Positions 1-64,000 of a stretch of DNA of 64,000 nt are shown here, piece after piece. The notes under the pieces were generated by a model, which saw only the letters and a list, made by a program, of their open reading frames with translations, did no database searches and was not told the DNA's origin. Numbering within the stretch: the stretch's first letter is position 1; every line of letters starts with the position of its first letter. This stretch comes from Halorubrum salinarum (GTDB lineage: Archaea; Halobacteriota; Halobacteria; Halobacteriales; Haloferacaceae), in the NCBI RefSeq assembly GCF_013267195.1, contig NZ_CP053941.1, forward strand, positions 558,001 to 622,000. Direction: 5' to 3'. The translations under genes and the position numbers were made by a program.

Positions 1-437
1 TCGACGTCCGCGCGGTCGAAGTAGTTCGGAGTGAACACCAGCACCACGTGGTCCGTCTCGCCGAAGGCCTCGCAGCCGGCGCGGGTCGTGACCTTCGCGT
101 CCCAGAGCCGCCCGGCAGCGACGTCGTCGACCACGCCCTCCCAGAGGTCGTCGACCGCTCCCGCGGGGCGCTCGACGAGCCACTTGCCGCTCAGGTACGT
201 CGTCTCCAGCGCGAGTCGGTCGGCGTCGCGGACCGTCTCGGGGTCGGTCGGGAGCGCGTCCGCCCGCGCCCGGTCGACCCCCGGCAGGTCGGCCTCGGTC
301 GTCGCGGCTGGTCGGATCACATCGTGAGTCGGGAAGTAGGCGTCGCGGGCCTGTCGCGGGAACCCGGTCACGTGCTTGACCCGGAGCCAGTGCCACCCGG
401 CCTCGTCGATCGCGGTCGGCGACCGGTCGGTGACCAT
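1..437 (-). CDS. DUF1917 (Bles03-like) family protein, 3' end cut by window
   Basis: The frame is open from an ATG at 437 down to base 1 (145 residues) with no stop, so the C-terminal part lies outside the window. The residues GKWLVE followed by D-LW and LWDAKV match the start of the DUF1917/Bles03-like family, often annotated in haloarchaea as 'putative phosphothreonine lyase domain' protein. No biochemical role can be read from the part present. It lies 68 bp downstream of the phosphoesterase gene on the same strand and may be co-transcribed with it. Family assignment is from pattern memory. Confidence 0.6.
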   Translation of the reverse strand, partial: MVTDRSPTAIDEAGWHWLRVKHVTGFPRQARDAYFPTHDVIRPAATTEADLPGVDRARADALPTDPETVRDADRLALETTYLSGKWLVERPAGAVDDLWEGVVDDVAAGRLWDAKVTTRAGCEAFGETDHVVLVFTPNYFDRADV

Positions 438-505
438 GGCGTCGGTTCGGCGCCGCGGGTGAAAACGATCCCGTCCGTCGCGACGCGGACGAGGGCTCGC
501 GGCGC

Positions 506-1276
506 TCAGACCCGTCGGTAGTCGCCGAGCCGCGTCCCGTCGAGCAGGTACGCGTCGGCGGCGGGCAACGCGGCGGGGAGGTACGGCGCGAGGAACGACT
601 GCCCCTCGACGTTGACCCAGGTCCCGCCCGAGCGTTCGTTGAACGCGGGGAAGACGACGAGTTCCGGCGAGTCGGCCGCGCGGTCACCCTCGTCGCCCGA
701 CTCGGTGAACGCCGCGGGGTCGAGCTCCCCGCGGAGCCACGCGCGCTCGACGCGCGAGCCGCCGACCGCGTCCTCCAGCCGCACCTGCGGGTGTTCGTGG
801 CCGGTACACACCACGTCGGCGTCGAGGAGGTCGGGGTCCGGCCAGGTGTGGCCGTGGCAGACGCCGACGGCCCCCGAGGAGTCGCCGAGCAGCCCGCCCT
901 CGGGACCGATCACGTCGAGGTCGTCCGCGAACGTCTCCGCGACGCCCGCGTCGTGGTTCCCCTCGACGAGCGTCATCGGGACGCGGTCGGTGACGGCGCG
1001 GACCAGCGTCTCCAGTTCCTCGCGCTCGTCGCCGTCGGGCGCGCCGATGCGGTGCGCGAGGTCGCCGAGGACCACGAGCCGGTCGGCGTCGGTCTCGGCG
1101 ATCAGCCCGCAGAGCCGCTCGCGGCGCGCGTCGGCGCGGGAGTCCAGTTCGACGCCGCGCTCGTAGCGCAGGCCGACCTCGATGCCGGCGTGGACGTCGG
1201 CGACGAGCAGCGCGCGCTCGCCGCCGAGGTCGGCCACGGCGGCCGGCTCGCCGACGACCGGCTCCACCCGCGCCAT
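506..1276 (-). CDS. rpe: Calcineurin-like metallophosphoesterase, third gene of RPA operon
   Basis: 256 residues. The metallophosphoesterase metal motifs appear in order: DVHAG near residue 28, GDLAHR near 70, GNHDAG near 107, CHGHTWPD near 143 and TGHEHP near 158. The ATG at 1276 overlaps the upstream stop as ATGA, which favours it over an in-frame start at 1315 inside the previous gene. In Haloferax volcanii a phosphoesterase of this kind is the third gene of the rpa1 operon (rpa1-rpap1-rpe), and the order is the same here. The substrate is unknown; a role in DNA repair or replication is inferred from the operon only. Confidence 0.85.
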   Translation of the reverse strand: MARVEPVVGEPAAVADLGGERALLVADVHAGIEVGLRYERGVELDSRADARRERLCGLIAETDADRLVVLGDLAHRIGAPDGDEREELETLVRAVTDRVPMTLVEGNHDAGVAETFADDLDVIGPEGGLLGDSSGAVGVCHGHTWPDPDLLDADVVCTGHEHPQVRLEDAVGGSRVERAWLRGELDPAAFTESGDEGDRAADSPELVVFPAFNERSGGTWVNVEGQSFLAPYLPAALPAADAYLLDGTRLGDYRRV

Positions 1277-2961
1277 CAGATCGGCTTGAGCAGCCCGTCG
1301 CCGGGCTCGTAACACTGCCCGCTCATCAGCGCGTCCTGGATGGCGTCCTCGACCGCGCCGGGCTCGACGCCGTGGTCGTCAGCAACGCGCTCGACGACCG
1401 CCTCGCGGGGCGCGCCGTCGCCGTCGTCGAGGTCGCCCATCGCCGCGACCGCGGCGGCTTCGAGGTCGACATCCTCGTCGGCCTCGGTCGCGTCGGCCTT
1501 GTCGTCCTCGGTCGGTTCGGCGGCCTCGGTCGCCGGGTCGGCCGGCTCGCTCTCCTCGGTCGCGGCGCCGGTCGCCTCGTCCGCGGCCGCCGCGGGGTCG
1601 TCGACCGGTTCCTCGGCGAGGTCCTCGGGGTCCGGCACGTCGATGTCGGCCTCGCCCGGCTCGTCGACCTCGGTGCCGGTCGCGAAGTCGGTGCCGAACT
1701 CGGACTCGATCTCCTCGCGCTCCTCGTCGTCGAGCTGGTACATGTCGTCGGCGTCGGCGTCCGGGTCGAGGTCCGCGGTCGCGTCCGCCTCGCTCCCGTC
1801 GTCGAACGCCGCGTCCGCGTCGCCGCCGGCGTCGAAGTCGCCGAGCCCGCCGTCGTCGGACCCCGCGTCGGCCGCCGCCGCGTCCGCGTCGTTCGCGTCA
1901 TCGATCGATTCGGGGTCGGCGGTCGAAGCGGACGCCGGCCCTGCCGCGTCGTCCGTCGGCGGCCCGGCGGCGTCGGTCGACGCCTCGGTCGAGTCGCCAA
2001 GAGAGGAGTCGGTCTCGGTGGACGACGAGTCGTCGTCGACGGTTGCCCCGGAATCGGCGGTTGTCCCGGAGTCAGCGGTCGCCCCGGAGTCGGCGGTCGA
2101 TTCCGGCTCAGCGTCCGGGTCCGACTCCGCGCTCGGGTCGGCGTCGCTCGCGCCGGGAGACGGTTCCGCCTCGGGGGCGCTCGCCTCGCTCGGGGTTCGG
2201 TCGGTATCGGTCGTCGCCGCCGGCTCGGCGACCGTCACGTCGGTCTCCGGGAGCGGACCGAGCGCGGCCTCGCCGCCCTCGTCGGGGGCGAGGTCGAGGG
2301 CGCGGACCTCGTCGCGGTCGCCCGCGATCATCTCCAGGGCGTCGACCGCGAGCCGGCGGACCGCCTCGGCGTAGGCCGCGGTGGTGCCGTAGTGGTCGAT
2401 GGCTTTCGGGATCCCGGCGGCCAGCGGGGCGGGGGCGCCGCCCGCCTCCAGTGCCGCGCGGAGGTCGTCGCCCCGCAGGTCGGAGTCGAGCGCCCGCGCG
2501 AACACCGCGAGACGGTCGAGCGTCGCCTCCGCGGCGGAGACGACCCAGCGGTCGCGGGTGTCTGCGTCGACCTCGTTGAGGCTCTCCGGGCGGACGGAGG
2601 TGAACACGCGGTCGGAGTCCTCCGGCTCGAAGGTGCGGGCCTTCCCTGTGAGCGCGACGAACGCCGGCGGGTCGGCTCGTTCGAGGAACGTCTGCGCCTC
2701 GGGCTGGTACTGGCCCGCGTAGGTGACGAACGCGCCGGAGGGGTCGACGACGCGGCCGCGCCGCGTCTCGTCGTTGACGCGCTCGACCTCGGTGAGCACG
2801 CCGGCGGTGAACAGGCGGTTCACCCGCGCGCCGGTCGGGGTGACGACGTAGTTCGGGGCGCGCTCCTCGTCGCTCTCGGAGTACGACAGCGAGGCGTCGT
2901 CGAACTCCGCGGCGAACACCCGGTAGGCGACCTCTCGCGTGCCGGGGCCGTCGTCGCTCAT
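1276..2961 (-). CDS. rpap1: RPA-associated protein (COG3390), with long acidic linker
   Basis: 561 residues. The N-terminal half (about 1-220) is an OB-fold-type COG3390 region including VAYRVFAAEFDDA and NRLFTAGVLTEVE. A linker of about 250 residues follows, almost entirely D, A, E, S, T, P and G. A C-terminal winged-helix-like tail (VVERVADDHGVEPGAVEDAI) ends at GLLKPI. Such proteins partner RPA in euryarchaea. Both ends overlap neighbours by ATGA, so the three genes are probably translationally coupled. The linker DNA carries imperfect 18-bp tandem units near 2040-2100 encoding repeated ADSG-T. The linker is unusually long; whether other species share it cannot be told here. Confidence 0.88.
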   Translation of the reverse strand: MSDDGPGTREVAYRVFAAEFDDASLSYSESDEERAPNYVVTPTGARVNRLFTAGVLTEVERVNDETRRGRVVDPSGAFVTYAGQYQPEAQTFLERADPPAFVALTGKARTFEPEDSDRVFTSVRPESLNEVDADTRDRWVVSAAEATLDRLAVFARALDSDLRGDDLRAALEAGGAPAPLAAGIPKAIDHYGTTAAYAEAVRRLAVDALEMIAGDRDEVRALDLAPDEGGEAALGPLPETDVTVAEPAATTDTDRTPSEASAPEAEPSPGASDADPSAESDPDAEPESTADSGATADSGTTADSGATVDDDSSSTETDSSLGDSTEASTDAAGPPTDDAAGPASASTADPESIDDANDADAAAADAGSDDGGLGDFDAGGDADAAFDDGSEADATADLDPDADADDMYQLDDEEREEIESEFGTDFATGTEVDEPGEADIDVPDPEDLAEEPVDDPAAAADEATGAATEESEPADPATEAAEPTEDDKADATEADEDVDLEAAAVAAMGDLDDGDGAPREAVVERVADDHGVEPGAVEDAIQDALMSGQCYEPGDGLLKPI

Positions 2962-4232
2962 TCGCCCACCTCCGCGAGCGCGGCGCGGGCGTGCTCGGCC
3001 GGGTCGTCGTCGGCGAGCGCGAACTCGACCGCGTCGAGGGTGGCGCCGTAGTCGTCGACCGAGAGGTTCCCGCGGACGCGGTAGGCGCGCCCGACGAGCG
3101 AGTCGGCGATGTCGTCGGCGACGACCTGCTTGTCCATCGCGTCCTTCGCGGCATCGAGGGCGTCGTCGAGCCCGCCGCCGTACACCTCGGCGGTGAGCTC
3201 GTCGTCGAGGACGACGGTCACCGTGTCGGTGCCGTCGTCGAGGATGGCCTTCACGCGCAGGTCGTCCTCGCCGTCCACGTCGCCGTGGCTCCGACACTGG
3301 CCGTTCTGGACGACGCGGCCGCACTCGGGGCAGCGCTCGATGAGCCCGGAGCCGTCCCGGACCTCCAGCACGTTCCCGACGACCTCGACGTCGAACATGC
3401 CGCCGGAGCCGACCGCGTCGGCGATCGACAGCCGGGGTGCGTCCTCGGCGACCTCGACGGGGTCGGGGAGCGGGGTGACCGTCGAGAACTCCGTGAGGTT
3501 GATCGAGGGGACGCCGCGGAACTCCCGGACGTACACGTCCTCGATGCGGAGGTCCGCGCCGACCGTTATCTCGGAGCGGGGCTGCCAGTCGGTGAAGGGG
3601 AGCTTCGCCGTCTCGTCGCCGACGACACCCTCTAAGATCTCCGTCTCGCCGTCGCGTCCGGAGATGGTCTTCTCGTCGACCTCCAGCACGCGGACCTCGA
3701 CGTTGCGGCCGCGGTCGCCGGCCGCGATGTCGACGAGGCTCCGGTCGCCGCCGACCTCGCGGTCGACCTCGACGGGCTCGTCGGCGATGGCGACCGTCGT
3801 CGAGTCGTTGAGGTTGAGCTCCGGCTCCCCCTCCCACTCGCGGACGCCGGCGTTGCCGATCGTCAGCGAGTCGCCCGGCTCGAAGCCGAAGTCCTGCCAC
3901 GCGGTGTAGGAGATGACGCCGGTCTCGTCGGCGACCTCCCCCTCGCGGATCGTGAGGTCGTCGCCCTGATATCGGATGGTGCGCGTCCCCTGCGTCAGCA
4001 CGCGGACGGTGACCGTCACGCCGTCGTTCTCGGTGGTTATCTCGCCCACGTCGACGGCGTCGGGCGTCGGCGACGACCCGCCGCCGCCCCCGCCGTGCTT
4101 CCGGCGGACGCTCTGTTTCGCCTCGTCGATGGGGACGCTGTACTCCAGTAGGTTCTGTAGGTCGGCTTTGACCTCCTCTTTGTCGACGCCGAGGTCGGAG
4201 GCGAGCTCCTCGGCATGGCTGTTGACGTCCAT
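2958..4232 (-). CDS. rpa1: Single-stranded DNA-binding protein, replication factor A (RPA)
   Basis: 424 residues. After an N-terminal helical segment (ELASDLGVDKEEVKADLQNLL) and a glycine-rich linker near 50 come successive OB folds. A zinc finger, CPECG-x5-CRSH, lies near residues 297-309 within the C-terminal OB fold. This is the euryarchaeal RPA that coats single-stranded DNA in replication and repair. ATG 4232 was chosen because a TATA-like stretch (CCTTTTG on the minus strand, about 4258-4266) lies roughly 28 bases before it, giving a leaderless mRNA. It is the first gene of an operon with its associated protein and a phosphoesterase, as in the Haloferax rpa1 operon. Confidence 0.92.
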   Translation of the reverse strand: MDVNSHAEELASDLGVDKEEVKADLQNLLEYSVPIDEAKQSVRRKHGGGGGGSSPTPDAVDVGEITTENDGVTVTVRVLTQGTRTIRYQGDDLTIREGEVADETGVISYTAWQDFGFEPGDSLTIGNAGVREWEGEPELNLNDSTTVAIADEPVEVDREVGGDRSLVDIAAGDRGRNVEVRVLEVDEKTISGRDGETEILEGVVGDETAKLPFTDWQPRSEITVGADLRIEDVYVREFRGVPSINLTEFSTVTPLPDPVEVAEDAPRLSIADAVGSGGMFDVEVVGNVLEVRDGSGLIERCPECGRVVQNGQCRSHGDVDGEDDLRVKAILDDGTDTVTVVLDDELTAEVYGGGLDDALDAAKDAMDKQVVADDIADSLVGRAYRVRGNLSVDDYGATLDAVEFALADDDPAEHARAALAEVGE

Positions 4233-4379
4233 CGAAGCGAGGTTCGGCGCGGCCGCACAAAAGGATTCACACCGTTCGAGCCGGCGGCGGACGGGAGCGC
4301 GGCGTCCGCGACTGCCGATGAGATCGCGGCGTCCGCGACGGCCGGTAGGGCTAAACCGCCCCCGTCCGCAACGTGGGGC

Positions 4380-4697
4380 ATGGACGAGATCGACGTCGAC
4401 GCGCGGATCACCGACGACCGCACGGTCATCGACGTGACAGGAACGAGAGACGTCGCCGTCGTCGTGCGGTCCGCGGACGGCGAGCGGATCTACCTCCCGC
4501 CGGAGGGGTTCGACGACCCGGTCGGGGGGTCGCCGTACACCTCGCCGTATCAGGGCGCCGGCGCCGGCGGCGAGGAGAGCCCGTACGGCGGGACGACCGG
4601 CAGCACGCGCGGCGTGATGGAGACCGCGGACGGCTTCCGGGTCACACACCCGCAGCCGGTAACGGAGTTCGACGTGTATCGGGGCGACGAGGACTGA
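4380..4697 (+). CDS. Haloarchaeal conserved hypothetical protein, Gly/Pro/Tyr-rich
   Basis: 105 residues, acidic. The N-terminal half reads as beta strands (DVDARITDDRTVIDVTGTRDVAVVVRSADG). The middle is a flexible G/S/P/Y stretch (SPYTSPYQ, GGEESPYGG), and the tail carries TADGFRVTHPQPVTEFDVYR. No signal peptide, membrane segment or metal motif is visible. It is transcribed divergently from rpa with 147 bp between starts. A TATA-like GGCTAAACC at 4348-4356 lies about 27 bases before the ATG, suggesting a leaderless transcript. I do not recognise a function. Confidence 0.7.
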   Translation: MDEIDVDARITDDRTVIDVTGTRDVAVVVRSADGERIYLPPEGFDDPVGGSPYTSPYQGAGAGGEESPYGGTTGSTRGVMETADGFRVTHPQPVTEFDVYRGDED

Positions 4698-4737
4698 GCC
4701 CGCCGCGGGCGGCGGACGGGAACCGGAGCGGGAGTAG

Positions 4738-5784
4738 TCAGGCGACGTCTTCGTACACGGCGAGCGTGTCCTCGGCCACGTCAAGCCACTCGCGGCGCTC
4801 GTACTCCGGCGGCTCCTCGCGGTCGAGCGCCTCGATGAGCCCGTGGACGATCGACTCCGAGTCCGTCGCGACCTCGACGAGGCAGCCGTCGGGGAGCACC
4901 TCCGCGACGCCGGACGGGGTCGCGACGACCTGCGTCCCGGCCTCCAGCGCCTCCGTGATCGTGATCCCGAACGGCTCCGCGTACGACGGCGAGACGAACG
5001 CGTCCGAGGCGGCGTAGTAGTCGCCGAGCTCCGCCTCGGGGACGTAGCCGACGAACTCGACGCGGTCGTCGATGCCGAGCAGCTCAGCGAACCGCTTGAG
5101 CTGGTCGGTCTGGTGGCCGGAGCCGCCGACGACGAGCGTCACGTCGCGGCCGCGCAGCTTCTTGACCGCGTACAGGAGGTGGGAGATCCCTTTCTGGTCG
5201 GTGTGGCGCCCGACGAAGAACAGCATCTCGCCGTCGATACCGAGGTCCCCGCGCACGTCCTTGCCTGAGAACGTCGGCGTCGAGAAGCCGTTGTACACGA
5301 CCCGCGAGTCCGCGTCGTACAGCTCCCGGATGTCCGAGCGGACGATCTCGCTGACCGCGATGTTCGTGTCGGCGGCGTTCGCGAGGCGGCGCTCGGTCTC
5401 GACCTCGCGGCTCGGCGGGTCGATGTTGCGGTCGCTCGCCAGCGAGTGGAACGAGGAGACCCAGGTGGCGTCGGACGCGCGGGCGGCGGCGCGGCCGGGG
5501 CCGTACCCGAACCAGTCGTGCGTGTGGATCACGTCGTGGTCGGGCGCGAGCTCGGCGAAGCGGTCGGAGAGCTCGCCGACGCGCGCCGCGACGTCGCCCT
5601 CGCCGGTCTCGACGGGTTCGAGCCCCGGCTCGTCGTCGGGGGCGAACTCCGCGGGCAACACCAGGGTGACCTCGACCCCGAGTTCGTCGCGGAGCCCGGT
5701 GAACAGTTCCCCTACGTGGACGTCGAGCCCGCCGGTGATGTTCGGCGGGAACCCCCACCCCAGCATGAGTACGCTCGGCGGCAT
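4738..5784 (-). CDS. Family 4 glycosyltransferase (GT-B fold)
   Basis: 348 residues. The N-terminal Rossmann half carries the glycogen-synthase-like start MLGWGFPPNITGGLDVHVGEL and HTHDWFG. The C-terminal half has FVGRHTDQKG, a nucleotide-sugar binding segment, and the GT4 signature PSYAEPFGITITEALEAGTQVVAT with the E-x7-E retaining-enzyme motif. It should transfer a sugar from an activated nucleotide donor, on the cytoplasmic side. The GGL-H loop is shared with archaeal glycogen/starch-synthase-like proteins, but the acceptor cannot be told from sequence. It stands alone between convergent and divergent neighbours. Confidence 0.85.
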   Translation of the reverse strand: MPPSVLMLGWGFPPNITGGLDVHVGELFTGLRDELGVEVTLVLPAEFAPDDEPGLEPVETGEGDVAARVGELSDRFAELAPDHDVIHTHDWFGYGPGRAAARASDATWVSSFHSLASDRNIDPPSREVETERRLANAADTNIAVSEIVRSDIRELYDADSRVVYNGFSTPTFSGKDVRGDLGIDGEMLFFVGRHTDQKGISHLLYAVKKLRGRDVTLVVGGSGHQTDQLKRFAELLGIDDRVEFVGYVPEAELGDYYAASDAFVSPSYAEPFGITITEALEAGTQVVATPSGVAEVLPDGCLVEVATDSESIVHGLIEALDREEPPEYERREWLDVAEDTLAVYEDVA

Positions 5785-5892
5785 ACACCCTCGTTTCTGG
5801 AGTCACCACTTAGGTATGCCCCTCGTGGCGTGGGAGAACGGAGAGACGGCGGGCGAGGAGAGGAGTCGGCGGGGGACGCGGTCGGACCGCGC

Positions 5893-6171
5893 TCAGGCCG
5901 CGCGGACCGCGTCGCGCAGCGCGTCGGTGCGCTCGGTGATCGAGCCGGCGGCGTCCGCGAGCACGTCGAGCGGGTCGCCCTCCTCGGCCTTGACCGTGAG
6001 GACGGGCTCGGTCTGCCCCCCGGACTGCTCGGGGTTCATGTCGTAGGTCGCGGCCGCGACGTCGTCCGACTCCAGCAGGGCGCCCTTCAGCACGTTCATG
6101 AACGTGTGGTCCTCGCCCGCGATCTCGATGTGGAGTTCCGTGTCGGTCTTCTCGATGACCCGCAGTTCCAT
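5893..6171 (-). CDS. rpoL: DNA-directed RNA polymerase subunit L (Rpo11)
   Basis: 92 residues, the usual size. The Rpo11/Rpb11 dimerisation core is clear: [17 protein letters not shown], then [15 protein letters not shown] and the aspartate/proline-rich strand before [11 protein letters not shown]. It pairs with Rpo3 to form the assembly platform of RNA polymerase. ATG 6171 gives the family N-terminus; a longer in-frame start at 6264 would add 31 basic residues not seen in the family. It is divergent from the first GNAT gene. Confidence 0.95.
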
Positions 6172-6284
6172 GTCCGAGAGGTCGGGCGAGCGGCGTTTCA
6201 AGCTTTCGTCTCCCGGATATCGCCGGATGCGGACGGGTCGCACGCACCCGGAAAGCACTTCCATCGCCCGCCGAGACGGCGGGT

Positions 6285-6854
6285 ATGTCCGCCGATCGAC
6301 CCGCGATCCGACGGTTACCGCTCGACGAGGCGGCCCTCCGCCGGTACGCGGCCGACCTGTGGCTCCCGTACAACCGCGACCTCGCCGACGCCGTGGCGGC
6401 CCACGACCTCGCCGACTGGCCCGCGGAGCGCTTCGTCGAGCGACACGTGGCGTTCGCCCGGGACCGACTAGAGGAGGCGGGGAGCCGCGGCTGGGTCGCC
6501 GCGACCGCCGGCGACGGCGCGGACGACGCCGGAGTCGACCCCGCGACCGCCGACGTGACCGACCCCGCCCTCGACCTCGTGGGGCTGCTGATGACGAGCG
6601 TCGACGAGTGTCCCGACCCGTTCGAGCGCCCGGACCGACTGGTGATCGGCGAGATATACGTCGCGGAGCCGTTCCGCGGCACCGGCCTTGCCGAGCGGTT
6701 CGTTGAGCGCGCGGTCGCCGACGCCCGCGACCACGGCTGCGAACAGCTCCGGCTCGACGTCGACGTCGACAACGAGCGGGCCGTGGCGTTCTACGAGCGG
6801 ATCGGGTTCGAGGACTACCGCAAGCAGATGACGATGGCGGTCGACCCCGAGTGA
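6285..6854 (+). CDS. GNAT-family N-acetyltransferase, first of tandem pair
   Basis: 189 residues. The acetyl-CoA binding motif A is present as [24 protein letters not shown], and the C-terminal strand-helix as [21 protein letters not shown]. The substrate is unknown. Its layout ([10 protein letters not shown] near the start, [23 protein letters not shown]) closely parallels the next gene. The stop overlaps the next start as GTGA, so the two are co-translated paralogues, probably from duplication. Confidence 0.85.
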
Positions 6855-7339
6855 CCCCGACCGTCAGGCGGCTCCGTGAGGCGGACGTGCGGCCGCTTGT
6901 CGAGGAGCTGTGGCTGCCGTTCGCCCGCGAGATGGAGCCGGTCGCCGAGCGGAACCGCCTCGCCGACGACGTGGACCTCGTCGCCGCGGGCGTGGCGCAC
7001 CGCGAGGACCGCCTCGACGACGACGAGGCGCTGACGTGGGTCGCCGTCGACGGCGGCGACCTCGTCGGCTACGCCGCCGCGAGCGTCGAGTCGTCCGCGC
7101 CCGCGTTCGCCGCCGGCGACCGGCTTCACGTCGGCGAGCTGTACGTCCGCGAGCCGTACCGCGGCGAGGGCGTCGCCGGCGACCTCTGCGACCGGGTCGA
7201 CGCGGCGGCCGCGGCCCGCGGCTGCGAGCGCGTGACGCTCGACGTGGACGCGGGCAACGAGCGCGCCAGGGCGTTCTACGAGAAGCGGGGGTTCGACGTG
7301 GCGCGGCACCGCATGGTCGACCGCGTCGACGAGAAGTGA
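6851..7339 (+). CDS. GNAT-family N-acetyltransferase, second of tandem pair
   Basis: 162 residues from a GTG that overlaps the previous stop by four bases. Motif A is [23 protein letters not shown], and the C-terminal motif is [20 protein letters not shown]. It resembles the previous gene throughout but lacks its inserted loop (around ADVTDPALD), which accounts for the shorter length. Substrate unknown. The tight coupling suggests that the two enzymes work as a pair or a heterodimer; that is inference. Confidence 0.85.
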
Positions 7340-7403
7340 GCCCCCGGCGCCGCCGCTGGACGGTCGACAAACGCAAAACGGGTCGCGTCGGTCGGCCGAG
7401 GGG

Positions 7404-8051
7404 TTACTCGTCGGCGTCGACCGCGACTTCGTCGGCGTCGACGTCGACGGACGCCTCCTCCTCGGCGGCGACCTCGCTCGGGCGCGCTTCGAGGGTCAGC
7501 TTCTGGACCTCGACGCGGCGGAGCGGGTAGATCTCCTTGGCGTCGCCGTAGATGGCCGACGAGAGGTTCCCGTCGACGATGGCGTCGACGAACGCCTCGA
7601 AGGTGCGCTCCTCGGCGGCGGCGTGGACCTTGTCGATCATCACGCGGCGGATCGCCTTCTCCTGGGAGCGGTCCGCCTTCTTCGTCGTCAGCGCGACGGG
7701 CTGGACGCGGATGCGGTAGTCGTCCGTCGTCAGCACCGTGATCGACGCCTCGACCTTCGAGGCGCCGCGGCGGACGAGCGAGCGCAGGTAGTCGCGCGTC
7801 AGCTCGTACTTGATGAACTCGGTGTACGCCGAGTCGCTGCCCACGTCGGTGATCTTGAAGGTCAGCTTCGTGTTGTTCGCGTTGGAGTCGCCCGTCAGCT
7901 GGTCGAGCGTCGTCGTGATCGTGCGGCCGACGACCTGCTGGGGCTCCTCGGCGAGGGTCTCGCCGAGCTCCTGCCGGTCGAACTGTTCGGGCGCCAGCAC
8001 GGTGTACCAGCGCTTCTGTTCTCTGCTCTTGGATACGGATCGTTCGCTCAT
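7404..8051 (-). CDS. rps3ae: 30S ribosomal protein S3Ae (eS1)
   Basis: 215 residues, the normal length for archaeal eS1. The family start SKSREQKRWYTVLAPEQF and core blocks such as GRTITTTLDQLTGD and RDYLRSLVRRG are present, with an acidic tail rich in D, E, A and V typical of halophiles. It is a small-subunit platform protein near the mRNA exit. The start overlaps the stop of the Pcc1-type gene by ATGA. It is the last gene of the operon rps15 / RecJ-like / pcc1-type / rps3ae. Confidence 0.96.
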   Translation of the reverse strand: MSERSVSKSREQKRWYTVLAPEQFDRQELGETLAEEPQQVVGRTITTTLDQLTGDSNANNTKLTFKITDVGSDSAYTEFIKYELTRDYLRSLVRRGASKVEASITVLTTDDYRIRVQPVALTTKKADRSQEKAIRRVMIDKVHAAAEERTFEAFVDAIVDGNLSSAIYGDAKEIYPLRRVEVQKLTLEARPSEVAAEEEASVDVDADEVAVDADE

Positions 8052-8398
8052 GTGTCGGGTTGTGTGTCGGTGTCGGTCGTCTGCGGTTCGTCTGCGGAGT
8101 CGAGGGAGTCGGCGTTCGCGGCGTCGGCGTCCGTAGCGGCGGTCGCGTGGTCGCGTGCGCGTTCGATCACGCGGTCGGCGACCCGCAGGTTCACGAGGTG
8201 GTCGTCCAGCGTCGACTGGAGTCCCCCGGTGGTCGGCCGCTCGACCGCGCAGGCGACGACGTCGCCGTCGACGCGCGTGCGCATCGAGTCGGTCTCGTCC
8301 GGGGCGAGCGCGGCCGCGACCGTCGCGGCGTCGGCGTGCTCGGTCCGGACCGTCGCGCTCCGTGCCGCGTCGGCGCCCGGCGAGGCGTCGCCCGCCAT
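8048..8398 (-). CDS. KEOPS-complex Pcc1-family protein (Pcc1 or its paralogue)
   Basis: 116 residues. The first 80 fit the Pcc1 fold: SATVRTEHADAATVAAALAPDETDSMRTRVDGDVVACAVERPTTGGLQSTLDD ends with HLVNLRVADRVI. A charged tail of alternating D, T and A follows. KEOPS makes the t6A modification on ANN-decoding tRNAs, and Pcc1 is its dimerising small subunit. A second Pcc1-type gene lies at 60607-60858. In archaea a Pcc1 paralogue (Pcc2) is known as an additional KEOPS subunit, so this gene may be either one. It overlaps rps3ae by ATGA and follows the RecJ-like gene with one base between. Confidence 0.75.
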   Translation of the reverse strand: MAGDASPGADAARSATVRTEHADAATVAAALAPDETDSMRTRVDGDVVACAVERPTTGGLQSTLDDHLVNLRVADRVIERARDHATAATDADAANADSLDSADEPQTTDTDTQPDT

Positions 8399-8399
8399 C

Positions 8400-9638
8400 T
8401 CAGATCGCCTCCCGGAGCGCGGCCAGCGCCGCGGTGATGTCGGCGTCGCCGGCGTCGTTCGCGTCCGTCGCGACCGAGACGCCGCCGCGTTCGGGGGTGC
8501 CCCAGCCGTCGCCGCCGACCTCGCCGGCGGCGGTCCGGCAGGCGTCGCCGAGGTCGATCGGCTCGCCGGCCGCGTCGCCCGCCGCGCCGCCGGTCGCGGC
8601 CGCGGCGAGCCGGCCCGCGCCCTCATCGAGCGCGACCGCGACGGGCTCCGGCGAGCGGAAGTCCCGGACGAGCCGGGCGACCGTCGGCAGGATCGCCGCC
8701 GAGGCGTCGACGCGGGCGACGACGCAGCCGTCGTACCGGCCGACCGTCGCGGCGTCGAGCGCGCGGTGGGCCGCCAGGCCGTGGCGGCGCCACGCGTCGA
8801 GCGCGCTCGTCCGGAGCGAGTCGTCCGGGTCGCTCGCGAGCGCGAGCGCGACGCCCGTCCCGGGCGCCTCCCGGGCGAGCGCGTCGAGCACGTCGGCGTG
8901 GCCGCCGACCGTCGCGAACGGGCCGTCCGTCGCGTACGGGCGGAGCGCGCGCTCGACCGCCGAGGCGGCGCGCTCGCTCGCGTCGTCGCCGTCGACGGCG
9001 TCGACAGCGACCAGCGACGCGAACCGGCGGCGGTCGTCCGCGTCGGGGTCGGCCGGCAGCCCCAGCGGGGCGAGCGCGTCGCGCGCCGCCTCGGGGTCGC
9101 CGGAGTACCGCGTCGCCGCGAGCGTCGAGGCCGCGAGGGCCTCTGCCCGCGAGGGCGCGGCGTCCGCCTCCTCGTCGCCCGCCGCGCCGCCCGAGACCGG
9201 GAGCGCGACGCCGGGCCGCCGCTCGACGCGGCCGGTCCGCTCCGCGGCGTCGAGCGCGTCGCCGGAGCCGTCGGCGCCGGGGATCGACCCGGCCGCGACG
9301 ACGCCGGCGAGCGCGACCACGGGGTCGGGGTCGCCGCCGAGCGCGCGGGCGACCGCGAAGGCCGCCGTGCTGGCCGGGCGCCCCGTGCCGGGGATCGCGT
9401 GCGGCCCGCGGTCGACGCCGACGGTCACCGCGACCCCGTCGTCGGGGTCGTCGGGGACCGGGTCGGCGGCCACCCGCGCCTGGAACGGCGTGCCCGTCGC
9501 TCGGAGCGCTCGCGCGAGCAGCCCCGCGGCTGCCAGCGCGTCGCCGTCGTCGGTCGCGACGAGCCGGACGAACGGCGCGTCTGCGAGGACGCCGGCGAGC
9601 GCGTCGGGGGCGGGCGTGGCGGACGTCGCTTCGGTCAT
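8400..9638 (-). CDS. RecJ/DHH-superfamily protein with altered catalytic motif
   Basis: 412 residues. The position after rps15 and the N-terminal motif ATDDGDALAAAGLLARAL (residues 29-46) match DHH-family RecJ-like proteins, where paired aspartates bind metal. The next motif is present only as VGVDRG (D76), and no DHH triplet appears where the family signature is expected. The C-terminal part has DHHA1-like content (DGCVVARVDASAAILPTVARLVRDF). It may be a catalytically weakened or structural RecJ/Cdc45-like protein. The fold is inferred; the family link rests on motif I and gene context. Confidence 0.65.
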   Translation of the reverse strand: MTEATSATPAPDALAGVLADAPFVRLVATDDGDALAAAGLLARALRATGTPFQARVAADPVPDDPDDGVAVTVGVDRGPHAIPGTGRPASTAAFAVARALGGDPDPVVALAGVVAAGSIPGADGSGDALDAAERTGRVERRPGVALPVSGGAAGDEEADAAPSRAEALAASTLAATRYSGDPEAARDALAPLGLPADPDADDRRRFASLVAVDAVDGDDASERAASAVERALRPYATDGPFATVGGHADVLDALAREAPGTGVALALASDPDDSLRTSALDAWRRHGLAAHRALDAATVGRYDGCVVARVDASAAILPTVARLVRDFRSPEPVAVALDEGAGRLAAAATGGAAGDAAGEPIDLGDACRTAAGEVGGDGWGTPERGGVSVATDANDAGDADITAALAALREAI

Positions 9639-9678
9639 GGGTGGGTCTCGTGGGGTGTCGTCGCCGCGTTTCGCCGCG

Positions 9679-10146
9679 TTACTCCTCGAGCAGCTCGACG
9701 GCGTTCTCGTAGGTGTACGTGAACTCCTCGTCGATCTCGTCGCCGCGGTAGTAGTTCGCGAGGCGGCGGATCTTCGACTCCGTGTTCTGGAGCGCGCGCT
9801 TGTTCTGGTGGTCCTGCCCGTTCTCCTCCATGTGCTCGCGCAGGCGGATCGCCTGTCGCATGAGGTTACGGAGGTCCTCCGGGAGGTCGGCGTCGGCGTC
9901 GTGCTCCTCGAGGATCTCGGTGACCTTCTTCCCGGTCGCCAGCTTCACGTCCGGGATCGGGACGCCCTTGACGCCCTCGTCGCGCAGCTTGAGGCCGATG
10001 ACGCTGGGGTCGTGGCCCTGCTCCGCCAGTTCGACGACGCGGGACTCGATGTCCTCGGCGTCGACTTCGCTCCACTCCGGGGTCTCGTCCGTCGCCGGCT
10101 TGTCCGAACCGGACGAACCGCGACGGCGCGTGTGCATTCGTGCCAT
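9679..10146 (-). CDS. rps15: 30S ribosomal protein S15 (uS15)
   Basis: 155 residues, matching archaeal uS15. It starts MARMHTRRRGSSGS, with an archaeal N-terminal extension (PEWSEVDAEDIESRVVELAEQGHDPSVIGLKLRDEG). The conserved RNA-binding helices follow: LRNLMRQAIRLREH and NKRALQNTESKIRRLANYYR. It binds the central domain of 16S rRNA. It is the first gene of an operon running to rps3ae. Confidence 0.96.
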   Translation of the reverse strand: MARMHTRRRGSSGSDKPATDETPEWSEVDAEDIESRVVELAEQGHDPSVIGLKLRDEGVKGVPIPDVKLATGKKVTEILEEHDADADLPEDLRNLMRQAIRLREHMEENGQDHQNKRALQNTESKIRRLANYYRGDEIDEEFTYTYENAVELLEE

Positions 10147-10386
10147 TGTCTGTCTGGTTGGAACGGCACAACCGCAACGTGACCGCGACTCCGCGCGGCG
10201 CGGCTACGAATCGCTCGCGGACCGAGCGATCCGACCGGACGGCCCGCGCGAGCGGACCGCCCGACCGCGACGCCGGAGGCGTCGGCGCACTGCTACATTC
10301 CCAAGCCGCGGGCGAAAGGGCCCCGGCGAGTCAGATCTGCAGCTGTGCTGTTCCCGTGTGAGGGGTCGCCGTCGGGGTTCTTAAGC

Positions 10387-10494
10387 GTGTTCTTGTGGGT
10401 CGGAGCGTTCCGGTGAGATGGAGTGTTCTTGTCGGCCGGAGCGTCCTCGTGGGCCGGAGCGTTCTCGTTGGGGCGAGCGTTCCCGTGGAGCGAG
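10387..10494. repeat. Six imperfect 18-bp tandem repeats
   Basis: Six consecutive units of exactly 18 bp follow the pattern G(T/C)GTTCTYGTGGGYCGGA. Units 1 and 3, and units 4 and 5, are most alike; units 2 and 6 have drifted. The plus strand would read as repeats of RSVLVG, but no convincing gene contains them. A TTCTTAAGCG stretch lies just before at 10377-10386. Regular spacing without obvious coding points to slippage expansion or an array of protein-binding sites. Confidence 0.85.
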
Positions 10495-10550
10495 CGACGA
10501 GTGCGGCCGCGCTCTCGCCGGAGGTCGATCCGCGCCGCCCGGGGGTTTTG

Positions 10551-10580
10551 TTCCGCGCGAGTTCTCCGCGGAAAGGAGGA
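10551..10580 (+). promoter_or_regulatory. Hairpin and strong ribosome-binding site before antiporter gene
   Basis: A perfect 7-bp stem TTCCGCG/CGCGGAA (10551-10557 and 10567-10573) with a 9-base loop is followed at once by AGGAGG (10574-10579). That lies six bases before the GTG at 10586. Strong Shine-Dalgarno sites are uncommon in this largely leaderless window, so this helps to choose the GTG start. The adjacent stem could influence ribosome access. Confidence 0.6.
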
Positions 10581-10585
10581 TTTAG

Positions 10586-12187
10586 GTGAGTCGTCGGTGT
10601 TCGGGGCGATGTGACCGACAGATGACCGAGACCAGAGACGGGGCTCCGTCGGCGACCGACGGCGGGGACCCGCCAGACGGTAGCGAGTTCGGCGTCGGCG
10701 ACCAGGGCGGCGACGGCCCGCGGATCGAGTTCCGCGGGGGCAAGTGGGCGAGCACGGTCCCGCTCGTCTTCTTCATCGGCTGGGCGATCCTCCAGAGCGG
10801 CGTCCTCGGCATCGGCGACACCAACGGCCTCGTCGTCGGCGCGCTGATCGGGACGACCCTCGGGATGTTCCTCGTCCGCGGCGACTGGAAGGCGTACGCC
10901 GACACCATCTTCGAGGGGATGACTCAGCGCGTGGCCGCGACCGCCATCGTCGCGTGGCTCTGGGCCGGCATGTTCGCCGAGACGCTCCAGGTCGGCGGGT
11001 TCGTCGAGGGGCTCATCTTCGCGGCCGACGCCCTGAACGTCGGCGCGACCACGTTCCCGGCCGCCGCGTTCGTCCTCTGCGGCCTGCTGGCGACCGGGAT
11101 CGGCACGGGGTACGGCGCGACCGTCGCGTTCGTCACCCTGTTCTTCCCGGCCGGCGTTCTCATCGGTGCGAACCCCGTGCTGCTGTTCGCCGCCATCCTC
11201 TCGGGCGCCGTCTTCGGCGACAACCTCGCGCCCGTCAGCGACACGACGATCGTGAGCGCGGTGACCCAGGACGCCGACATCGGCGGCGTCGTCGCCTCGC
11301 GGTTCAAGTACGCGATCGGCGCGGCCGTCCCGGCGTTCGCCGCGTACCTGATCGCCGGATCCGTCATGGCCGGCGTGAACCTTGAGGGCGCCGCCGCGCT
11401 CCGCGAGTCCGCGAACGCCCTCGGGCTGGTCCACCTGCTCTCGATGGCCGTCGTCATCGTCACGGCGGTCGCCGGCCGCCACATCGTCGAGGCGATCTCG
11501 TGGGGGCTGCTCGTGGCGGTCGCGTTCAACCTCCTCTTCGGGCTCTCGGCCGCGAGCGACGTCGTCGTCTTCACCGTCACCGAGGCCGGGGCGCTCTCCG
11601 GGCTCCCGGTCGTCGAGGTCGGCGAGACCGCCGGCGTCGGCGGGAGCCTCTACGCGGGCGCGGTCGGGTTCTTCCCGCTCATCGTCCTCACGCTCCTGAT
11701 CGTCGCGATGGCGCAGATCATGATCCGCGGCGGCGGCTTCGAGGCGATCCAGACGTTCCTCCTCGACCGCGTCGCGACGACCGTCCGCCGCGCGGAGCTG
11801 ACATTGGTCGTCGGCACCGCGACCATCAACGGGATGATCACGATCAACACCGCGGCGGAGATCGCGATCGCCCCGTACGTCGCCCGCATCGGCGAGAAGT
11901 TCAACATCAACGGCTACCGGCGCGCGAACATCTTAGACGCCAACACCTCCGCGCTCGGCTACATCTTCCCGTGGGCCGGCGGCGTGCTGGTCGGCTACCA
12001 GGTGATGGTCGGGCCCGACGGTCTCGGCGCCGAGTACGGCCCCGAGATGGTCGTCAACCCCATCGAGGTCGTCCCGTACGTCTTCCACGGCTGGTTCCTC
12101 GTGGCGATATTCGTCCTCGCCGCGATCACCGGCTTCGGGCGGGAGTACATTCCCGACCGCGTCTCCGAGGAGGTGTCCCGCGCATGA
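10586..12187 (+). CDS. nhaC: NhaC-family Na+/H+ antiporter
   Basis: 533 residues. An acidic Gly-rich cytosolic N-terminus is followed by about 11-12 hydrophobic segments starting near residue 55 (STVPLVFFIGWAILQSGVLGI). The family core GTGYGATVAFVTLFFPAGVLIGANPVLLFAAILSGAVFGDNLAPVSDTTIVSA is present, including the conserved GDNLSP-like motif. It should exchange Na+ and H+ across the membrane, which helps keep cell sodium low in brine. I use GTG 10586 because AGGAGG lies six bases before it; ATG 10622 (MTETRDG) is the alternative. The stop overlaps the next gene by ATGA. Confidence 0.88.
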   Translation: MSRRCSGRCDRQMTETRDGAPSATDGGDPPDGSEFGVGDQGGDGPRIEFRGGKWASTVPLVFFIGWAILQSGVLGIGDTNGLVVGALIGTTLGMFLVRGDWKAYADTIFEGMTQRVAATAIVAWLWAGMFAETLQVGGFVEGLIFAADALNVGATTFPAAAFVLCGLLATGIGTGYGATVAFVTLFFPAGVLIGANPVLLFAAILSGAVFGDNLAPVSDTTIVSAVTQDADIGGVVASRFKYAIGAAVPAFAAYLIAGSVMAGVNLEGAAALRESANALGLVHLLSMAVVIVTAVAGRHIVEAISWGLLVAVAFNLLFGLSAASDVVVFTVTEAGALSGLPVVEVGETAGVGGSLYAGAVGFFPLIVLTLLIVAMAQIMIRGGGFEAIQTFLLDRVATTVRRAELTLVVGTATINGMITINTAAEIAIAPYVARIGEKFNINGYRRANILDANTSALGYIFPWAGGVLVGYQVMVGPDGLGAEYGPEMVVNPIEVVPYVFHGWFLVAIFVLAAITGFGREYIPDRVSEEVSRA

Positions 12188-12465
12188 GCGTCTTCGACAA
12201 GTTCCTCGCGGGGTGGTCGTTCCGCGGCCCGACGCCGGACTACGCGGCCGGCGACGTGATCGAAGTGATGGTGACCGGCGAGGGGGGCGGCGCCGGCGAG
12301 GGCGGCGACCACGTCGCCCGCATCGGCGACTCGACGCTCCGGATCGAGGGCGCGCCGCCGGACGCGGTGAACACCCGCGTGATCGTCGACGTGGAGTCGT
12401 GGGACGACGCGAGCCACAGCGGCCGGGCGACCTACCGGAAGACGGTGGGCGAGAGCGCGTTCTAA
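12184..12465 (+). CDS. Small haloarchaeal beta-rich (TRAM-like) protein
   Basis: 93 residues starting in ATGA overlap with the antiporter gene. A short head, MSVFDKFLAGWSFRG, precedes a beta-barrel-like stretch: AAGDVIEVMVTGEG, HVARIGDSTLRIEGAP and TRVIVDVESWDD. The pattern resembles TRAM/OB-type small domains, but no RNA-binding role is shown. Translational coupling to the antiporter is the only context; function unknown. Confidence 0.65.
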   Translation: MSVFDKFLAGWSFRGPTPDYAAGDVIEVMVTGEGGGAGEGGDHVARIGDSTLRIEGAPPDAVNTRVIVDVESWDDASHSGRATYRKTVGESAF

Positions 12466-12552
12466 TCGGTATCGAGGACGTATTTTTTCGAGGCCACCGC
12501 TCCGACGAGTCGCCCGTACATCGCCGCTTCCGAACCTGCGGCGAACCCTTTT

Positions 12553-12853
12553 GATCCCTCAGCCGCTCGCTTATAAATAGTCGACTGCGGAGCGACGACG
12601 AACATCTCCGAAGCCCCAGCCGCGAGGACTCGATGCGCTCGCTGTGGTCCTCGGCGCTCACTCCGTTCGCGCCTGCGGTCCTTGCGTCGCGCGTCTTCGC
12701 CCTCGCGACTGCCCCTTCGAGTCCGCCCGCAGCACCGCAACCGCAGCCTCACTCCTCCCCAGCCTCGCGGCTCCCTCCGCTTCGCTCCAGTCGCCGCGTC
12801 CCTCGCGCGTGCTCCTCGCGGCCTGGCGGCCGCTCGTTGGCACGCGCCACCGC
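12553..12853 (+). repeat. Copy A of structured non-coding repeat, with own TATA box
   Basis: The conserved body begins at about 12599 and runs to GCACGCGCCACCGC. It matches copy C on the plus strand and copy B in reverse complement. Shared blocks, in order, are AAGCCCCAGCCG, GCGCTCGCTG, CTGCCCCTT, CTCCCCAGCCTCGC, GCGTCCCTCGCGCGTG and CTCGCGGCC. A 10-bp stem (12618-12627 with 12701-12710, one C-A mismatch) encloses a 73-base loop. A CCTCAG block 54 bases before AAGCCCC is spaced exactly as in copy C. TTATAAATAG lies about 30 bases before the body. It is a candidate structured RNA gene or a mobile element. Confidence 0.7.
12571..12580 (+). promoter_or_regulatory. TATA box of repeat copy A
   Basis: TTATAAATAG is a near-ideal archaeal TATA box. 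It predicts a transcript start near 12597-12600, which coincides with the first base of the conserved repeat body. The equivalent positions in copies B and C have lost the A/T run. Confidence 0.65.
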
Positions 12854-12933
12854 AGTTGTGTTTTTAAATAGCAGATCGTCGGAACGGGATTCAACCGCCG
12901 CGAATCCGCGGGAACCGGGCCCGGACCGGGGCG

Positions 12934-12941
12934 CTTTTTAT
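12934..12941 (+). promoter_or_regulatory. TATA-like box of PHP gene
   Basis: CTTTTTAT overlaps the upstream ATG at 12940. A TATA box there would start transcription near 12963, at the GTG used here as the start, so the ATG at 12940 would lie outside the mRNA. Confidence 0.5.
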
Positions 12942-12963
12942 GACCACGCTCGAACCGTCGGGT

Positions 12964-13647
12964 GTGCTATCGGTCGAGCTCCACGCGCACTCCGCGCTGT
13001 CGTACGACGGGCGCGACCCGGTCGACCTCCTCTTGGAGCAGGCGGCCGCGGTCGGGCTCGACGCGCTCGCCGTCACCGACCACGACGAGATCGACGCCAG
13101 CATCGAGGCGGCCGAGAAGGCCCCCGACTACGGGCTCGTCGGCATCGTCGGCATGGAGGTGACCTCGGCGGTCGGCCACGTCCTCGCGTTCGGCATCGAG
13201 GAGCGCGTCGAGAGCGGGCTCCCCTTCGACGAGACGCTCGACCGGATCCGCGACCAGGGCGGGGTCGCGGTCGTCCCCCACCCCTTCCAGAAGTCCCGCC
13301 ACGGCGTCGCCGCGCACATCAGCGACGAGCAGCTGGCGAGCGCCGACGCCCTCGAAGTGTACAACTCCCGGCTGTTCACCGGCCGCTCGAACCGACAGGC
13401 CGAGAAGTTCGCCGTCCGCCACGGCCTGCCGATGACCGCCGGCAGCGACGCGCACATCTCCGAGATGGTGGGCCAAGCGGTGACCGAGGTCGGCGCCGAC
13501 GAGCGCTCCGCCGCGGCGATCCTCGACGGGATCGCCGACGGCCGGACCAGCGTCGTCGGGAAGCGCACCCCGTGGCGCGTCTCGCTCCGCCAGTTCGGCG
13601 GGGGCGCGAAGCGCCGCGCGCTCCGCGCGCTCGACGCCCTCCGGTGA
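12964..13647 (+). CDS. PHP-domain metal-dependent phosphoesterase
   Basis: 227 residues from GTG 12964 (MLSVELHAHSALSYDG). The PHP metal motifs are all visible: LHAHS, VTDHDE, GMEVTS, VVPHPF and the final GSDAH. The family contains polymerase-associated and histidinol-phosphatase-like phosphoesterases; the substrate here is unknown. An ATG at 12940 would add eight residues, but it sits on the probable TATA box, so a leaderless GTG start is preferred. The asparagine-synthase-like gene follows after 5 bp and is likely in the same transcript. Confidence 0.85.
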   Translation: MLSVELHAHSALSYDGRDPVDLLLEQAAAVGLDALAVTDHDEIDASIEAAEKAPDYGLVGIVGMEVTSAVGHVLAFGIEERVESGLPFDETLDRIRDQGGVAVVPHPFQKSRHGVAAHISDEQLASADALEVYNSRLFTGRSNRQAEKFAVRHGLPMTAGSDAHISEMVGQAVTEVGADERSAAAILDGIADGRTSVVGKRTPWRVSLRQFGGGAKRRALRALDALR

Positions 13648-13652
13648 CCGCG

Positions 13653-14870
13653 ATGTCGGACTCACCCGCGTCCGACCTGCGCGGCGCCGCCCCGGACCGC
13701 GTCCGAGCCGCGCTCCGCGACGCCGACCCCCTCCCCGGCGGGGGCGGCTTCGCCGGCCTGCTGGCAGACCCGCCGGACCGCGAGGGGCCGGTCCTGGTCC
13801 GCGACGTGCTCGGTCGACAGCCGCTGTTCGCCGAAGCCGCGGCGCTCGACCCCGAGTCCGACCGCCGGCCGACGGACGCCGGCGCGTGGAGCTTCGACCG
13901 GGCCGACCTCGACGACCCCGAGCCGGTTCCGGCCGGGAGCGTCGCCTCGGCGGCCGGGACGGAGCGCGTCTGGCGGCTGCCCGACGCGAGTCCGACCGCG
14001 GACCGCGACGCCGCGCTGGCGGCGGTCGACGACGCGGTGAGCGCGGCGCTCGACGATCTCGACCCGACTCGGTCCGCGAACGGCGCCGAGAGCGGCGGCG
14101 GCGACCTTGCGGTCGCCTTCTCCGGCGGCGTCGACTCCGGGCTCGTCGCGGCCGCCGTTCCCGAGGCCCCCTGCTACGTGGCCGGCTTCGAAGGGAGCCA
14201 CGACGTCGCAGCCGCGCGCGACGCGGCGGCGGCAATGGAGGGCGACCTGCGCGTGGTCGAGGTCACGCACGACGACCTCACGCGCGCCGTCCGCGCGGTC
14301 GCGGCCGCGACCGGCCGCCGGAACCCGATGGACGTCGCCATCGCGGTGCCGCTGTTCCTGACCGCCGAGGCGGCCGCCGCGGACGGGTTCGACCGGCTCG
14401 CGGTCGGGCAGGGCGCCGACGAGCTGTTCGGCGGCTACAGCAAGGTCGTCGACCCGGCCGACGACCCCCGCGTCGAGGCCGACACCGTCCGCGGGGCGCG
14501 GACCGAGACCGTCCGCACGCTCCCCGACCAACTGGAGCGAGACGTCCTCGCGCTCCGGGCCGCCGGCGTCGAGCCCGCGACCCCGCTGCTCGACGACCGG
14601 GTCGTCGCCGCCGCGCTGGCGCTCCCCGGCGACCTGCTCGTCGACGGCGAGGAGCGGAAGGTCGCGCTGCGTCGGGTCGCGGCCGAGCGCGTCCCGGCGT
14701 CGGTCCACGCCGCGGACAAGAAGGCGGTCCAGTACGGGACGTACGTCTCCCGCGAACTCGATCGACTCGCGCGGCAAGCGGGGTTCAAGCGGCGGCTGGA
14801 CGACCACGTCGGGAAGTACGTCGAGTCGCTGTGCGCCGAGGAAAAACCGGCCGGTGAGGGCCGGAACTGA
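13653..14870 (+). CDS. Asparagine-synthase-like ATP-pyrophosphatase
   Basis: 405 residues. The PP-loop AFSGGVDSGLVAAAV near residue 153 is the ATP-pyrophosphatase signature of asparagine synthetase C-terminal domains. AVGQGADELFGGYSK and the downstream ATPLLDDRVV and KKAVQYGT blocks follow the same family. The N-terminal 130 residues resemble a shortened glutaminase-fold domain (VLVRDVLGRQPLF), but the catalytic Cys2 is absent, so glutamine-dependent chemistry is not expected from this chain. It may amidate with ammonia or act on another substrate. Confidence 0.82.
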   Translation: MSDSPASDLRGAAPDRVRAALRDADPLPGGGGFAGLLADPPDREGPVLVRDVLGRQPLFAEAAALDPESDRRPTDAGAWSFDRADLDDPEPVPAGSVASAAGTERVWRLPDASPTADRDAALAAVDDAVSAALDDLDPTRSANGAESGGGDLAVAFSGGVDSGLVAAAVPEAPCYVAGFEGSHDVAAARDAAAAMEGDLRVVEVTHDDLTRAVRAVAAATGRRNPMDVAIAVPLFLTAEAAAADGFDRLAVGQGADELFGGYSKVVDPADDPRVEADTVRGARTETVRTLPDQLERDVLALRAAGVEPATPLLDDRVVAAALALPGDLLVDGEERKVALRRVAAERVPASVHAADKKAVQYGTYVSRELDRLARQAGFKRRLDDHVGKYVESLCAEEKPAGEGRN

Positions 14871-14904
14871 CCAAGTCGCCGCGCGGAGTACCAGTCCTGC
14901 GGCC

Positions 14905-14926
14905 GACGCCCGATCGATCGGGCGTC
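14905..14926. repeat. Perfect 22-bp palindrome
   Basis: GACGCCCGATC and its exact reverse complement GATCGGGCGTC abut with no spacer, centred between 14915 and 14916. It lies 34 bases after the asparagine-synthase-like gene and 23 bases before a TATA-like box. It could be a dimeric regulator site or, as RNA, a short terminator-like hairpin, although no T-run follows. Confidence 0.85.
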
Positions 14927-14948
14927 TGGGTACAGATCGACAGGACAG

Positions 14949-14957
14949 CTATAAAAT
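14949..14957 (+). promoter_or_regulatory. TATA box before 38-codon small ORF
   Basis: CTATAAAAT is a good archaeal TATA box. Its centre is about 25 bases before the ATG at 14977, as expected for a leaderless mRNA. A perfect 22-bp palindrome lies just upstream. Confidence 0.55.
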
Positions 14958-14976
14958 CCGGGCAGTAGCGACAAAT

Positions 14977-15093
14977 ATGACACTCGCGGGCGCGGGTAGA
15001 AAACGATCGTCCGCGGACGGAGGCGATTACTGCCGAATCGAACCGATGGGGACGCGCCTTGCCGGGGAAAGTTCACGACCATGCGGCCGGTGA
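14977..15093 (+). CDS. Candidate leaderless small protein, 38 residues
   Basis: The sequence begins MTLAGAGRKRSSADGG and ends SSRPCGR. It is basic rather than acidic, unlike most haloarchaeal proteins, and contains two cysteines. The only strong support is position: the ATG is spaced from a TATA box as in leaderless genes. It may be a real small protein or merely the 5' part of a non-coding transcript. No family recognised. Confidence 0.3.
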   Translation: MTLAGAGRKRSSADGGDYCRIEPMGTRLAGESSRPCGR

Positions 15094-15129
15094 CTGAGAA
15101 GGTCGCGCATCCGGCGGGCGCTCGTCCCG

Positions 15130-15831
15130 TCAGCGGACCAGGTACGGGTCGCTGCCGGCGATGAACCGTCCGAGGTCGCTCTCGCGGCGGAAGTCGGTCG
15201 ACCGGAGCTCCCCGAGCGCGTCGACGAGCCGGTCGGCGTCGCCCTCCGTCCAGTCCGCCGGGTCCTTGACCGGGACGACGAGCCAGCCGGCGCCAAGCAG
15301 CTCCTCGCCGTGGAGCGCGTCCATGTCGATCTCGGTCTTCCAGGCCCGCGCGGTGTAGGTCTCTAAGACGTGTTCGGTCGCCCGCGCGCCGACCGGGAGC
15401 AGCACGTGGGCCGCGATGGCGCGGAGCTCCGCGTCGAAGAACCGCTCCATGTCGTCGTAAGCGTCGTCGTCCGGCGGCCCGTCGCTCTCGCACATGTGGA
15501 GGTACGAGAGGAACGTCCGGTCGGTCGAGACGGGGTCGACCGCGGTGGGGTCGCCGTCGGTCGCGACGCCGTCGGGGGCGACGCCCTCGGCGAGCCCGGC
15601 GATCAGTCCGGCCGACTCGAGCGCCGACAGGAACGCGGGCGACCACGGCTCGCCGGTGAACGGGACCGCGGCGGCGGTCCCGCCGTGGACGCCGGGACGG
15701 TCGCCGACGACGTGGAAGTCGGCGTTGGCGTCGCCGTAGCCGGGGACGAACGAGGGGCAGTCGGGGCGCATCCCGAAGGGGTTCCGGATCCGGTCCGTGA
15801 CGTTCTGCACGTCGACCCGATAGGCGCGCAC
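15130..15831 (-). CDS. Uracil-DNA glycosylase superfamily protein
   Basis: 233 residues. NPFGMRPDCPSFVPGYGDANADFHVVGDRPGVHGG fits the N-terminal active-site region of UDG-superfamily proteins (VVGD-PG), and LLPVGARATEHVL fits the later strand-helix. No iron-sulphur cysteine set of family 4 enzymes is visible. It may remove uracil or other damaged bases. The GTG at 15831 is the longest start. A TTTAACG stretch near 15835-15842 (minus) would place transcription close to a downstream GTG at 15810, giving MQNVTDRIRN, which is plausible. Confidence 0.72.
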   Translation of the reverse strand: MRAYRVDVQNVTDRIRNPFGMRPDCPSFVPGYGDANADFHVVGDRPGVHGGTAAAVPFTGEPWSPAFLSALESAGLIAGLAEGVAPDGVATDGDPTAVDPVSTDRTFLSYLHMCESDGPPDDDAYDDMERFFDAELRAIAAHVLLPVGARATEHVLETYTARAWKTEIDMDALHGEELLGAGWLVVPVKDPADWTEGDADRLVDALGELRSTDFRRESDLGRFIAGSDPYLVR

Positions 15832-16131
15832 GGCGTTAAATCCCGTTCGATCCGGCGCGGGGCGACGGGGTCAGCAGAGCAGTCGGCGAGGCGGCGACGG
15901 ACCCGCGCGGAGGGCGCCGATGCGAGGCGCACGAGCCGGCGTGGATTCGCATAAGTTACGAGAATAAACTCGGTCGGGCCGGCTTGGGATACGCGGCGAT
16001 CCGCGCGGAACGCGAGAAGTTTCAGGATCGTTAATTTACGACCGAAAACCGCAGGACTGCGTCCGGGTCTCTTCGACGGCGGCCACGGAAGATATTTATA
16101 CATCCCCCGGTTGGGGTGGGGCAGAAGTCCA
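15832..16131. other. Intergenic stretch between divergent UDG and small membrane gene
   Basis: 300 bp hold the promoters of the two divergent genes. An A/T-richer segment around 15945-15980 (GCATAAGTTACGAGAATAAAC) and another at 16029-16045 (GTTAATTTACGACCG) stand out from the GC background. No conserved reading frame or RNA structure is evident. Confidence 0.4.
16092..16100 (+). promoter_or_regulatory. TATA box of 58-residue membrane protein gene
   Basis: ATATTTATA is centred about 36 bases before the ATG at 16132, giving a short leader of around 10 bases. It is one of the strongest TATA matches in the window. Confidence 0.6.
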
Positions 16132-16308
16132 ATGTTCGACCGCATCCGAACCGCGGCCCTCTTCGGGCTGCACCAAGCGACCGTCGCCGTCGGGATCTCG
16201 CTGTTCCCGGTGGCCGTCTTCGCGCGCCGACACCTCGGCGTCAACGTCCCCGTCGGCCGGCTCGTCGAGACCACCACCGAGGCGTGCGAGACCGCCGCCG
16301 AGGAGTGA
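16132..16308 (+). CDS. Small haloarchaeal single-span membrane protein
   Basis: 58 residues. After the basic start MFDRIRTAALFGLHQ comes one hydrophobic helix (ATVAVGISLFPVAVFA), then RRHLGVNVPVGRLVETTTEACE. The positive residues on both sides make orientation uncertain. A clear TATA box and the conserved-looking layout support it as a real gene; I recall similar short proteins in other haloarchaea but no function. Confidence 0.7.
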   Translation: MFDRIRTAALFGLHQATVAVGISLFPVAVFARRHLGVNVPVGRLVETTTEACETAAEE

Positions 16309-16503
16309 TCGCCCGGCCGTAGCCCTCGTTTTGCGAAACCGACCCGACGCCGAGCGACGGCGCCGTCGCGTCGCCGTCGCCGCCGAGACGCTCGTCGGGC
16401 CGCCGTCGGGCGGTCCCGACCCGGCGACGGATAGGCCCGTCGGAACCGGTCGGCGGCCCCCGAAGGGTTGCCTTTATCAGCGCGCCGGGCCAACGAGCGT
16501 GTA

Positions 16504-17235
16504 ATGCGAACACCGACTGGCGACCTCTCCGACGGGCCGGCCGCCGACCTGGGCCGTGACCAGCCCGTCTTCGGACCGGAGCTCGGCGAGTTCGAACACA
16601 GCGACCGCCGCGCCGCGAAGGCGGAGGGCGAAGGCGAGATGAAGACCGGGACCACGACCGTCGGCATCAAGGCCGACGACGGCGTCGTGATGGCGACCGA
16701 CATGCGCGCCTCCCTCGGCGGCATGGTCTCCTCGAAGGACGTCCAGAAGGTCGAGGAGATCCACCCGCGCGGCGCCCTGACCATCGCGGGCTCCGTCTCG
16801 GCGGCGCAGAACCTCATCTCGACGCTCCGCGCCGAGACGAGCCTCTACGAGGCCCGCCGCGGCAAGGACATGTCGATGGAGGCGCTGTCGACGCTGACCG
16901 GCAACCTCCTCCGCTCCGGAGCGTTCTTCGTCGTCCAGCCGATCCTGGGCGGCGTCGACGACGAGGGCGCGCACATCTACTCCATCGACGCCCTCGGCGG
17001 CACGACCGAGGAGGAGTACACCGTCACCGGCTCCGGGTCGCAGTACGCGCTCGGTGTCCTAGAGCAGGAGTACGACGACGACGTCACCATCGACGAGGCG
17101 GAGACCATCGCCGCGAAGGCGATCCAGTCCGCCGTCGAGCGCGACCTCGCCTCCGGCAACGGGATCAACGTCGCGGTCGTCACCGACGACGGCGTCGACA
17201 TCACCCGGTACAAGGACTTCGACGACCTCCTGTAA
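16504..17235 (+). CDS. psmB: 20S proteasome beta subunit (precursor)
   Basis: 243 residues. A 49-residue propeptide ends in EMKTG, followed by TTTVGIKADDGVVMATD, so self-cleavage should expose Thr50 as the catalytic nucleophile. The lysine-bearing segment (GMVSSKDVQKVEEI) and the GSGSQYALGVLE region are typical of beta subunits. It degrades unfolded proteins inside the 20S barrel with an alpha subunit and PAN-type ATPases. ATG 16504 lies about 28 bases after CCTTTATC (16471-16478), suggesting a leaderless mRNA; the ATG at 16468 lies before that box. Confidence 0.96.
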   Translation: MRTPTGDLSDGPAADLGRDQPVFGPELGEFEHSDRRAAKAEGEGEMKTGTTTVGIKADDGVVMATDMRASLGGMVSSKDVQKVEEIHPRGALTIAGSVSAAQNLISTLRAETSLYEARRGKDMSMEALSTLTGNLLRSGAFFVVQPILGGVDDEGAHIYSIDALGGTTEEEYTVTGSGSQYALGVLEQEYDDDVTIDEAETIAAKAIQSAVERDLASGNGINVAVVTDDGVDITRYKDFDDLL

Positions 17236-17379
17236 GGCCGACGCGGCGGCCCCGGCGACCGCTTCTCACTGCGATTTTCGACCGTCCGCGAACTCCTGAG
17301 CCGCCGCGCTATCGCGTCGCCGTCCGTCCGCCCGCGAGCCCGGTGTCCGACCGTACCGAACTCGCCGACCGTACCGAAC

Positions 17380-18120
17380 TCACCGCCGGAGGCCCGGCGG
17401 CGCGCGGATCCCGTCGCCCCAGTAGAAGCGCGGGCCGAGCAGGAGGTAGCCGGCCGAGAGGAACAGCAGCGCGAACGCGAAGCCCTCGCCGATCCACGCC
17501 GGGAGCGCGTCAGTCGCCATGTGGCCGGCGGGGGTGAGGATCACGGCGGCCTGGACCACGCCCATCACGAGCGCGTCCTGCGCGTGGAGGTCGGGGTACG
17601 TCACCGTCGACCCCATCAGCAGCGCGAACGCCGCGGTCGCCGCGACGAGGAGGAGCGGGGCGGTGTAGCCGGCGATGACGGCGGCCGCGAGCACCGTCGC
17701 CGCCAGCGTCGTCGGGACGCCCACCGTCTCGCGGGCGCCGTCCTCGTCGACGGTGTAGAGGCCGAGCCGAGCGACTGCCGCGGCGACGAACAGCGCGCCC
17801 GCGCCGACGCCGGCCGCGACGAGGACGGGGTCCGCGGCGAACGAGCGCCCGTCGCGGACGACCGCGGCCACGAGGGCGGCGGGCGCCACGCCGAAGGAGG
17901 CCACGTCGGCCAGCGAGTCGAGGTACGGGCCGGCGGGCGTCGACCCGCGGTGACGGGCGACGACCCCGTCGAGCCCGTCGGCGACCGCCGCGAGGAGCAC
18001 GAGCCGGGCCGCGAGCGCGACGTCGACCGTCGCGGCGACGACGGCGAGGAAGCCGACGGCGGCGTTGGCCACGGTCACCGCGTCCGCGAGCCCCAGCCGC
18101 CGAGCGAACCGCAGAGGCAT
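17380..18120 (-). CDS. pssA: CDP-alcohol phosphatidyltransferase, archaetidylserine synthase type
   Basis: 246 residues with about seven hydrophobic segments. The CDP-alcohol signature D-x2-D-G-x2-A-R-x8-G-x3-D-x3-D is met by ADGLDGVVARHRGSTPAGPYLDSLAD. It joins a CDP-activated archaeal lipid to serine at the membrane. In haloarchaea this PssA type is linked to the archaeosortase (ArtA) protein-anchoring pathway. The start MPLRFARRLGLADAVTVANA is as expected. A TAAAACCC stretch (minus, about 18142-18149) lies some 25 bases upstream. Confidence 0.85.
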   Translation of the reverse strand: MPLRFARRLGLADAVTVANAAVGFLAVVAATVDVALAARLVLLAAVADGLDGVVARHRGSTPAGPYLDSLADVASFGVAPAALVAAVVRDGRSFAADPVLVAAGVGAGALFVAAAVARLGLYTVDEDGARETVGVPTTLAATVLAAAVIAGYTAPLLLVAATAAFALLMGSTVTYPDLHAQDALVMGVVQAAVILTPAGHMATDALPAWIGEGFAFALLFLSAGYLLLGPRFYWGDGIRAPPGLRR

Positions 18121-18210
18121 ACCGTATCGGTCGACGAGCCGGGTTTTAGGGCTTGTTATCTCGTCGACCGCGGGCGGGGTCGGGCCGCGCGCGGGAACGT
18201 GCGCCGGCGC

Positions 18211-19263
18211 TCAGGGCACGTACCAGATGCCGCGCCCGAAGTCGAGCCACTCGCCGACCACGACGTGCGGCATCGCGATGACGCAGACGAAGATGGTGTA
18301 GAAGGCGACGGCGCCGGACAGCAGCGAGCCGCCGGACAGCGGGTTCGGGGCGACGGTCCACAGGGCGGTGGCGACGCTCGCCGTGACCAGCGCGCCGACC
18401 ACGAGGACGCCCCACGCGACGACGAGCGAGACGCCCTCCGTCCGGTCCGGCTGCTCGCGTTCGACGACCATGCTCCGCGCCGACTGCCGCATCGAGTACC
18501 ACAGCGGGAAGTAGAGCCCGATGGCGACGACCACGGGCACCAGGGCGAAGTACGCGACGAGCAGCAGCGTCTCCGCAGCGTCGAGGAGCCACGACCGGCT
18601 CACGCCGCCGGTCGCGCGCAGGCTGGTCGCCAGCCCGCCGCCGAGGTGGGCGACCACGCCGAGCCCGAAGGCCGCGCCCAGCGCCGTGGTGAACGCCTCC
18701 GGGTTCGAGGCGGCCGGCCCGGCCAGCCGGCCGTCGAAGACGCCCAGCATGATGCCGGTGAACCCGTAGAACGTCTCCGTCCAGAAGACGGCGGGAACGA
18801 TCATCACGGCGCCGCCGCGGATCAGGGCGGCGAGCGCGCGCTGCGGCTTGGTCGGGAGGTGCTCGGTCCCGACCAGCGCGTCCATCACGCGGAGGTCACC
18901 GTGTCCGCCCTTCGCGACGGCCGTCCCGAACGCGAGCGCGAGCGCGGGCAGGGGCGCGAACACGAACAGCGCCACGAACGAGGCGACGAACCCGAGGTAC
19001 AGCGCCACGTATCGGGCGCCGAACGGGAGCCCCCGCCGCCGGAGGTTCGAGAAGTGCTCGTACCCGCCGTGCGGGAGGTTCAGCGCGACCATTCCGACGA
19101 GGTACGCGATCATCTGCGTCCGGAGCGACACGTCGGTGCCGACCGCGGACAGGGCCCCGAACCCGACCGCGAGCAGGAGCAACGCCGCGCGAGAGGCACC
19201 GATGGCCGTCCGTTCCGGTTCACCGAGGAGTCGCCGCACCGGACTCGCCGTCGACGTCGACAT
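18211..19263 (-). CDS. blh: Brp/Blh-family beta-carotene 15,15'-dioxygenase
   Basis: 350 residues with about eight to nine membrane spans. The family signature NLPHGGYEHF near residue 63 carries the metal-binding histidines. Later histidines occur in KGGHGDLRVMD, VGTEHLP and, near the end, AMPHVVVGEWLDF. It splits beta-carotene into two retinals, the chromophore of the nearby opsin. A strong TATA box (TATATAAAAG on the minus strand, 19315-19325) lies about 55 bases before the ATG. No Bat-type site is seen upstream of it. Whether it is brp or blh by orthology cannot be settled here. Confidence 0.88.
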   Translation of the reverse strand: MSTSTASPVRRLLGEPERTAIGASRAALLLLAVGFGALSAVGTDVSLRTQMIAYLVGMVALNLPHGGYEHFSNLRRRGLPFGARYVALYLGFVASFVALFVFAPLPALALAFGTAVAKGGHGDLRVMDALVGTEHLPTKPQRALAALIRGGAVMIVPAVFWTETFYGFTGIMLGVFDGRLAGPAASNPEAFTTALGAAFGLGVVAHLGGGLATSLRATGGVSRSWLLDAAETLLLVAYFALVPVVVAIGLYFPLWYSMRQSARSMVVEREQPDRTEGVSLVVAWGVLVVGALVTASVATALWTVAPNPLSGGSLLSGAVAFYTIFVCVIAMPHVVVGEWLDFGRGIWYVP

Positions 19264-19395
19264 GGACGCACGTAGGGGCGTTACGGGGTTAGGGCCTCGT
19301 CGTCATTATTGGGTCTTTTATATACCGTCACGCGACACAGCGCGGGACGGGGGCCCGGGCCGGCGCCTCGGTCGTGGATCGCTTCGCCGCGGCGC

Positions 19396-19770
19396 TCAGT
19401 ACGTGTGGATCACTTCGCCGCAGCGCGTGCACTCGATCGTGTCCGCGCGGAACAGCCGCTCCTTCTTCTCGGTCGGCCCGTTACACTCGGGGCAGACGCC
19501 GAGGTTCCGGCCGTCGGCCACGCGCGCGGACAGGTCGAGGAACTGGTTCTGTAGCTTGTCGATCTGCTCCGACTGCTCCTCGACGACCGACCGGAGCTCC
19601 TCGATGGTCTCGTCGCGCTCCTCGACCGCGGTGGACAGCTCGTCGATGCGCTGTTCGTACTCGTCGATCGCCTCGACGTCGATGGTGACGTCGTCGGTCG
19701 CCTCCGCCTCGCGCTCCGCGGTGGTTTCGGTGGTCGATTCCGCTTCCGCCTCGGTCTCTTCGTCTGCCAT
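19396..19770 (-). CDS. Coiled-coil protein with C-terminal zinc ribbon, opsin-linked
   Basis: 124 residues. An acidic E/T/A-rich head precedes a coiled coil of about 50 residues (EYEQRIDELSTAVEERDETIEELRSVVEEQSEQIDKLQNQFLDL). It ends in a zinc ribbon with CPECN and, 18 residues later, CTRCGEVIHTY. It could dimerise and bind nucleic acid or protein. It is divergent from the archaerhodopsin gene, with 178 bp between starts. Small zinc proteins affect bop expression in Halobacterium, but equivalence is not shown. ATG 19770 gives a natural MADEETE start. Confidence 0.75.
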   Translation of the reverse strand: MADEETEAEAESTTETTAEREAEATDDVTIDVEAIDEYEQRIDELSTAVEERDETIEELRSVVEEQSEQIDKLQNQFLDLSARVADGRNLGVCPECNGPTEKKERLFRADTIECTRCGEVIHTY

Positions 19771-19892
19771 ATGACACCAGTGGAGCCCCAGGGTCATTAC
19801 TTTCGGGCCGACAACGTCTCCCCGCGGTCAGGGTTCGACGACGACGACGGGCCCCGATCCACCCCCGCGACGCACCGCCCGCGGACCCCGAT

Positions 19893-19907
19893 ACCTAACT
19901 GGGTTGG
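19893..19907 (+). promoter_or_regulatory. Bat-type upstream activating site before archaerhodopsin gene
   Basis: ACCTAACTGGGTTGG agrees with the Halobacterium bop-regulon site ACCcnactagTTnGG (recalled) at ten of the thirteen defined positions. Its centre is about 27 bases upstream of the TATA box at 19924-19931, close to the arrangement at Halobacterium bop. The activator would be Bat (23460-25463). Confidence 0.7.
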
Positions 19908-19923
19908 CATCGGTCTCAATAGA

Positions 19924-19931
19924 GTATATAC
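19924..19931 (+). promoter_or_regulatory. TATA box of archaerhodopsin gene
   Basis: GTATATAC is centred about 22 bases before ATG 19949, so the mRNA should be leaderless or nearly so, as for bop of Halobacterium. Confidence 0.65.
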
Positions 19932-19948
19932 TGTATCAAGATGTGGGT

Positions 19949-20728
19949 ATGGACCCGATAGCGCTACAGGCGGGATACGACCTGCTCGGGGACGGTCGCC
20001 CCGAGACGCTCTGGTTGGGTATAGGCACGCTACTGATGATCATCGGGACCTTCTACTTCATCGCCCGCGGTTGGGGCGTGACTGACAAGGAGGCCCGTGA
20101 GTACTACGCGATCACGATCCTCGTGCCGGGGATCGCATCGGCGGCATACCTGTCGATGTTCTTCGGCATCGGGCTGACGGAGGTCGAGCTCGTCGGCGGT
20201 GAAGTGCTCGACATCTACTACGCCCGGTACGCGGACTGGCTGTTCACGACGCCGCTGCTGCTGCTCGACCTCTGCCTGCTGGCGAAGGTCGATCGCGTGA
20301 CCACCGGGACGCTCATCGGCGTCGACGCGCTGATGATCGTCACCGGCCTGATCGGCGCGCTCTCGCACACGCCGCTCGCCCGGTACACCTGGTGGCTGTT
20401 CAGCACGATCGCGTTCCTGTTCGTGCTGTACTACCTCCTCACCTCGCTCCGGAGCGCGGCTCGGGAGCGCTCCGAGGACGTCCAGAGCACCTTCAACACG
20501 CTGACGGCGCTCGTCGCCGTCCTCTGGACTGCGTACCCGATCCTGTGGATCATCGGCACTGAGGGCGCCGGCGTCGTGGGGCTCGGCGTCGAGACCCTCG
20601 CGTTCATGGTCCTCGACGTGACCGCGAAGGTCGGGTTCGGGTTCGTCCTGCTCCGCAGCCGCGCCATCCTCGGCGACACCGAGGCCCCGGAGCCCTCCGC
20701 GGGCGCTGAGGCCTCCGCCGCTGACTGA
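19949..20728 (+). CDS. bop: Archaerhodopsin, light-driven outward proton pump
   Basis: 259 residues, seven helices. The proton pump residues are present: Asp96 and Asp107 in [15 protein letters not shown] (equivalent to Asp85 and Asp96 of bacteriorhodopsin) and the retinal lysine Lys227 in [10 protein letters not shown]. The short N-terminal leader MDPIALQAG and the C-tail ending ASAAD are typical of Halorubrum archaerhodopsins. ATG 19949 is chosen over the upstream in-frame start at 19904, which lies before the TATA box. It works with the Brp/Blh enzyme (retinal supply) and is probably induced by Bat through the site at 19893-19907. Confidence 0.97.
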
Positions 20729-20779
20729 TCGGAGCGGCCACCGGCCTCTCGGCGGGCGGACTCGACGCGACCGAACAGC

Positions 20780-20792
20780 ACGGTTCAACCGT
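20780..20792. promoter_or_regulatory. Inverted repeat ACGGTT-C-AACCGT before small membrane gene
   Basis: A 6-bp inverted repeat with a one-base spacer lies 22 bases before the ATG at 20814, in the position of a core promoter. A further CACCG half-element follows. It may bind a dimeric regulator; no known factor matches. Confidence 0.4.
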
Positions 20793-20813
20793 TTCCACCG
20801 TTCATTTTTCGAC

Positions 20814-21038
20814 ATGACTGACACTACCACCGAACAGCCGCCAGAGCTGCGTACGCGGTCCGTCGCCGGCATCGCCATCTGTATCACCGTCGCGCTCGTC
20901 GGGATCTTCCTGATTCCGACGCTGTCGGAGCCGGTCGACGGGATCAACGTCCGGTTCTGGACGATGGCGGCCCTGGAGCTGCTCGCCATGGCCGGCGTCG
21001 TCTACTTCGTCTTGAACCTCCACGAGGAGCCGGAGTAA
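20814..21038 (+). CDS. Small two-span membrane protein next to opsin gene
   Basis: 74 residues. A polar head (MTDTTTEQPPELRTRS) precedes two hydrophobic helices (VAGIAICITVALVGIFLIP and MAALELLAMAGVVYFVLNL), with the tail HEEPE. It starts 85 bp after the archaerhodopsin stop on the same strand. A role in opsin function or assembly is possible by position only. No family recognised with certainty. Confidence 0.65.
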   Translation: MTDTTTEQPPELRTRSVAGIAICITVALVGIFLIPTLSEPVDGINVRFWTMAALELLAMAGVVYFVLNLHEEPE

Positions 21039-21081
21039 GGCGAGGTTCGTCGGCCGGGGAGTCCGGCTTCTTGCCGGCCGC

Positions 21082-23166
21082 TCACTCCGCCGGCGAGTCG
21101 CGTCCCACTCGCTCGGCGTCCGCGCGCCCGTCGCTCGTCGACGGCGACGTCTCGCGGAGCGCGCGCTCGAAGTGGTCGCGCCCGACGGTCGGGTCGGCCG
21201 GCGGCCCGTCGTCGACGATGGCGTCCTCGATGGCGAGCAGCCCGGCCTCGCGGACCAAGGCCGCGAGGTCGCCGCCGCTGTACCCGGCCGTGCGGTCGGC
21301 GAGGGAGTCGAGGTCGACGCCCGACGCCACCGGCATCTCCCGCGCGTGGATCCGCAGGATCTCGCGGCGCGCCTCGCGGTCCGGGAGCGGCGTCTCGACC
21401 GCCTTCTCGATCCGCCCCGGCCGGAGCAGCGCCTCGTCGATGTTGTCCGGGCGGTTCGTCGCCGCGATCACCACCACGTCGGTGAGCGGCTCCAGCCCGT
21501 CGAGCTCGGTCAGCAGCTGCGACACCACGCGCTCGCCGGCGCCGGTGTCGTCGCCGCGGCGCTTCGGCGAGATGGCGTCGACCTCGTCGAAGAAGATCAC
21601 CGCCGGCGCGTTCTCGCGCGCCGTGGCGAACAGGTCGCGCACGGCCTGCTCGCTCGCGCCGACGTACTTGTCGAGCAATTCGGGCCCGTTCACCGGGATG
21701 AAGTTCGCGTCGCTGAGGCTGGCCGCCGCGCGGGCGAGCAGCGTCTTCCCGGTGCCGGGCGGCCCGTACAGCAGCACGCCGGAGGGCGGGTCGATCCCCA
21801 TCTCCGCGAAGCGGTCGGCGTACTCTAAGGGCCAGTACACCGCGCGCACCAGCTCGCGTTTGGCGTCGTCGAGGCCGCCGACCTCGTCCCAGCCGACCGC
21901 GGGGAACTCGACGGTGACCTCGCGGAGCCCGGTGGGCTCGACGTCGTCGAGCGCGGCCTCGAAGTCGGCCATCCGGATCGCGGTCCGGCCGTCGCGGCGG
22001 ACCGCCCGCTCTAAGGCGGCGTCCACGAGGACGGCCAGGTCGGCGAACACGTAGCCGTTGAGCCGCGCGGCGACGCCCTCGAAGTCGACGTCCATCGCGA
22101 GGGGCGCGCCCTCGCAGAGCGCTTCGAGCGCGTCGCGCCGCTCGGCGGTCGTCAGGGGCTCGACCCCGATCTCGCGGTCGAACCGCCCGCCGCGGCGCAG
22201 CGCCGACGGCACGGCGCTCGGGTCCGTCGTCGCGCCGATCACGACCGTCCGGTCCCCGTCGCGGAGCTCGTCGACGGTCGACCGGAGGCGGTCGGCGAGC
22301 GCGGAGCCCCCGCCGTCGTCGGCCCCGAGGGCCTCGAGGTCGTCGAGGAGGACCACGGTCGGCTCCCCCGCGGAGACGGCGTCGACGACGCGGTCGAGCC
22401 CGTCCGACTGGTCGCTCGCGCGCTCGCCCCGGAGCCGGGCCGCGGAGGTGCGGACGAGCGACGCGTCGGTCGCGGCCGCGACGGCCTCGACGAGCGTCGT
22501 CTTCCCCGACCCGCGCGGTCCGTGGAGGAGCAGCCCGAGGGTCGGATGTCCGGCGGACGCGAACGCCTCGGCCGCGTCGAACCGGGTCGCGACGGCGTCG
22601 CGGAGCCGCTCGAACGTCGCCGTCGCGACGAACCCGTCGTCGGGGCCGGTGTCCCCGGGGCGCTCGGAGACGACGGCGGCGTCCGCCTCGTCGGACGTGA
22701 CGGTTATCTCGGTCGCGTCGTCGACGACCGCCGGCGAGGCGGGGGCCACGTCCCGCACGTCGAACCGGAGGGTGAGGGCGCCGCCGAGGCGCGTGACCTC
22801 GACCTCGTCGCCGACGGCGACCACGCGCCGGGCGAGCCGCCGGCGGATGGCGTCCTCGCTCCGCTCCACGTCGACCGACTGGCGGAGCCGCAGCGTCACC
22901 GACGACGCGACCGGGAGGTCCGAGACCGCCACCGTCGCGGTGTCGCCCGGCTCGACCCCGGCCGTCCGGCGAAGTCGCTCGGGGAGGAACACCGCCCGCG
23001 TCCCGTCGTCGACCGCGACGACCGGGGCGGCGACGCGGTGCGCGCCCGCGACGGTCACCGAGTCGCCGCGGCCGACCCCGAGGTCGTCGAGCACGGCCCG
23101 GGGGAGCCCGATCCGGTCTCCGGGGACCGACGTTGGCGGCTCTCTGACGGGGACGCGCACGCTCAT
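21082..23166 (-). CDS. CDC48-type AAA ATPase with two AAA modules
   Basis: 694 residues. The N-terminal domain (about 1-190) has the double-psi-barrel pattern DRIGLPRAVLDDLGVGRGDSVTVAG. Module D1 has HGPRGSGKTTL and a Walker B with LLDDLEAL, where the usual glutamate is aspartate. Module D2 is canonical: YGPPGTGKTLLA, FFDEVDAI, ATNRPDNID and RPGR. D1 may therefore mainly hold the hexamer, with D2 doing the work. Such ATPases unfold or remodel proteins. ATG 23166 gives MSVRVPVREPP. It lies between the opsin genes and bat, divergent from bat. Confidence 0.9.
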   Translation of the reverse strand: MSVRVPVREPPTSVPGDRIGLPRAVLDDLGVGRGDSVTVAGAHRVAAPVVAVDDGTRAVFLPERLRRTAGVEPGDTATVAVSDLPVASSVTLRLRQSVDVERSEDAIRRRLARRVVAVGDEVEVTRLGGALTLRFDVRDVAPASPAVVDDATEITVTSDEADAAVVSERPGDTGPDDGFVATATFERLRDAVATRFDAAEAFASAGHPTLGLLLHGPRGSGKTTLVEAVAAATDASLVRTSAARLRGERASDQSDGLDRVVDAVSAGEPTVVLLDDLEALGADDGGGSALADRLRSTVDELRDGDRTVVIGATTDPSAVPSALRRGGRFDREIGVEPLTTAERRDALEALCEGAPLAMDVDFEGVAARLNGYVFADLAVLVDAALERAVRRDGRTAIRMADFEAALDDVEPTGLREVTVEFPAVGWDEVGGLDDAKRELVRAVYWPLEYADRFAEMGIDPPSGVLLYGPPGTGKTLLARAAASLSDANFIPVNGPELLDKYVGASEQAVRDLFATARENAPAVIFFDEVDAISPKRRGDDTGAGERVVSQLLTELDGLEPLTDVVVIAATNRPDNIDEALLRPGRIEKAVETPLPDREARREILRIHAREMPVASGVDLDSLADRTAGYSGGDLAALVREAGLLAIEDAIVDDGPPADPTVGRDHFERALRETSPSTSDGRADAERVGRDSPAE

Positions 23167-23252
23167 GGTCCGCGAGTTCGTTCGCGGGACTCGACGGCGG
23201 TGGTCGGCACCATACGTCGATCTCACGCCCAGCGACCACAAAGTACCCACGG

Positions 23253-23261
23253 CCTAACTGG
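23253..23261. promoter_or_regulatory. Nine-base match to the opsin Bat site, between AAA ATPase and bat
   Basis: CCTAACTGG repeats exactly the left two-thirds of the archaerhodopsin upstream site (19894-19902), but the right-hand TTGG part is missing. It lies in the 293 bp divergent region and could allow Bat to act on its own gene or on the ATPase gene. A chance match is possible. Confidence 0.35.
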
Positions 23262-23459
23262 ACAGTCGCGGACCGGAGTGACGGTCGGCCGGTAGATCGA
23301 ATGTGGGAACTGTCCGCAAGGATACGATCGAACGATTGGTTTAGTCACACGAAACCGGCTTTTTTCGACCGATTCGGGGCACCGATCGCGCGGCCGGGGG
23401 CGATTCAGGTCCTCGGAAGACAGGTAACCATTAACCCGTATGGGTGCGAACTGCTGCTC

Positions 23460-25463
23460 ATGGCGAATGCTCGGGCGCTCCTCGTCCACCCGGAGGAGGG
23501 GAGCGATCGAATCGAGACTGCGCTCGGCGCCGCGGGGTTCGAGGTGACGCGCACGGACACCGCCGCGTCCGCGGTCGCGAAGGCGACGACCGGCGAGTAC
23601 GACTGCGTCGTCAGCGAGTACGCGCTGGCGGGCGACGACGGCGTGGCCCTCGCGACCGCGATCGAGGAGTCCGACGCCGGCGTGCCCGTCGTGATGTTCA
23701 CGGCGACCGACGAGGAGGGCGTGCCGGAGGCCGCCTTCGAGAACGGCGTCGACAGGTTCCTCCAGAAGAACGGGTCGGCGTCGATCGACCGGCTCGTCTC
23801 CGACGTGTCGACCGTCTGCTCCGGCGTCTCCGCCTCGGAGACCCGCCAGGACGTGTCGGACCACGAACCGACCGCGTCGGAGGTGACGCGGGCCGTCGAG
23901 GACGCGCCGATCGGGATCAGCATCAGCGACCCGGACCTCCCGGACTACCCCCTCGTGTACGTCAACGACGCCTGGGAGGAACACACCGGCTACCCGGTCG
24001 AGGAGGCGCTCGGTCGCAACCCGCGGTTCCTCCAGGGGCCGGGGACGGACCCGGAGACCGTCGACGAGATCGCGGAGGCGATCGGCAACGAGGAGGAGGT
24101 GACCGTCGAGATCCGGAACTACCGGCGCGACGGCACCCCGTTCTGGAACGAGCTGACCGTCGCGCCCGTCTACGACGACGACGGCGACCTCGCCCACTAC
24201 GTCGGCTTCCAGAACGACATCAGCGACCGGAAGGAGGCGGAGCGGCTCGCGGAGGAGCGCGCCGAGAAGCTGGCGACCGAGCGGCGCTCGCTCGACAGGG
24301 TGCTCGGCCGGGTGAACGGGCTCCTCAGCGACATCAGCCGCATCCTCGTCGAGAACCGCGACTCGGGGGTCATCTCCGAGCGCGTCTGCGAGGTCATCGC
24401 CGGCGAGCCGGGGTACGCCGGCGGCTGGATCGGCGAGGTCTCGTCGGCGACCGGCCGGCTGGAGATCCGCGCGGCGAGCGGCGTGTCCGTCGAGCCGGGC
24501 GCGTCGTACGACGTCGCCGAGACGCCGGCGGAGGTACAGGAGGCGATCGAGACCGAGGAGCTCCACAGCGGGTCGATAGAGCACGTCGCCGACGGGCCGC
24601 TCGAACCCAAGTCCGCGGGCGGCCGCCGGCTCCTCGTCGTGCCGCTCACGTACGGCGACCGGCAGTACGGCCTGCTGGGGATCTACGGCAACGGGGCGGA
24701 CGTCTTAGCCCGGCGGGAGCGGCGGGTGTGCGAGTCGGTCGGGAAGATGATCGCGAACGGGCTCCACTCCATCGAGACGACGGAGATCCTCACCACCGAC
24801 CGGGTGGTGGAGCTCGTAGTCGGGATCCGCGACGAGACCGCGGCGCTCTCGCGGATCGCGGACGCGGTCGGCGGGGAGGTGGTACACCTCGGGACGACGC
24901 GGCTCGAAGACGACGAGTGCGAGCTGTACTTCCGCGCCGACGGCGAGGACCCGGACCTCGACGAGCTCGCGTCGCTCCCGCTCGTCGAGTCGATGCGGAC
25001 CGTCTCGGAGACGAACGACGGCGTCAGCTTCGCCGTCACCGTCACCGACTCGCCGCCGCTCACCCAGCTGGCGGCTCACGGCGGCGTCGTCACCGAGGCG
25101 ACGGCCACGGCCGACGAGGCGACCCTCACGATCGAGGCGCCGCCCGAGCACGACGTGCGGTCGATCCTCGACGTGTTCCGCGACGAGTACGAGGGCGTCG
25201 AGCTCCGGTCGCGCGTCGAGCGCGAGAGCCGCGACCGCACCGTCGCCGAGTTCGCCGCCGCGGTCGACGAGCGCCTCACCGACCGGCAGCGCGCCGCGCT
25301 GAAGACCGCCGAGCTGAACGGCTACTTCGAGTGGCCGCGCCCGGTCGACGGCTCCGAGATCGCCGAGCGGATGGGGATCACCCGACAGACGTTCCACCAG
25401 CACCTCCGCGCGGCCGAGCGGAAGCTGGTCGAGGCGTACGTCGACCCCCGGTCGGACGGATGA
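23460..25463 (+). CDS. bat: Bacterio-opsin activator (Bat) with receiver-like, PAS/LOV-like, GAF and HTH_10 domains
   Basis: 667 residues. Residues 4-120 fold like a response-regulator receiver, but the acceptor position reads VVSEY, with Glu53 instead of Asp. A PAS domain follows at about 140-265; it carries GRNPRFLQG (185-193), the LOV motif with Pro188 instead of the photoactive Cys. A GAF-like region at about 285-430 precedes the bat-type regulatory region and the C-terminal HTH_10 (LTDRQRAAL...TFHQHLRAAERKLVEAY). It activates bop in Halobacterium. ATG 23460 is used because upstream codons in the same frame (from 23301) are not protein-like. Confidence 0.92.
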   Translation: MANARALLVHPEEGSDRIETALGAAGFEVTRTDTAASAVAKATTGEYDCVVSEYALAGDDGVALATAIEESDAGVPVVMFTATDEEGVPEAAFENGVDRFLQKNGSASIDRLVSDVSTVCSGVSASETRQDVSDHEPTASEVTRAVEDAPIGISISDPDLPDYPLVYVNDAWEEHTGYPVEEALGRNPRFLQGPGTDPETVDEIAEAIGNEEEVTVEIRNYRRDGTPFWNELTVAPVYDDDGDLAHYVGFQNDISDRKEAERLAEERAEKLATERRSLDRVLGRVNGLLSDISRILVENRDSGVISERVCEVIAGEPGYAGGWIGEVSSATGRLEIRAASGVSVEPGASYDVAETPAEVQEAIETEELHSGSIEHVADGPLEPKSAGGRRLLVVPLTYGDRQYGLLGIYGNGADVLARRERRVCESVGKMIANGLHSIETTEILTTDRVVELVVGIRDETAALSRIADAVGGEVVHLGTTRLEDDECELYFRADGEDPDLDELASLPLVESMRTVSETNDGVSFAVTVTDSPPLTQLAAHGGVVTEATATADEATLTIEAPPEHDVRSILDVFRDEYEGVELRSRVERESRDRTVAEFAAAVDERLTDRQRAALKTAELNGYFEWPRPVDGSEIAERMGITRQTFHQHLRAAERKLVEAYVDPRSDG

Positions 25464-25494
25464 CCCGAGCGTCGGCGGCCGATCGCGACGGCGC

Positions 25495-25983
25495 ATGACG
25501 AACGGGGATGACGCGGCCGGCGGCCCGTCAGCGGCGGGCGACGACCCGTTCGCCGCGAGCGACGCGGTCACCGTCGCGGCCGACCCGGAGGCGGTGTTCG
25601 CGTTCCTCGACGACCCCGAGAACCACGCGGCGATCACGCCCGGGCTCACGGACGTGCGGGACGTCGAGCCGCTGGAGAACGGCGGGAAGCGGCTGGCGTA
25701 CACCTATCGGATGGCGGGCGTCGGGATCGACGGCGAGATCGTCCAGACCGTCCACGACCCGCCCGAGCGCCACCAGTTCGAGCTCCGCGGGCGCCTCACC
25801 GGCACCATCGACCTCCGGCTCGCCCCCGTCGAGGGCGGGACGGAGCTGACGTACGCCGCGACGTACGGCCTGCCGGAGAACGCGCTCACGAGGGTCGGCG
25901 CGCCCGTGATCCGCCGGTTCAACGAGCGACAGCTCCGCGCGGCCCTGCGGAACGTCGCCGCGGAGTTCGAGGCGGACGAGTGA
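25495..25983 (+). CDS. SRPBCC-fold (polyketide cyclase-like) protein
   Basis: 162 residues. After an acidic head come the START/SRPBCC features: VTVAADPEAVFAFLDDPENHAAITPG, then alternating strands (YTYRMAGVGIDGEIVQTV, FELRGRLTGTIDLRL, GTELTYAATYGLP) and a long C-terminal helix. This fold encloses a hydrophobic ligand; which one is unknown. It starts 31 bp after bat on the same strand and may be read in the same transcript. Confidence 0.75.
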   Translation: MTNGDDAAGGPSAAGDDPFAASDAVTVAADPEAVFAFLDDPENHAAITPGLTDVRDVEPLENGGKRLAYTYRMAGVGIDGEIVQTVHDPPERHQFELRGRLTGTIDLRLAPVEGGTELTYAATYGLPENALTRVGAPVIRRFNERQLRAALRNVAAEFEADE

Positions 25984-26081
25984 GTGGATCGACGGGGACG
26001 CCGGGGGCGGACCGGGGGACGGCGTTGCGATCGGGGTGTCGGCGGGCGAACTATTAACCGTTCGATGGTCTAAACGGGGGT

Positions 26082-27218
26082 ATGGATCCGATCACCCTCC
26101 AATCCGGACTCGGCCTCGGGCTCGTCGGCGTCGGGCTGCTGGCGCTGCTGCTCGTGGTCGTCACGCTCTGGCAGTCGTTCGAGATCGTCGACGCGTACGA
26201 GAAGAAGACGCTCACCGTCTTCGGCGAGTACCGCAAGCTGCTCGAACCCGGTATCAACCTCATCCCGCCGTTCGTCTCCCGGACGTACCCGTTCGACATG
26301 CGGACGCAGACGCTGGACGTGCCGCGGCAGGAGGCGATCACGCGGGACAACTCCCCCGTGACCGCCGACGCGGTCGTCTACATCAAGGTGATGGACGCCA
26401 AGAAGGCGTTCCTCGAGGTCGACGACTACAAGAAGGCCGTCTCGAACCTCGCGCAGACCACCCTGCGGGCCGTCCTCGGCGACATGGAACTCGACGACAC
26501 GCTGAACAAGCGCCAGGAGATCAACGCGAAGATCCGCAAGGAGCTCGACGAGCCCACCGACGAGTGGGGGATCCGCGTCGAGAGCGTCGAGGTCCGCGAG
26601 GTCAACCCCTCGAAGGACGTCCAGCAGGCGATGGAGCAGCAGACCTCCGCCGAGCGCCGTCGCCGCGCGATGATCCTCGAAGCGCAGGGGGAACGCCGCT
26701 CCGCCGTCGAGCAGGCGGAAGGTGACAAGCAGTCCAACATCATCCGCGCGCAAGGTGAAAAGCAGTCCCAGATCCTCGAAGCGCAGGGGGACGCCATCTC
26801 GACCGTCCTTCGCGCCCGCTCCGCGGAATCGATGGGCGAGCGCGCCATCATCGAGCGCGGCATGGAGACGCTCGAAGAGATCGGGAAGGGCGAGTCCACC
26901 ACCTTCGTCCTCCCGCAGGAGCTCACCAGCCTCGTCGGCCGCTACGGCAAGGCCCTCTCCGGCTCCGACGTCCAGGAGATGGAGGGGCTCGACGGCAAGG
27001 AGTTCGACGCCGACACGCGGAAGATGCTCGGGCTCGACGACATCGACGAGATCCTCGGCCAGATCGAGGAGTCCGCGGAGATGAACGTCGAGGAGTTAGA
27101 GAAGGAGGCGGAGGCCGTGAAGGCGGGCGACGCCGGCGCGAGCATCAGGTCGGCCGACGAGGTCATTCAAGAGATGGACGACGAGGAGGCGCCCGCCGAG
27201 GTCGAGAAAGAGGAGTAA
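26082..27218 (+). CDS. SPFH/band 7 (stomatin-prohibitin) membrane protein
   Basis: 378 residues. One N-terminal membrane helix (GLGLVGVGLLALLLVVVTLW) precedes the SPFH domain (FEIVDAYEKKTLTVFGEYRKLLEPGINLIPPF, TRDNSPVTADAVVYIKV). A long coiled coil is rich in AQGE and AEGDKQ repeats (about 200-260). The tail is very acidic and ends in EVEKEE. Such proteins form membrane scaffolds. No NfeD partner lies beside it. CTATTAACC (26051-26059) is a TATA-like element about 27 bases before the ATG, suggesting a leaderless mRNA. Confidence 0.9.
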   Translation: MDPITLQSGLGLGLVGVGLLALLLVVVTLWQSFEIVDAYEKKTLTVFGEYRKLLEPGINLIPPFVSRTYPFDMRTQTLDVPRQEAITRDNSPVTADAVVYIKVMDAKKAFLEVDDYKKAVSNLAQTTLRAVLGDMELDDTLNKRQEINAKIRKELDEPTDEWGIRVESVEVREVNPSKDVQQAMEQQTSAERRRRAMILEAQGERRSAVEQAEGDKQSNIIRAQGEKQSQILEAQGDAISTVLRARSAESMGERAIIERGMETLEEIGKGESTTFVLPQELTSLVGRYGKALSGSDVQEMEGLDGKEFDADTRKMLGLDDIDEILGQIEESAEMNVEELEKEAEAVKAGDAGASIRSADEVIQEMDDEEAPAEVEKEE

Positions 27219-27308
27219 ACCCCCGCGAAACACCGTCGGAGACCGCGTTTTCCGCCGCGAACCTGTCGCGAGCGAAGTGCTTTTGTCGCGGCGTAGGCTA
27301 CTGAGACT

Positions 27309-27917
27309 GTGACAGAGGGGTTCGACGGGCAGAAGCGCGAGACGCTCCGGCGGTTCGCCGCGGTCGGAGCGGCCGCGCCGTTCGTCGGGACCGCGAGCGC
27401 CGACGACGGCGGCGACGAGAACGAGACGCGGGAGGCGATCCGCGGCTACGTGCCGACGACCCCCGGCGCGCACTTCTCGAAGCTCCGCGACGACCTCAGA
27501 CTCGGCACCGGCGAGGCGCAGTACCACCTCCGGAAGCTGGAGGAGGCGGGCGCGATAGAGTCGGAGAAGGACGACGACTACCGGCGCTTCTTCCCCGCCG
27601 GCCGGTTCGACGAGACGGACAAGCGGGCGCTCGGCTACCTCCGCCGAGAGACGCCGCGGGGGATGATCCTCGCGCTGTTGCGCGACCCCGACGCGACGGG
27701 CGCCGACCTCGCGAGCGCCCTCGGCGTCTCGCGGCCGGCGATAAGCGCGGCGGCGGCGGACTTGGAGCGCGCCGGCCTCCTCGACCGGACCGACGGCTAC
27801 GCGCTGACCGAGCCGGAGCGGCTGCTCACGCTCGTCGTCCGGTACGCCGACTCCTTCGACGCCGCCGCGGTCGCCGTCGCCGACGACGCGGCGTCGCTGG
27901 TCTCGTACGACCCCTGA
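27309..27917 (+). CDS. Winged-helix transcription regulator with Tat-like N-terminus
   Basis: 202 residues from a GTG. Two winged-helix modules are visible: the first around GYVPTTPGAHFSKLRDDLRLGTGEAQYHLRKLEEAGAIES, the second around GADLASALGVSRPAISAAAADLERAGLLDR. The N-terminus is odd for a DNA-binding protein: KRETLRRFAAVGAAAPFVGTASADD looks like a twin-arginine signal with a hydrophobic core and an A-x-A site. It may simply be a membrane-associated or mispredicted N-terminus. Targets are unknown. Confidence 0.78.
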   Translation: MTEGFDGQKRETLRRFAAVGAAAPFVGTASADDGGDENETREAIRGYVPTTPGAHFSKLRDDLRLGTGEAQYHLRKLEEAGAIESEKDDDYRRFFPAGRFDETDKRALGYLRRETPRGMILALLRDPDATGADLASALGVSRPAISAAAADLERAGLLDRTDGYALTEPERLLTLVVRYADSFDAAAVAVADDAASLVSYDP

Positions 27918-27932
27918 TCGTGCGGCCGGCAG

Positions 27933-28187
27933 TCAGGCCGTCACCATCCACGTCGTCCCCGACGAGTAGCCCCACTTTTCGACGTCGATGTCGGTGGCCG
28001 CGTCGGCGACGGCGCTCATGTTCGCGCCGACCTCCTTCGCGGAGAGGCCGAGGTCGTCGGCGATCAGCCGCGACTTGAAGTACGTCCGGTCGGCCGCGTT
28101 CTCGCGGAGGTATCGCAGGATCTGCGACTGTTTCGCGGAGAGGCCGCTCGATTCGGCTGCGACCGCGTCCAACTGGGCAGTGCTCAT
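27933..28187 (-). CDS. Small haloarchaeal winged-helix-like protein (DUF7123 type)
   Basis: 84 residues. GLSAKQSQILRYLRENAADRTYFKSRLIADDLGLSAKEVGANMSAVADAA reads as a helix-turn-helix module, followed by the strand region EKWGYSSGTTWMVTA. ATG 28187 was chosen; a longer start at 28289 adds a basic segment over the promoter. It probably binds DNA, but no target is indicated. It faces the preceding regulator gene tail to tail. Confidence 0.75.
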   Translation of the reverse strand: MSTAQLDAVAAESSGLSAKQSQILRYLRENAADRTYFKSRLIADDLGLSAKEVGANMSAVADAATDIDVEKWGYSSGTTWMVTA

Positions 28188-28349
28188 ACCCGATCCACGC
28201 CGGCGTCCGACATAAGGCGGTTGGTAGACGGGGTTAACACGCCGCTGTCGTGCGGTTTCGTCCCGGAACCGGAGCGAGATCGCCGCCACGCGACCGCGTT
28301 TGGGTACGGTGTCCGAACCGCGGCGGCCGCCGGCGGCGCCGCGGGCCGC

Positions 28350-28922
28350 TCAGTACAGGTCCGAGACGAAGGGGCCGAGCGCGCCGCTCACGCCGGCCGC
28401 GAGCGCCTCGGCTCGGTCGACGCGGCCGGCGGTGAGCGCACCCGCGGCGCCGCCGCGCTCCGCGACGCCCTCGGTGTCGAGGAGGTCGTCCATCACGGGG
28501 CCGAGCTCCGCCCCGTCGGCGAGGCGGGCGGCGACGCTTGCCGGGAGCGCGAGGCTCGGGCCGGCCCCGCGGCCGACGCGGTCGCCGTCGGTCACCGCCG
28601 CCCACATGATCAGGTAGCGGTCGTCGGTCCCGTCGAACCCGGCGACGCCGCCCTCGACGCCGACGCCGAGGTCGAACGTCGCTGCGTCGCCGCCGCTCGG
28701 CGACGCGTCGAGGACGGCCGCGGCCCGGTTCTCGGCGCCGGCGATCGTCTCCGCGTGGCCCCGGGGCTGTTCGCTCACGCCGGAGTCGACGGGGACCGAC
28801 TCGATGGCGACGCCCGTCGGGGCGCCGGGGAGGTCGGCGTCCGCCGCCGATCCGAGGGCCAGTTCGACCGCGCGCCGCTTCACCGGGTTGCCGCTGCCGA
28901 CGCCGACTCGCAGGGTCGTCAT
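28350..28922 (-). CDS. Inosine/xanthosine triphosphatase (YjjX/DUF84 family)
   Basis: 190 residues. The family start LRVGVGSGNPVKRRAVELAL, the middle VDSGVSEQPRGHAETIAGAENRA and GVGVEGGVAG are all present. The enzyme hydrolyses non-canonical purine nucleoside triphosphates (ITP, XTP) and so keeps them out of nucleic acids. Its ATG overlaps the stop of the cobalamin-binding-type gene (ATGA), so the pair is co-translated. Confidence 0.85.
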   Translation of the reverse strand: MTTLRVGVGSGNPVKRRAVELALGSAADADLPGAPTGVAIESVPVDSGVSEQPRGHAETIAGAENRAAAVLDASPSGGDAATFDLGVGVEGGVAGFDGTDDRYLIMWAAVTDGDRVGRGAGPSLALPASVAARLADGAELGPVMDDLLDTEGVAERGGAAGALTAGRVDRAEALAAGVSGALGPFVSDLY

Positions 28923-29716
28923 GGTCGGTCCTCGTCGCCCGGGGTCGAAAACGCGTCGGGATGGAGCAGCCGCGCCAGGTGCTCGACGCCGTCGACGAGG
29001 GCGGGGCTCGGCTGGTTGAGCAGGGAGTCGTCGACGACGTGGACGGGGGCGTCGATCCAGTCGCGCTCCGCGACGGCCGCGGGGTCGACGCGGTCGCCGC
29101 GCCCGCAGACGTGGACGACGACGTGGTCCGGGTCGGCGCGCGAGACGGCGGCGGGGTCGACCTCGCGGGAGCGCTCCCCGGGGTCGACGAACGGGTAGCG
29201 GCCGCCCGCGGCGCGGACGGCGTCGGGGACCCAGTTGCCGGCCGCCATCGGCGGGTCGGACCACTCCTCGCAGTACGCGGTCGGGCGGGGGCGGTCGGCG
29301 ACGGCCTCGGCGATCCGGTCGAGGCGCTCGCGCGCGTCGGCGGCGAGTCGCTCGCCGGCCTCGGGGCGGCCGACGTCTCGCCCCCGGGCGGCGAACCCGT
29401 CGAGGGCGTCGTCGAGGGTCGCCGGCTCGCGGTGCGCGACGTCGAGGCCGCGCTCGCGGCAGTCGTCGGCGAGGTCGGCCTGGAGCCCGTCGCTCGTGAG
29501 GACGACGTCGGGGTCGAGGTCGGCGACGCGGTCGAGGTCGGGGTTCAGCCAGCCGCCGACGACCGTCGGGGCGTCGGCGCCGTGCGCGGACCCGGCGCCC
29601 GCGTCGGCCGGGAGGTCGCAGTGGGCGGTGACGCCGACGAGGCGGTCGGCCGCATCGAGCGCGGCGACCGTCGCGGTCGCGCTCGGCGCGAGCGAGACGA
29701 CGCGGGGCGCGGACAT
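28919..29716 (-). CDS. Cobalamin-binding (BtuF-like) protein without signal peptide
   Basis: 265 residues. The ABC-transporter substrate-binding fold of the BtuF type is seen in RVVSLAPSATATVAALDAADRLVGVTAHCDLP, DLDPDVVLTSDGLQADLADDCRERG and the later DHVVVHVCGRGDRVDP. It has no signal peptide or lipobox, so the protein should stay in the cytoplasm, unlike ordinary BtuF. Cytoplasmic homologues of this kind are common in haloarchaea; the ligand is unproven. It overlaps the next gene by ATGA. Confidence 0.8.
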   Translation of the reverse strand: MSAPRVVSLAPSATATVAALDAADRLVGVTAHCDLPADAGAGSAHGADAPTVVGGWLNPDLDRVADLDPDVVLTSDGLQADLADDCRERGLDVAHREPATLDDALDGFAARGRDVGRPEAGERLAADARERLDRIAEAVADRPRPTAYCEEWSDPPMAAGNWVPDAVRAAGGRYPFVDPGERSREVDPAAVSRADPDHVVVHVCGRGDRVDPAAVAERDWIDAPVHVVDDSLLNQPSPALVDGVEHLARLLHPDAFSTPGDEDRP

Positions 29717-29954
29717 ACCGGCCTATCCGTCCGCGACCGTGTCAACGGTTTCGGTCCCGGCGGCCGCCGGAGGCGGGGTTCGAGGGCGCGTGACGGCGCG
29801 TCGCCGCCGATCCCGAGATCGGCGAAAACACGTGATAGATCGTGTCCTTTCGTCGGGATTCGAGCGACACGTTCCGGTCGTTTTAAGTTGTGTTCCGCCG
29901 ACGGTAAACCAAGATCGCTCTCGGGCAGTTTCAGTTTCCGGGGGCAACCGAGCT

Positions 29955-30929
29955 ATGAGTGAACGACTACACACACGGGGGAGTCGCTCCCGAACGGAGA
30001 CGAACGAGGAGGAATCGGAGAGCACCGACGAGACGCTGAGCTGCCCGGAGTGCGGCGGCCACGTCATCAACGACGAGGAGCACGGCGAGACGGTCTGTAG
30101 CGACTGCGGCCTCGTCGTCGAGGCGGACTCGGTCGACCGCGGCCCGGAGTGGCGCGCGTTCGACTCCCGCGAGAAGGACGAGAAGAGCCGCGTCGGCGCC
30201 CCGACCACGAACACGATGCACGACAAGGGGCTCTCGACGAACATCGACTGGCGCGACAAGGACGCGTACGGCCGCTCGCTCGGCGCGCGCCAGCGGCAGA
30301 AGATGCAGCGGCTCCGCAAGTGGAACGAGCGGTTCCGTACCCGCGACTCGAAAGAGCGCAACCTGAAGCAGGCGCTCGGCGAGATCGACCGCATGGCCTC
30401 GGCGCAGGGCCTCCCGGACAACGTCCGCGAGACGGCCTCCGTCATCTACCGCCGCGCGCTCGACGAGGACCTCCTCCCCGGCCGCTCCATCGAGGGCGTC
30501 TCCACCTCCTGCGTGTACGCCGCCGCCCGGATGGCGGGCGTCCCGCGCTCGCTCGACGAGATCGCCGACGTGTCGCGCGTCGAGAAGGCCGAGATCGCCC
30601 GGACGTACCGGTACGTCGTCCGCGAGCTCAAGCTCGAAGTGAAGCCGGCCGACCCCGAGCAGTACGTGCCCCGGTTCGCCTCCGACCTGGAGCTCTCCGA
30701 GGAGTCCGAGATGCGCGCGAAGAGCCTCCTGCGCAACGCCAAGGAGAAGGGCGTCCACTCGGGCAAGTCGCCGGTCGGCCTCGCCGCGGCCGCCGTCTAC
30801 GCCGCCGCGCTGCTCACGAACGAGAAGACGACGCAGGCCGCGGTCTCGGAGGTCGCCGACATCTCCGAGGTCACCATCCGGAACCGCTACCACGAGCTGC
30901 TGGAGGCCGAGGACGGCCTCGTCGCGTAA
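29955..30929 (+). CDS. tfb: Transcription initiation factor TFB
   Basis: 324 residues. An N-terminal zinc ribbon (CPECGGHVINDEEHGETVCSDCG) is followed by the B-finger region (DRGPEWRAFDSREKDEKSRVG) and the conserved linker around TTNTMHDKGLSTNIDW. Two cyclin-like repeats follow (about 110-210 and 215-310), the second with TIRNRYHEL. It bridges TBP on the TATA box with RNA polymerase. Haloarchaea have several TFBs, so the exact paralogue number is not given. TTTTAAGT at 29880-29887 suggests a leader of about 45 bases. Confidence 0.95.
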   Translation: MSERLHTRGSRSRTETNEEESESTDETLSCPECGGHVINDEEHGETVCSDCGLVVEADSVDRGPEWRAFDSREKDEKSRVGAPTTNTMHDKGLSTNIDWRDKDAYGRSLGARQRQKMQRLRKWNERFRTRDSKERNLKQALGEIDRMASAQGLPDNVRETASVIYRRALDEDLLPGRSIEGVSTSCVYAAARMAGVPRSLDEIADVSRVEKAEIARTYRYVVRELKLEVKPADPEQYVPRFASDLELSEESEMRAKSLLRNAKEKGVHSGKSPVGLAAAAVYAAALLTNEKTTQAAVSEVADISEVTIRNRYHELLEAEDGLVA

Positions 30930-31013
30930 CTCGCGCGCTCTTCCTCGATCCCCCGCTCCTGCTGGCCCCCGCCAACCCGACCAGCTAAGTCCCCGCCCGC
31001 GGAACGCCCGCGT

Positions 31014-31721
31014 ATGTTCGAGGAGTACGTCCTCGCCGCGAGCACGGCGGACCTCTCGGCGGAGCCGGCCGCCCGCGAGCACGCCGACGCCGTCGAGTTC
31101 CGGATGGACCTCGCGAGCGACCCGCTCGACCAGCTTGCGGACTACGACGGCGAGCTCCCGCTGCTCGTCACGAACCGGGCGTCGTGGGAGGGCGGCGAGG
31201 CGGACGGGCTCGGCCGCTACGACGCGCTCTCGGACGCGATCAGTCGCGACGCGGTCGCCGCGGTCGACGTCGAGCTCGCCGCGCTGCGCGGGACGCACCC
31301 CGACCCGGCCGAGGCGTCGCACGCGACCGCGCTGCGCGATGCGGCCCGCGAGGCCGGCGTCGCGGTCGTCGCATCCGTCCACGACTTCGAGTCGACGCCC
31401 GAGCCCGCCGCGCTGGTGGACCTCCTCGCCGACGCCGCGAGCGAGGGCGACGTGGGGAAGCTGGCGACGACGGCGACGGCGCCGGGCGACGCGCTCGCGA
31501 TGATCGAGGCGACCCACGAGGCGACCGCGGCGGGCCACCGCGTCGCGACGATGTGCATGGGCGAGCCGGGCCGGCACACCCGCGCGGTCACCCCGCTGTA
31601 CGGGTCGAAGATCGGCTACGCGCCCGTCGACGCCGCGGACGCGACCGCGCCCGGACAGTACCCGCTCGCGACGCTCAGGGACCTCGTCAACGGGCTGCGA
31701 GCGGTCGACCCGGAGGCGTAG
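31014..31721 (+). CDS. aroD: 3-dehydroquinate dehydratase, type I
   Basis: 235 residues. The type I enzyme's Schiff-base lysine is Lys149 in GDVGKLATTA, and the general-base histidine is His123 in SVHDFEST. EFRMDLAS near residue 28 holds the substrate-binding Glu-Phe-Arg. It dehydrates 3-dehydroquinate in the shikimate route to aromatic amino acids. No other aro genes are adjacent. Confidence 0.93.
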   Translation: MFEEYVLAASTADLSAEPAAREHADAVEFRMDLASDPLDQLADYDGELPLLVTNRASWEGGEADGLGRYDALSDAISRDAVAAVDVELAALRGTHPDPAEASHATALRDAAREAGVAVVASVHDFESTPEPAALVDLLADAASEGDVGKLATTATAPGDALAMIEATHEATAAGHRVATMCMGEPGRHTRAVTPLYGSKIGYAPVDAADATAPGQYPLATLRDLVNGLRAVDPEA

Positions 31722-31786
31722 GAGGTCGCCGCTCGGTCGAACGGGACGAATATTTTTCACCGGCGCCGTCGAAGATAACGGGTGAG

Positions 31787-31975
31787 ATGGCCCTCCTCCG
31801 ATCGAACCAGTCGTCGCTGGTCTCCGCGTTCGGCCTCCTGATCGCCCTCGTCGCGGTCGTCGGCACCCGCTTCCTCGGCTGGGAGTGGGGGTCCGGCCGG
31901 CTCGTTCCGACCCTCATCGGGGGCGCGGTCGCCGGGGTCGCCGTCGCGGTCGTCGCCGCGCGGCTGCTGGACTGA
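31787..31975 (+). CDS. Small two-span membrane protein, 62 residues
   Basis: Two hydrophobic helices (LVSAFGLLIALVAVVGTRFLGW and LVPTLIGGAVAGVAVAVVAARLL) flank the turn EWGSGR. A TATA-like AATATTTTTC at 31749-31758 lies about 33 bases before the ATG. The layout is ordinary for haloarchaeal small membrane proteins; function unknown. Confidence 0.55.
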   Translation: MALLRSNQSSLVSAFGLLIALVAVVGTRFLGWEWGSGRLVPTLIGGAVAGVAVAVVAARLLD

Positions 31976-32111
31976 GCGACGCGCGCCGACCGGTTCGAGC
32001 CGCCCGCCAGCCGCCGGCTCGTCGCGCGGTCAGGCGTCCGTCGCGGTCGGGCGTCCGTCAGGGCCGGCGCGGAGCCAAACCGCTTTACGACCGCCCCCGT
32101 AAGTGCGGGCA

Positions 32112-33080
32112 ATGGCGACGTGCGACGAGTGCGGGGAGTACGAGAACCTCCCGTACCAGTGTAAGCGGTGCGGGCAGACGTTCTGCGCCGAGCACCGGCT
32201 CCCGGAGAACCACGACTGCCCGGGCCTCGCCGAGTGGGACGACCCCGGCGGCGTCTTCGACAGCGGGTTCGACGAGAGCGTCGAGGGCGGGTCGGGGGGC
32301 GGCTCCCGCTCGGGCGGCGCGTCCGCGGGGGTCGTCGATCAGGTCAAACGGCGGATCGACCACGAGACCAGCACCGGCGGGCTGATCAGCTACTTCCGCA
32401 ACAACGCGACGTACGCCCTCCTGCTGGCGATGTGGGTGACGTTCCTCCTCCAGTGGGCGGTGACGCTGACGCTGGGGGAGGCGGCGCACAGTCAGATATT
32501 CGTGCTGCGCTCGGAGGCGGTGGGCAACGTCTGGACGTGGGTCACCTCCGTGCTGTCGCACTCGCGGGTCGGCCTGTTCCACATCATTGGCAACAGCGTC
32601 GTGATCCTGTTCTTCGGCCCGCTGGTCGAGCGCGCGGTGGGCTCGAAGAAGTTCGTCGCGTTCTTCTTCCTGTCGGGGATGCTCGCGGGCCTCGGCCACG
32701 TCCTCTTCGCGATCGCGACGAATGCCCCGCCGACGGGCGTGCTCGGCGCCAGCGGCGCCGGCTTCGCGATCCTCGGCGTTCTCACGGTCTGGCGGCCGAA
32801 CATGCAGGTGCTGCTGTTCTTCGTGGTCCCGATGAAGATCAAGTACCTGACGTGGGGGATCGCGATCGTCTCCGCGGCGCTCGTGGTCCAGACCGGGACC
32901 GGCGGCGTCGGCGGGATCGCCCACCTCGCGCACCTGATCGGCTTCGCCATCGGCCTCGCGTTCGGCAAGCGCAACGAGGGGCTCGCGCGCTCCGCGGGCG
33001 GCATGGGCGGCGTCTCGATGGGCGGCGCCCGCGGCCCGCGCGGCCCCGGCGGTCCGGGCGGCCCCGGCGGGCGGTTCTGA
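32112..33080 (+). CDS. Rhomboid-family intramembrane protease with AN1-type zinc finger
   Basis: 322 residues. An AN1-like zinc finger (Cys4, Cys7, Cys17, Cys20, Cys25, His28, His34, Cys36) precedes a Gly/Ser linker and a six-span rhomboid core. The catalytic serine is Ser214 in GASGAG. The partner histidine is His271 or His274 in HLAHLIG, and the oxyanion-hole HIIGN is at 157-161. It should cut membrane proteins; the zinc finger may recruit substrates. A Gly/Pro-rich tail ends the protein. Its stop shares a base with the next start (TGATG). Confidence 0.9.
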   Translation: MATCDECGEYENLPYQCKRCGQTFCAEHRLPENHDCPGLAEWDDPGGVFDSGFDESVEGGSGGGSRSGGASAGVVDQVKRRIDHETSTGGLISYFRNNATYALLLAMWVTFLLQWAVTLTLGEAAHSQIFVLRSEAVGNVWTWVTSVLSHSRVGLFHIIGNSVVILFFGPLVERAVGSKKFVAFFFLSGMLAGLGHVLFAIATNAPPTGVLGASGAGFAILGVLTVWRPNMQVLLFFVVPMKIKYLTWGIAIVSAALVVQTGTGGVGGIAHLAHLIGFAIGLAFGKRNEGLARSAGGMGGVSMGGARGPRGPGGPGGPGGRF

Positions 33081-33955
33081 TGGACCTCGCGCGGCCCGAT
33101 CTCCGCCCGGACCCGTCGCTGTCGCGCGCGCGGATGGAGGCCCTCCAGCGCGACATCGCGGCCGCCGCGGTCTTCGCGGACGACGGCGCGCCCGAGCCGG
33201 CTGCCGTCGCGATCGACAAGGGCGCCTCGCTCGCGGACGGACTCCCCCCGGCGCGCGACGACGTGCAGGAGCGGTTGGGGGCCGACGCGGGGCCGGCGGA
33301 CGCCGAATCTCCGGAACGCGGCCGAGACGCCCCCACCGTCGTCGGCGTCGACCAGGCGTTCCTCACCGACCGGGCGGACGGTCGCCCGGACGCCGCCGTC
33401 TCCGCCGCGGTCGCGCTCCGGGGCGGGAGGGTGGTCGAGTACGCGAGCGCGACGACACCGCTGTCGATCCCGTACGTCCCCGGCCTGCTCGCGTTCCGGG
33501 AGGGGGAGCCGATACTGGCCGCGCTCGACGCGCTCGACGCCGACCCCGACCTGCTGGTCTGTGACGGCTCGGGCCGGATCCACTACCGGGAGGCGGGGCT
33601 CGCGACGCACGTCGGCGTCCTCCGCGACGTGCCCAGCGTCGGCGTCGCCAAGAGCCTCCTCTGTGGCGAGCCCGACGAGCCGACCGACGAGCGGCCCGAG
33701 GGCTGGCGCACGCCGATCCGGGCGGACGACGCGGTGACGACGGCGGAGCCGGGCACGGTGATCGGCCACGCGTTCCAGTCGCGCCAGTACCCGAACAGCA
33801 GGCGCGTGAACCCGCTGTACGTGAGCCCGGGGCACCGCGTCTCGGCGGAGACCGCGGTCGCCCTCGTCGCGGCCCTGTGCGCGGGGTACAAGCTCCCGGA
33901 GCCGACGCGGCTCGCGGACGCCCACGCGGAGCGGGCGAAGCGGGACGCGGAGTGA
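33080..33955 (+). CDS. nfi: Endonuclease V
   Basis: 291 residues. The Endo V motifs are present: VVGVDQAFL (first metal aspartate), SIPYVPGLLAFREGEPIL (substrate loop and glutamate) and LLVCDGSGRIHYREAGLATHVGVL with the second aspartate and the HxR-GLA block. The enzyme nicks DNA one base beyond deoxyinosine. The N-terminal 90 residues are more acidic and longer than in bacterial homologues. It starts one base inside the rhomboid stop, so the two are coupled although their functions seem unrelated. Confidence 0.9.
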   Translation: MDLARPDLRPDPSLSRARMEALQRDIAAAAVFADDGAPEPAAVAIDKGASLADGLPPARDDVQERLGADAGPADAESPERGRDAPTVVGVDQAFLTDRADGRPDAAVSAAVALRGGRVVEYASATTPLSIPYVPGLLAFREGEPILAALDALDADPDLLVCDGSGRIHYREAGLATHVGVLRDVPSVGVAKSLLCGEPDEPTDERPEGWRTPIRADDAVTTAEPGTVIGHAFQSRQYPNSRRVNPLYVSPGHRVSAETAVALVAALCAGYKLPEPTRLADAHAERAKRDAE

Positions 33956-34041
33956 GCGCCGGACCGCCTCCCGCGCCGAGCGGTATGTCAGCAGTTGCCA
34001 CGGTAGGCGGTTTTTAGGCGGTCGGCCGCGAACGCGGAGAC

Positions 34042-34314
34042 ATGACAGACGACGACGGGAAGAGTCCGATGTCCGCGGAGGAGTTCCGGTCGCTGACCGA
34101 CGGGTTAGTGCGACAGAGTTCGGGCGGCGGAACGACCGTCTACAAGAACGCGGCGGGAGTCGGCTGTCCGAACCCCGACTGCGACCGCGGCGTCTTCCAG
34201 ACGCTGTTCGTCAGCGACCACGGCTGGCAGCAGATCGGCGCGACCCGGGACGGCATCGACCTCTGTCTAGTCAACACGGAGTCGAAGCGGCTCGTCTTCA
34301 TCCACGACGAGTGA
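34042..34314 (+). CDS. Haloarchaeal small protein with CxxxxC motif (DUF7385 type)
   Basis: 90 residues: an acidic head with SAEEFRSLTDGLVRQSSGGGTTVYKN, then GCPNPDCDRGVFQTLFVSDHGWQQI, ending in strands (LCLVNTESKRLVFIHDE). The two cysteines of CPNPDC could bind zinc with one later Cys. Similar proteins are sometimes labelled 'flagella cluster protein', but no archaellum gene is nearby. Function unknown. Confidence 0.7.
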   Translation: MTDDDGKSPMSAEEFRSLTDGLVRQSSGGGTTVYKNAAGVGCPNPDCDRGVFQTLFVSDHGWQQIGATRDGIDLCLVNTESKRLVFIHDE

Positions 34315-34337
34315 GCGCCGAAGTGCGGTGAGAGGTC

Positions 34338-35678
34338 TCAGTCGTCGTCCGCGGCGGAACCGGCGTCGGGCTCGGCCGCGCAGCGGTTCGGGCCCAGTTC
34401 GAGTTCGATCGCCGCGGTCACGTCCGGCGGCGACTCGACGCCGCGGTTGGCCGCGATCACCGACTCGTAGTTCGGCGGCTTCTCCGGGAGCGTCCGGGTG
34501 ATCCGGTCGACGAACGCCGCCCGGTCGAGCTCGAGGACTTCGATCCCGCGGCGCGCGTCCCCGACAGTCGTGAACACGGGCTCGCCGGGCTCGGCGCCGC
34601 CGGTCGTCCCGTCGTTCGCGACGGCGAAGTGACCGGGGCAGACGACGACGCCGTCCGGCTGCGCGAGCAGCGTCCCGTGGAGCGAGTCGTACAGCCGACG
34701 AGCCGCGCCCGCGGCGCCCTCGTCGCCGTCTCCGGCGGCCGCCGACTCGTCGCCCCCGCCCGCCGAGAACTGGAGCTCCGTGCGGCCGACGCCCTCGGTG
34801 AACAGCGTGTCGCCCGTGAGGACCGCGGCGCCGCCGATCAGGTAGCTCGCGCCGTCGTCGGTGTGGCCGGGCGTCGCGAGCGCCTTCAGGTCGACGCCGC
34901 CGACGTCAAGCGTCTCGTTGCGGCCGATCGGTTCGAAGGCATGCGCCACGTCGCGGTCGGCGGCCGCGGCCGGGAGGTAATACGGGACGCCGAGGTCGTC
35001 GGCGAGCGCGCGGCCGCCGGAGAGGTGGTCGGCGTGGACGTGCGTGTCGAGGACGGCCGCTATCGACGCGTCGCGCTCCGCGGCCGCCGCGACCCACTCG
35101 TCGCCGTGTCTGGAGACGTCGATAGCGACGGCGATGCGGTCGGCGCCGTCGGGATCAGCGACGGCGATGCGGTCGGCGCCGTCGGCGTCGTCCGCGGGTG
35201 CGCCCGCCGGGACGTGGTCGGCCTCGCCCGGCTCGCGTCCGCCGACGGCGAGGTACCCCAGACACCCCTTCGCGCGGCGCTGGACCTGGACGAGGTCGAG
35301 CGGCGGGGCGTCGTCGGGCCCGTCGGGGAGCGGGACCTCGGTCCGGTCGTACACCGCGGACCACCCGCGCATCCCGTCGGCGACGACGGTCACGTCCTCG
35401 TACCCCGCCGCGGCGAGTTCGGCGGCGAAGTCCTCCGAGGCCTTCCCCTTCGCGCAGAGCGTGACAATGCTGTCGCCGGGGGAGAGGCCGGTCTCGCGCT
35501 CGAAGTCGGCGAGGTCGAACTCGTGGAACGGCTTGTAGAAGTAGTGGACGGCGTCCGCCACGCGCCACCCCTCGAAGCTCTCCTCGGGTCGCGTGTCGAC
35601 CACGGTGAACGACCGGTCGCCGCGCCGGCGCGCGTCGATCCTGTCGCGGAACTCGTCGGCGGAGATGGTCTCGACCAT
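34338..35678 (-). CDS. Rhodanese plus metallo-beta-lactamase fold enzyme (sulphur metabolism)
   Basis: 446 residues. An N-terminal rhodanese domain (1-120) has Cys75 in VTLCAKGKA. The metallo-beta-lactamase domain (from about 200) has THVHADH (212-218), TPGHTDDGASY, LTGDTLF and VVCPGHF, as in persulphide dioxygenases (ETHE1/CstB-like). It could move or oxidise persulphide sulphur in the cytoplasm. The order rhodanese then MBL is the reverse of many bacterial fusions. The linker contains a DGADRIAVA duplication from a DNA tandem repeat. ATG 35678 gives MVETISADEF. Confidence 0.85.
   Translation of the reverse strand: MVETISADEFRDRIDARRRGDRSFTVVDTRPEESFEGWRVADAVHYFYKPFHEFDLADFERETGLSPGDSIVTLCAKGKASEDFAAELAAAGYEDVTVVADGMRGWSAVYDRTEVPLPDGPDDAPPLDLVQVQRRAKGCLGYLAVGGREPGEADHVPAGAPADDADGADRIAVADPDGADRIAVAIDVSRHGDEWVAAAAERDASIAAVLDTHVHADHLSGGRALADDLGVPYYLPAAAADRDVAHAFEPIGRNETLDVGGVDLKALATPGHTDDGASYLIGGAAVLTGDTLFTEGVGRTELQFSAGGGDESAAAGDGDEGAAGAARRLYDSLHGTLLAQPDGVVVCPGHFAVANDGTTGGAEPGEPVFTTVGDARRGIEVLELDRAAFVDRITRTLPEKPPNYESVIAANRGVESPPDVTAAIELELGPNRCAAEPDAGSAADDD
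35125..35185. repeat. Tandem duplication inside the rhodanese/MBL gene
   Basis: A 28-bp stretch beginning GCGACGGCGATGCGGTCGGC occurs at 35125-35152 and again at 35158-35185, a 33-bp period. It adds one in-frame copy of the peptide DGADRIAVA to the linker between the two domains. Identical copies suggest that the duplication is recent. Confidence 0.9.
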
Positions 35679-35828
35679 ACCGGGGTGGCGTGCCGAGCGA
35701 GCAAAAGCGCTCGGTGGACGGGAGGCCGAGACCGCCGTCAGCGGATGGACTGCGGCGCCCGCTCGGCGGGGCGCGCCACCGCGACCGCGATGGGGAGGAT
35801 TTATTCGGAGCGACCGGCCAGCGGGCGT

Positions 35829-36596
35829 ATGGTCGAGGCGTTCGCGGTCGCCAGCGGGAAGGGCGGCACGGGGAAGACGACGAGCACGCTCGCGCTCGGG
35901 ATGGCGCTCGCGGCCGACCACGACGTGACCGTCGTGGACGCCGACACCGGGATGGCGAACCTCCTCTTCCACGCCGGGCTCGACGACGCGGCGGTCACCC
36001 TCCACGACCTGCTCGTCGAGGGGACCGCGACGGACGTGAGCGAGGCGGTCTACGAGCGGTTCGGGCTCTCGGTCGTCCCCTGCGGCACCTCGCTGGCCGG
36101 CTTCGAGGCCGCGGAGCCGGAGCGGCTCCGCGACGTGGTGGCGGCGCTCGCGCGCGACACCGACGTGCTCCTGCTCGACTCGCCGGCCGCGCTGGGGTCG
36201 AAGTCGGCCGTCCTGCCGGTCGTGCTCGCGGACCGCGTCGTGGTCGTCGTCGAGCCGACGATCCCCGCGCTCTCGGACGGGCTGAAGGTCCAGGAGTACG
36301 CGCGGTCGTACGGCACGGAGACGGCCGGCGTCCTGTTCAACAAGGTCCGGGACGATACCGACGACGTGGCGGCGCAGGCGGAGCGCCACTTCGGCGGCCC
36401 CGTCCTCGCGAACGTCCCCGAGAGCGACGCCGTCCGGGCGGCGCGGCGGGCCGGCGAACCGCTGCTCGCCCACGCGCCCGAGAGCGAGGCCGCGGCGCGC
36501 TACCGGCGGGCCGCCGACCGGCTGGACGTGCGCGACGGCGACGGCGACGCGGTCGCCGACCGGTTCCGCAGCGCGGTCGTCCCCGACACGCCATGA
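35829..36596 (+). CDS. MinD/ParA-family P-loop ATPase
   Basis: 255 residues. The deviant Walker A motif GKGGTGKTT starts near residue 10. VVDADTGMANLLFHAG is the switch I region and DVLLLDSPAALGSK is Walker B. MinD-like proteins sit on membranes or chromosomes and help place cell structures; haloarchaea have several that are not essential for division. The C-terminal amphipathic membrane helix typical of MinD is not obvious. GGATTTATTC (35795-35804) is a TATA-like box about 29 bases before the ATG. It overlaps the next gene by ATGA. Confidence 0.88.
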   Translation: MVEAFAVASGKGGTGKTTSTLALGMALAADHDVTVVDADTGMANLLFHAGLDDAAVTLHDLLVEGTATDVSEAVYERFGLSVVPCGTSLAGFEAAEPERLRDVVAALARDTDVLLLDSPAALGSKSAVLPVVLADRVVVVVEPTIPALSDGLKVQEYARSYGTETAGVLFNKVRDDTDDVAAQAERHFGGPVLANVPESDAVRAARRAGEPLLAHAPESEAAARYRRAADRLDVRDGDGDAVADRFRSAVVPDTP

Positions 36597-37243
36597 GCGG
36601 GGGGTCGGAGGGCGACGGTTCGGAAAGCGACGGTTCGGAACCGGCGGCGCTCACCATCCCGCGTGGGACCCTCCTGCGCTCGCGGGTGGTCTCGGACGTG
36701 GGCACGACGCTCTCTCGCGCGCTCGACCGCGGGCTCACCGGCTACGCGACGCTCGTGCCCCAGGAGACGCTGCTGCTGTCGGGCGAGGCTCGCGGCGTGA
36801 TCACCTTCGAGGACGGCGTGCCGGTGCTGGCGTACAACACCGTGACCGACAGCGGCGGGCCGGACGCGCTCGCCGAGCTCGCGGTCCCCGGCCCCTACCG
36901 CGTCGAGCTGTACGCCGTCGACGCGAGCGGGCTGGCGGCGGCCCACGAGGAGGACGCGCTGCGCGTCGCGCCCGACGCGGCCGCGACCGAGCTGGCCGAC
37001 GACGCCGCCCTCGCCGAGCGGACCCGCGAAGCGGCACCCGACGAGCGCCTGCGCGACGGCGCCGACGAGGACGACGCCGTCGCCGCCTTCCTCGCAGACG
37101 ACGAGCGGATCGACGCCATCCGCGAGCAGGCGCGGGCCGAGGCCCGCGACCGCGCCGCCGAGTGGGGGCTCGACGACGCGCTCGACGAGTCCGGCGATTC
37201 GGCGGACCGCGCCCCGCCGCTCGACCCGAGTTCCGACCGCTGA
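36593..37243 (+). CDS. Haloarchaeal hypothetical protein coupled to MinD-like ATPase
   Basis: 216 residues. After an acidic Ser/Gly head come strands TIPRGTLLRSRVVSDVGTTLSRALDRGLTGYATLVPQETLLLSGEARGVITFEDGVPVLAYNT, then a helical acidic tail. No membrane span or known catalytic motif is seen. It starts in ATGA overlap with the MinD-like gene, so it is probably a partner or regulator of that ATPase. I do not recognise a characterised family. Confidence 0.7.
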   Translation: MSGGSEGDGSESDGSEPAALTIPRGTLLRSRVVSDVGTTLSRALDRGLTGYATLVPQETLLLSGEARGVITFEDGVPVLAYNTVTDSGGPDALAELAVPGPYRVELYAVDASGLAAAHEEDALRVAPDAAATELADDAALAERTREAAPDERLRDGADEDDAVAAFLADDERIDAIREQARAEARDRAAEWGLDDALDESGDSADRAPPLDPSSDR

Positions 37244-37304
37244 GGCGCGTGACGCGGAAATCAGACGCGCGTTCAAAACGTCCGTCTCGGCGGTAATTTT
37301 TTGA

Positions 37305-37332
37305 GCACAGGCCATGTGAACATATGACATGT
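37305..37332 (+). promoter_or_regulatory. Promoter region with CATGT/ACATG inverted repeat
   Basis: A TAATTTTTTG stretch (37294-37303) is followed by CATGT (37313-37317) and, eight to nine bases later, ACATG (37327-37331), which covers the start codon at 37329. The arrangement would suit a repressor site overlapping the start of the winged-helix gene. Weak evidence. Confidence 0.35.
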
Positions 37333-38114
37333 CATTCGGTGGACGAGTAGAGGCGGGGAGACGAGCGGCCGGAGGGGTCGAGGGATCGCCCGGGGCGCGG
37401 GACTCGACGGACCGGGCCGGGTCGGCCGGCGTGACGGACGCCGGGAGCGGGAGCGCGGCCGACGCCGGAGGGCGGACGGAAGAGCGAACGGGCGGCGCGG
37501 GCGACGACGGCGCGGACAGCAGCGCCGCGGACGGCGGCGGCGAGCCCGGCCGAGACCCCGACGCGTCGGTCGACGACGACCGAGTGCGCGCGAACGAACT
37601 CTTGGAGCTGCTCGGGAACCGCCGCCGGCGCCTCCTGTGGCGACACCTCCGCGCGGAGGACGCGGCCGCGGCGCTGTCGGACGCCTCCCGACAGATCGCG
37701 GCGTGGGAGAACGGCGTCGACCCCGCGGACGTCGACTACGACCAGCGGAAGAGCGTGTACACGTCGCTCCGGCAGTTCCACTGCCCGAAGATGGCCGACG
37801 CCGGGCTCGTCGAGTTCGACGACCGCGACGGGACCGTCCGGCTGACCTCGGACCTCCCGGACGAGCTCGTGATCGAGATCGAACCGGACACGGCGAACGT
37901 CAGGCGGACCGCCCTCGGCGCGCTCGCGCTCGCGACCGGCGCCGTCCTCGGCGCGTGGGCCGCCGGGCTCCCGGTGTTCGGCCCGCTCTCGTTCGCCGGG
38001 GTCGCGTTCGCCGTCGCCTTCGCCGCCGTCGCCGCGGGCGTGGTGTACGCCGTCGCCGTCCGCTCCGACCACGGCGTCTCGCTCGGCGACGCGCTGGCCC
38101 GCGTCGACGGCTGA
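37329..38114 (+). CDS. Winged-helix (DUF7344-like) protein with two C-terminal membrane spans
   Basis: 261 residues. The first 80 are low-complexity G/A/D/S/R. A winged-helix region follows (RANELLELLGNRRRRLLWRHLRAEDAAAALSDASRQIA...SVYTSLRQFHCPKMADAGLVEFDDRDGTVRLT). Two membrane helices (TALGALALATGAVLGAWAAGLPVFG and FAGVAFAVAFAAVAAGVVYAVAV) end the protein. The domain order matches haloarchaeal membrane-bound DUF7344 regulators. Targets unknown. Confidence 0.75.
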   Translation: MSFGGRVEAGRRAAGGVEGSPGARDSTDRAGSAGVTDAGSGSAADAGGRTEERTGGAGDDGADSSAADGGGEPGRDPDASVDDDRVRANELLELLGNRRRRLLWRHLRAEDAAAALSDASRQIAAWENGVDPADVDYDQRKSVYTSLRQFHCPKMADAGLVEFDDRDGTVRLTSDLPDELVIEIEPDTANVRRTALGALALATGAVLGAWAAGLPVFGPLSFAGVAFAVAFAAVAAGVVYAVAVRSDHGVSLGDALARVDG

Positions 38115-38142
38115 CCGACCGAGTTATCTCGGCGGAGCCCCT

Positions 38143-38877
38143 CGGATCGGTATCACGGTCCTCCGACTCCTGCGGCTGACGACGCCCGCCGACTTCGCCG
38201 CCTGGTACGCCGCCGGCCGCGCGTACACGACCGCCGTCGCCGAGGGCATGGGCTTCCCCGGCGTCGACGCGCTCGACGGCGACCGGACGGTCCGTCGGCT
38301 CCGAACGGCCCCCGACGAGCTGACCCCCGACGAGGCGCGCTCGGTCGCGACGACGCTGCTCGCGGACGGCGCGTTCTCGGAGCCGTACTGCGAGTGGCTG
38401 CCGACGTGGTACGAGCTCGCCCTGATCGCGCCGGTCCGGTACGCCGACTGGCGGCTGCGGCGGGTCGCCGGCGCGGTCGCCGAGCGCGCGTCCGTGACCG
38501 CGACCGCGCCGCGGTTCTCGCGGCCGACCGACGTGCGGATCGACGGCGCGCCGGCGCTGTCGCGGGTCGACGGCTTCCGCGAGCGGTTCCTCCTCGCCGA
38601 CTCGCTGCTCCACCTGGAGTGGTTCGACCACGTCGCCGCTGCCGACGGGATCGAGGTGCCGGACGACCTCGTCGCGCGGACCCGCGAGGAGTCGCTGTCC
38701 TACTACGGCGGCGAGCGCGACCGACTCTCCCCGGAGGTCCGGCGGTTCCAGCGGCACCTGTTCGGCGACGACCGCTGGGTCCGCCGGGTCGACGAGGCGT
38801 ACGGCCTCGACAGCGCGCTGTTCGGCCTCTGGGAGCGGCTCCTGCGCGACGAGCGGCGGCGGCTCGGCGGCGACTGA
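38143..38877 (+). CDS. Haloarchaeal hypothetical protein with no usual start codon at its apparent 5' end
   Basis: From the first ATG (38248) the protein has 209 residues, rich in W, Y, R and L (WLPTWYELALIAPVRYADWRLRRVAGAVAERASV). Protein-like sequence continues upstream in frame as VLRLLRLTTPADFAAWYAAGRAYTTAVAEG, yet between the previous stop and 38248 this frame has no ATG, GTG or TTG. A TATA-like GAGTTATCTC (38121-38130) predicts a transcript start near 38150, next to ATC codons. Either a rare start codon is used or the short form from 38248 is made. Function unknown. Confidence 0.6.
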   Translation, partial: RIGITVLRLLRLTTPADFAAWYAAGRAYTTAVAEGMGFPGVDALDGDRTVRRLRTAPDELTPDEARSVATTLLADGAFSEPYCEWLPTWYELALIAPVRYADWRLRRVAGAVAERASVTATAPRFSRPTDVRIDGAPALSRVDGFRERFLLADSLLHLEWFDHVAAADGIEVPDDLVARTREESLSYYGGERDRLSPEVRRFQRHLFGDDRWVRRVDEAYGLDSALFGLWERLLRDERRRLGGD

Positions 38878-39419
38878 GCCGCGTCGGCGGGCGACCGAGT
38901 CGTACCGGACGCGCAGTCGGAGATATTTGTTACAAGTACTGTAACAAGTTACAGGAGCTAATCGCAAAACGGAAGGTAAGTATAGACCAGTTCGACCATT
39001 ACGGAGTGGTACGAACCGCGTGTCGGTTCGCTGTCCCCGACCTTCGGCCCTCGTTTTCGCTCGCGGCCGCGGCGATCTCGTCGCGGTCCCGGTCCTACTC
39101 TCGACTCCGACAGAGATTGCCGTGCCGTCGGACTCCTGCGTCGCACTCGTCCGTTCACGTGGTCGCTCAACGAGTGCGGACTGGGATAGAAGGACCAGAA
39201 GTGAGTTTGACCAGCGAGGGATCCATGCCCGAATCCGAGGGGGTGTGACCGGGGTTGCCGCAGTCAGCGCCAGAGGAGTCCCGAACTGAAGCTGCTGTTC
39301 AGCGATTCGGTGTGTCGACTCCGACGCACAGAGATAACTCGGCGGCGAGTAATCTTTTATTCATCGTTACGGCTGCCGGAAGCTTCATACGTCGGCTCGC
39401 GGATCCTCCGGACACACGA
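38878..39419. other. 542-bp gene-poor stretch before PEP synthase
   Basis: Base composition is less GC-rich than its surroundings, and short frames in it (38958-39170 minus, 39020-39289 plus) do not look like proteins of this organism. It contains a TATA-like GATATTT followed by a three-half-site operator (38929-38953), and near its end CTTTTATTC (39353-39361), the likely TATA box of the PEP synthase gene. It may be the remains of a decayed insertion or an unrecognised RNA. Confidence 0.45.
38929..38953. promoter_or_regulatory. Operator-like array of three GTTACA half-sites
   Basis: GTTACA (38929-38934), TGTAAC (38940-38945) and GTTACA (38948-38953) alternate in orientation and so give two overlapping inverted repeats. 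They sit just after GATATTT (38922-38928), where a bound repressor would block transcription. No clear gene starts within 100 bases downstream. Confidence 0.6.
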
Positions 39420-41777
39420 ATGGCAGTACTCTTGCTGGAGGACGTCGATGCCGACGACGTCGGGACCGTCGGCGGGAAGGCCGCGTCGCTCGGGGAACTC
39501 ATCGGTGCGGGGCTTCCGGTGCCGCCGGGGTTCGCCGTCACCGCGGGGACGTACCGCACGTTCATCGAGGAGGCCGGGATCGACGACGAGCTGTTCGAGG
39601 CGGTCGACGTCGACCCCGAGGACTCCGCGGCGCTCCGCGAGGCGGAGGAGCGCGCGGAGGAGCTGATCCTCGGCACGCCGTTCCCCGAGCCGGTGCGCGA
39701 GGAGATCCTCGACCGATACCGGGCGATGGGCGAGGACGGCGAGGAGGCGTTCGTCGCCGTGCGCTCCTCGGCCACCGCCGAGGACCTGCCCGACTCCTCG
39801 TTCGCCGGGCAGCAGGAGACGTTCCTCAACGTCCGCGAGGAGGACCTCCTCCGGCGCGTGAAGGAGTGCTGGGCCTCGCTTTTCACGCAGCGCGCGATCT
39901 ACTACCGACAGCAGCGCGGGTTCCCGCACTCCGAGGTCGATATCGCGGTCGTCGTCCAGCGGATGGTCGACGCCGAGAAGTCCGGCGTGATGTTCACCAG
40001 CCACCCCTCGACGGGCGAGCCGCAGGTCACCATCGAGGCGGCGTGGGGGCTCGGCGAGGCGGTCGTCTCCGGCACCGTCTCGCCCGACAACTACGTGTAC
40101 GACCGCGAGCGCGGCGCGGTCGATCAGGTCACCGTCGCGGACAAGAAGGTCGAGATGGTGAAGGACGCGGAGACCGGCGAGACGGTCCAGCTCGACGTCG
40201 AGGAGGAGCGCCGACACGAGCGGGTCCTCTCGGACGCGGAGATCGGTGACCTCGTCGAGCTCGGGGAGCGGGTCGAGTCCCACTACGGCGCCCCCCAGGA
40301 CGTCGAGTGGGCGATCTACGACGGCGAGATATATATGCTCCAGTCGCGCCCGATCACGACGATCCGCGAGGACGCCGGCGGCGAGGCGGGCGCGGACGAG
40401 GCCGGAACCGGCGGCGAGACCCCGCGGAAGTCGACCGCCGGCGACGCGTCGTCTGGCCAGCCGGGCGCGGCCAGCGTCCCGAACGGCGGAGAAGAGGAGG
40501 ACGTGCTCGTCGACGGGCTCGGCGCGAGCCCGGGCGTCGTCTCCGGCGCCGTCCGGATCGTCCACAAGCTCGACCACCTCGACCAGGTCCAGGAGGGCGA
40601 CGTGATGGTGACGGAGATGACCATGCCAGACATGGTGCCCGCGATGAAACGCGCCGCCGGCATCGTCACCGACGAGGGGGGGATGACGAGCCACGCGGCG
40701 ATCATCTCGCGCGAACTCGGCGTCCCCGCGGTCGTCGGCACCGGCAACGGGACGCGGGTCCTCGAAGACGGCCAGCAGGTCACCCTCGACGGCGACAAGG
40801 GGACGATCCGGGCGGGCGAGTCCGAGTCGGCCGAGCCCGGCGAGGAGTTCGAACCGGTTGAGGCCGCGCGTCCCGAGACGCCCGTCAAGCCGATGACGGC
40901 GACGGAGGTGAAGGTGAACGTCTCGATCCCGGAGGCGGCCGAGCGCGCCGCGGCGACGGGCGCCGACGGCGTCGGCCTGCTCCGGATCGAGCACATGGTG
41001 CTCTCGCTCGGGAAGACGCCCGAGAAGTACATCGCCGACCACGGCGCCCGCGCCTATCAGGACGAGCTCATCGAGGGCGTCCGGCGCGTCGCCGACGAGT
41101 TCTACCCCCGACCGGTCCGCGTGCGCACCATCGACGCGCCGACCGACGAGTTCCGCGAGCTGGAGGGCGGCGAGGGCGAGCCGGCCGAACACAACCCGAT
41201 GCTCGGCTGGCGGGGGATCCGGCGGAGCCTCGACAAGCCCGAGCCGTTCCGCCAGGAGCTGGCGGCGTTCGCGCGCCTCTACGACATGGGGTACGACAAC
41301 CTGGAGGTGATGTTCCCCCTCGTCAACGACGCGGCCGACGTGGCGGGGATCACGGCCCACATGCGCGAGGCCGGGATCGACCCCGAGACGCACCGCTGGG
41401 GCGTGATGGTCGAGACGCCCGCCAGCGCGCTCCAGATCGAGGAGCTGGCGAACGCCGGCATCGACTTCGCCTCCTTCGGCACCAACGACCTCACGCAGTA
41501 CACGCTCGCGGTCGACCGCAACAACGAGCACGTCGCCGACCGGTTCGACGAGCTCCACCCGGCCGTGTTGCGGCTCATCGGCGACACCATCGAGACGTGC
41601 CGGGAGCTCGGCGTCGACACCAGCATCTGCGGGCAGGCCGGCTCGAAGCCCGAGATGGTCGAGTTCCTCGTCGAGAAGGGAGTCTCCTCCATCTCGGCGA
41701 ACATCGACGCGGTCCGGGACGTCCAACACGAGGTGAAGCGGACCGAGCAGCGGCTCCTGCTGGATTCGGTCCGCTGA
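39420..41777 (+). CDS. ppsA: Phosphoenolpyruvate synthase
   Basis: 785 residues. The N-terminal ATP-grasp domain (VGGKAASLGELIGAGLPVPPGFAVTAGTY; RSSATAEDLPDSSFAGQQETFLNV) is followed by the phosphohistidine domain with His425 in GGMTSHAAIISRELG. The C-terminal TIM barrel has GTNDLTQYTLAVDRN and GQAGSKPEM. An acidic, low-complexity insert of about 55 residues sits before the histidine domain. The enzyme turns pyruvate and ATP into PEP, feeding gluconeogenesis, and is the counterpart of pyruvate kinase at 63227. ATG 39420 is used; the frame upstream to 39255 does not look coding. Confidence 0.94.
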   Translation: MAVLLLEDVDADDVGTVGGKAASLGELIGAGLPVPPGFAVTAGTYRTFIEEAGIDDELFEAVDVDPEDSAALREAEERAEELILGTPFPEPVREEILDRYRAMGEDGEEAFVAVRSSATAEDLPDSSFAGQQETFLNVREEDLLRRVKECWASLFTQRAIYYRQQRGFPHSEVDIAVVVQRMVDAEKSGVMFTSHPSTGEPQVTIEAAWGLGEAVVSGTVSPDNYVYDRERGAVDQVTVADKKVEMVKDAETGETVQLDVEEERRHERVLSDAEIGDLVELGERVESHYGAPQDVEWAIYDGEIYMLQSRPITTIREDAGGEAGADEAGTGGETPRKSTAGDASSGQPGAASVPNGGEEEDVLVDGLGASPGVVSGAVRIVHKLDHLDQVQEGDVMVTEMTMPDMVPAMKRAAGIVTDEGGMTSHAAIISRELGVPAVVGTGNGTRVLEDGQQVTLDGDKGTIRAGESESAEPGEEFEPVEAARPETPVKPMTATEVKVNVSIPEAAERAAATGADGVGLLRIEHMVLSLGKTPEKYIADHGARAYQDELIEGVRRVADEFYPRPVRVRTIDAPTDEFRELEGGEGEPAEHNPMLGWRGIRRSLDKPEPFRQELAAFARLYDMGYDNLEVMFPLVNDAADVAGITAHMREAGIDPETHRWGVMVETPASALQIEELANAGIDFASFGTNDLTQYTLAVDRNNEHVADRFDELHPAVLRLIGDTIETCRELGVDTSICGQAGSKPEMVEFLVEKGVSSISANIDAVRDVQHEVKRTEQRLLLDSVR

Positions 41778-41853
41778 GGCCGCCAGCGGGGAGTCCCTCG
41801 GACGCATCCGAGAGCGGAACGGGTAAGAGCCGTCCCCGGCAACGAGAGGGCAG

Positions 41854-42945
41854 ATGCGACAGCCGGAACCGGAGCCGCAGTCGTTCGATCGGGTGCTCTC
41901 CTCGATGTGCACCGAGCCGCACCCGGACGCCCGCGCGGCCGCCGAGCGGTTCCTCGCGACGAACCCCGGCGACCCCGCCACCTACGAGTCGGTCGCGGAG
42001 CTGGAGGCCCGGGCGGTCGCGGGGCTCGCGACGCTCGCGGACCACCCGACGCCGGCCGACGCCGCGGGGTACGTCACCTCCGGCGGCACCGAGGCGAACA
42101 TCCAGGCGGTGCGGTCCGCGCGGAACAGGCACCGCGAGGCGACGGGCGGCGGCGCGGGCGAGGTCAACGTCGTCGCCCCCGAGAGCGCGCACTTCTCGTT
42201 CACGAAGGCCGCGGCGCTGCTCGACATGGAGCTGCGGACGGTCCCCCTCGACGGGGCGCACCGCGCCGACACCGACGCCGTCGCGGCCGCGGTCGACGAC
42301 GCCACCGCGCTCGTCGTCGGCGTCGCCGGCAGCACGGAGTACGGCCGCGTCGATCCGATCCCGGAGCTGGCGGCGATCGCCGGGGAGGCGGGGGCGCGGC
42401 TTCACGTCGACGCGGCGTGGGGCGGGTTCGTCCTCCCGTTCACCGACCGCGACTGGTCGTTCGCCGACGCGCCGGTCGACACGCTGACGATCGACCCCCA
42501 CAAGTTCGGCCAGGCGCCGGTCCCGGCCGGGGGGTTGCTGGCCCGCGAGGACGCCGCGCTCGACGCGCTCGCGGTCGACACGCCGTACCTGGAGACGCGG
42601 TCGCAGGCGACGCTGACGGGGACGCGGAGCGGGGCAGGCGTCGCCGGCGCCGTCGCGGCGATGGACGCGCTGTGGCCCGACGGCTACCGCGAGGCGGCCG
42701 AGCGCGCGGCCGACAACGCCGACTGGCTCGCCGAGGGGCTCGCCGACCGCGGGTACGACGTGGTCGAGCCCGAGCTCCCGCTCGTCGCGGCCGACGTGCC
42801 CGAGCCGACGTTCGCCGCGCTCCGCGACGCCGGCTGGAAGGTGTCGCGGACCGGGGCGGGCGAGCTCCGCGTGGTGTGTATGCCGCACGTGACGCGGTCG
42901 ACGCTGCGGGCGTTCCTCGACGACCTCGACCGGATCCGCCGGTAA
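41854..42945 (+). CDS. mfnA: PLP-dependent tyrosine/aspartate decarboxylase (MfnA family)
   Basis: 363 residues, typical for the archaeal enzyme. The PLP lysine is Lys217 in [26 protein letters not shown] and [13 protein letters not shown] are the conserved cofactor-binding segments. Archaeal MfnA proteins decarboxylate tyrosine (methanofuran) or aspartate. In a haloarchaeon, aspartate to beta-alanine for coenzyme A is the likelier job, by family knowledge, not from the sequence. Confidence 0.9.
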
Positions 42946-43041
42946 CCGGTCGATTTACCGGCCGAGCGACCGGTCCGGGGCGATCGCTCGCGCCGCGTTC
43001 GGATCAACATATTCACTACGGGCCGCCACGAACCGCCTCGT

Positions 43042-43680
43042 ATGAGTTCGGACGACGTCTCTCGGCGCGCGTTCATGCGGACGGCCGGCGGTGCGGCGGC
43101 CGCCGCCGGCGCGGCGACGGCGACGGCGGGGACGGCGGCGGCACAGGAAGTGGCACCCGACTGGCCGAGCGGCGCCGAAGGGAACGTCGGGTCGTACACC
43201 GACGCCCGCGGGCAGGACTCGGTGACCATCTCGGTCGGCGCCGGCGACCAGGGCCTCGCGTTCGACCCGACCCTGGTCTGGGTCGACGAGGGGACGACGA
43301 TCACCTGGGAGTGGACGGGCGCGGGCGGCGACCACAACGTCCAGACCGTCGACGGCGGCGGTCCGGCCAGCCTCGACAGCGGGAGCCCCGTCGGCGAGGA
43401 GGGGTACACCTACGAGTACGAGACGTCGAGCGAGGACGCCGGCATCACCCACTACCACTGCGTCCCCCACACCGCGGTCGGCATGCACGGCGGCATCGCC
43501 GTCGGCGAGGACGTCGCCACCGTCGAGGTCGGCGGCGGCGGGAGCTCGAACGCGGTGTTCGTCCCGGACGCCGCCCGCGCGCTCGGCATCGCGACGTTCA
43601 TCGCGATGGTGAGCACGCTGGGGCTGGCGTTCGTCTTCATGAAGTACGGCGGCACGATCACCGGCCGCGAGCAGGCGTAG
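43042..43680 (+). CDS. Halocyanin-type blue copper protein with C-terminal membrane anchor
   Basis: 212 residues. A Tat signal (SRRAFMRTAGGAAAAAGAA, residues 7-25) directs folded export. The plastocyanin domain binds copper through His98, Cys140, His143 and Met148 (DHNVQT and HCVPHTAVGMHG). A glycine linker leads to a membrane helix near the C-terminus (ATFIAMVSTLGLAFVFM). It probably carries electrons on the outer face of the membrane. ACATATTCAC (43007-43016) is a TATA-like box about 30 bases before the ATG. Confidence 0.93.
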   Translation: MSSDDVSRRAFMRTAGGAAAAAGAATATAGTAAAQEVAPDWPSGAEGNVGSYTDARGQDSVTISVGAGDQGLAFDPTLVWVDEGTTITWEWTGAGGDHNVQTVDGGGPASLDSGSPVGEEGYTYEYETSSEDAGITHYHCVPHTAVGMHGGIAVGEDVATVEVGGGGSSNAVFVPDAARALGIATFIAMVSTLGLAFVFMKYGGTITGREQA

Positions 43681-43719
43681 CGGCCGGCGACCGACCCCTT
43701 TCTGCCGGCCTCGCGCGGC

Positions 43720-44769
43720 TCACTCCCCGTCGACGACGTCCTCGTACAGCGCCACGTAGCGGTCGATCACCGCGTCGTGGTCGAACGAGGCGAACTCGCG
43801 GTCGACCGCGCGGCGGTCGAGGTCCCCGACCGCGACGAACTCGTCGGCCAACTCGGCCGGGCTCGTGACGAGCCGCCCGCGCTCGCGCCCCTCGACGAGC
43901 TCGTGGGCGCTGGAGTCGGCCTGGTACTCGACTAAGGCGACGCAGCCGCAGGCGACCGCCCACAGCAGGTCGGTCGCGAACGTCTCCCACGTCGCGGTCG
44001 CGACGGCGACGTGCGTCCCCTTGAATATCGGGACCCGCTCCTCGGTCGGGAGGTCGCCGAGGAACTCGACCCGGTCGTCGATCCGGAGGTCGCTCGCGGT
44101 CGCCTCGATCCGGCCGCGCTCGGGCCCGTCGCCGATCACCGCCGCGGTCCAGTCGCGGCCGCGCAGTTCGGCGAGCCCGAGAAGGAACGTCTCGACGTTG
44201 GCGTGGCGGTCGAGCCGCCGCGAGTACACCGCGTCGAACCGGTCGTCGACGCCCGCGGCCTCGACGGCGTCGAAGTCGATGCTCTCCGGGAGCACCCGCA
44301 CGTCGTCGCCGTCGGCGCCGTGCTCGCGGACGCGCGTCTTGGTCGTCCGCGAGGGCGTCGTCACCGCGTCGGCGCGCCGGGCGAGCGGCCGGTACCAGCG
44401 GCGGGCGTCGGCGGGGTGGTCGCGCCACCAGTCGACGACGACCGGGACCCGCGAGAGCGACCCGGCCACCGTGGCGGCGAGCGCCGGCGTCGGCGGGCTG
44501 TTGACCGCGTGGACCACGTCGGGGTCGACGCGGCGGACCGCGCCCGGCAGCCGCGCGGCGAAGGCCCCGGGCGCGGGCTCGGCGGTGACCGACCGGTACT
44601 CGATCCCGTCCTCGTCGAAGGCGTCGACGTCGCCGCCCCACCACCGGGCGCAGAGCCAGACGACCTCGTGGCCGCGGGCGGCGAGGCCGCGGGCGGTCCG
44701 CAGGGTCCGCGTTCGCGCCGGGGTCTCCCCGTGTCCGGGGGCGAAGAGCGAGGCGAACGCGACGCGCAT
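43720..44769 (-). CDS. Family 4-type glycosyltransferase
   Basis: 349 residues. The N-terminal half has the GT-B opening RVAFASLFAPGHGETPARTRTLRTARGLAARGHEV. The C-terminal half has VYSRRLDRHANVETFLLGLAEL, a nucleotide-sugar binding region, and the acceptor-side stretch THVAVATATWETFATDLLWAVACGC, where the usual E-x7-E is altered to E-x7-A/V. Activity may be changed. The sugar and acceptor are unknown. ATG 44769 starts MRVAFASLF; the ATG at 44805 would add a basic stretch. Confidence 0.82.
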   Translation of the reverse strand: MRVAFASLFAPGHGETPARTRTLRTARGLAARGHEVVWLCARWWGGDVDAFDEDGIEYRSVTAEPAPGAFAARLPGAVRRVDPDVVHAVNSPPTPALAATVAGSLSRVPVVVDWWRDHPADARRWYRPLARRADAVTTPSRTTKTRVREHGADGDDVRVLPESIDFDAVEAAGVDDRFDAVYSRRLDRHANVETFLLGLAELRGRDWTAAVIGDGPERGRIEATASDLRIDDRVEFLGDLPTEERVPIFKGTHVAVATATWETFATDLLWAVACGCVALVEYQADSSAHELVEGRERGRLVTSPAELADEFVAVGDLDRRAVDREFASFDHDAVIDRYVALYEDVVDGE

Positions 44770-44910
44770 ACGCCGACCGCACGGGGGGCGCCGGTAAAAA
44801 GACACGGCATCCGGACGGCAGACGGCGCGCCGACGGCGACCGGACCGGCCTCCCCTCGCCGGGGTTCCGTCACCCGAAACGGTTTCCGGTCACGCGCGGA
44901 ACCGAGTGAC

Positions 44911-46716
44911 ATGCGACAGTACGACATCGAGCGCTACCTCAACGTGCGGAACGCGGGCGGCGCAGACTTAGGTCCCGACGGACGCCTGTCCTTCCTCCTC
45001 AACACGACCGGCACGGGGCAGGTGTGGTCGCTCCGCGAGCCGGAGTCGTGGCCCGAACAGCACACCTTCTTCGAGGAGTCCGTCTCCTTCGTCGACTCCT
45101 CGCCGGAGCGCTCCGAGGCCGTCTTCGGCATGGACGAGGGCGGCAACGAGCGCGCGCAGCTGTACCGGCTCGACTACGAGTCCGGCGCGATCGAGAACCT
45201 CACCGACATGCCGGAGGCGAAACACCGGTGGGGCGGCTGGGACTCGGCCGGCGACCGATTCGCGTTCGCGTCGAACCGCCGCGACGAGGCCGTCTTCGAC
45301 GTGTACGTCCAGGGGCGCGACGAGACGGGCGACGACGCCGAACTGGTGTACGAGGGCGACGGCTGGCTCTCGGTCGCCGGGTGGTCGCCGAGCGACGACC
45401 GGCTGATCGTCCACGAGGCGCACTCGTCGTTCGACCACGACGTGTACACCCTCGACCTGTCGACCGGCGACCTGACCCACCACACGCCCCACGAGGGCGA
45501 CGTGCGGTACAGCAGCCCGGAGTGGGGGCCCGACGGCGAGGGCGTGTACCTCGTCACCGACCGCGAGACCGACACGCTCCGCTTGGAGCGGCTCGACCTG
45601 GAGACCGACGAGTTCGCCGTCGTCGCGGACGGCGGCGAGTGGAACGTCGACGGCGTCGCGATAGACGAGGACACCCGCCGGCTCGTCTACTCCCGGAACG
45701 TCGACGGCTACACCGAGCTCACCGCCGGCGAGCTCGTCGCTCCCGACCGGATCGACGAGTTCCCGACGCCGGACCTGCCGCGGGGCGTCGCGGGCGGCGT
45801 GAGCTTCGGCCCCGACGGCGACCGGTTCGCCGTCACGTCGACGGGCAGCACGCACAACGCGAACGTCTTCGTCGTCGAGGCGACCACCGGCGAGGCGGAA
45901 CGGTGGACGCGAGCCTCGACCGCGGGCATCCCCGCGGACACGTTCGTCGAGCGCGAACTGGTCCACTACCCCACCTTCGACGGGCGGGAGATCCCCGCGT
46001 TCTTCTCCGTGCCCGAGACGGAGCCGCCGGAGTCGGGCTACCCGGTCGTCGTCGACATCCACGGCGGCCCCGAGTCGCAGCGCCGGCCCTCCTTCGCCTC
46101 GGTCACCCAGTACCTGCTGAACAACGGGTACGCGGTCTTCGAGCCGAACGTCCGCGGCTCGTCGGGCTACGGGAAGGCGTACTCGGGGCTCGACGACGTG
46201 GAGAACCGGATGGACTCGGTGAAGGACATCCGGGAGGGGGTCGGCTGGCTCCACGACCACCCCGAGGTCGACCCGGACCGCGTCGTCGCGATGGGCGGCT
46301 CCTACGGCGGGTTCATGGTGCTGGCGTCGCTGACGGAGTACCCGGAGCTGTGGGCCGCGGGCGTCGACATCGTCGGCATCGCGAACTTCGTCACGTTCCT
46401 CGAAAACACCGGGGACTGGCGGCGCTCGCTGCGCGAGGCCGAGTACGGCTCGCTGGAGGAGGACCGCGAGTTCCTCGAGTCCGTCTCGCCGATCAACAAC
46501 ATCGAGCGGATCGAGGCGCCCCTGTTCGTCCTCCACGGCGAGAACGACCCGCGGGTGCCCGTCGGCGAGGCCGAACAGATCGTCGAGGAGGCCCGCGAGC
46601 AGGGCGTGCCGGTCCGGAAGCTGATCTTCGAGGACGAGGGGCACGGGTTCGCGAAGCTCGACAACCGGATCGAGGCGTACCGCGAGATCGTCGACTTCCT
46701 CGCCGAACACGTCTGA
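44911..46716 (+). CDS. S9-family (prolyl oligopeptidase-like) serine peptidase
   Basis: 601 residues. The first 350 form a beta-propeller (repeated blades such as SAGDRFAFASNRRDE and SPSDDRLIVHEAHSS), and the rest an alpha/beta-hydrolase. The catalytic triad is Ser464 (GGSYGGFM), Asp546 (GENDPRVP) and His578 (EGHGF). The HGGPESQ loop is the oxyanion region. It lacks a signal peptide, so it should cut peptides in the cytoplasm, after proteasomal degradation for example. It is an acylaminoacyl-peptidase-like enzyme, but the exact specificity is open. Confidence 0.92.
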   Translation: MRQYDIERYLNVRNAGGADLGPDGRLSFLLNTTGTGQVWSLREPESWPEQHTFFEESVSFVDSSPERSEAVFGMDEGGNERAQLYRLDYESGAIENLTDMPEAKHRWGGWDSAGDRFAFASNRRDEAVFDVYVQGRDETGDDAELVYEGDGWLSVAGWSPSDDRLIVHEAHSSFDHDVYTLDLSTGDLTHHTPHEGDVRYSSPEWGPDGEGVYLVTDRETDTLRLERLDLETDEFAVVADGGEWNVDGVAIDEDTRRLVYSRNVDGYTELTAGELVAPDRIDEFPTPDLPRGVAGGVSFGPDGDRFAVTSTGSTHNANVFVVEATTGEAERWTRASTAGIPADTFVERELVHYPTFDGREIPAFFSVPETEPPESGYPVVVDIHGGPESQRRPSFASVTQYLLNNGYAVFEPNVRGSSGYGKAYSGLDDVENRMDSVKDIREGVGWLHDHPEVDPDRVVAMGGSYGGFMVLASLTEYPELWAAGVDIVGIANFVTFLENTGDWRRSLREAEYGSLEEDREFLESVSPINNIERIEAPLFVLHGENDPRVPVGEAEQIVEEAREQGVPVRKLIFEDEGHGFAKLDNRIEAYREIVDFLAEHV

Positions 46717-46803
46717 CCCGACCGCGCGGTCGCTCTCCCCGCGTCTTCACGGTCGTCGAACGGCCGTGACGGTTATACGGGCTCGCCGACGAGGATAGGG
46801 GGA

Positions 46804-48207
46804 ATGAGTGCCTCCGAGCCGTACGGGCTACTGCTCGACCAGGCGCAGGACAAGGTCGCCCTGTTGAGCGTCGACGGCGAGTACACGTACGTCAACGCGG
46901 CCGCGGAGGAGATCCTCGGGTTCGAGCCGGACGAGCTCGTTGGAACGAACGCCTTCGGGTACGTCCACCCCGACGACCGGGCGGCCGTGCGGCGCACCTT
47001 CGAGGGGGCGATCCGGACCGACGATTTCACCGAGGTCACGGCGGAGTACCGCCACCGGGCCAAAGACGGCTCGTGGGTGTGGCTGGAGAGCCGGATGTCG
47101 AACCTCACCGACGGGGAGCTCGGCGGGTTCGTCGTCAGTTCGCGGGACATCACCGACCGCGTGGCGGCCGAGCGCGAGCGCGAGGAGGCGACCGCGCACC
47201 TCCGGGAGATCGCCGCGGTCTCCAGCGACGTGCTCTGGATGTTCGACGCCGACTGGTCGGAGCTGCTCTTCGCGAACCCGGCGTACGAGGAGATGTACGG
47301 CGGCTCGCTCGACGAGCTCCGCGGCGACCCCGCGACGTTCCTCGACGCGATCCACCCCGAGGACCGCCCGGCCGTGAAGGAGGCGATGGAACGGCTCTCC
47401 GCGGGCGAATCGGTCGACATGGAGTACCGCGTGAACGCCGCGGAGGACTACAAGCGGTGGGTCTGGGTTCAGGGCGAGCCAATCGTCGAGGACGGCGAGG
47501 TCGTCCGGATCACGGGGTTCACGAAGGACGTCACGGACCGGCGGCGCCGCGAGCGCCAGCTCGTCGTGATGGACAACCTCCTCCGGCACAACCTCCGGAA
47601 CGACCTCAACATCGTCCTCGGGAAGGCCGAGGAGCTCGAAGACGAGGTCCCCGGGTCGGCGGAGCACACGGCGGTGATCCGGCGGGTCGGCGAGAGCCTC
47701 CTCGACACCGCACAGAAGGAGCGGGAGGTGATCGAGCTCATCACCGACCAGCGGGGGACCGACGCGATCGACCTCCGGAGCGTGGTCGAGGAGGCCGTCG
47801 AGACCGTCGGCGAGCGGTACCCGGAGGGGTCGATCGCGGTCGACGGGCTCGACGCCGTCGTCGTCGACGGGGGCTGCGAGCTCCGCTCGGCGGTGATCGA
47901 GCTCCTGGAGAACCCGTTCCAGCACAGCGACGACGGGAGTCCGGCGGTGACGGTGCGCCTCCGCAGTACCGAGGAGGGAGCCGAGCTCGTCGTCGAGGAC
48001 GACCTGCCGCCCATCCCGGCGGTCGAGGCCGACGTGCTCACCGGCGACCACGACATGAGCCACGTGTACCACAGCAGCGGGCTCGGGTTCTGGCTCGTCT
48101 ACTGGAGCGTGGAGCTGTCGAACGGGAGCGTGTCGGTCGAGGTCGGCACGGGGGGCGACGAGCGGGGCAACCGGATCACGGTGTCGCTGCCGCGCGCGGC
48201 GGAGTGA
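46804..48207 (+). CDS. PAS-domain sensor histidine kinase
   Basis: 467 residues. Two PAS domains lie at about 10-125 and 135-250. The phosphoacceptor is His262 in LLRHNLRNDLN, the haloarchaeal H-box. The ATPase domain has the N-box ELLENPFQH and the G2 box SSGLGFWLVYW. The G1 box reads VEDDLPPIP, not D-x-G-x-G, so nucleotide binding may be altered. No membrane span is present, so it senses inside the cell. No response regulator gene is adjacent. Confidence 0.88.
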   Translation: MSASEPYGLLLDQAQDKVALLSVDGEYTYVNAAAEEILGFEPDELVGTNAFGYVHPDDRAAVRRTFEGAIRTDDFTEVTAEYRHRAKDGSWVWLESRMSNLTDGELGGFVVSSRDITDRVAAEREREEATAHLREIAAVSSDVLWMFDADWSELLFANPAYEEMYGGSLDELRGDPATFLDAIHPEDRPAVKEAMERLSAGESVDMEYRVNAAEDYKRWVWVQGEPIVEDGEVVRITGFTKDVTDRRRRERQLVVMDNLLRHNLRNDLNIVLGKAEELEDEVPGSAEHTAVIRRVGESLLDTAQKEREVIELITDQRGTDAIDLRSVVEEAVETVGERYPEGSIAVDGLDAVVVDGGCELRSAVIELLENPFQHSDDGSPAVTVRLRSTEEGAELVVEDDLPPIPAVEADVLTGDHDMSHVYHSSGLGFWLVYWSVELSNGSVSVEVGTGGDERGNRITVSLPRAAE

Positions 48208-48235
48208 GGCGGTCCGCGCGGCCGCGGCCCGGCGG

Positions 48236-49066
48236 TTACCAGTCCGGCCCGAAGTCGGGGTTGAGCTGGCGGTCGGTGCGGCCGAGGTCGTCGATCGCCG
48301 CGACGTCCTCGTCGTCGAGGTCGAGGTCGACGCTGGCGAGGTTGTCGCGGATGTGGTCGATCCCGGTCGCCTTCGGGATGGCCGTGACGCCGGACTCGCG
48401 GAGCCACGCGAGGCTCACCTGCGCCGCGCTGACGCCGTGCTTCTCGGCGATGTCGACGATCGCCGGGTCGTCGAGGACCTCGCCGCGCGCGAGCGGCGAG
48501 TAGGCGACCAGCTCCACCCCGTTGGCGTCGGCGTACTCGCGGAGCTCCTCCTGGCGGAGCAGCGGGTGCATCTCGACCTGGTTCGCGAACGGCGCCTCGC
48601 CGAGCGCGTCCGCCGCGGCGTCGAGGTGTTCCGGCTCGAAGTTGGAGACGCCGATGCGGTCGATCAGGCCGTCGTCGCGCAGCTCGGCGAACGCCGGCAG
48701 CGTCTCCGCGGGCTCGTACTCCCCGGCCGGCCAGTGGACGTACATGAGGTCGACCGAGTCGACGCCGAGCTTGTCGAGGCTCTCGCGGGTCGACGCCGCC
48801 ACGTCCTCGGGTGCGAGGTTGTCGATCCACACCTTCGACGCGAGGAAGACGTCCTCGCGGTCGACGTCGCTCGCCGCGATCCCCTCGCCGACGGCCGCCT
48901 CGTTGCCGTAGATCTGGGCGGTGTCGACGTGGCGGTAGCCGGCGTCGAGCGCGTTCGCGACCGACTCGGTGCACTGGGCGGGCTCGTCGTTCTCCCACGT
49001 GCCGAGCCCGAGGACGGGCATCCCGTTTCGGGTCGGTACCGCGGGCTGCTGCTGTCGGTCTGTCAT
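48236..49066 (-). CDS. Aldo/keto reductase
   Basis: 276 residues, the standard length. The TIM-barrel family tetrad is visible: Asp and Tyr in HVDTAQIYGNE, Lys in FLASKVWI and His in YVHWPAGEY. GVSNFEPEHL and IPKATGIDHIRDNL are the NADPH-binding blocks. It reduces aldehydes or ketones with NADPH; the substrate is unknown. It stands alone next to the copper module. Confidence 0.9.
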   Translation of the reverse strand: MTDRQQQPAVPTRNGMPVLGLGTWENDEPAQCTESVANALDAGYRHVDTAQIYGNEAAVGEGIAASDVDREDVFLASKVWIDNLAPEDVAASTRESLDKLGVDSVDLMYVHWPAGEYEPAETLPAFAELRDDGLIDRIGVSNFEPEHLDAAADALGEAPFANQVEMHPLLRQEELREYADANGVELVAYSPLARGEVLDDPAIVDIAEKHGVSAAQVSLAWLRESGVTAIPKATGIDHIRDNLASVDLDLDDEDVAAIDDLGRTDRQLNPDFGPDW

Positions 49067-49162
49067 CGCCCGCCTCTACTCGCGTGAGCCGAAAGTCGCT
49101 TGCGGTAGGGGCGGGCGCGGCCGGGTCGCGGGGTAGGTGCCGCCGCGGGCCGTGTCGGCGGG

Positions 49163-51712
49163 TCAGTCGTCCGACAGCAGCGCCCGGGAGGAGTTCGTCA
49201 CCACGAGCAGGCTCGACGCGCCCATCGCGACGGCGGCGAAGAGGGGGTTCAGCAGGCCGGTCGCCGCCAGCGGGATCGCGACCGCGTTGTAGCAGAACGC
49301 CCAGCCGATGTTCCCCTTCACGCGTCGGCCCGCCGCCCGCGCGAGCTCGAAGACGGTCGCCACGGAGCCGAGCTCGTCGTCGACGATCGCCACGTCGGCG
49401 GCGTCGGCCGCCATCGCGGTACCGCCGCCGAGCGCGATCCCGAGGTCGGCCGCGGCCAGCGCCGGCGCGTCGTTCGTCCCGTCGCCGACCATCACGGTGA
49501 CGCCGCGCTCCTTCAGCCGCCCGACGGCCTCGGCCTTCCCCTCCGGCGGGACGCCGGCGAACACCGACGAGACCGCGTCGTGCTCGGCGAACACGGTCGC
49601 CGCGCGCTCGTCGTCGCCGGTGAGGACGATCACCTCGACGCCCGACTCGTCGAGCGCCGTCACCGTCTCCGCCCAGCCCTCGCGCAGCTCGTCGCCGACC
49701 ACGACGAACCCCTCGGCCGCGCCGTCGCGGCCGACCGCGACCGGGACGCGGCCCACGTCGCGCGCGTCGGCGACCGCCGCGCGGATCGCGTCGGGGACGG
49801 TCCAGCCCCGCTCGTCGAAGAGGTCCGGGTGGCCGACGACGACCTCGACGCCGTCGACGACGCCGGAGACGCCGCGGGCGTGGCTCTCGGAGGACTCGAC
49901 CGCGGGGCCGTCGCCGCCCTCCTCGGGCTCGCCCGCCGCCGCCGCGGCCCCGCCGTCGGCGACCGCCGGCGTCGCGCCCTCGTCGCCCGCCTCGCCGGGC
50001 CCGGTCTCGGCCGCGTCCGCCGCGGAGCGCGCCGCCGCGATGGCCTGCCCGACCGGGTGCGCGGACCGCGATTCGAGGGCGGCCGCGAGGCGGAGCAGGT
50101 CGTCGTCGACCTCGCGCTCGATCAGCCGCATCTCGCCGGTCGTCAGGGTCCCGGTCTTGTCGAAGACGACCGTGTCCGCGTCGCGGATCCGCTCGAAGAC
50201 GGTGTCGTCGAAGACGACGATGTTGCGTTCGAGGGCGTCGCGGATCCCGGCGGCGACCGCGAGCGGGGTCGCCAGTCCGAGCGCGCAGGGACACGAGACG
50301 ATGAGCACCGTCAGCCCGACGAGCATCGCGTCGGTGGGGGCGCCGCCGAGCGCGAGCGACGCCCCGGCGGCGACGGCGGCGATGACGAGGACCGCCGGGA
50401 CGAACACGGTCGCGAGCCGGTCCGCGAGCTTCTGGACGCCGTGGTTCCCGCTCTGGAGGTCGTAGACGAGCTCGGCGACGCGGTCGAGGCTGGATGTCGC
50501 GTCCGGCCCGACCGCGACCGTGAGCGAGCCGTCGGCGACCACCGAGCCGCCGACGACCGCGTCGCCGGCGACCTTCCGGACCGGGAGCGACTCGCCGGTG
50601 ACGACCGACTCGTCGACCGCGGCGTCGCCGTCGACCGCCTCGCCGTCCACGGGGACGCGCTCGCCGGCGCGCACGAGGACTCGGTCGCCCGGTTCGAGCG
50701 CGTCGACGGCGACCGACTCCGCCTCGCCGTCGCCGGTCAGCCGCCGGGCGTCCTCGACCTGGACCGCGGTGACCTCGGAGAGCAGTTCCGTCGCCCGGTC
50801 CTTCACCGAGTCCTCGTAGTGGTTCCCGACCGTGACGATGACGACGATGGCGACGGTCACGTCGTAGTATATCGAGGGCGACTCGACGAAGATCACCGCG
50901 AGCGTGCTGTAGAGGTACGCGCTCACCGCGGCGATGGCGACGAGGAGGTCCATGTTCGGCGAGCGCGTCTTCGCGCTGACGTACGCGCCCCGGAGGATCG
51001 GCTTCCCGGTGAAGAAGAGGACGATGGTGGTGAGGACGCCGATGACGATGAAGAAGTACGTGCCCGAGGTCGAGGCCATCGCCTCGTTGAGGTACGTCAG
51101 CGTGCGCTCGTCGTAGAACGGGAACGCGAAGTACGTCGGGTAGATGAGGACGATGTACTGCAGCATCACCGCCATCCCGACGAGGACGCCCGCCGCGAGC
51201 CGCGCCGTCGCCATGTTGCTCGCCTGCCGCCTGGAGAAGGCGTCGTCGCGGGCGTACGCGCTGTACCCGAGCCCGCTCACCGTCTCGGTGAGGTCGTCGA
51301 TCGTGACGGCGTCCGGGTCGTGGTCGATCCGGACCGTGTCGGTGACGTAGCTCGCGCTCGCGCCGCTGACGCCGTCGGCGTCGGTCGCCACCGCCTCGAT
51401 GAACGCCTCGCAGGTCGCGCAGTGCATCCCGTCGACCTCGAGGAACGTCGCCTCGTGGCCGTCGGGGAGGTCGCGCTCGCCGGCGCCGTCCGCCTCGCCG
51501 CCCGCGTCGCCCTCGCGGTCCCCTCGCCGCTCGCGGACCGCGTCGGCGTCTACGTCGGCGTCGCCGAGGGCGCCGAACACGTCCCGGCAGCCGGTACAGC
51601 AGAAGCGGTTCCCCGCTTCGTCGGTCACGTCGACCCCCTCTGTCGGGAGCTCGCAGAGGGTACAGCCGGCGGGGTCGTCGCGCGCGTCCGCGGCGTCGTC
51701 GGTCGCGCTCAT
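49163..51712 (-). CDS. Copper-type P-type ATPase with N-terminal zinc-ribbon-like and HMA domains
   Basis: 849 residues. It starts with a cysteine cluster (Cys17, Cys20, Cys38, Cys39, Cys42), then an HMA domain with GMHCATC (Cys98, Cys101). About eight membrane spans follow. The transport motif is SCPCALG; phosphorylation occurs at DKTGTL; GDGTNDAPAL is the hinge. The layout resembles CcoI/FixI ATPases, which load copper for haem-copper oxidases, rather than detoxifying CopA. An acidic low-complexity insert lies in the nucleotide domain. One base separates it from the TauE/SafE gene upstream. Confidence 0.9.
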   Translation of the reverse strand: MSATDDAADARDDPAGCTLCELPTEGVDVTDEAGNRFCCTGCRDVFGALGDADVDADAVRERRGDREGDAGGEADGAGERDLPDGHEATFLEVDGMHCATCEAFIEAVATDADGVSGASASYVTDTVRIDHDPDAVTIDDLTETVSGLGYSAYARDDAFSRRQASNMATARLAAGVLVGMAVMLQYIVLIYPTYFAFPFYDERTLTYLNEAMASTSGTYFFIVIGVLTTIVLFFTGKPILRGAYVSAKTRSPNMDLLVAIAAVSAYLYSTLAVIFVESPSIYYDVTVAIVVIVTVGNHYEDSVKDRATELLSEVTAVQVEDARRLTGDGEAESVAVDALEPGDRVLVRAGERVPVDGEAVDGDAAVDESVVTGESLPVRKVAGDAVVGGSVVADGSLTVAVGPDATSSLDRVAELVYDLQSGNHGVQKLADRLATVFVPAVLVIAAVAAGASLALGGAPTDAMLVGLTVLIVSCPCALGLATPLAVAAGIRDALERNIVVFDDTVFERIRDADTVVFDKTGTLTTGEMRLIEREVDDDLLRLAAALESRSAHPVGQAIAAARSAADAAETGPGEAGDEGATPAVADGGAAAAAGEPEEGGDGPAVESSESHARGVSGVVDGVEVVVGHPDLFDERGWTVPDAIRAAVADARDVGRVPVAVGRDGAAEGFVVVGDELREGWAETVTALDESGVEVIVLTGDDERAATVFAEHDAVSSVFAGVPPEGKAEAVGRLKERGVTVMVGDGTNDAPALAAADLGIALGGGTAMAADAADVAIVDDELGSVATVFELARAAGRRVKGNIGWAFCYNAVAIPLAATGLLNPLFAAVAMGASSLLVVTNSSRALLSDD

Positions 51713-51713
51713 C

Positions 51714-52547
51714 TCACATGCCCCCCATGCCCGCGTCGAGCGGGTTCCAGAACGGGAGCCGCGGGTGCGGCACGCGGATCCCGACCGACATCAGCCCGTG
51801 CGCGAACAGCACGTAGCCGAGCGCGACGAACGCGACGCCGAGCAGCCGGTGGATCCGGCGGCGATGGACGGGGTCGACGCTCTCGATCAGCGTCCCGTAC
51901 GCGAAGACGGCTGGGATCGTCCCGAGCCCGAGCGCGCCGAGCGCGACCCCGCCCGCGACCGCGGAGCCGCTCGCGAGGGCGTACAGGTACGCGGGGTAGA
52001 GGATCGGACAGGGGAGCAGCCCGTGGACCGCGCCGAGCGCGACGATCCCCGGCCCGTTCGCGAGCCGGTCGACGTGCCCCGTGAGCCAGCCCGTGACGCG
52101 TTCGAGCCCGGGGAGGTGGACGCCGCCGGTCGCGCCGCCGAGGAGGTACCGGACGCCGACGGCGATCACGGCCGCGCCGACGAGGAGCCCCACCCCGCCG
52201 CGAACCGCCGTCGCGGCGCCGGTCAGCGTCGCCGTCGTGACGAGGACCGCGCCGCCGAGCGCGCCGAGGAGGGCTCCGATCGCCGCGTAGCTCGCGGCCC
52301 GCCCGAGGTTGAACAGCGCGTGCTGGCGCACCTCGTAGGTGGTCAGGTGGCCCCCGCGGCCGGTCTCCGCGCCGGCGACGCCGGCCGCGCCCGGCTCGCC
52401 GCCGTCGGTCCGCCCGCCGTCGGCGTCCATCCGGCTGGCGTAGACGGTGACGAGCGGGCCGCACATGCCGATACAGTGGGCTCCGCCGAGCAGCCCGATG
52501 GCGGCGAACAGCAGCACGTCCGTCCCGAGGAGCGGCGAGAGGGCCAT
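51714..52547 (-). CDS. TauE/SafE (DsbD-like) family membrane protein of the copper module
   Basis: 277 residues with about six to seven spans. LFAAIGLLGGAHCIGMCGPLV is the family signature, with paired cysteines in a membrane helix, and HGLLPCPILYPAYLYAL is the matching second motif. In bacteria such proteins accompany CcoI-type ATPases in oxidase assembly (CcoH/CcoS regions), and the same coupling is seen here: its stop is one base before the ATPase start. It may bind or move copper or thiols across the membrane. Confidence 0.85.
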   Translation of the reverse strand: MALSPLLGTDVLLFAAIGLLGGAHCIGMCGPLVTVYASRMDADGGRTDGGEPGAAGVAGAETGRGGHLTTYEVRQHALFNLGRAASYAAIGALLGALGGAVLVTTATLTGAATAVRGGVGLLVGAAVIAVGVRYLLGGATGGVHLPGLERVTGWLTGHVDRLANGPGIVALGAVHGLLPCPILYPAYLYALASGSAVAGGVALGALGLGTIPAVFAYGTLIESVDPVHRRRIHRLLGVAFVALGYVLFAHGLMSVGIRVPHPRLPFWNPLDAGMGGM

Positions 52548-52650
52548 GCGAGTCAGTCACCTCCCGTTCGGCGTGCGGGCGTGAATGGGTTTCGTCGCTC
52601 GGCGTCGCGTCGGGAGCGCCGCCGGAGCGGGGCGGGAGGGGCCACGCCGA

Positions 52651-53076
52651 TCACTCCTCCACGACGACGGTGCCGAACATGCCGCCCTCGCGGTGGGGGA
52701 TACAGACGTACTCGTAGGCGCCGGGGACGGTGAACGTGTGCTCGTACCGGTCGCCGCTCTCCAGCCGCCCGCCGAAGTCGGACTGCCACGCCGACAGCGC
52801 GGCGTCGTAGTCGTCGAAGCCGCCCGAGGCGAAGAACTCGGCGCCGTCCGGGATCCCGCCCTCGGTCGCGGTGACGGTGTGGGCCCGTGCGCTCGTGTTC
52901 TCCCAGACGACGGTGTCGCCGACCGAGACCGTGACCTCCCGCGGCTGATACGCGGCGGCGAGCATCCCGACGTCGTAGTCCGGCTCGCCGCCGACGCCGG
53001 CGCACCCGGCGAGCCCGACGGCGGCCGCCGCGCTCGCGGCGGCGCCGGTCCGGCGAAGGAACCGTCTGCGATACAT
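52651..53076 (-). CDS. Halocyanin, Tat-exported lipoprotein
   Basis: 141 residues. RRRFLRRTGAAASAAAAVGLAGC is a Tat signal with a lipobox, so Cys25 should be lipid-anchored outside the cell. Copper ligands are His66 (RAHTVTA), Cys125, His128 and Met133 (YVCIPHREGGM). It is an electron carrier that probably serves a respiratory oxidase. It lies just upstream of the TauE/SafE and copper ATPase genes on the same strand, supporting a copper-supply module. Confidence 0.92.
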   Translation of the reverse strand: MYRRRFLRRTGAAASAAAAVGLAGCAGVGGEPDYDVGMLAAAYQPREVTVSVGDTVVWENTSARAHTVTATEGGIPDGAEFFASGGFDDYDAALSAWQSDFGGRLESGDRYEHTFTVPGAYEYVCIPHREGGMFGTVVVEE

Positions 53077-53183
53077 ACCTTATCTGAGCGCCTGAGGGGT
53101 TTCAATACCGCGGTCGACCCCGCCGCGTGGGAACGGATCCGTCCCCGGCGAGCCCGTCCCCGCGGAGCCGGCCGGGCCGGGCC

Positions 53184-53960
53184 TCACCCGCCGACGAGGT
53201 CGTCGAAGACGCGGCGCTGCGCCGCAGCGAGGTGCTCCGAGAACGTCGCGCGGGCGATGCCCATGGCGTCGGCCACCTCCGTCGCGCTCGCCTCGCGGGG
53301 GTGTTCGAAGTAGCCGAGCCGCTGCGCGGTCCGGACCACCTCGCGCTGGCGCTCCGTGAGCCGCCCCAGGTCGACCACGACCGGGTCGGACCGGCTGTCG
53401 GCGCCGCCGGAGCTGGTGAGCCGTTCGAGCCGGACCGAGCCGCCGGTCGCCTCTAAGGCGTCGATCACGTCGCCGAGCGGGTCGGCCGCGGGCAGCGACA
53501 ACCGGAGCCGGACGCGGTCCGGCGCGGTGCGGACCGTGACCGACGAGACGGGGTAGCCGAGCGACTCGACGGCGTCGGACGGGAACTGACCCGCCGCGCG
53601 GCTGCGGCAGCGGTAGACGAACTCGTCGCCGCCGTCGAAGACGAGCTCCGCGTCGACCGCGCGGTCGGCGCGGAACTGCGAGACGACCGTCCCGTCGACG
53701 CGGACGCGGTCGACGTCCTCCGCGACCGCGCCCGGCGGGAGCGCCGCCGCCACCGGCGCGGGGCTCGGGTCGTGGACGACCACCTCGACGCGGACGCCGG
53801 CGCCGTCGCGGCCGCCGGCGCTCGACCGGTCGGCGTCTCGGGAGGCGTCGGACCCGCTCCGCGCGGCCCCCGAGCGCGCGAGGCCGTCGGAACCGGGCCG
53901 GCCGGCGGTACCGGGGCTGTCGGCGGAGGCGCCGTCCGACGACCGCGACCGCCGTCCCAT
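53184..53960 (-). CDS. HTH_10 (Bat-type) transcription regulator
   Basis: 258 residues. A low-complexity S/G/A/R/D head of about 55 residues leads to the bat-like alpha/beta region (VRVEVVVHDPSPAPVAAAL..., EFVYRCRSRAAGQFPSDAVESLG). The C-terminal HTH_10 is LTERQREVVRTAQRLGYFEHPREASATEVADAMGIARATFSEHLAAAQRRVF. It lacks the PAS and GAF sensor parts of Bat. It is divergent from phytoene desaturase with 134 bp between starts and lies near halorhodopsin, so it may regulate them; that is inference. ATG 53960 avoids a basic extension to 54068. Confidence 0.88.
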   Translation of the reverse strand: MGRRSRSSDGASADSPGTAGRPGSDGLARSGAARSGSDASRDADRSSAGGRDGAGVRVEVVVHDPSPAPVAAALPPGAVAEDVDRVRVDGTVVSQFRADRAVDAELVFDGGDEFVYRCRSRAAGQFPSDAVESLGYPVSSVTVRTAPDRVRLRLSLPAADPLGDVIDALEATGGSVRLERLTSSGGADSRSDPVVVDLGRLTERQREVVRTAQRLGYFEHPREASATEVADAMGIARATFSEHLAAAQRRVFDDLVGG

Positions 53961-54094
53961 GTGTCGATCCTGTGCCCGAAGCCGGAAAAAAAGGAAGCCG
54001 AACGAGTACGCCCCGCGGCGCCCCGCCCGCCCGCCTGATAAAGAGCCGTCGAGAGTTGGCGACCACACTCACGGCGCGAGCCCCTACCGACCCC

Positions 54095-55627
54095 ATGAGC
54101 GACGAGCCGCTGCGCGGAGCCTCGGTTGGGGTGGTCGGCGGCGGCGTCGGCGGGCTCTCCGCCGCCGCCTACCTCGCGGCCGGAGGCGCGGAGGTGACGC
54201 TGTACGAGCGCGCCGAGCGCGTCGGGGGAGTCGCCGGTCGGCTGGAGCTGGACGGGTTCCGGTTCGACACCGGCCCGTCGTGGTACCTGCTCCCGGACCT
54301 CTTCGAGCGGTTCTTCGAGGACTTCGGCCGGTCGCCCGACGAGTTCTACGACCTGCGTCGGCTCGACCCGCACTACCGGGTGTTCTGGGACGACGGCGAC
54401 CGCGCCGACGTGCCCGCCGACCCGGACGCCGCGGCCGACCTGTTCGAGTCGTACGAGCAGGGCGCGGGCGCGGCGTTCCGCGAGTACCTCGACGACGCCG
54501 AGCGGGCGTACGACGCCGGGATGGACCGGTTCGTCCTCCCCGGGCGGTCGCGGTTCCGCGACTACCTCTCGCTCGACGTCCTCGCCGGCGGTCGCGAGCT
54601 CGACCTGCTCTCCAGCCTCGACGAGCGGGTGCGGTCGTACGTCGACCATCCGAAGCTCAGACAGCTGCTGGAGTACACGCTCGTCTTCCTCGGGGGGTCG
54701 CCCCACAACACGCCGGCGCTGTACCAGCTGATGAGCCACGTCGACTATGGGCTCGGCGTCTACTACCCGATGGGCGGGGTGTACGAGGTGATCGAGGCCG
54801 TCGAGACGGTCGCCCGGGACGCCGGCGCCGACGTACACACCGGCGTGGAGGTGACGGGGCTCGAACCGATCGACGGCGGCGTCGAGGTCGAGCTCGGCGG
54901 CGACCGCTACGTCCACGACCGGGTGGTCTGTAACGCGCCGCCCGCCCACGTCGAGCGCGAGCTGCTCCCCGAGGGCGCCGTCCCGCGGCTCGGCGACTAC
55001 TGGGAGCGGCGGACGTACGGCCCCTCGGCGCACCTGCTGTACCTCGGCGTCGAGGGCGAGCTGCCGGAGCTGGCGCACCACACGCTCGCGCTCCCGACGG
55101 ACTGGGACCCGCACTTCGCGGCCATCTTCGACGACCCCGCGTGGCCCACCGGCGAGACGGAGCCGGTCGTGTACGTGAACGTCCCGTCGCGGACGGACCC
55201 GTCGGTCGCCCCCGACGGCCACGAGGCGGTCGTGACGCTCGTGCCGCTCGCGCCCGGGCTCGACGACACGCCGGACCGGCGGGCGGCGCTCAGGGAGCGC
55301 GTCCTCGACGCGGTGGACTCGCGGGCCGGCGTCGACCTCCGCGACCGGATCGTCGCCGAGGAGTCGGCGTGCGTCTCGGAGTTCGCGGCGCGGTTCGACC
55401 AGCCCGGCGGGAGCGCGCTCGGGCTCGCGCACACGATGCGACAGACCGGGCCGCTCCGCCCCGGACCGCGCGTCCGCGGGACCGACCGCCTCTACTACGT
55501 CGGCGGGAGCAGCAACCCGGGGATCGGCGTGCCGATGTGCCTGCTCGGCGGGGAACACTGCGCGGCCGCGGTCGAGGCGGACGCCGCCGGCGGCCCGCTC
55601 GACCGACTGCCGCTGGTCGGCCGCTGA
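54095..55627 (+). CDS. crtI: Phytoene desaturase/carotenoid oxidoreductase (CrtI family)
   Basis: 510 residues. The FAD-binding motif GVVGGGVGGLSAAAYLAAGGAEVTLYERAERVGGVAGR is at the N-terminus. FDTGPSWYLLPDLFERFFEDFGR and the C-terminal GGSSNPGIGVPMCLLGGEHCA are typical CrtI blocks. It introduces double bases into phytoene on the way to lycopene, then to beta-carotene and bacterioruberin. Other members of the family (CrtD) act later, so the exact step is not certain. Halorhodopsin, which needs carotenoid-derived retinal, follows 149 bp downstream. Confidence 0.9.
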   Translation: MSDEPLRGASVGVVGGGVGGLSAAAYLAAGGAEVTLYERAERVGGVAGRLELDGFRFDTGPSWYLLPDLFERFFEDFGRSPDEFYDLRRLDPHYRVFWDDGDRADVPADPDAAADLFESYEQGAGAAFREYLDDAERAYDAGMDRFVLPGRSRFRDYLSLDVLAGGRELDLLSSLDERVRSYVDHPKLRQLLEYTLVFLGGSPHNTPALYQLMSHVDYGLGVYYPMGGVYEVIEAVETVARDAGADVHTGVEVTGLEPIDGGVEVELGGDRYVHDRVVCNAPPAHVERELLPEGAVPRLGDYWERRTYGPSAHLLYLGVEGELPELAHHTLALPTDWDPHFAAIFDDPAWPTGETEPVVYVNVPSRTDPSVAPDGHEAVVTLVPLAPGLDDTPDRRAALRERVLDAVDSRAGVDLRDRIVAEESACVSEFAARFDQPGGSALGLAHTMRQTGPLRPGPRVRGTDRLYYVGGSSNPGIGVPMCLLGGEHCAAAVEADAAGGPLDRLPLVGR

Positions 55628-55719
55628 ACCGGGAGAGAGTCGCAACAGCCGTCCAAATCCGAGTTCGAGAACGGTAATATATCAAAAAATACGGATTGAG
55701 ACGGGAAACTGTCAGGAAA

Positions 55720-55734
55720 ACCTTACCAGTCAGG
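55720..55734 (+). promoter_or_regulatory. Bat-type upstream site before halorhodopsin
   Basis: ACCTTACCAGTCAGG agrees with the recalled consensus ACCcnactagTTnGG at ten of thirteen defined positions and keeps both outer ends (ACC and GG). It lies about 21 bases upstream of the TATA box, similar to the archaerhodopsin arrangement. Confidence 0.5.
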
Positions 55735-55742
55735 TTAGTACA

Positions 55743-55753
55743 TTTAATAAATA
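55743..55753 (+). promoter_or_regulatory. TATA box of halorhodopsin gene
   Basis: TTTAATAAATA is centred 29 bases before the ATG at 55777, predicting a leaderless or nearly leaderless mRNA. Confidence 0.65.
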
Positions 55754-55776
55754 CGCCACGTGTAATAGAACGTCGC

Positions 55777-56649
55777 ATGATAGAAACAGCAGCGGCCGAC
55801 CTCCTCGCGCAGAGTACCGTTCCGCTCGAAATGACGCAGACAGAGATATTCCAGTTCATTCAGAGCAACACCCTCCTGAGCGCGTCGCTCTGGGTGAACA
55901 TCGCCCTCGCGGGGCTGTCGATCCTCCTGTTCGTCTACATGGGACGGAACGTGGAGGACCCGCGCGCCCAACTGATCTTCGTCGCGACGCTGATGGTACC
56001 GCTGGTGTCCATCTCCAGCTACACGGGGCTCGTCTCCGGGCTCACCGTCAGCTTCCTCGAGATGCCGGCCGGGCACGCGCTCGCCGGCGCGGGCGCCGGC
56101 CCCGAGGGCGGGGTGTTCACCCCGTGGGGTCGGTACCTCACGTGGGCGTTCTCGACGCCGATGATCCTCGTCGCGCTCGGCCTGCTCGCCGGCTCGAACC
56201 TGAGCAAGCTGTTCACCGCCGTGGTGGCCGACGTCGGGATGTGCGTCACCGGGCTGGCGGCCGCGCTCACCACGTCCTCGCTCCTGCTGCGCTGGGTCTG
56301 GTACGGCATCAGCTGCGCGTTCTTCGTCGTCGTCCTCTACATCCTGCTCGCGGAGTGGGCGAAGGACGCCGAGGTCGCCGGCACCGCCGACATCTTCAAC
56401 ACGCTGAAGGTGCTCACCGTCGTCCTCTGGCTCGGCTACCCCATCTTCTGGGCCCTCGGCGCCGAGGGGTTCGCCGTGCTCGACGTGGCGATCACCTCGT
56501 GGGCGTACAGCGGGATGGACATCATCGCGAAGTACCTCTTCGCGTTCCTCCTGCTGCGCTGGGTCGTCGACAACGAGCGGACGGTCGCCGATGTGGCCGC
56601 CGGTCTCGGCGCGGCCTCCCGCGGCGGCGCGGCGCCCGCCGACGACTGA
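55777..56649 (+). CDS. hop: Halorhodopsin, light-driven inward chloride pump
   Basis: 290 residues, seven helices. The bacteriorhodopsin proton-acceptor aspartate is replaced by Thr122 in RYLTWAFSTPMIL (the T-S-A-like chloride motif, with Ser126 and Arg119). The retinal lysine is Lys252 in DIIAKYLFAF. A longer B-C loop with MPAGHALAGAGAG is typical of halorhodopsins. It brings chloride into the cell in the light to balance volume and charge. ATG 55777 is fixed by the TATA box; the frame upstream to 55696 crosses that box. Confidence 0.96.
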   Translation: MIETAAADLLAQSTVPLEMTQTEIFQFIQSNTLLSASLWVNIALAGLSILLFVYMGRNVEDPRAQLIFVATLMVPLVSISSYTGLVSGLTVSFLEMPAGHALAGAGAGPEGGVFTPWGRYLTWAFSTPMILVALGLLAGSNLSKLFTAVVADVGMCVTGLAAALTTSSLLLRWVWYGISCAFFVVVLYILLAEWAKDAEVAGTADIFNTLKVLTVVLWLGYPIFWALGAEGFAVLDVAITSWAYSGMDIIAKYLFAFLLLRWVVDNERTVADVAAGLGAASRGGAAPADD

Positions 56650-56755
56650 TCGGCCGCGGTCGGTCCCCCGTTCCCCGCTATTTCCACCGCCGACGAGCGC
56701 CGCGGCCCGGCGGCGGAGAGAAAAGCGCTAAACCCGCGGCGGCGGTGGAGACGGT

Positions 56756-57094
56756 ATGAAACAGGCCATCGTCGCCCGGACGGACATCGGCATGGGCGAG
56801 GGGAAGCTCGCCGCGCAGGTCGCGCACGCGTCGCTGTCCGCGTACCAGGACGCGAGCGACCGGGCGCGGAAGAAGTGGCAGGGCGAGGGGCAGAAGAAGG
56901 TCGTGCTGAAGGGGAGCTCCGAGAGCCAGCTGTTCGAGCTGGCCGACAAGGCCGACAAGGAGGGGCTGCCGTACGCCGTCGTCCGGGACGCGGGCCACAC
57001 CCAGCTGGAGCCGGGGACCGTCACCGCGCTCGCGGTCGGCCCCGCCCGCGACGACAGCGTCGACCGCGTGACCGGCGACCTCTCGCTGTTCTGA
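56756..57094 (+). CDS. pth2: Peptidyl-tRNA hydrolase, archaeal Pth2 type
   Basis: 112 residues, the full family length. [29 protein letters not shown] contains the conserved lysine and histidine of the active site, and [25 protein letters not shown] is the C-terminal signature. It frees tRNA from abortive peptides. Its stop abuts the truD start (TGAATG), so the pair forms an operon. Confidence 0.95.
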
Positions 57095-58609
57095 ATGGCC
57101 GACGGCGATTCCCTCCGCGAGGCGCACCCGACGGAGCGCGCGGTCGGCATCGAGTACTACGCCAGCCGCGCCGACGGGATCGGCGGGCGGCTCCGCGAGT
57201 CGCCCGAGGACTTCCGGGTCCGAGAGCTGGAGGCGTTCGACGCGGAGCCGCTCGACGCCGACCCCGGCAGCTACCCCGACCTCGTCGTCCGGGCGACGCT
57301 CCGCGACTGGGACACCAACGACTTCGCGCGCCGGCTCTCGGACGCGCTCGGCGTCAGCCGCGAGCGCGTCTCGTGGGCGGGGACGAAGGACAAGCGCGCC
57401 GTCACGACGCAGCTGTTCACCGTCCGCGGCGTCGACGCCGACGACCTCCCCGAGATCCGCGGCGCCGAGATAGCGGCGCTCGGCCGGGCGGGCCGGAGCC
57501 TCTCGTTCGGCGACCTCGCGGGCAACGCCTTCGAGATCCGCGTCGCGGACGCGGTCGACGGCGCCCCCGAGCGCGTCGCCGAGGCGGTGCGGGACCTCCG
57601 GGCGTTCGCGGGCGACGCGGGCGAGGGCGACGCTGACGGAGTAGACGCGAACGAGACGGACGCGGACGGGAGCAGCGGTCCGAGCGTGGACGAGTCGATC
57701 GAGGCGACCGTCGGCGTTCCGAACTACTTCGGCCAGCAGCGGTTCGGCAGCCGGCGACCCGTCACTCACGTCGTCGGGCTGGCGATCGCGCGGAACGACC
57801 CCCGCGAGGCGGTCCGGCTGTACGCCGGGAACCCCGCCGAGGCGGAGCCCGAAGACACCCGAGCCGCGCGCGACCGAGTCGACGCGGCGTTCGGGGTGAG
57901 CGGCGACTCCGGGCTCCTCGGGGGTCCCGCCGCCGACGGCACGGGCGACGGCGACTGGGCCGCCTGCCTCGATGCGATCCCCGGCAAGCTCCGGTTCGAG
58001 CGCTCGATGGTCCACCGGCTCGCCGACCGCGGCGTCGACCCGAACTCGCCGCCGGACGACGAGGACTGGTGGCACGCCCTGGAGGCGGTGCCCTCGAACC
58101 TCCAGCGGCTGTTCGTCAACGCCGCGCAGTCGTTCCTCTTCAACCGGATCGTGAGCGAGCGGCTGCGCCGCGGGCTCCCGTTCGACCGTCCCGTCGCCGG
58201 CGACGTGGTCTGTTTCGCCGACGGCGACGCGCCCGAGGGGCTGTACGCGCCGGACGCTGACCGCCTCCAGCGCGTCGACGCGGACCGGGTCGACGTGGTC
58301 TCGCGGCACTGCGAGCGCGGGCGGGCCTTCGTCACCGCGCCGCTCGTCGGCACCGAGACGACCCTCGGCGACGGCGAGCCGGGCGAGATAGAGCGCGAGG
58401 TCCTCGCCGACGCCGGCGTCGAGCCGGGCAACTTCTCGCTCCCCGGCGAGTTCGACTCGAACGGGACGCGGCGCGCGGTCCTCCTGCGCACGGACCTCGA
58501 CGTGACGTTCGAGGGCGGCGACCCGCGGTTCGCCTTCGCGCTCCCGAGCGGGTCGTACGCGACCGCGCTCCTGCGGGAGTTCACGAAGCGCGGCCCGCTC
58601 GACCTCTGA
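57095..58609 (+). CDS. truD: tRNA pseudouridine(13) synthase TruD
   Basis: 504 residues. The catalytic aspartate is Asp99 in [24 protein letters not shown] and the nearby TRUD insertion domain are intact, as are [13 protein letters not shown] and the C-terminal [13 protein letters not shown]. It makes pseudouridine at position 13 of tRNAs. Two acidic inserts (about 180-200 and 265-290) account for the length. It immediately follows pth2. Confidence 0.95.
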
Positions 58610-58713
58610 TCGATCCGGATTCGTGGATCAGTTCGGGATTCGAGGAGTCGAAACCACCACGGGACTGTGTTCCGTTCCGAGCCGTTTTTGTGCGACAGCC
58701 GTCAATCGACGCC

Positions 58714-59268
58714 ATGACTCGGATCGTCGTCATCGACCTCCACGGCCAGTTCACTCACCTCGAACGCCGGGCGCTCCGCGACCTCGGCGTCGACACCGAG
58801 ATAACCTCGGCGGAGACGCCGGCCGACGAGGTCGAGGCGGACGGGGTCGTCCTCTCGGGCGGCCCGGACATGGACCGCGTCGGCAACGCGCCGGACTACC
58901 TCGACCGCGACGTCCCCGTCCTCGGGATCTGCCTGGGGATGCAGCTGATCGCGGCGGAGCTCGACGGCGCGGTCGGCGAGGGCGACTACGGCGGCTACGC
59001 CGACGTCGACGTCGAGATAACCGACGACGAGGACCCGCTGGTCGGCTCGCTCGCGCCGGAGACGCGCGTCTGGGCCTCCCACGCCGACGAGGTGACCGAA
59101 CTGCCGGACGGGTTCGCCCGCACCGCCACCTCCGACGTCTGCGGCATCGAGGCGATGGCCGACGCGGACGCGGACCTGTACGGCGTCCAGTGGCACCCCG
59201 AGGTCGCGCACACGGAGCGCGGCGAGGAGGTCTTCGAGAACTTCGTCGCGATCTGCGAGTCGGCGTAG
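58714..59268 (+). CDS. guaAA: GMP synthase, glutamine amidotransferase subunit A
   Basis: 184 residues, a separate glutaminase subunit as in most archaea. The class I amidotransferase triad is visible: Cys in LGICLGMQLIAAEL, and His-Glu in YGVQWHPEVAHT. The start IVVIDLHGQFTHLERRALRDLG is typical of archaeal GuaAA. It supplies ammonia to the synthetase subunit, which is not in this window. ATG 58714 is preferred to the in-frame GTG at 58690. Confidence 0.94.
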   Translation: MTRIVVIDLHGQFTHLERRALRDLGVDTEITSAETPADEVEADGVVLSGGPDMDRVGNAPDYLDRDVPVLGICLGMQLIAAELDGAVGEGDYGGYADVDVEITDDEDPLVGSLAPETRVWASHADEVTELPDGFARTATSDVCGIEAMADADADLYGVQWHPEVAHTERGEEVFENFVAICESA

Positions 59269-59300
59269 ACCGCGAGCGGTTCGCCGACGTACGCCGCGGG

Positions 59301-59726
59301 CTATTCTCCGACGTGCGCCGTTAACACCGGGAGTTCGCTGTATCGCACGACCCGCTCGGCGACCGATCCCGCCGCGATGAAGCGCCCGATCCCGGTGCGG
59401 CCGTGCGTGCCCATCGCGATCAGGTCGACGCCGTAGTCCGCCGCCGCGTCGAGGATCTCCTCGTGCGGGCGGCCGCGGCGGAGGTGGAGTTCGCACTCGA
59501 CGCCGCGCGCCGCGGCCGCCTCGGCGACCGCGTAGAGCGCGCGCTCGCCGCGCGCCTCCTCGCGCTCGACGACCACGTCCCACTCGTCGGCGCCGGCGAT
59601 GCCCTCGTCGACGACGAACAGCGCGTGGACCCGGGCGCCGGTCAGGGCGGCGAGGCCGCAGGCCTGCTCGGTCGCGGCGGCGCTCCCGGCGCTCCCGTCG
59701 GTCGGACACAGTATCGCGTCGTACAT
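59301..59726 (-). CDS. Universal stress protein (UspA family)
   Basis: 141 residues. The ATP-binding motif G-x2-G-x9-G-S is satisfied by MGTHGRTGIGRFIAAGSVAERVV, and the family start MYDAILCPTDGSAGS fits. ATG 59726 gives that start; one further upstream (59741) adds five residues. Such proteins bind ATP and help cells endure stress. No operon partner. Confidence 0.92.
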   Translation of the reverse strand: MYDAILCPTDGSAGSAAATEQACGLAALTGARVHALFVVDEGIAGADEWDVVVEREEARGERALYAVAEAAAARGVECELHLRRGRPHEEILDAAADYGVDLIAMGTHGRTGIGRFIAAGSVAERVVRYSELPVLTAHVGE

Positions 59727-59840
59727 GTCGGCCCGACCCACAACGTGCGAGACGTTAACAGTACCCGATGCGCGGACGCCGGACGCGGTCGCGCGGCTCG
59801 TCGTCTCGGGGGCGCACCGGTCGGAAAAGACGGCCGGCGC

Positions 59841-60107
59841 CTACGCCTCGAACAGCTCGTCGACGGCCTCGCCCGCGGTCTCGACCGCCTCCTGCGCGAC
59901 CGCGTCCGGGTCCGGCCCGGCGTCCTCCGGGGCGTTGAGGTAGACGTCGACGTCGAGGACTCCGTCCTCAAACGTGACGGTGACGTCGAGGTCCGTGACG
60001 GTGGACTGGTCGTAGTGTTTGAACACGATCCCCTCGGCCGCCTCGGCAGCGGTGCGAACGACCTCGTCGTCGCTCGGCTCCGCGGCGGCGTCGGCGTCGT
60101 CGGTCAC
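59841..60107 (-). CDS. DUF3194 family protein of prefoldin operon
   Basis: 88 residues from a GTG at 60107. The core VVRTAAEAAEGIVFKHYDQSTVTDLDVTVTFEDGVLDVDVYLNAP matches the DUF3194 family, with an acidic tail ending VDELFEA. The gene begins four bases after the prefoldin-beta stop and so is the last gene of the operon. The family is conserved next to pfdB in haloarchaea; function unknown. Confidence 0.8.
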   Translation of the reverse strand: MTDDADAAAEPSDDEVVRTAAEAAEGIVFKHYDQSTVTDLDVTVTFEDGVLDVDVYLNAPEDAGPDPDAVAQEAVETAGEAVDELFEA

Positions 60108-60111
60108 GGCC

Positions 60112-60510
60112 TTACGCGCCGCCGGCGCCCGGACCGCCCGGTCCCATCGGGCCGCCGCCGCCCGCGCCGCCCTGGAGCATCTGCTGGAGCTCGCTCTGAA
60201 GGTCGTCGAACTGCTCCTCGACGCGCTCCTCCTGCTTCTCGAGCTGCTCGACGCGGACTTCGAGCGAGTCGACCTTGTCCTCGAGGTCGTCGTAGGCGGA
60301 CTCGTAGTCCGTCTCGACGAGGACCTCGCCGATCTCGCGGTACATCCCCGCGTCCTCGTCGACGTCTTCGAGGGCGTCGAGGGCGGTCTTGGACTCGTTG
60401 AGCGCGGACTGGGCCTGCTCCTTCTGCTCGGCGACCTGCTGTGCGGTCTCCTGAAGGTCCTGCAGCTCCTCGATCTTCTCCTGTGCCTCGGGCGGCATGT
60501 TCCCTTGCAT
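60112..60510 (-). CDS. pfdB: Prefoldin beta subunit
   Basis: 132 residues. Two long coiled-coil helices ([40 protein letters not shown] and [39 protein letters not shown]) flank the beta-hairpin region ([15 protein letters not shown]). A Gly/Pro/Met-rich tail follows. With the alpha subunit it forms the jellyfish-shaped hexamer that passes unfolded proteins to the thermosome. ATG 60510 gives [10 protein letters not shown]; the Met at 60498 is an alternative start. Confidence 0.94.
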
Positions 60511-60606
60511 GGGCGGACCGAGGCGGCCCGGACGGAAAAACCCACTACATCTCTCCCGCCTCGACAAGTCGGCAATACGACGGGTCTCGGAAACGCTCGC
60601 GTCGGT

Positions 60607-60858
60607 TTAGCCGTCGAGCCCGCCGACGCGCTCGGCCACCGCGACGAGTCGGGACCAGCTGTTGACGCCGGCGCGGAGCGCCACGAGGTCGTCGGCGAGG
60701 ACACGGACGCGGACCGCGTCGCCCTCGCGGTCGACGGTCGCGGTCGAGCGGGCGTCGTCGATCTCGCCGACCTCGGGACCGAGCGCGTCGGCCACGACGC
60801 GTGCGCGCCGCTCGGAGGAGTAGGTGAACGAGAGGACCGTCTCGTGTGCGCGCGTCAC
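60607..60858 (-). CDS. KEOPS-complex Pcc1-family protein (second in window)
   Basis: 83 residues with the compact Pcc1 fold: ETVLSFTYSSERRARVVADALGPEVGEIDDARSTATVDREGDAVRVRVLADDLVALRAGVNSWSRLVAVAERV. The LVALRAGVNSWSRLV helix is the usual Pcc1 dimer region. It lies between rpoP and pfdB, a common place for pcc1 in haloarchaea. The other Pcc1-type gene is at 8048-8398. One is probably Pcc1 and the other the paralogue Pcc2. Confidence 0.82.
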   Translation of the reverse strand: MTRAHETVLSFTYSSERRARVVADALGPEVGEIDDARSTATVDREGDAVRVRVLADDLVALRAGVNSWSRLVAVAERVGGLDG

Positions 60859-60881
60859 GGTCCGTGGAGGGGGAGACGGCG

Positions 60882-61016
60882 TTACTCGACGTTGACTTCC
60901 TTGATGCCGCCGCCGCGCTCCTTCAGGAGGACGCGGTGGCCGCAGTACGGGCAGCGCACGCCGCCGTACTCGTCGAGGGTGACGTCGCGCTTACAGCGGG
61001 AGCACTTGTAGCTCAT
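60882..61016 (-). CDS. rpoP: DNA-directed RNA polymerase subunit P (Rpo12)
   Basis: 44 residues. The zinc-binding set is CSRC followed by CPYC (spacing as in Rpb12): [19 protein letters not shown], then [16 protein letters not shown]. The stop is TAA at 60882-60884. It starts four bases after the eL43 stop. Rpo12 helps to hold the Rpo3-Rpo11 platform in RNA polymerase. Confidence 0.95.
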
Positions 61017-61020
61017 CGCC

Positions 61021-61287
61021 TTATTCCTCGTCGGCGAGCGCGGCGCGGATGGAGCGGCGGACGGTGCGACCGCCGGGCGTCTCGGGGCGGTACGCGCCGC
61101 CCGTGAACGTCTCGCCGGTCTCCTCGTTGACCCAGATGCCGGTACCCACGCGCTTCACGTCGTCGCCGTCGACGGTCGCGTTGCGCATCTCCTCTTCGAT
61201 GTCCTGGACCCGCTTGCGGGAGACCCGGCCGTAACGGGCGCCGAATCGGCCCGCGCTGCCGGTGCTTCGAGCCTTGTCCTCAGCCAT
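61021..61287 (-). CDS. rpl37ae: 50S ribosomal protein L37Ae (eL43) lacking zinc cysteines
   Basis: 88 residues. The N-terminal [25 protein letters not shown] and the C-terminal [28 protein letters not shown] are clear eL43 landmarks. In other archaea the middle holds two CxxC pairs that bind zinc. Here the same stretch reads [26 protein letters not shown] and has no cysteine at all. It is the first gene of an operon with rpoP, a pcc1-type gene and pfdB. ATG 61287 gives MAEDKARS. Confidence 0.93.
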
Positions 61288-61380
61288 AGTAGCCACTCCT
61301 ACCGCCAGCGCAGGTAAAAAGGCTGCGAGTTGCGGCGGTCGGAACCGCCGACGGCGACGACGGAAGACGGGTGATCGGAT

Positions 61381-61711
61381 GCGGTGGCACGTGCCTGCGA
61401 GCGGCCGGAGCGAAGCGGCGGCCGCGAGACAGCACGCGCGAGGGACGCGGTGAGGGAGGGGCGACCGAAGGGAGCCCCGAGCGAACCGCGAGGCTGGGGA
61501 GGTGCGAGGCTGCGGTCGCAGTGCGGGGCGGGGTGGACTCAAAGGGGCAGCCGGGAGGCGGGCGCAGGCAACGTAAGCACCGCAGCGAAGGAGCGGCAGC
61601 GACTGAGCGAGGAGCGCAGCGAGCGTGCGCCCGCCTCCCGGCTGGGGCTTTGGCGGTGTTCGGTGTCGGTCCACGATTACCCGAGTATCGCCCAGCGGTC
61701 GAGGCTTTGGA
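61381..61711 (-). repeat. Copy B of structured non-coding repeat, upstream of thi4
   Basis: In minus orientation it reads TCCAAAGCCTC, then 58 bases on CCAAAGCCCC and the common body as in copies A and C. It has the strongest stem: an 18-bp perfect inverted repeat, 61549-61566 with 61626-61643 (AGCCGGGAGGCGGGCGCA and its complement), enclosing 59 bases. The TATA position found in copy A is degenerate here. With copy C it flanks thi4 in inverted orientation, 5' ends towards the gene. Confidence 0.75.
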
Positions 61712-61762
61712 AGAATGGCCAGTCGGTCCACCAACAGAGAAGAGACACGCAACCACGTATCG

Positions 61763-61803
61763 ACCGCAACGTATTTCACAACCAAGTAATACTACCAAGT
61801 TGT
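61763..61803 (+). promoter_or_regulatory. thi4 control region with repeated CCAAGT
   Basis: A TATA-like CGTATTTC (61770-61777) is followed by ACAACCAAGT and, eight bases later, ACCAAGTTGT. These give two direct CCAAGT copies and an outer ACAAC/GTTGT inverted repeat running right up to the ATG at 61804. The site would lie at the transcript start and could bind a thiamine-responsive repressor. No TPP riboswitch fits in the space. Confidence 0.5.
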
Positions 61804-62739
61804 ATGGACGGATTCGACGGCTTCAGCGACGTGAGCGAGACGGACGTAACGAAGGCCATCGGTAACGAGTGGACCGACGGGTTCCTCGATTTCACAGACT
61901 CCGAGGTGATCGTCCTCGGCGGCGGTCCGTCGGGGCTGATGGCCGCGAAGGAGCTGGCCGAGCGCGGCGTGAAGGTGATGATCGTCGAGAAGAACAACTA
62001 CCTCGGCGGCGGCTTCTGGCTCGGCGGGTTCCTGATGAACACCGTCACGGTCCGGGACCCCGCCCAGGAGATCCTCGACGACCTCGACGTGGACTACGAC
62101 GCCGTCGAGGACGTGGACGGCCTCTACACCGCCGCGGGCCCGGAGGCCTGCTCCGGGCTGATCAAGGCCGCCTGCGACGCCGGCGCGCGCGTCCAGAACA
62201 TGACCGAGTTCACCGACCTCGTCGTCCGCGACGACCACCGCGTCGGCGGCATCGTGATGAACTGGACGCCGGTCCACGCGCTCCCCCGCGAGATAACCTG
62301 CGTCGACCCCATCGCGGTCGAGTCCGACCTCGTCATCGACGCGACCGGCCACGACGCCGTCGCGATCAGCAAGCTCGACGAGCGCGGCGTCCTCTCGGCG
62401 CCCGGCATCGAGCACGCCAAGGAGCACAACACCGGGATGGACCAGACCGGCGACGACCAGTACGGCGCCCCCGGCCACGACTCGCCCGGCCACGACTCGA
62501 TGTGGGTCGGCGAGAGCGAGGACGCCGTCGTCGAGCACACCGGCGTCGTTCACGACGGCCTGATCGCCTCCGGCATGGCGGTCGCGACCGCGCACGGCCT
62601 CCCGCGGATGGGTCCGACGTTCGGCGCGATGCTCGTCTCCGGGAAGCGCGCCGCGCAGGCCGCCCTCGACGAACTGGAGGTCGACGCGCCCGAAGTCACG
62701 CTGTCGACCGGCGGCGCGCCTGCGCCCGCCGACGACTGA
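61804..62739 (+). CDS. thi4: Thiamine thiazole synthase, Thi4
   Basis: 311 residues. GGGPSG (39-44) with [14 protein letters not shown] is the dinucleotide-binding region, and VDATGHDAV closes the fold. Cys166 in [11 protein letters not shown] occupies the position of the cysteine that in yeast-type and Haloferax Thi4 is important for sulphur donation; sulphide-using archaeal enzymes have histidine there. It makes the thiazole part of thiamine from NAD and glycine. An internal [14 protein letters not shown] loop matches the family. ATG 61804 is used because the frame upstream is repeat DNA. Confidence 0.94.
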
Positions 62740-63226
62740 TACATCACCGCTGACGCTCCGGAAACGCGCCCCTCCAAAGCCTCAGGCGTCTACTCGTGAA
62801 TCGCCTGTAGAGGATCCGTAGCGGACACCGCCAAAGCCCCAGCCGGGAGGGTTCGGTGCGCTCGCTGCGCTCCTCACTCGGTCGCTCCGCTCCCTCGTTC
62901 CGGTGCTTGCGTCGCGCGCCTTCGCCCTCCCGGCTGCCCCTTTGCGTCCCGCCCCGCACCGCACAGCAGCCTCACACCTCCCCAGCCTCGCCGTTCGTTC
63001 CGGGCTCCCTACGGTCGCCCGTCACTCACGGCGTCCCTCGCGCGTGCCACCTCGCGGCCGCCGCTTCGCTCCGGCCGCTCGCAGGCACGCGCCGACCGCG
63101 TGGTGATGTATGAACGTCCGCAGCGCACCAAGCTCGAAATCCGCTACGCGCCCGTCCGTCACGAACGTTCACTCGGGAGCGACTCAACCGGGTGCCTTTT
63201 TCCGGCGCTACGTCGAACCCGGCGGT
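62740..63226. other. Gene-free stretch holding repeat copy C and pyruvate kinase promoter
   Basis: 487 bp between thi4 and pyruvate kinase. Repeat copy C fills 62773-63100. The remaining 126 bases before pyruvate kinase include GTGCCTTTTTCC (63192-63203), about 30 bases before the ATG, as its likely TATA element. Frames over the repeat are basic and low-complexity and were not called. Confidence 0.5.
62773..63100 (+). repeat. Copy C of structured non-coding repeat, downstream of thi4
   Basis: It matches copy B (reverse complement) from TCCAAAGCCTC onwards and copy A from CCTCAG onwards, with the same internal spacings. The main stem is 11 bp (62841-62851 with 62925-62935, AGCCGGGAGGG and its complement). 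The 3' part has GCGTCCCTCGCGCGTG, then CTCGCGGCCGCCGCTTCGCTC, a 7-bp hairpin (GCGGCCG/CGGCCGC) also formed in B. The TATA position is lost. It runs towards pyruvate kinase. Confidence 0.75.
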
Positions 63227-64000
63227 ATGCGAAACGCCAAGATCGTCTGTACGATCGGTCCCGCCTCGGACGACCGGGACACGATCCGCGGCCTCGCCGA
63301 CGCGGGGATGTCCGTCGTCCGACTCAACGCCAGCCACGGGACCACCGACCACCGGGAGACGGTGATCGAGCGCGCCCGCGCCGTCGACGACGAGATCGAC
63401 GACCCGCTCGCGGTGATGGTCGACCTGAAGGGCCCCGAGGTCCGCACGGCCGAGATTGACGAGCCGATCGAACTCGCCAGCGACTCCGAGGTCACCTTCC
63501 TCGAAGCCGACGACGCCACCCCCGAGCGCGTCGGTCTCACCCACTCGATCGGGGCGGCCGAGCCGGGCGACACGATCCTCCTCGACGACGGCCGGATCGA
63601 GTGCCGCGTCGAGCGCGTCGACGGCGAGGCCGTCGTCGCCACGGTCGTCTCCGGCGGGAAGCTCGGCTCGCGCAAGGGCGTGAACCTCCCGGGCGTCGCC
63701 ATCGACGTGGACCTGATCACCCCGGAGGACGAGGCCGAACTGGACCTCGCCGCGCGCACCGACGCCGACTTCGTCGCGGCCTCGTTCGTGCGCGACGCCG
63801 ACGACGTCTACCGGATCGCCGACGAGCTGGAGGCCCGCGGCGGCGGCGACATCCCGATCGTCGCGAAGATCGAGCGCGCCGGCGCCGTCGAGAACTTGGA
63901 GGGGATCGTCGACGCCGCCGACGGCGTGATGGTCGCCCGCGGCGACCTCGGCGTCGAGTGCCCGCTGGAGGACGTGCCCGTGATCCAGAAGCGGATCATC
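63227..64000 (+). CDS. pyk: Pyruvate kinase, 3' end cut by window
   Basis: The first 258 residues are present. RNAKIVCTIGPASDDRDTIRGLADAGMSVVRLNASHG is the conserved N-terminus. MVDLKGPEVRTAEI begins the domain A/B junction, the B domain follows to about 155, and IPIVAKIERAGAVENLEGIVDAADGVMVARGDLGVE holds the catalytic lysine and the metal-binding residues. It makes ATP and pyruvate from PEP, opposite in direction to PEP synthase at 39420. Confidence 0.95.
   Translation, partial: MRNAKIVCTIGPASDDRDTIRGLADAGMSVVRLNASHGTTDHRETVIERARAVDDEIDDPLAVMVDLKGPEVRTAEIDEPIELASDSEVTFLEADDATPERVGLTHSIGAAEPGDTILLDDGRIECRVERVDGEAVVATVVSGGKLGSRKGVNLPGVAIDVDLITPEDEAELDLAARTDADFVAASFVRDADDVYRIADELEARGGGDIPIVAKIERAGAVENLEGIVDAADGVMVARGDLGVECPLEDVPVIQKRII

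Follow-up and report, generated by a model that had tools for sequence, protein, structure and literature searches.

A dispersed, intergenic repeat family with a covarying fold in Halorubrum salinarum and other haloarchaea

Background

The DNA analyzed here is a 64,000-nt stretch of Halorubrum salinarum (contig NZ_CP053941.1, positions 558,001 to 622,000), referred to below as the window. Three copies of a repeat (A, B, and C) lie within it, and a first-pass annotation, made from the letters alone, noted that one stem of copy A differs from copies B and C by a base change on both sides that leaves the arms paired. Is such a change a chance event, or is the repeat maintained as a folded structure, and if so, which strand folds, how widely is the repeat distributed, and what kind of element is it?

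Architecture of the element

In Halorubrum, the element is approximately 250 nt long and consists of two hairpins (P1 and P2), a G-rich linker, a long hairpin (P3), and then one to three short 3′ units. On the folded strand, read 5′ to 3′, the core is ordered P1, CGAGGGA, P2, GAGGCTGGGGAGG, G-rich linker, GGGACTCAAAGGGGC, P3, GGGGCTTT. Features are given in window coordinates, each followed by the evidence or context for it.

12611-12853, minus strand (5′ end at 12853): conserved core of copy A (alignment of 41 copies from the same genome; fold z of the minus strand)
12602-12725, minus strand: P3 domain, comprising GGGACT..AAGGGGC, the long hairpin, and GGGGCTT, together with the initial bases of the 3′ flank (32 pairs; model R1)
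12618-12627, minus strand: P3 arm noted in the first pass, the 3′ arm on the folded strand (sequence, pair counts)
12701-12710, minus strand: P3 arm noted in the first pass, the 5′ arm on the folded strand (sequence, pair counts)
12766-12798, minus strand: P2 hairpin with a variable stem, of class CGC/GCG in copy A (pairing above that with shuffled partners)
12805-12847, minus strand: P1 hairpin, GGCGCGTGC/GCACGCGC plus an apical stem (RNAalifold pairs)
12863-12870, no strand: TATA-like box TTTAAATA at the P1 border (box peak in 130 elements)
12557-12609, minus strand: 3′ unit containing a TATA-like box, TTATAAATA, at 12571-12579 (tandem 57-60-nt units)
61381-61650, plus strand: core of copy B (upstream of a Thi4-like gene at 61804-62739 and in the same orientation)
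62834-63099, minus strand: core of copy C (downstream of the same Thi4-like gene, in opposite orientation)

A covariance model of the long hairpin (model R1) matched P3 of copy A at positions 570602-570725 of the main chromosome (C1). Two copies of this genome (L039 and L040) share a 55-nt double-hairpin insertion at one place in P3, as if one had been copied from the other.

The two ends of the Halorubrum form differ. In other genera, P3 units are also found arranged in head-to-head pairs whose outer ends match; at L190, L193, L215, and L226, such forms have a spacer of approximately 30 nt, often with a TTGATCA-like core. Short deletion forms were seen at L193, L202, L206, and L101; these lack either the P3 hairpin or the entire core and retain the G-rich foot. 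In a look-alike element at one locus of related genomes (L162, L163, and L166), the outer helix shows a compensated change, with GAACG/CGTTC replacing GAAAG/CTTTC; immediately downstream, the sequence of L162 and L166 is masked.

Compensatory changes in the stems

The arms of the stem in copy A read AGCCGCGAGG (12618-12627) and CCTCGCGACT (12701-12710), and C12623 faces G12705, so that pairing is preserved. In copies B and C the arms read AGCCGGGAGG and CCTCCCGGCT, and the stem of copy B runs to 18 perfect pairs (AGCCGGGAGGCGGGCGCA/TGCGCCCGCCTCCCGGCT). The first-pass annotation had described all of this correctly; it had taken the double change to suggest selection on structure, while cautioning that a single covarying pair is weak evidence, and it had named as refutation further copies in which pairing-breaking changes were as many as pairing-keeping ones. 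The P3 structure was written by hand and then counted. Across 39, 93, and 67 distinct copies, 95-97% of cells were paired and double-sided changes came to approximately three times the shuffled expectation, which supports selection on structure.

The 39 copies from the H. salinarum genome, aligned by plain MAFFT, had 95.1% of cells paired (82.3% when shuffled) and 163 double-change cells (50 ± 6 when shuffled), with double changes in 21 of the 32 pairs. The alignments of 93 distinct Halorubrum copies (96.9% paired; 348 double-change cells against 105 ± 7 shuffled) and of 67 copies from other genera (97.3% paired; 502 against 137 ± 10; double changes in 30 of 32 pairs) were fitted to the model and are therefore biased towards it. 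The whole P3 structure exceeded all 500 shuffles on each of five measures, and it exceeded all six slid controls, which were only 27-47% paired.

RNAalifold, applied to 41 copies of this genome, gave 51 pairs, of which 28 showed double-sided changes; an apical pair of P1 was GC in 19 copies and CG in 17. Pairing in P2 reached 94.5% in the main class and 93.5% in the CGC class, compared with 78.1% and 85.1%, respectively, with shuffled partners. Under a strict tree-based null, five pairs passed at E < 0.05 in the 41 copies, four belonging to P3 and the fifth to the base of P2.

The pair first noticed in copy A is not among these five, which bears out the caution about a single pair. Its states in the 39 copies of this genome were CG (23), GC (8), UG (3), UA (2), AU (1), and unpaired (2); in the 93 distinct Halorubrum copies, they were CG (73), UA (9), GC (8), UG (2), and unpaired (1). 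The paired change is real, is not due to chance, and is one of hundreds in the family. The element is a conserved structured nucleic acid in which compensatory changes exceed both chance and the slid controls, and its stems accept much sequence change and not the loss of pairing.

Folding strand and fixed internal motifs

When the stems are read on the G-rich strand, G-T pairs outnumber A-C pairs by approximately 6:1 (34:6, 72:12, and 76:12 in the three alignments), and in unpaired columns C to T was not in excess over G to A. The consensus fold was −72.6 kcal/mol on the G-rich strand and −58.7 kcal/mol on the opposite strand; for copy A alone, the fold z was −2.89 on the minus strand and −1.35 on the plus strand. 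P3 has tandem GA/GA mismatches at two places, retained in 33 and 34 of the 39 copies of this genome, while the pairs that flank them covary. Because G·U far exceeds A·C on one strand only, and because the tandem G·A mismatches are fixed between covarying pairs, the folding strand is the G-rich strand, which for copy A is the minus strand of the window. The C12620-A12708 mismatch recorded in the first pass is real on the plus strand; on the folded strand it is therefore a U-G wobble, a state found in six copies of this genome.

Other parts of the fold are also fixed in sequence. A GGG/GGG internal loop is constant within stems whose adjacent pairs covary, and the foot of P3 carries four G-runs, conserved in no fewer than 120 of the 130 Halorubrum copies and no fewer than 61 of the 67 from other genera. 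A quadruplex formed by these runs is possible. The folded strand is most likely RNA; a role as single-stranded DNA would be expected to leave a nearly identical pairing signal.

Distribution of copies

Using model R1, approximately 57 copies were found on the 2.94-Mb main chromosome, and a DNA search of the same genome returned at least 40 full matches and one fragment. The smaller contigs held one weak match of 33 bits and none above 33 bits. The absence of all 57 copies from C2 and C3 has a probability of 0.0007 if copies are spread by length, and copies are confined to the main chromosome. No copies were found in plasmid records or in phage records, where the P3 consensus was unmatched; viral contigs gave one exact-pattern match.

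Copies were present in 52 of 52 genomes searched in the genus, at least 134 of 170 in the family, and at least 283 of 392 in the order, at 1 to approximately 90 copies per genome. Of 295 genomes drawn from the phylum, at least 39 had matches, all of them within the order, and no genome beyond the order matched. We take this order to be Halobacteriales from the named hosts, which include Halorubrum, Haloarcula, Natrinema, Haladaptatus, Halobaculum, Haloparvum, Halorussus, Halopiger, Halostagnicola, Natronococcus, and Haloterrigena. Pattern matches in Bacteroidales lay in unrelated sequence and were rejected as chance.

Rfam 15 was searched at the gathering threshold and at E ≤ 5, and no family was placed at the element; the best score there was an 18.5-bit chance match to a CRISPR repeat (E 4.3). 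The sole Rfam match in the window was the S15-Halobacteria ribosomal leader (RF03143, 71.5 bits) at 10287-10357 on the minus strand, which is adjoined by an 18-nt tandem repeat at 10389-10482. A literature search by sequence string and keyword, with subscription papers mostly outside its coverage, found no description of the element.

Genes were called with our own codon-usage script, and all 41 copies checked were intergenic (no overlap > 60 nt with a called gene). Long blocks of a single orientation along the chromosome, as from replication-linked insertion, were not found (36 runs, 29.4 expected).

Stability of sites and exchange among copies

At the copy A locus, syntenic genes flank the element or its remnants in most of the genus members fetched, and both site and orientation are kept. 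The 17 copy A orthologues had a P3 identity of 0.790 among themselves and 0.796 to other copies; 95.5% of their cells were paired, with 56 double-change cells against 13 shuffled, and stems were seen to switch block-wise among them. Orthologues are no more alike than unrelated copies, which suggests that the family evolves as a pool, with overwriting as the simplest reading. Identity levels, together with block-wise stem switching at this one locus, suggest that copies overwrite one another by non-allelic gene conversion. Fast neutral change also contributes to the divergence of orthologues, as the intergenic DNA beside copy A is approximately 20% diverged (by eye).

Within the H. salinarum genome, identity between copies had a median of 79% and a maximum of 91%, and there were no very young copies. 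At two window positions (approximately 35680-36007, and 31524-32244), relatives have an element and this genome does not; one of the two holds a possible remnant (GCGCGCCACCGCG). At these two element-free orthologous sites, either the flanks were diverged or a remnant was present, and there was no clear target-site duplication.

Candidate explanations

We consider it reasonably probable, with ample room for doubt, that the element is an uncatalogued, chromosome-bound family of dispersed intergenic repeats that evolves as a pool and is selected for its folded strand, most likely as RNA. Read-through of intergenic regions would yield RNA from the G-rich strand, and selection would act on the folded single strand. 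A protein may recognize the fold by its tandem G-A stems and by the P3 base with its conserved G-tracts. Copies would overwrite one another and would occasionally be added or deleted, making the family a larger archaeal counterpart of the REP and ERIC repeats of bacteria.

A very strongly covarying repeat with tens of copies per genome, found in most genomes of a well-studied order, has gone without an Rfam entry. Two questions become open to testing: what allows palindromic repeats bound to the chromosome to persist when no transposase has been identified for them, and whether REP/ERIC-like repeats are retained by archaea for a function. For annotators, the model explains many haloarchaeal intergenic regions that are otherwise unaccounted for.

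A tentative possibility is that the copies represent a new Halobacteriales-specific class of large structured RNA, present in tens of copies, in which the four conserved G-tracts of the P3 foot could form a K+-dependent quadruplex in the multi-molar KCl cytoplasm and a protein would recognize the RNA and both maintain and spread the copies. It is also doubtful, and no more than conceivable, that the copies are genes for trans-acting noncoding RNAs, each giving a discrete transcript from its own promoter and acting with a protein or on target mRNAs. Strong structure, fixed internal loops, and tandem G-A motifs would suit such genes, as would TATA-like boxes at set distances from the element ends. 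Among 130 elements, these boxes peak 10-20 nt outside (5′ of) P1, and on the 3′ side they recur at approximately +32, +92, and +147, in the 57-60-nt tandem units of many copies. The spacing of the 5′ box would, however, place a start inside P1; it would therefore not serve cleanly as the promoter of the entire fold, and an own promoter for the full RNA was rejected. The 3′ end has no terminator-like U-tract, tens of copies per genome argue against this reading, and the orthologues are no closer than paralogues, unlike locus-specific RNA genes.

We regard as unlikely that the element is a passive substrate of a transposase for folded single-stranded DNA, of the IS200/IS605 or RAYT kind, with only folding copies able to move. 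Such a substrate would fit the hairpins and their conserved foot, the occurrence in other genera of both single and head-to-head paired forms, and the range of copy numbers, from 1 to approximately 90; the Haloquadratum PATEs are known comparable repeats (PMC3119063). However, the Y1 transposase (PF01797) is absent from two genomes with 88 and 42 copies (G110 and G154), and only one of 24 Y1 loci (L314) has an element, which lies approximately 1.1 kb away from a Y1 match containing two stops; no mobilizing enzyme was found. The lack of young, near-identical copies, the long stability of the copy A site, and the lack of copies in plasmid and phage records likewise speak against passive mobility.

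A role as a cis-acting mRNA element of the adjoining genes, either a 5′ leader switch or a transcription terminator, is very improbable. The intergenic position of every copy checked would agree with it, as would four tail-to-tail pairs of elements, each enclosing a single core gene (0.41 expected, P = 0.0005, in a test chosen after the pairs had been seen). Their positions on C1, and the enclosed genes as named from sequence, are as follows.

286044/286881: msrA
619534/620825: Thi4-like gene
990498/991078: small rubredoxin-like gene
1430943/1431994: hisA

These genes have no obvious common pathway, however, and copy A is antisense to both of its neighbors. Adjoining genes occur in all four orientations (14 −,−; 10 +,+; 9 +,−; 7 −,+), and a leader or terminator of uniform orientation was rejected on this lack of orientation bias.

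Long hairpins of very high GC content tend to undergo template-switch correction, and block-wise stem switching among orthologues would also be in line with a functionless fold in which template switching during replication perfects inverted repeats and mimics compensatory change, but this explanation is hardly credible because the tandem G-A mismatches and the GGG/GGG loop persist inside covarying stems, and the G-U over A-C asymmetry is strand-specific.

Comparison with known repeat families

REP, BIME, and REPIN sequences are dispersed, intergenic, palindromic repeats present in tens to hundreds of copies, singly or as inverted pairs, and many are without a dedicated transposase (PMC3733652, PMC3116915). 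The element resembles them as a dispersed intergenic palindrome in tens of copies that also forms inverted pairs. Unlike REPs, which are 20-40 bp long and carry GTAG or CGTC tags, it measures from approximately 125 nt (P3) to 250 nt and has three hairpins with conserved internal loops. Its conserved foot is GGGACTSAAAGGGGC/GGGGCTTT, and the GTAG/CGTC tag of REPs was not found. It also differs from REP/RAYT systems in having no link to a Y1 or RAYT transposase. MITEs are marked by terminal inverted repeats and by target-site duplication at precise empty sites; here, outer ends match in the head-to-head pairs of other genera and differ in the Halorubrum form, and neither element-free site shows a clear duplication.

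Among haloarchaea, the PATEs and SMRs of Haloquadratum are small palindromic repeats without a transposase, PATEs being linked to ends of the IS605 type and SMRs measuring approximately 80-110 bp with terminal inverted repeats (PMC3119063). Identity with either was rejected, as the element has no IS link, is approximately 250 nt long, and has a site conserved across the genus. The class I repeats of halovirus HF2, a virus of Halorubrum, are intergenic, 56-58 bp long, and contain a TATA box (PMC8707807). They are similar in length to the 3′ units of the element, and identity was rejected on the reported motifs (TCTTTAAGTC and CGTCTNNTAGAG), which differ from those units.

The element and ERIC are both many-copy intergenic palindromes, and the element belongs to an unrelated lineage and has extra domains. 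ERIC sequences are conserved, imperfect intergenic palindromes of approximately 127 bp that occur in many copies in enterobacteria. Falling outside the REPs in size, tag, and transposase, the element appears to act most like a REP/ERIC-type repeat.
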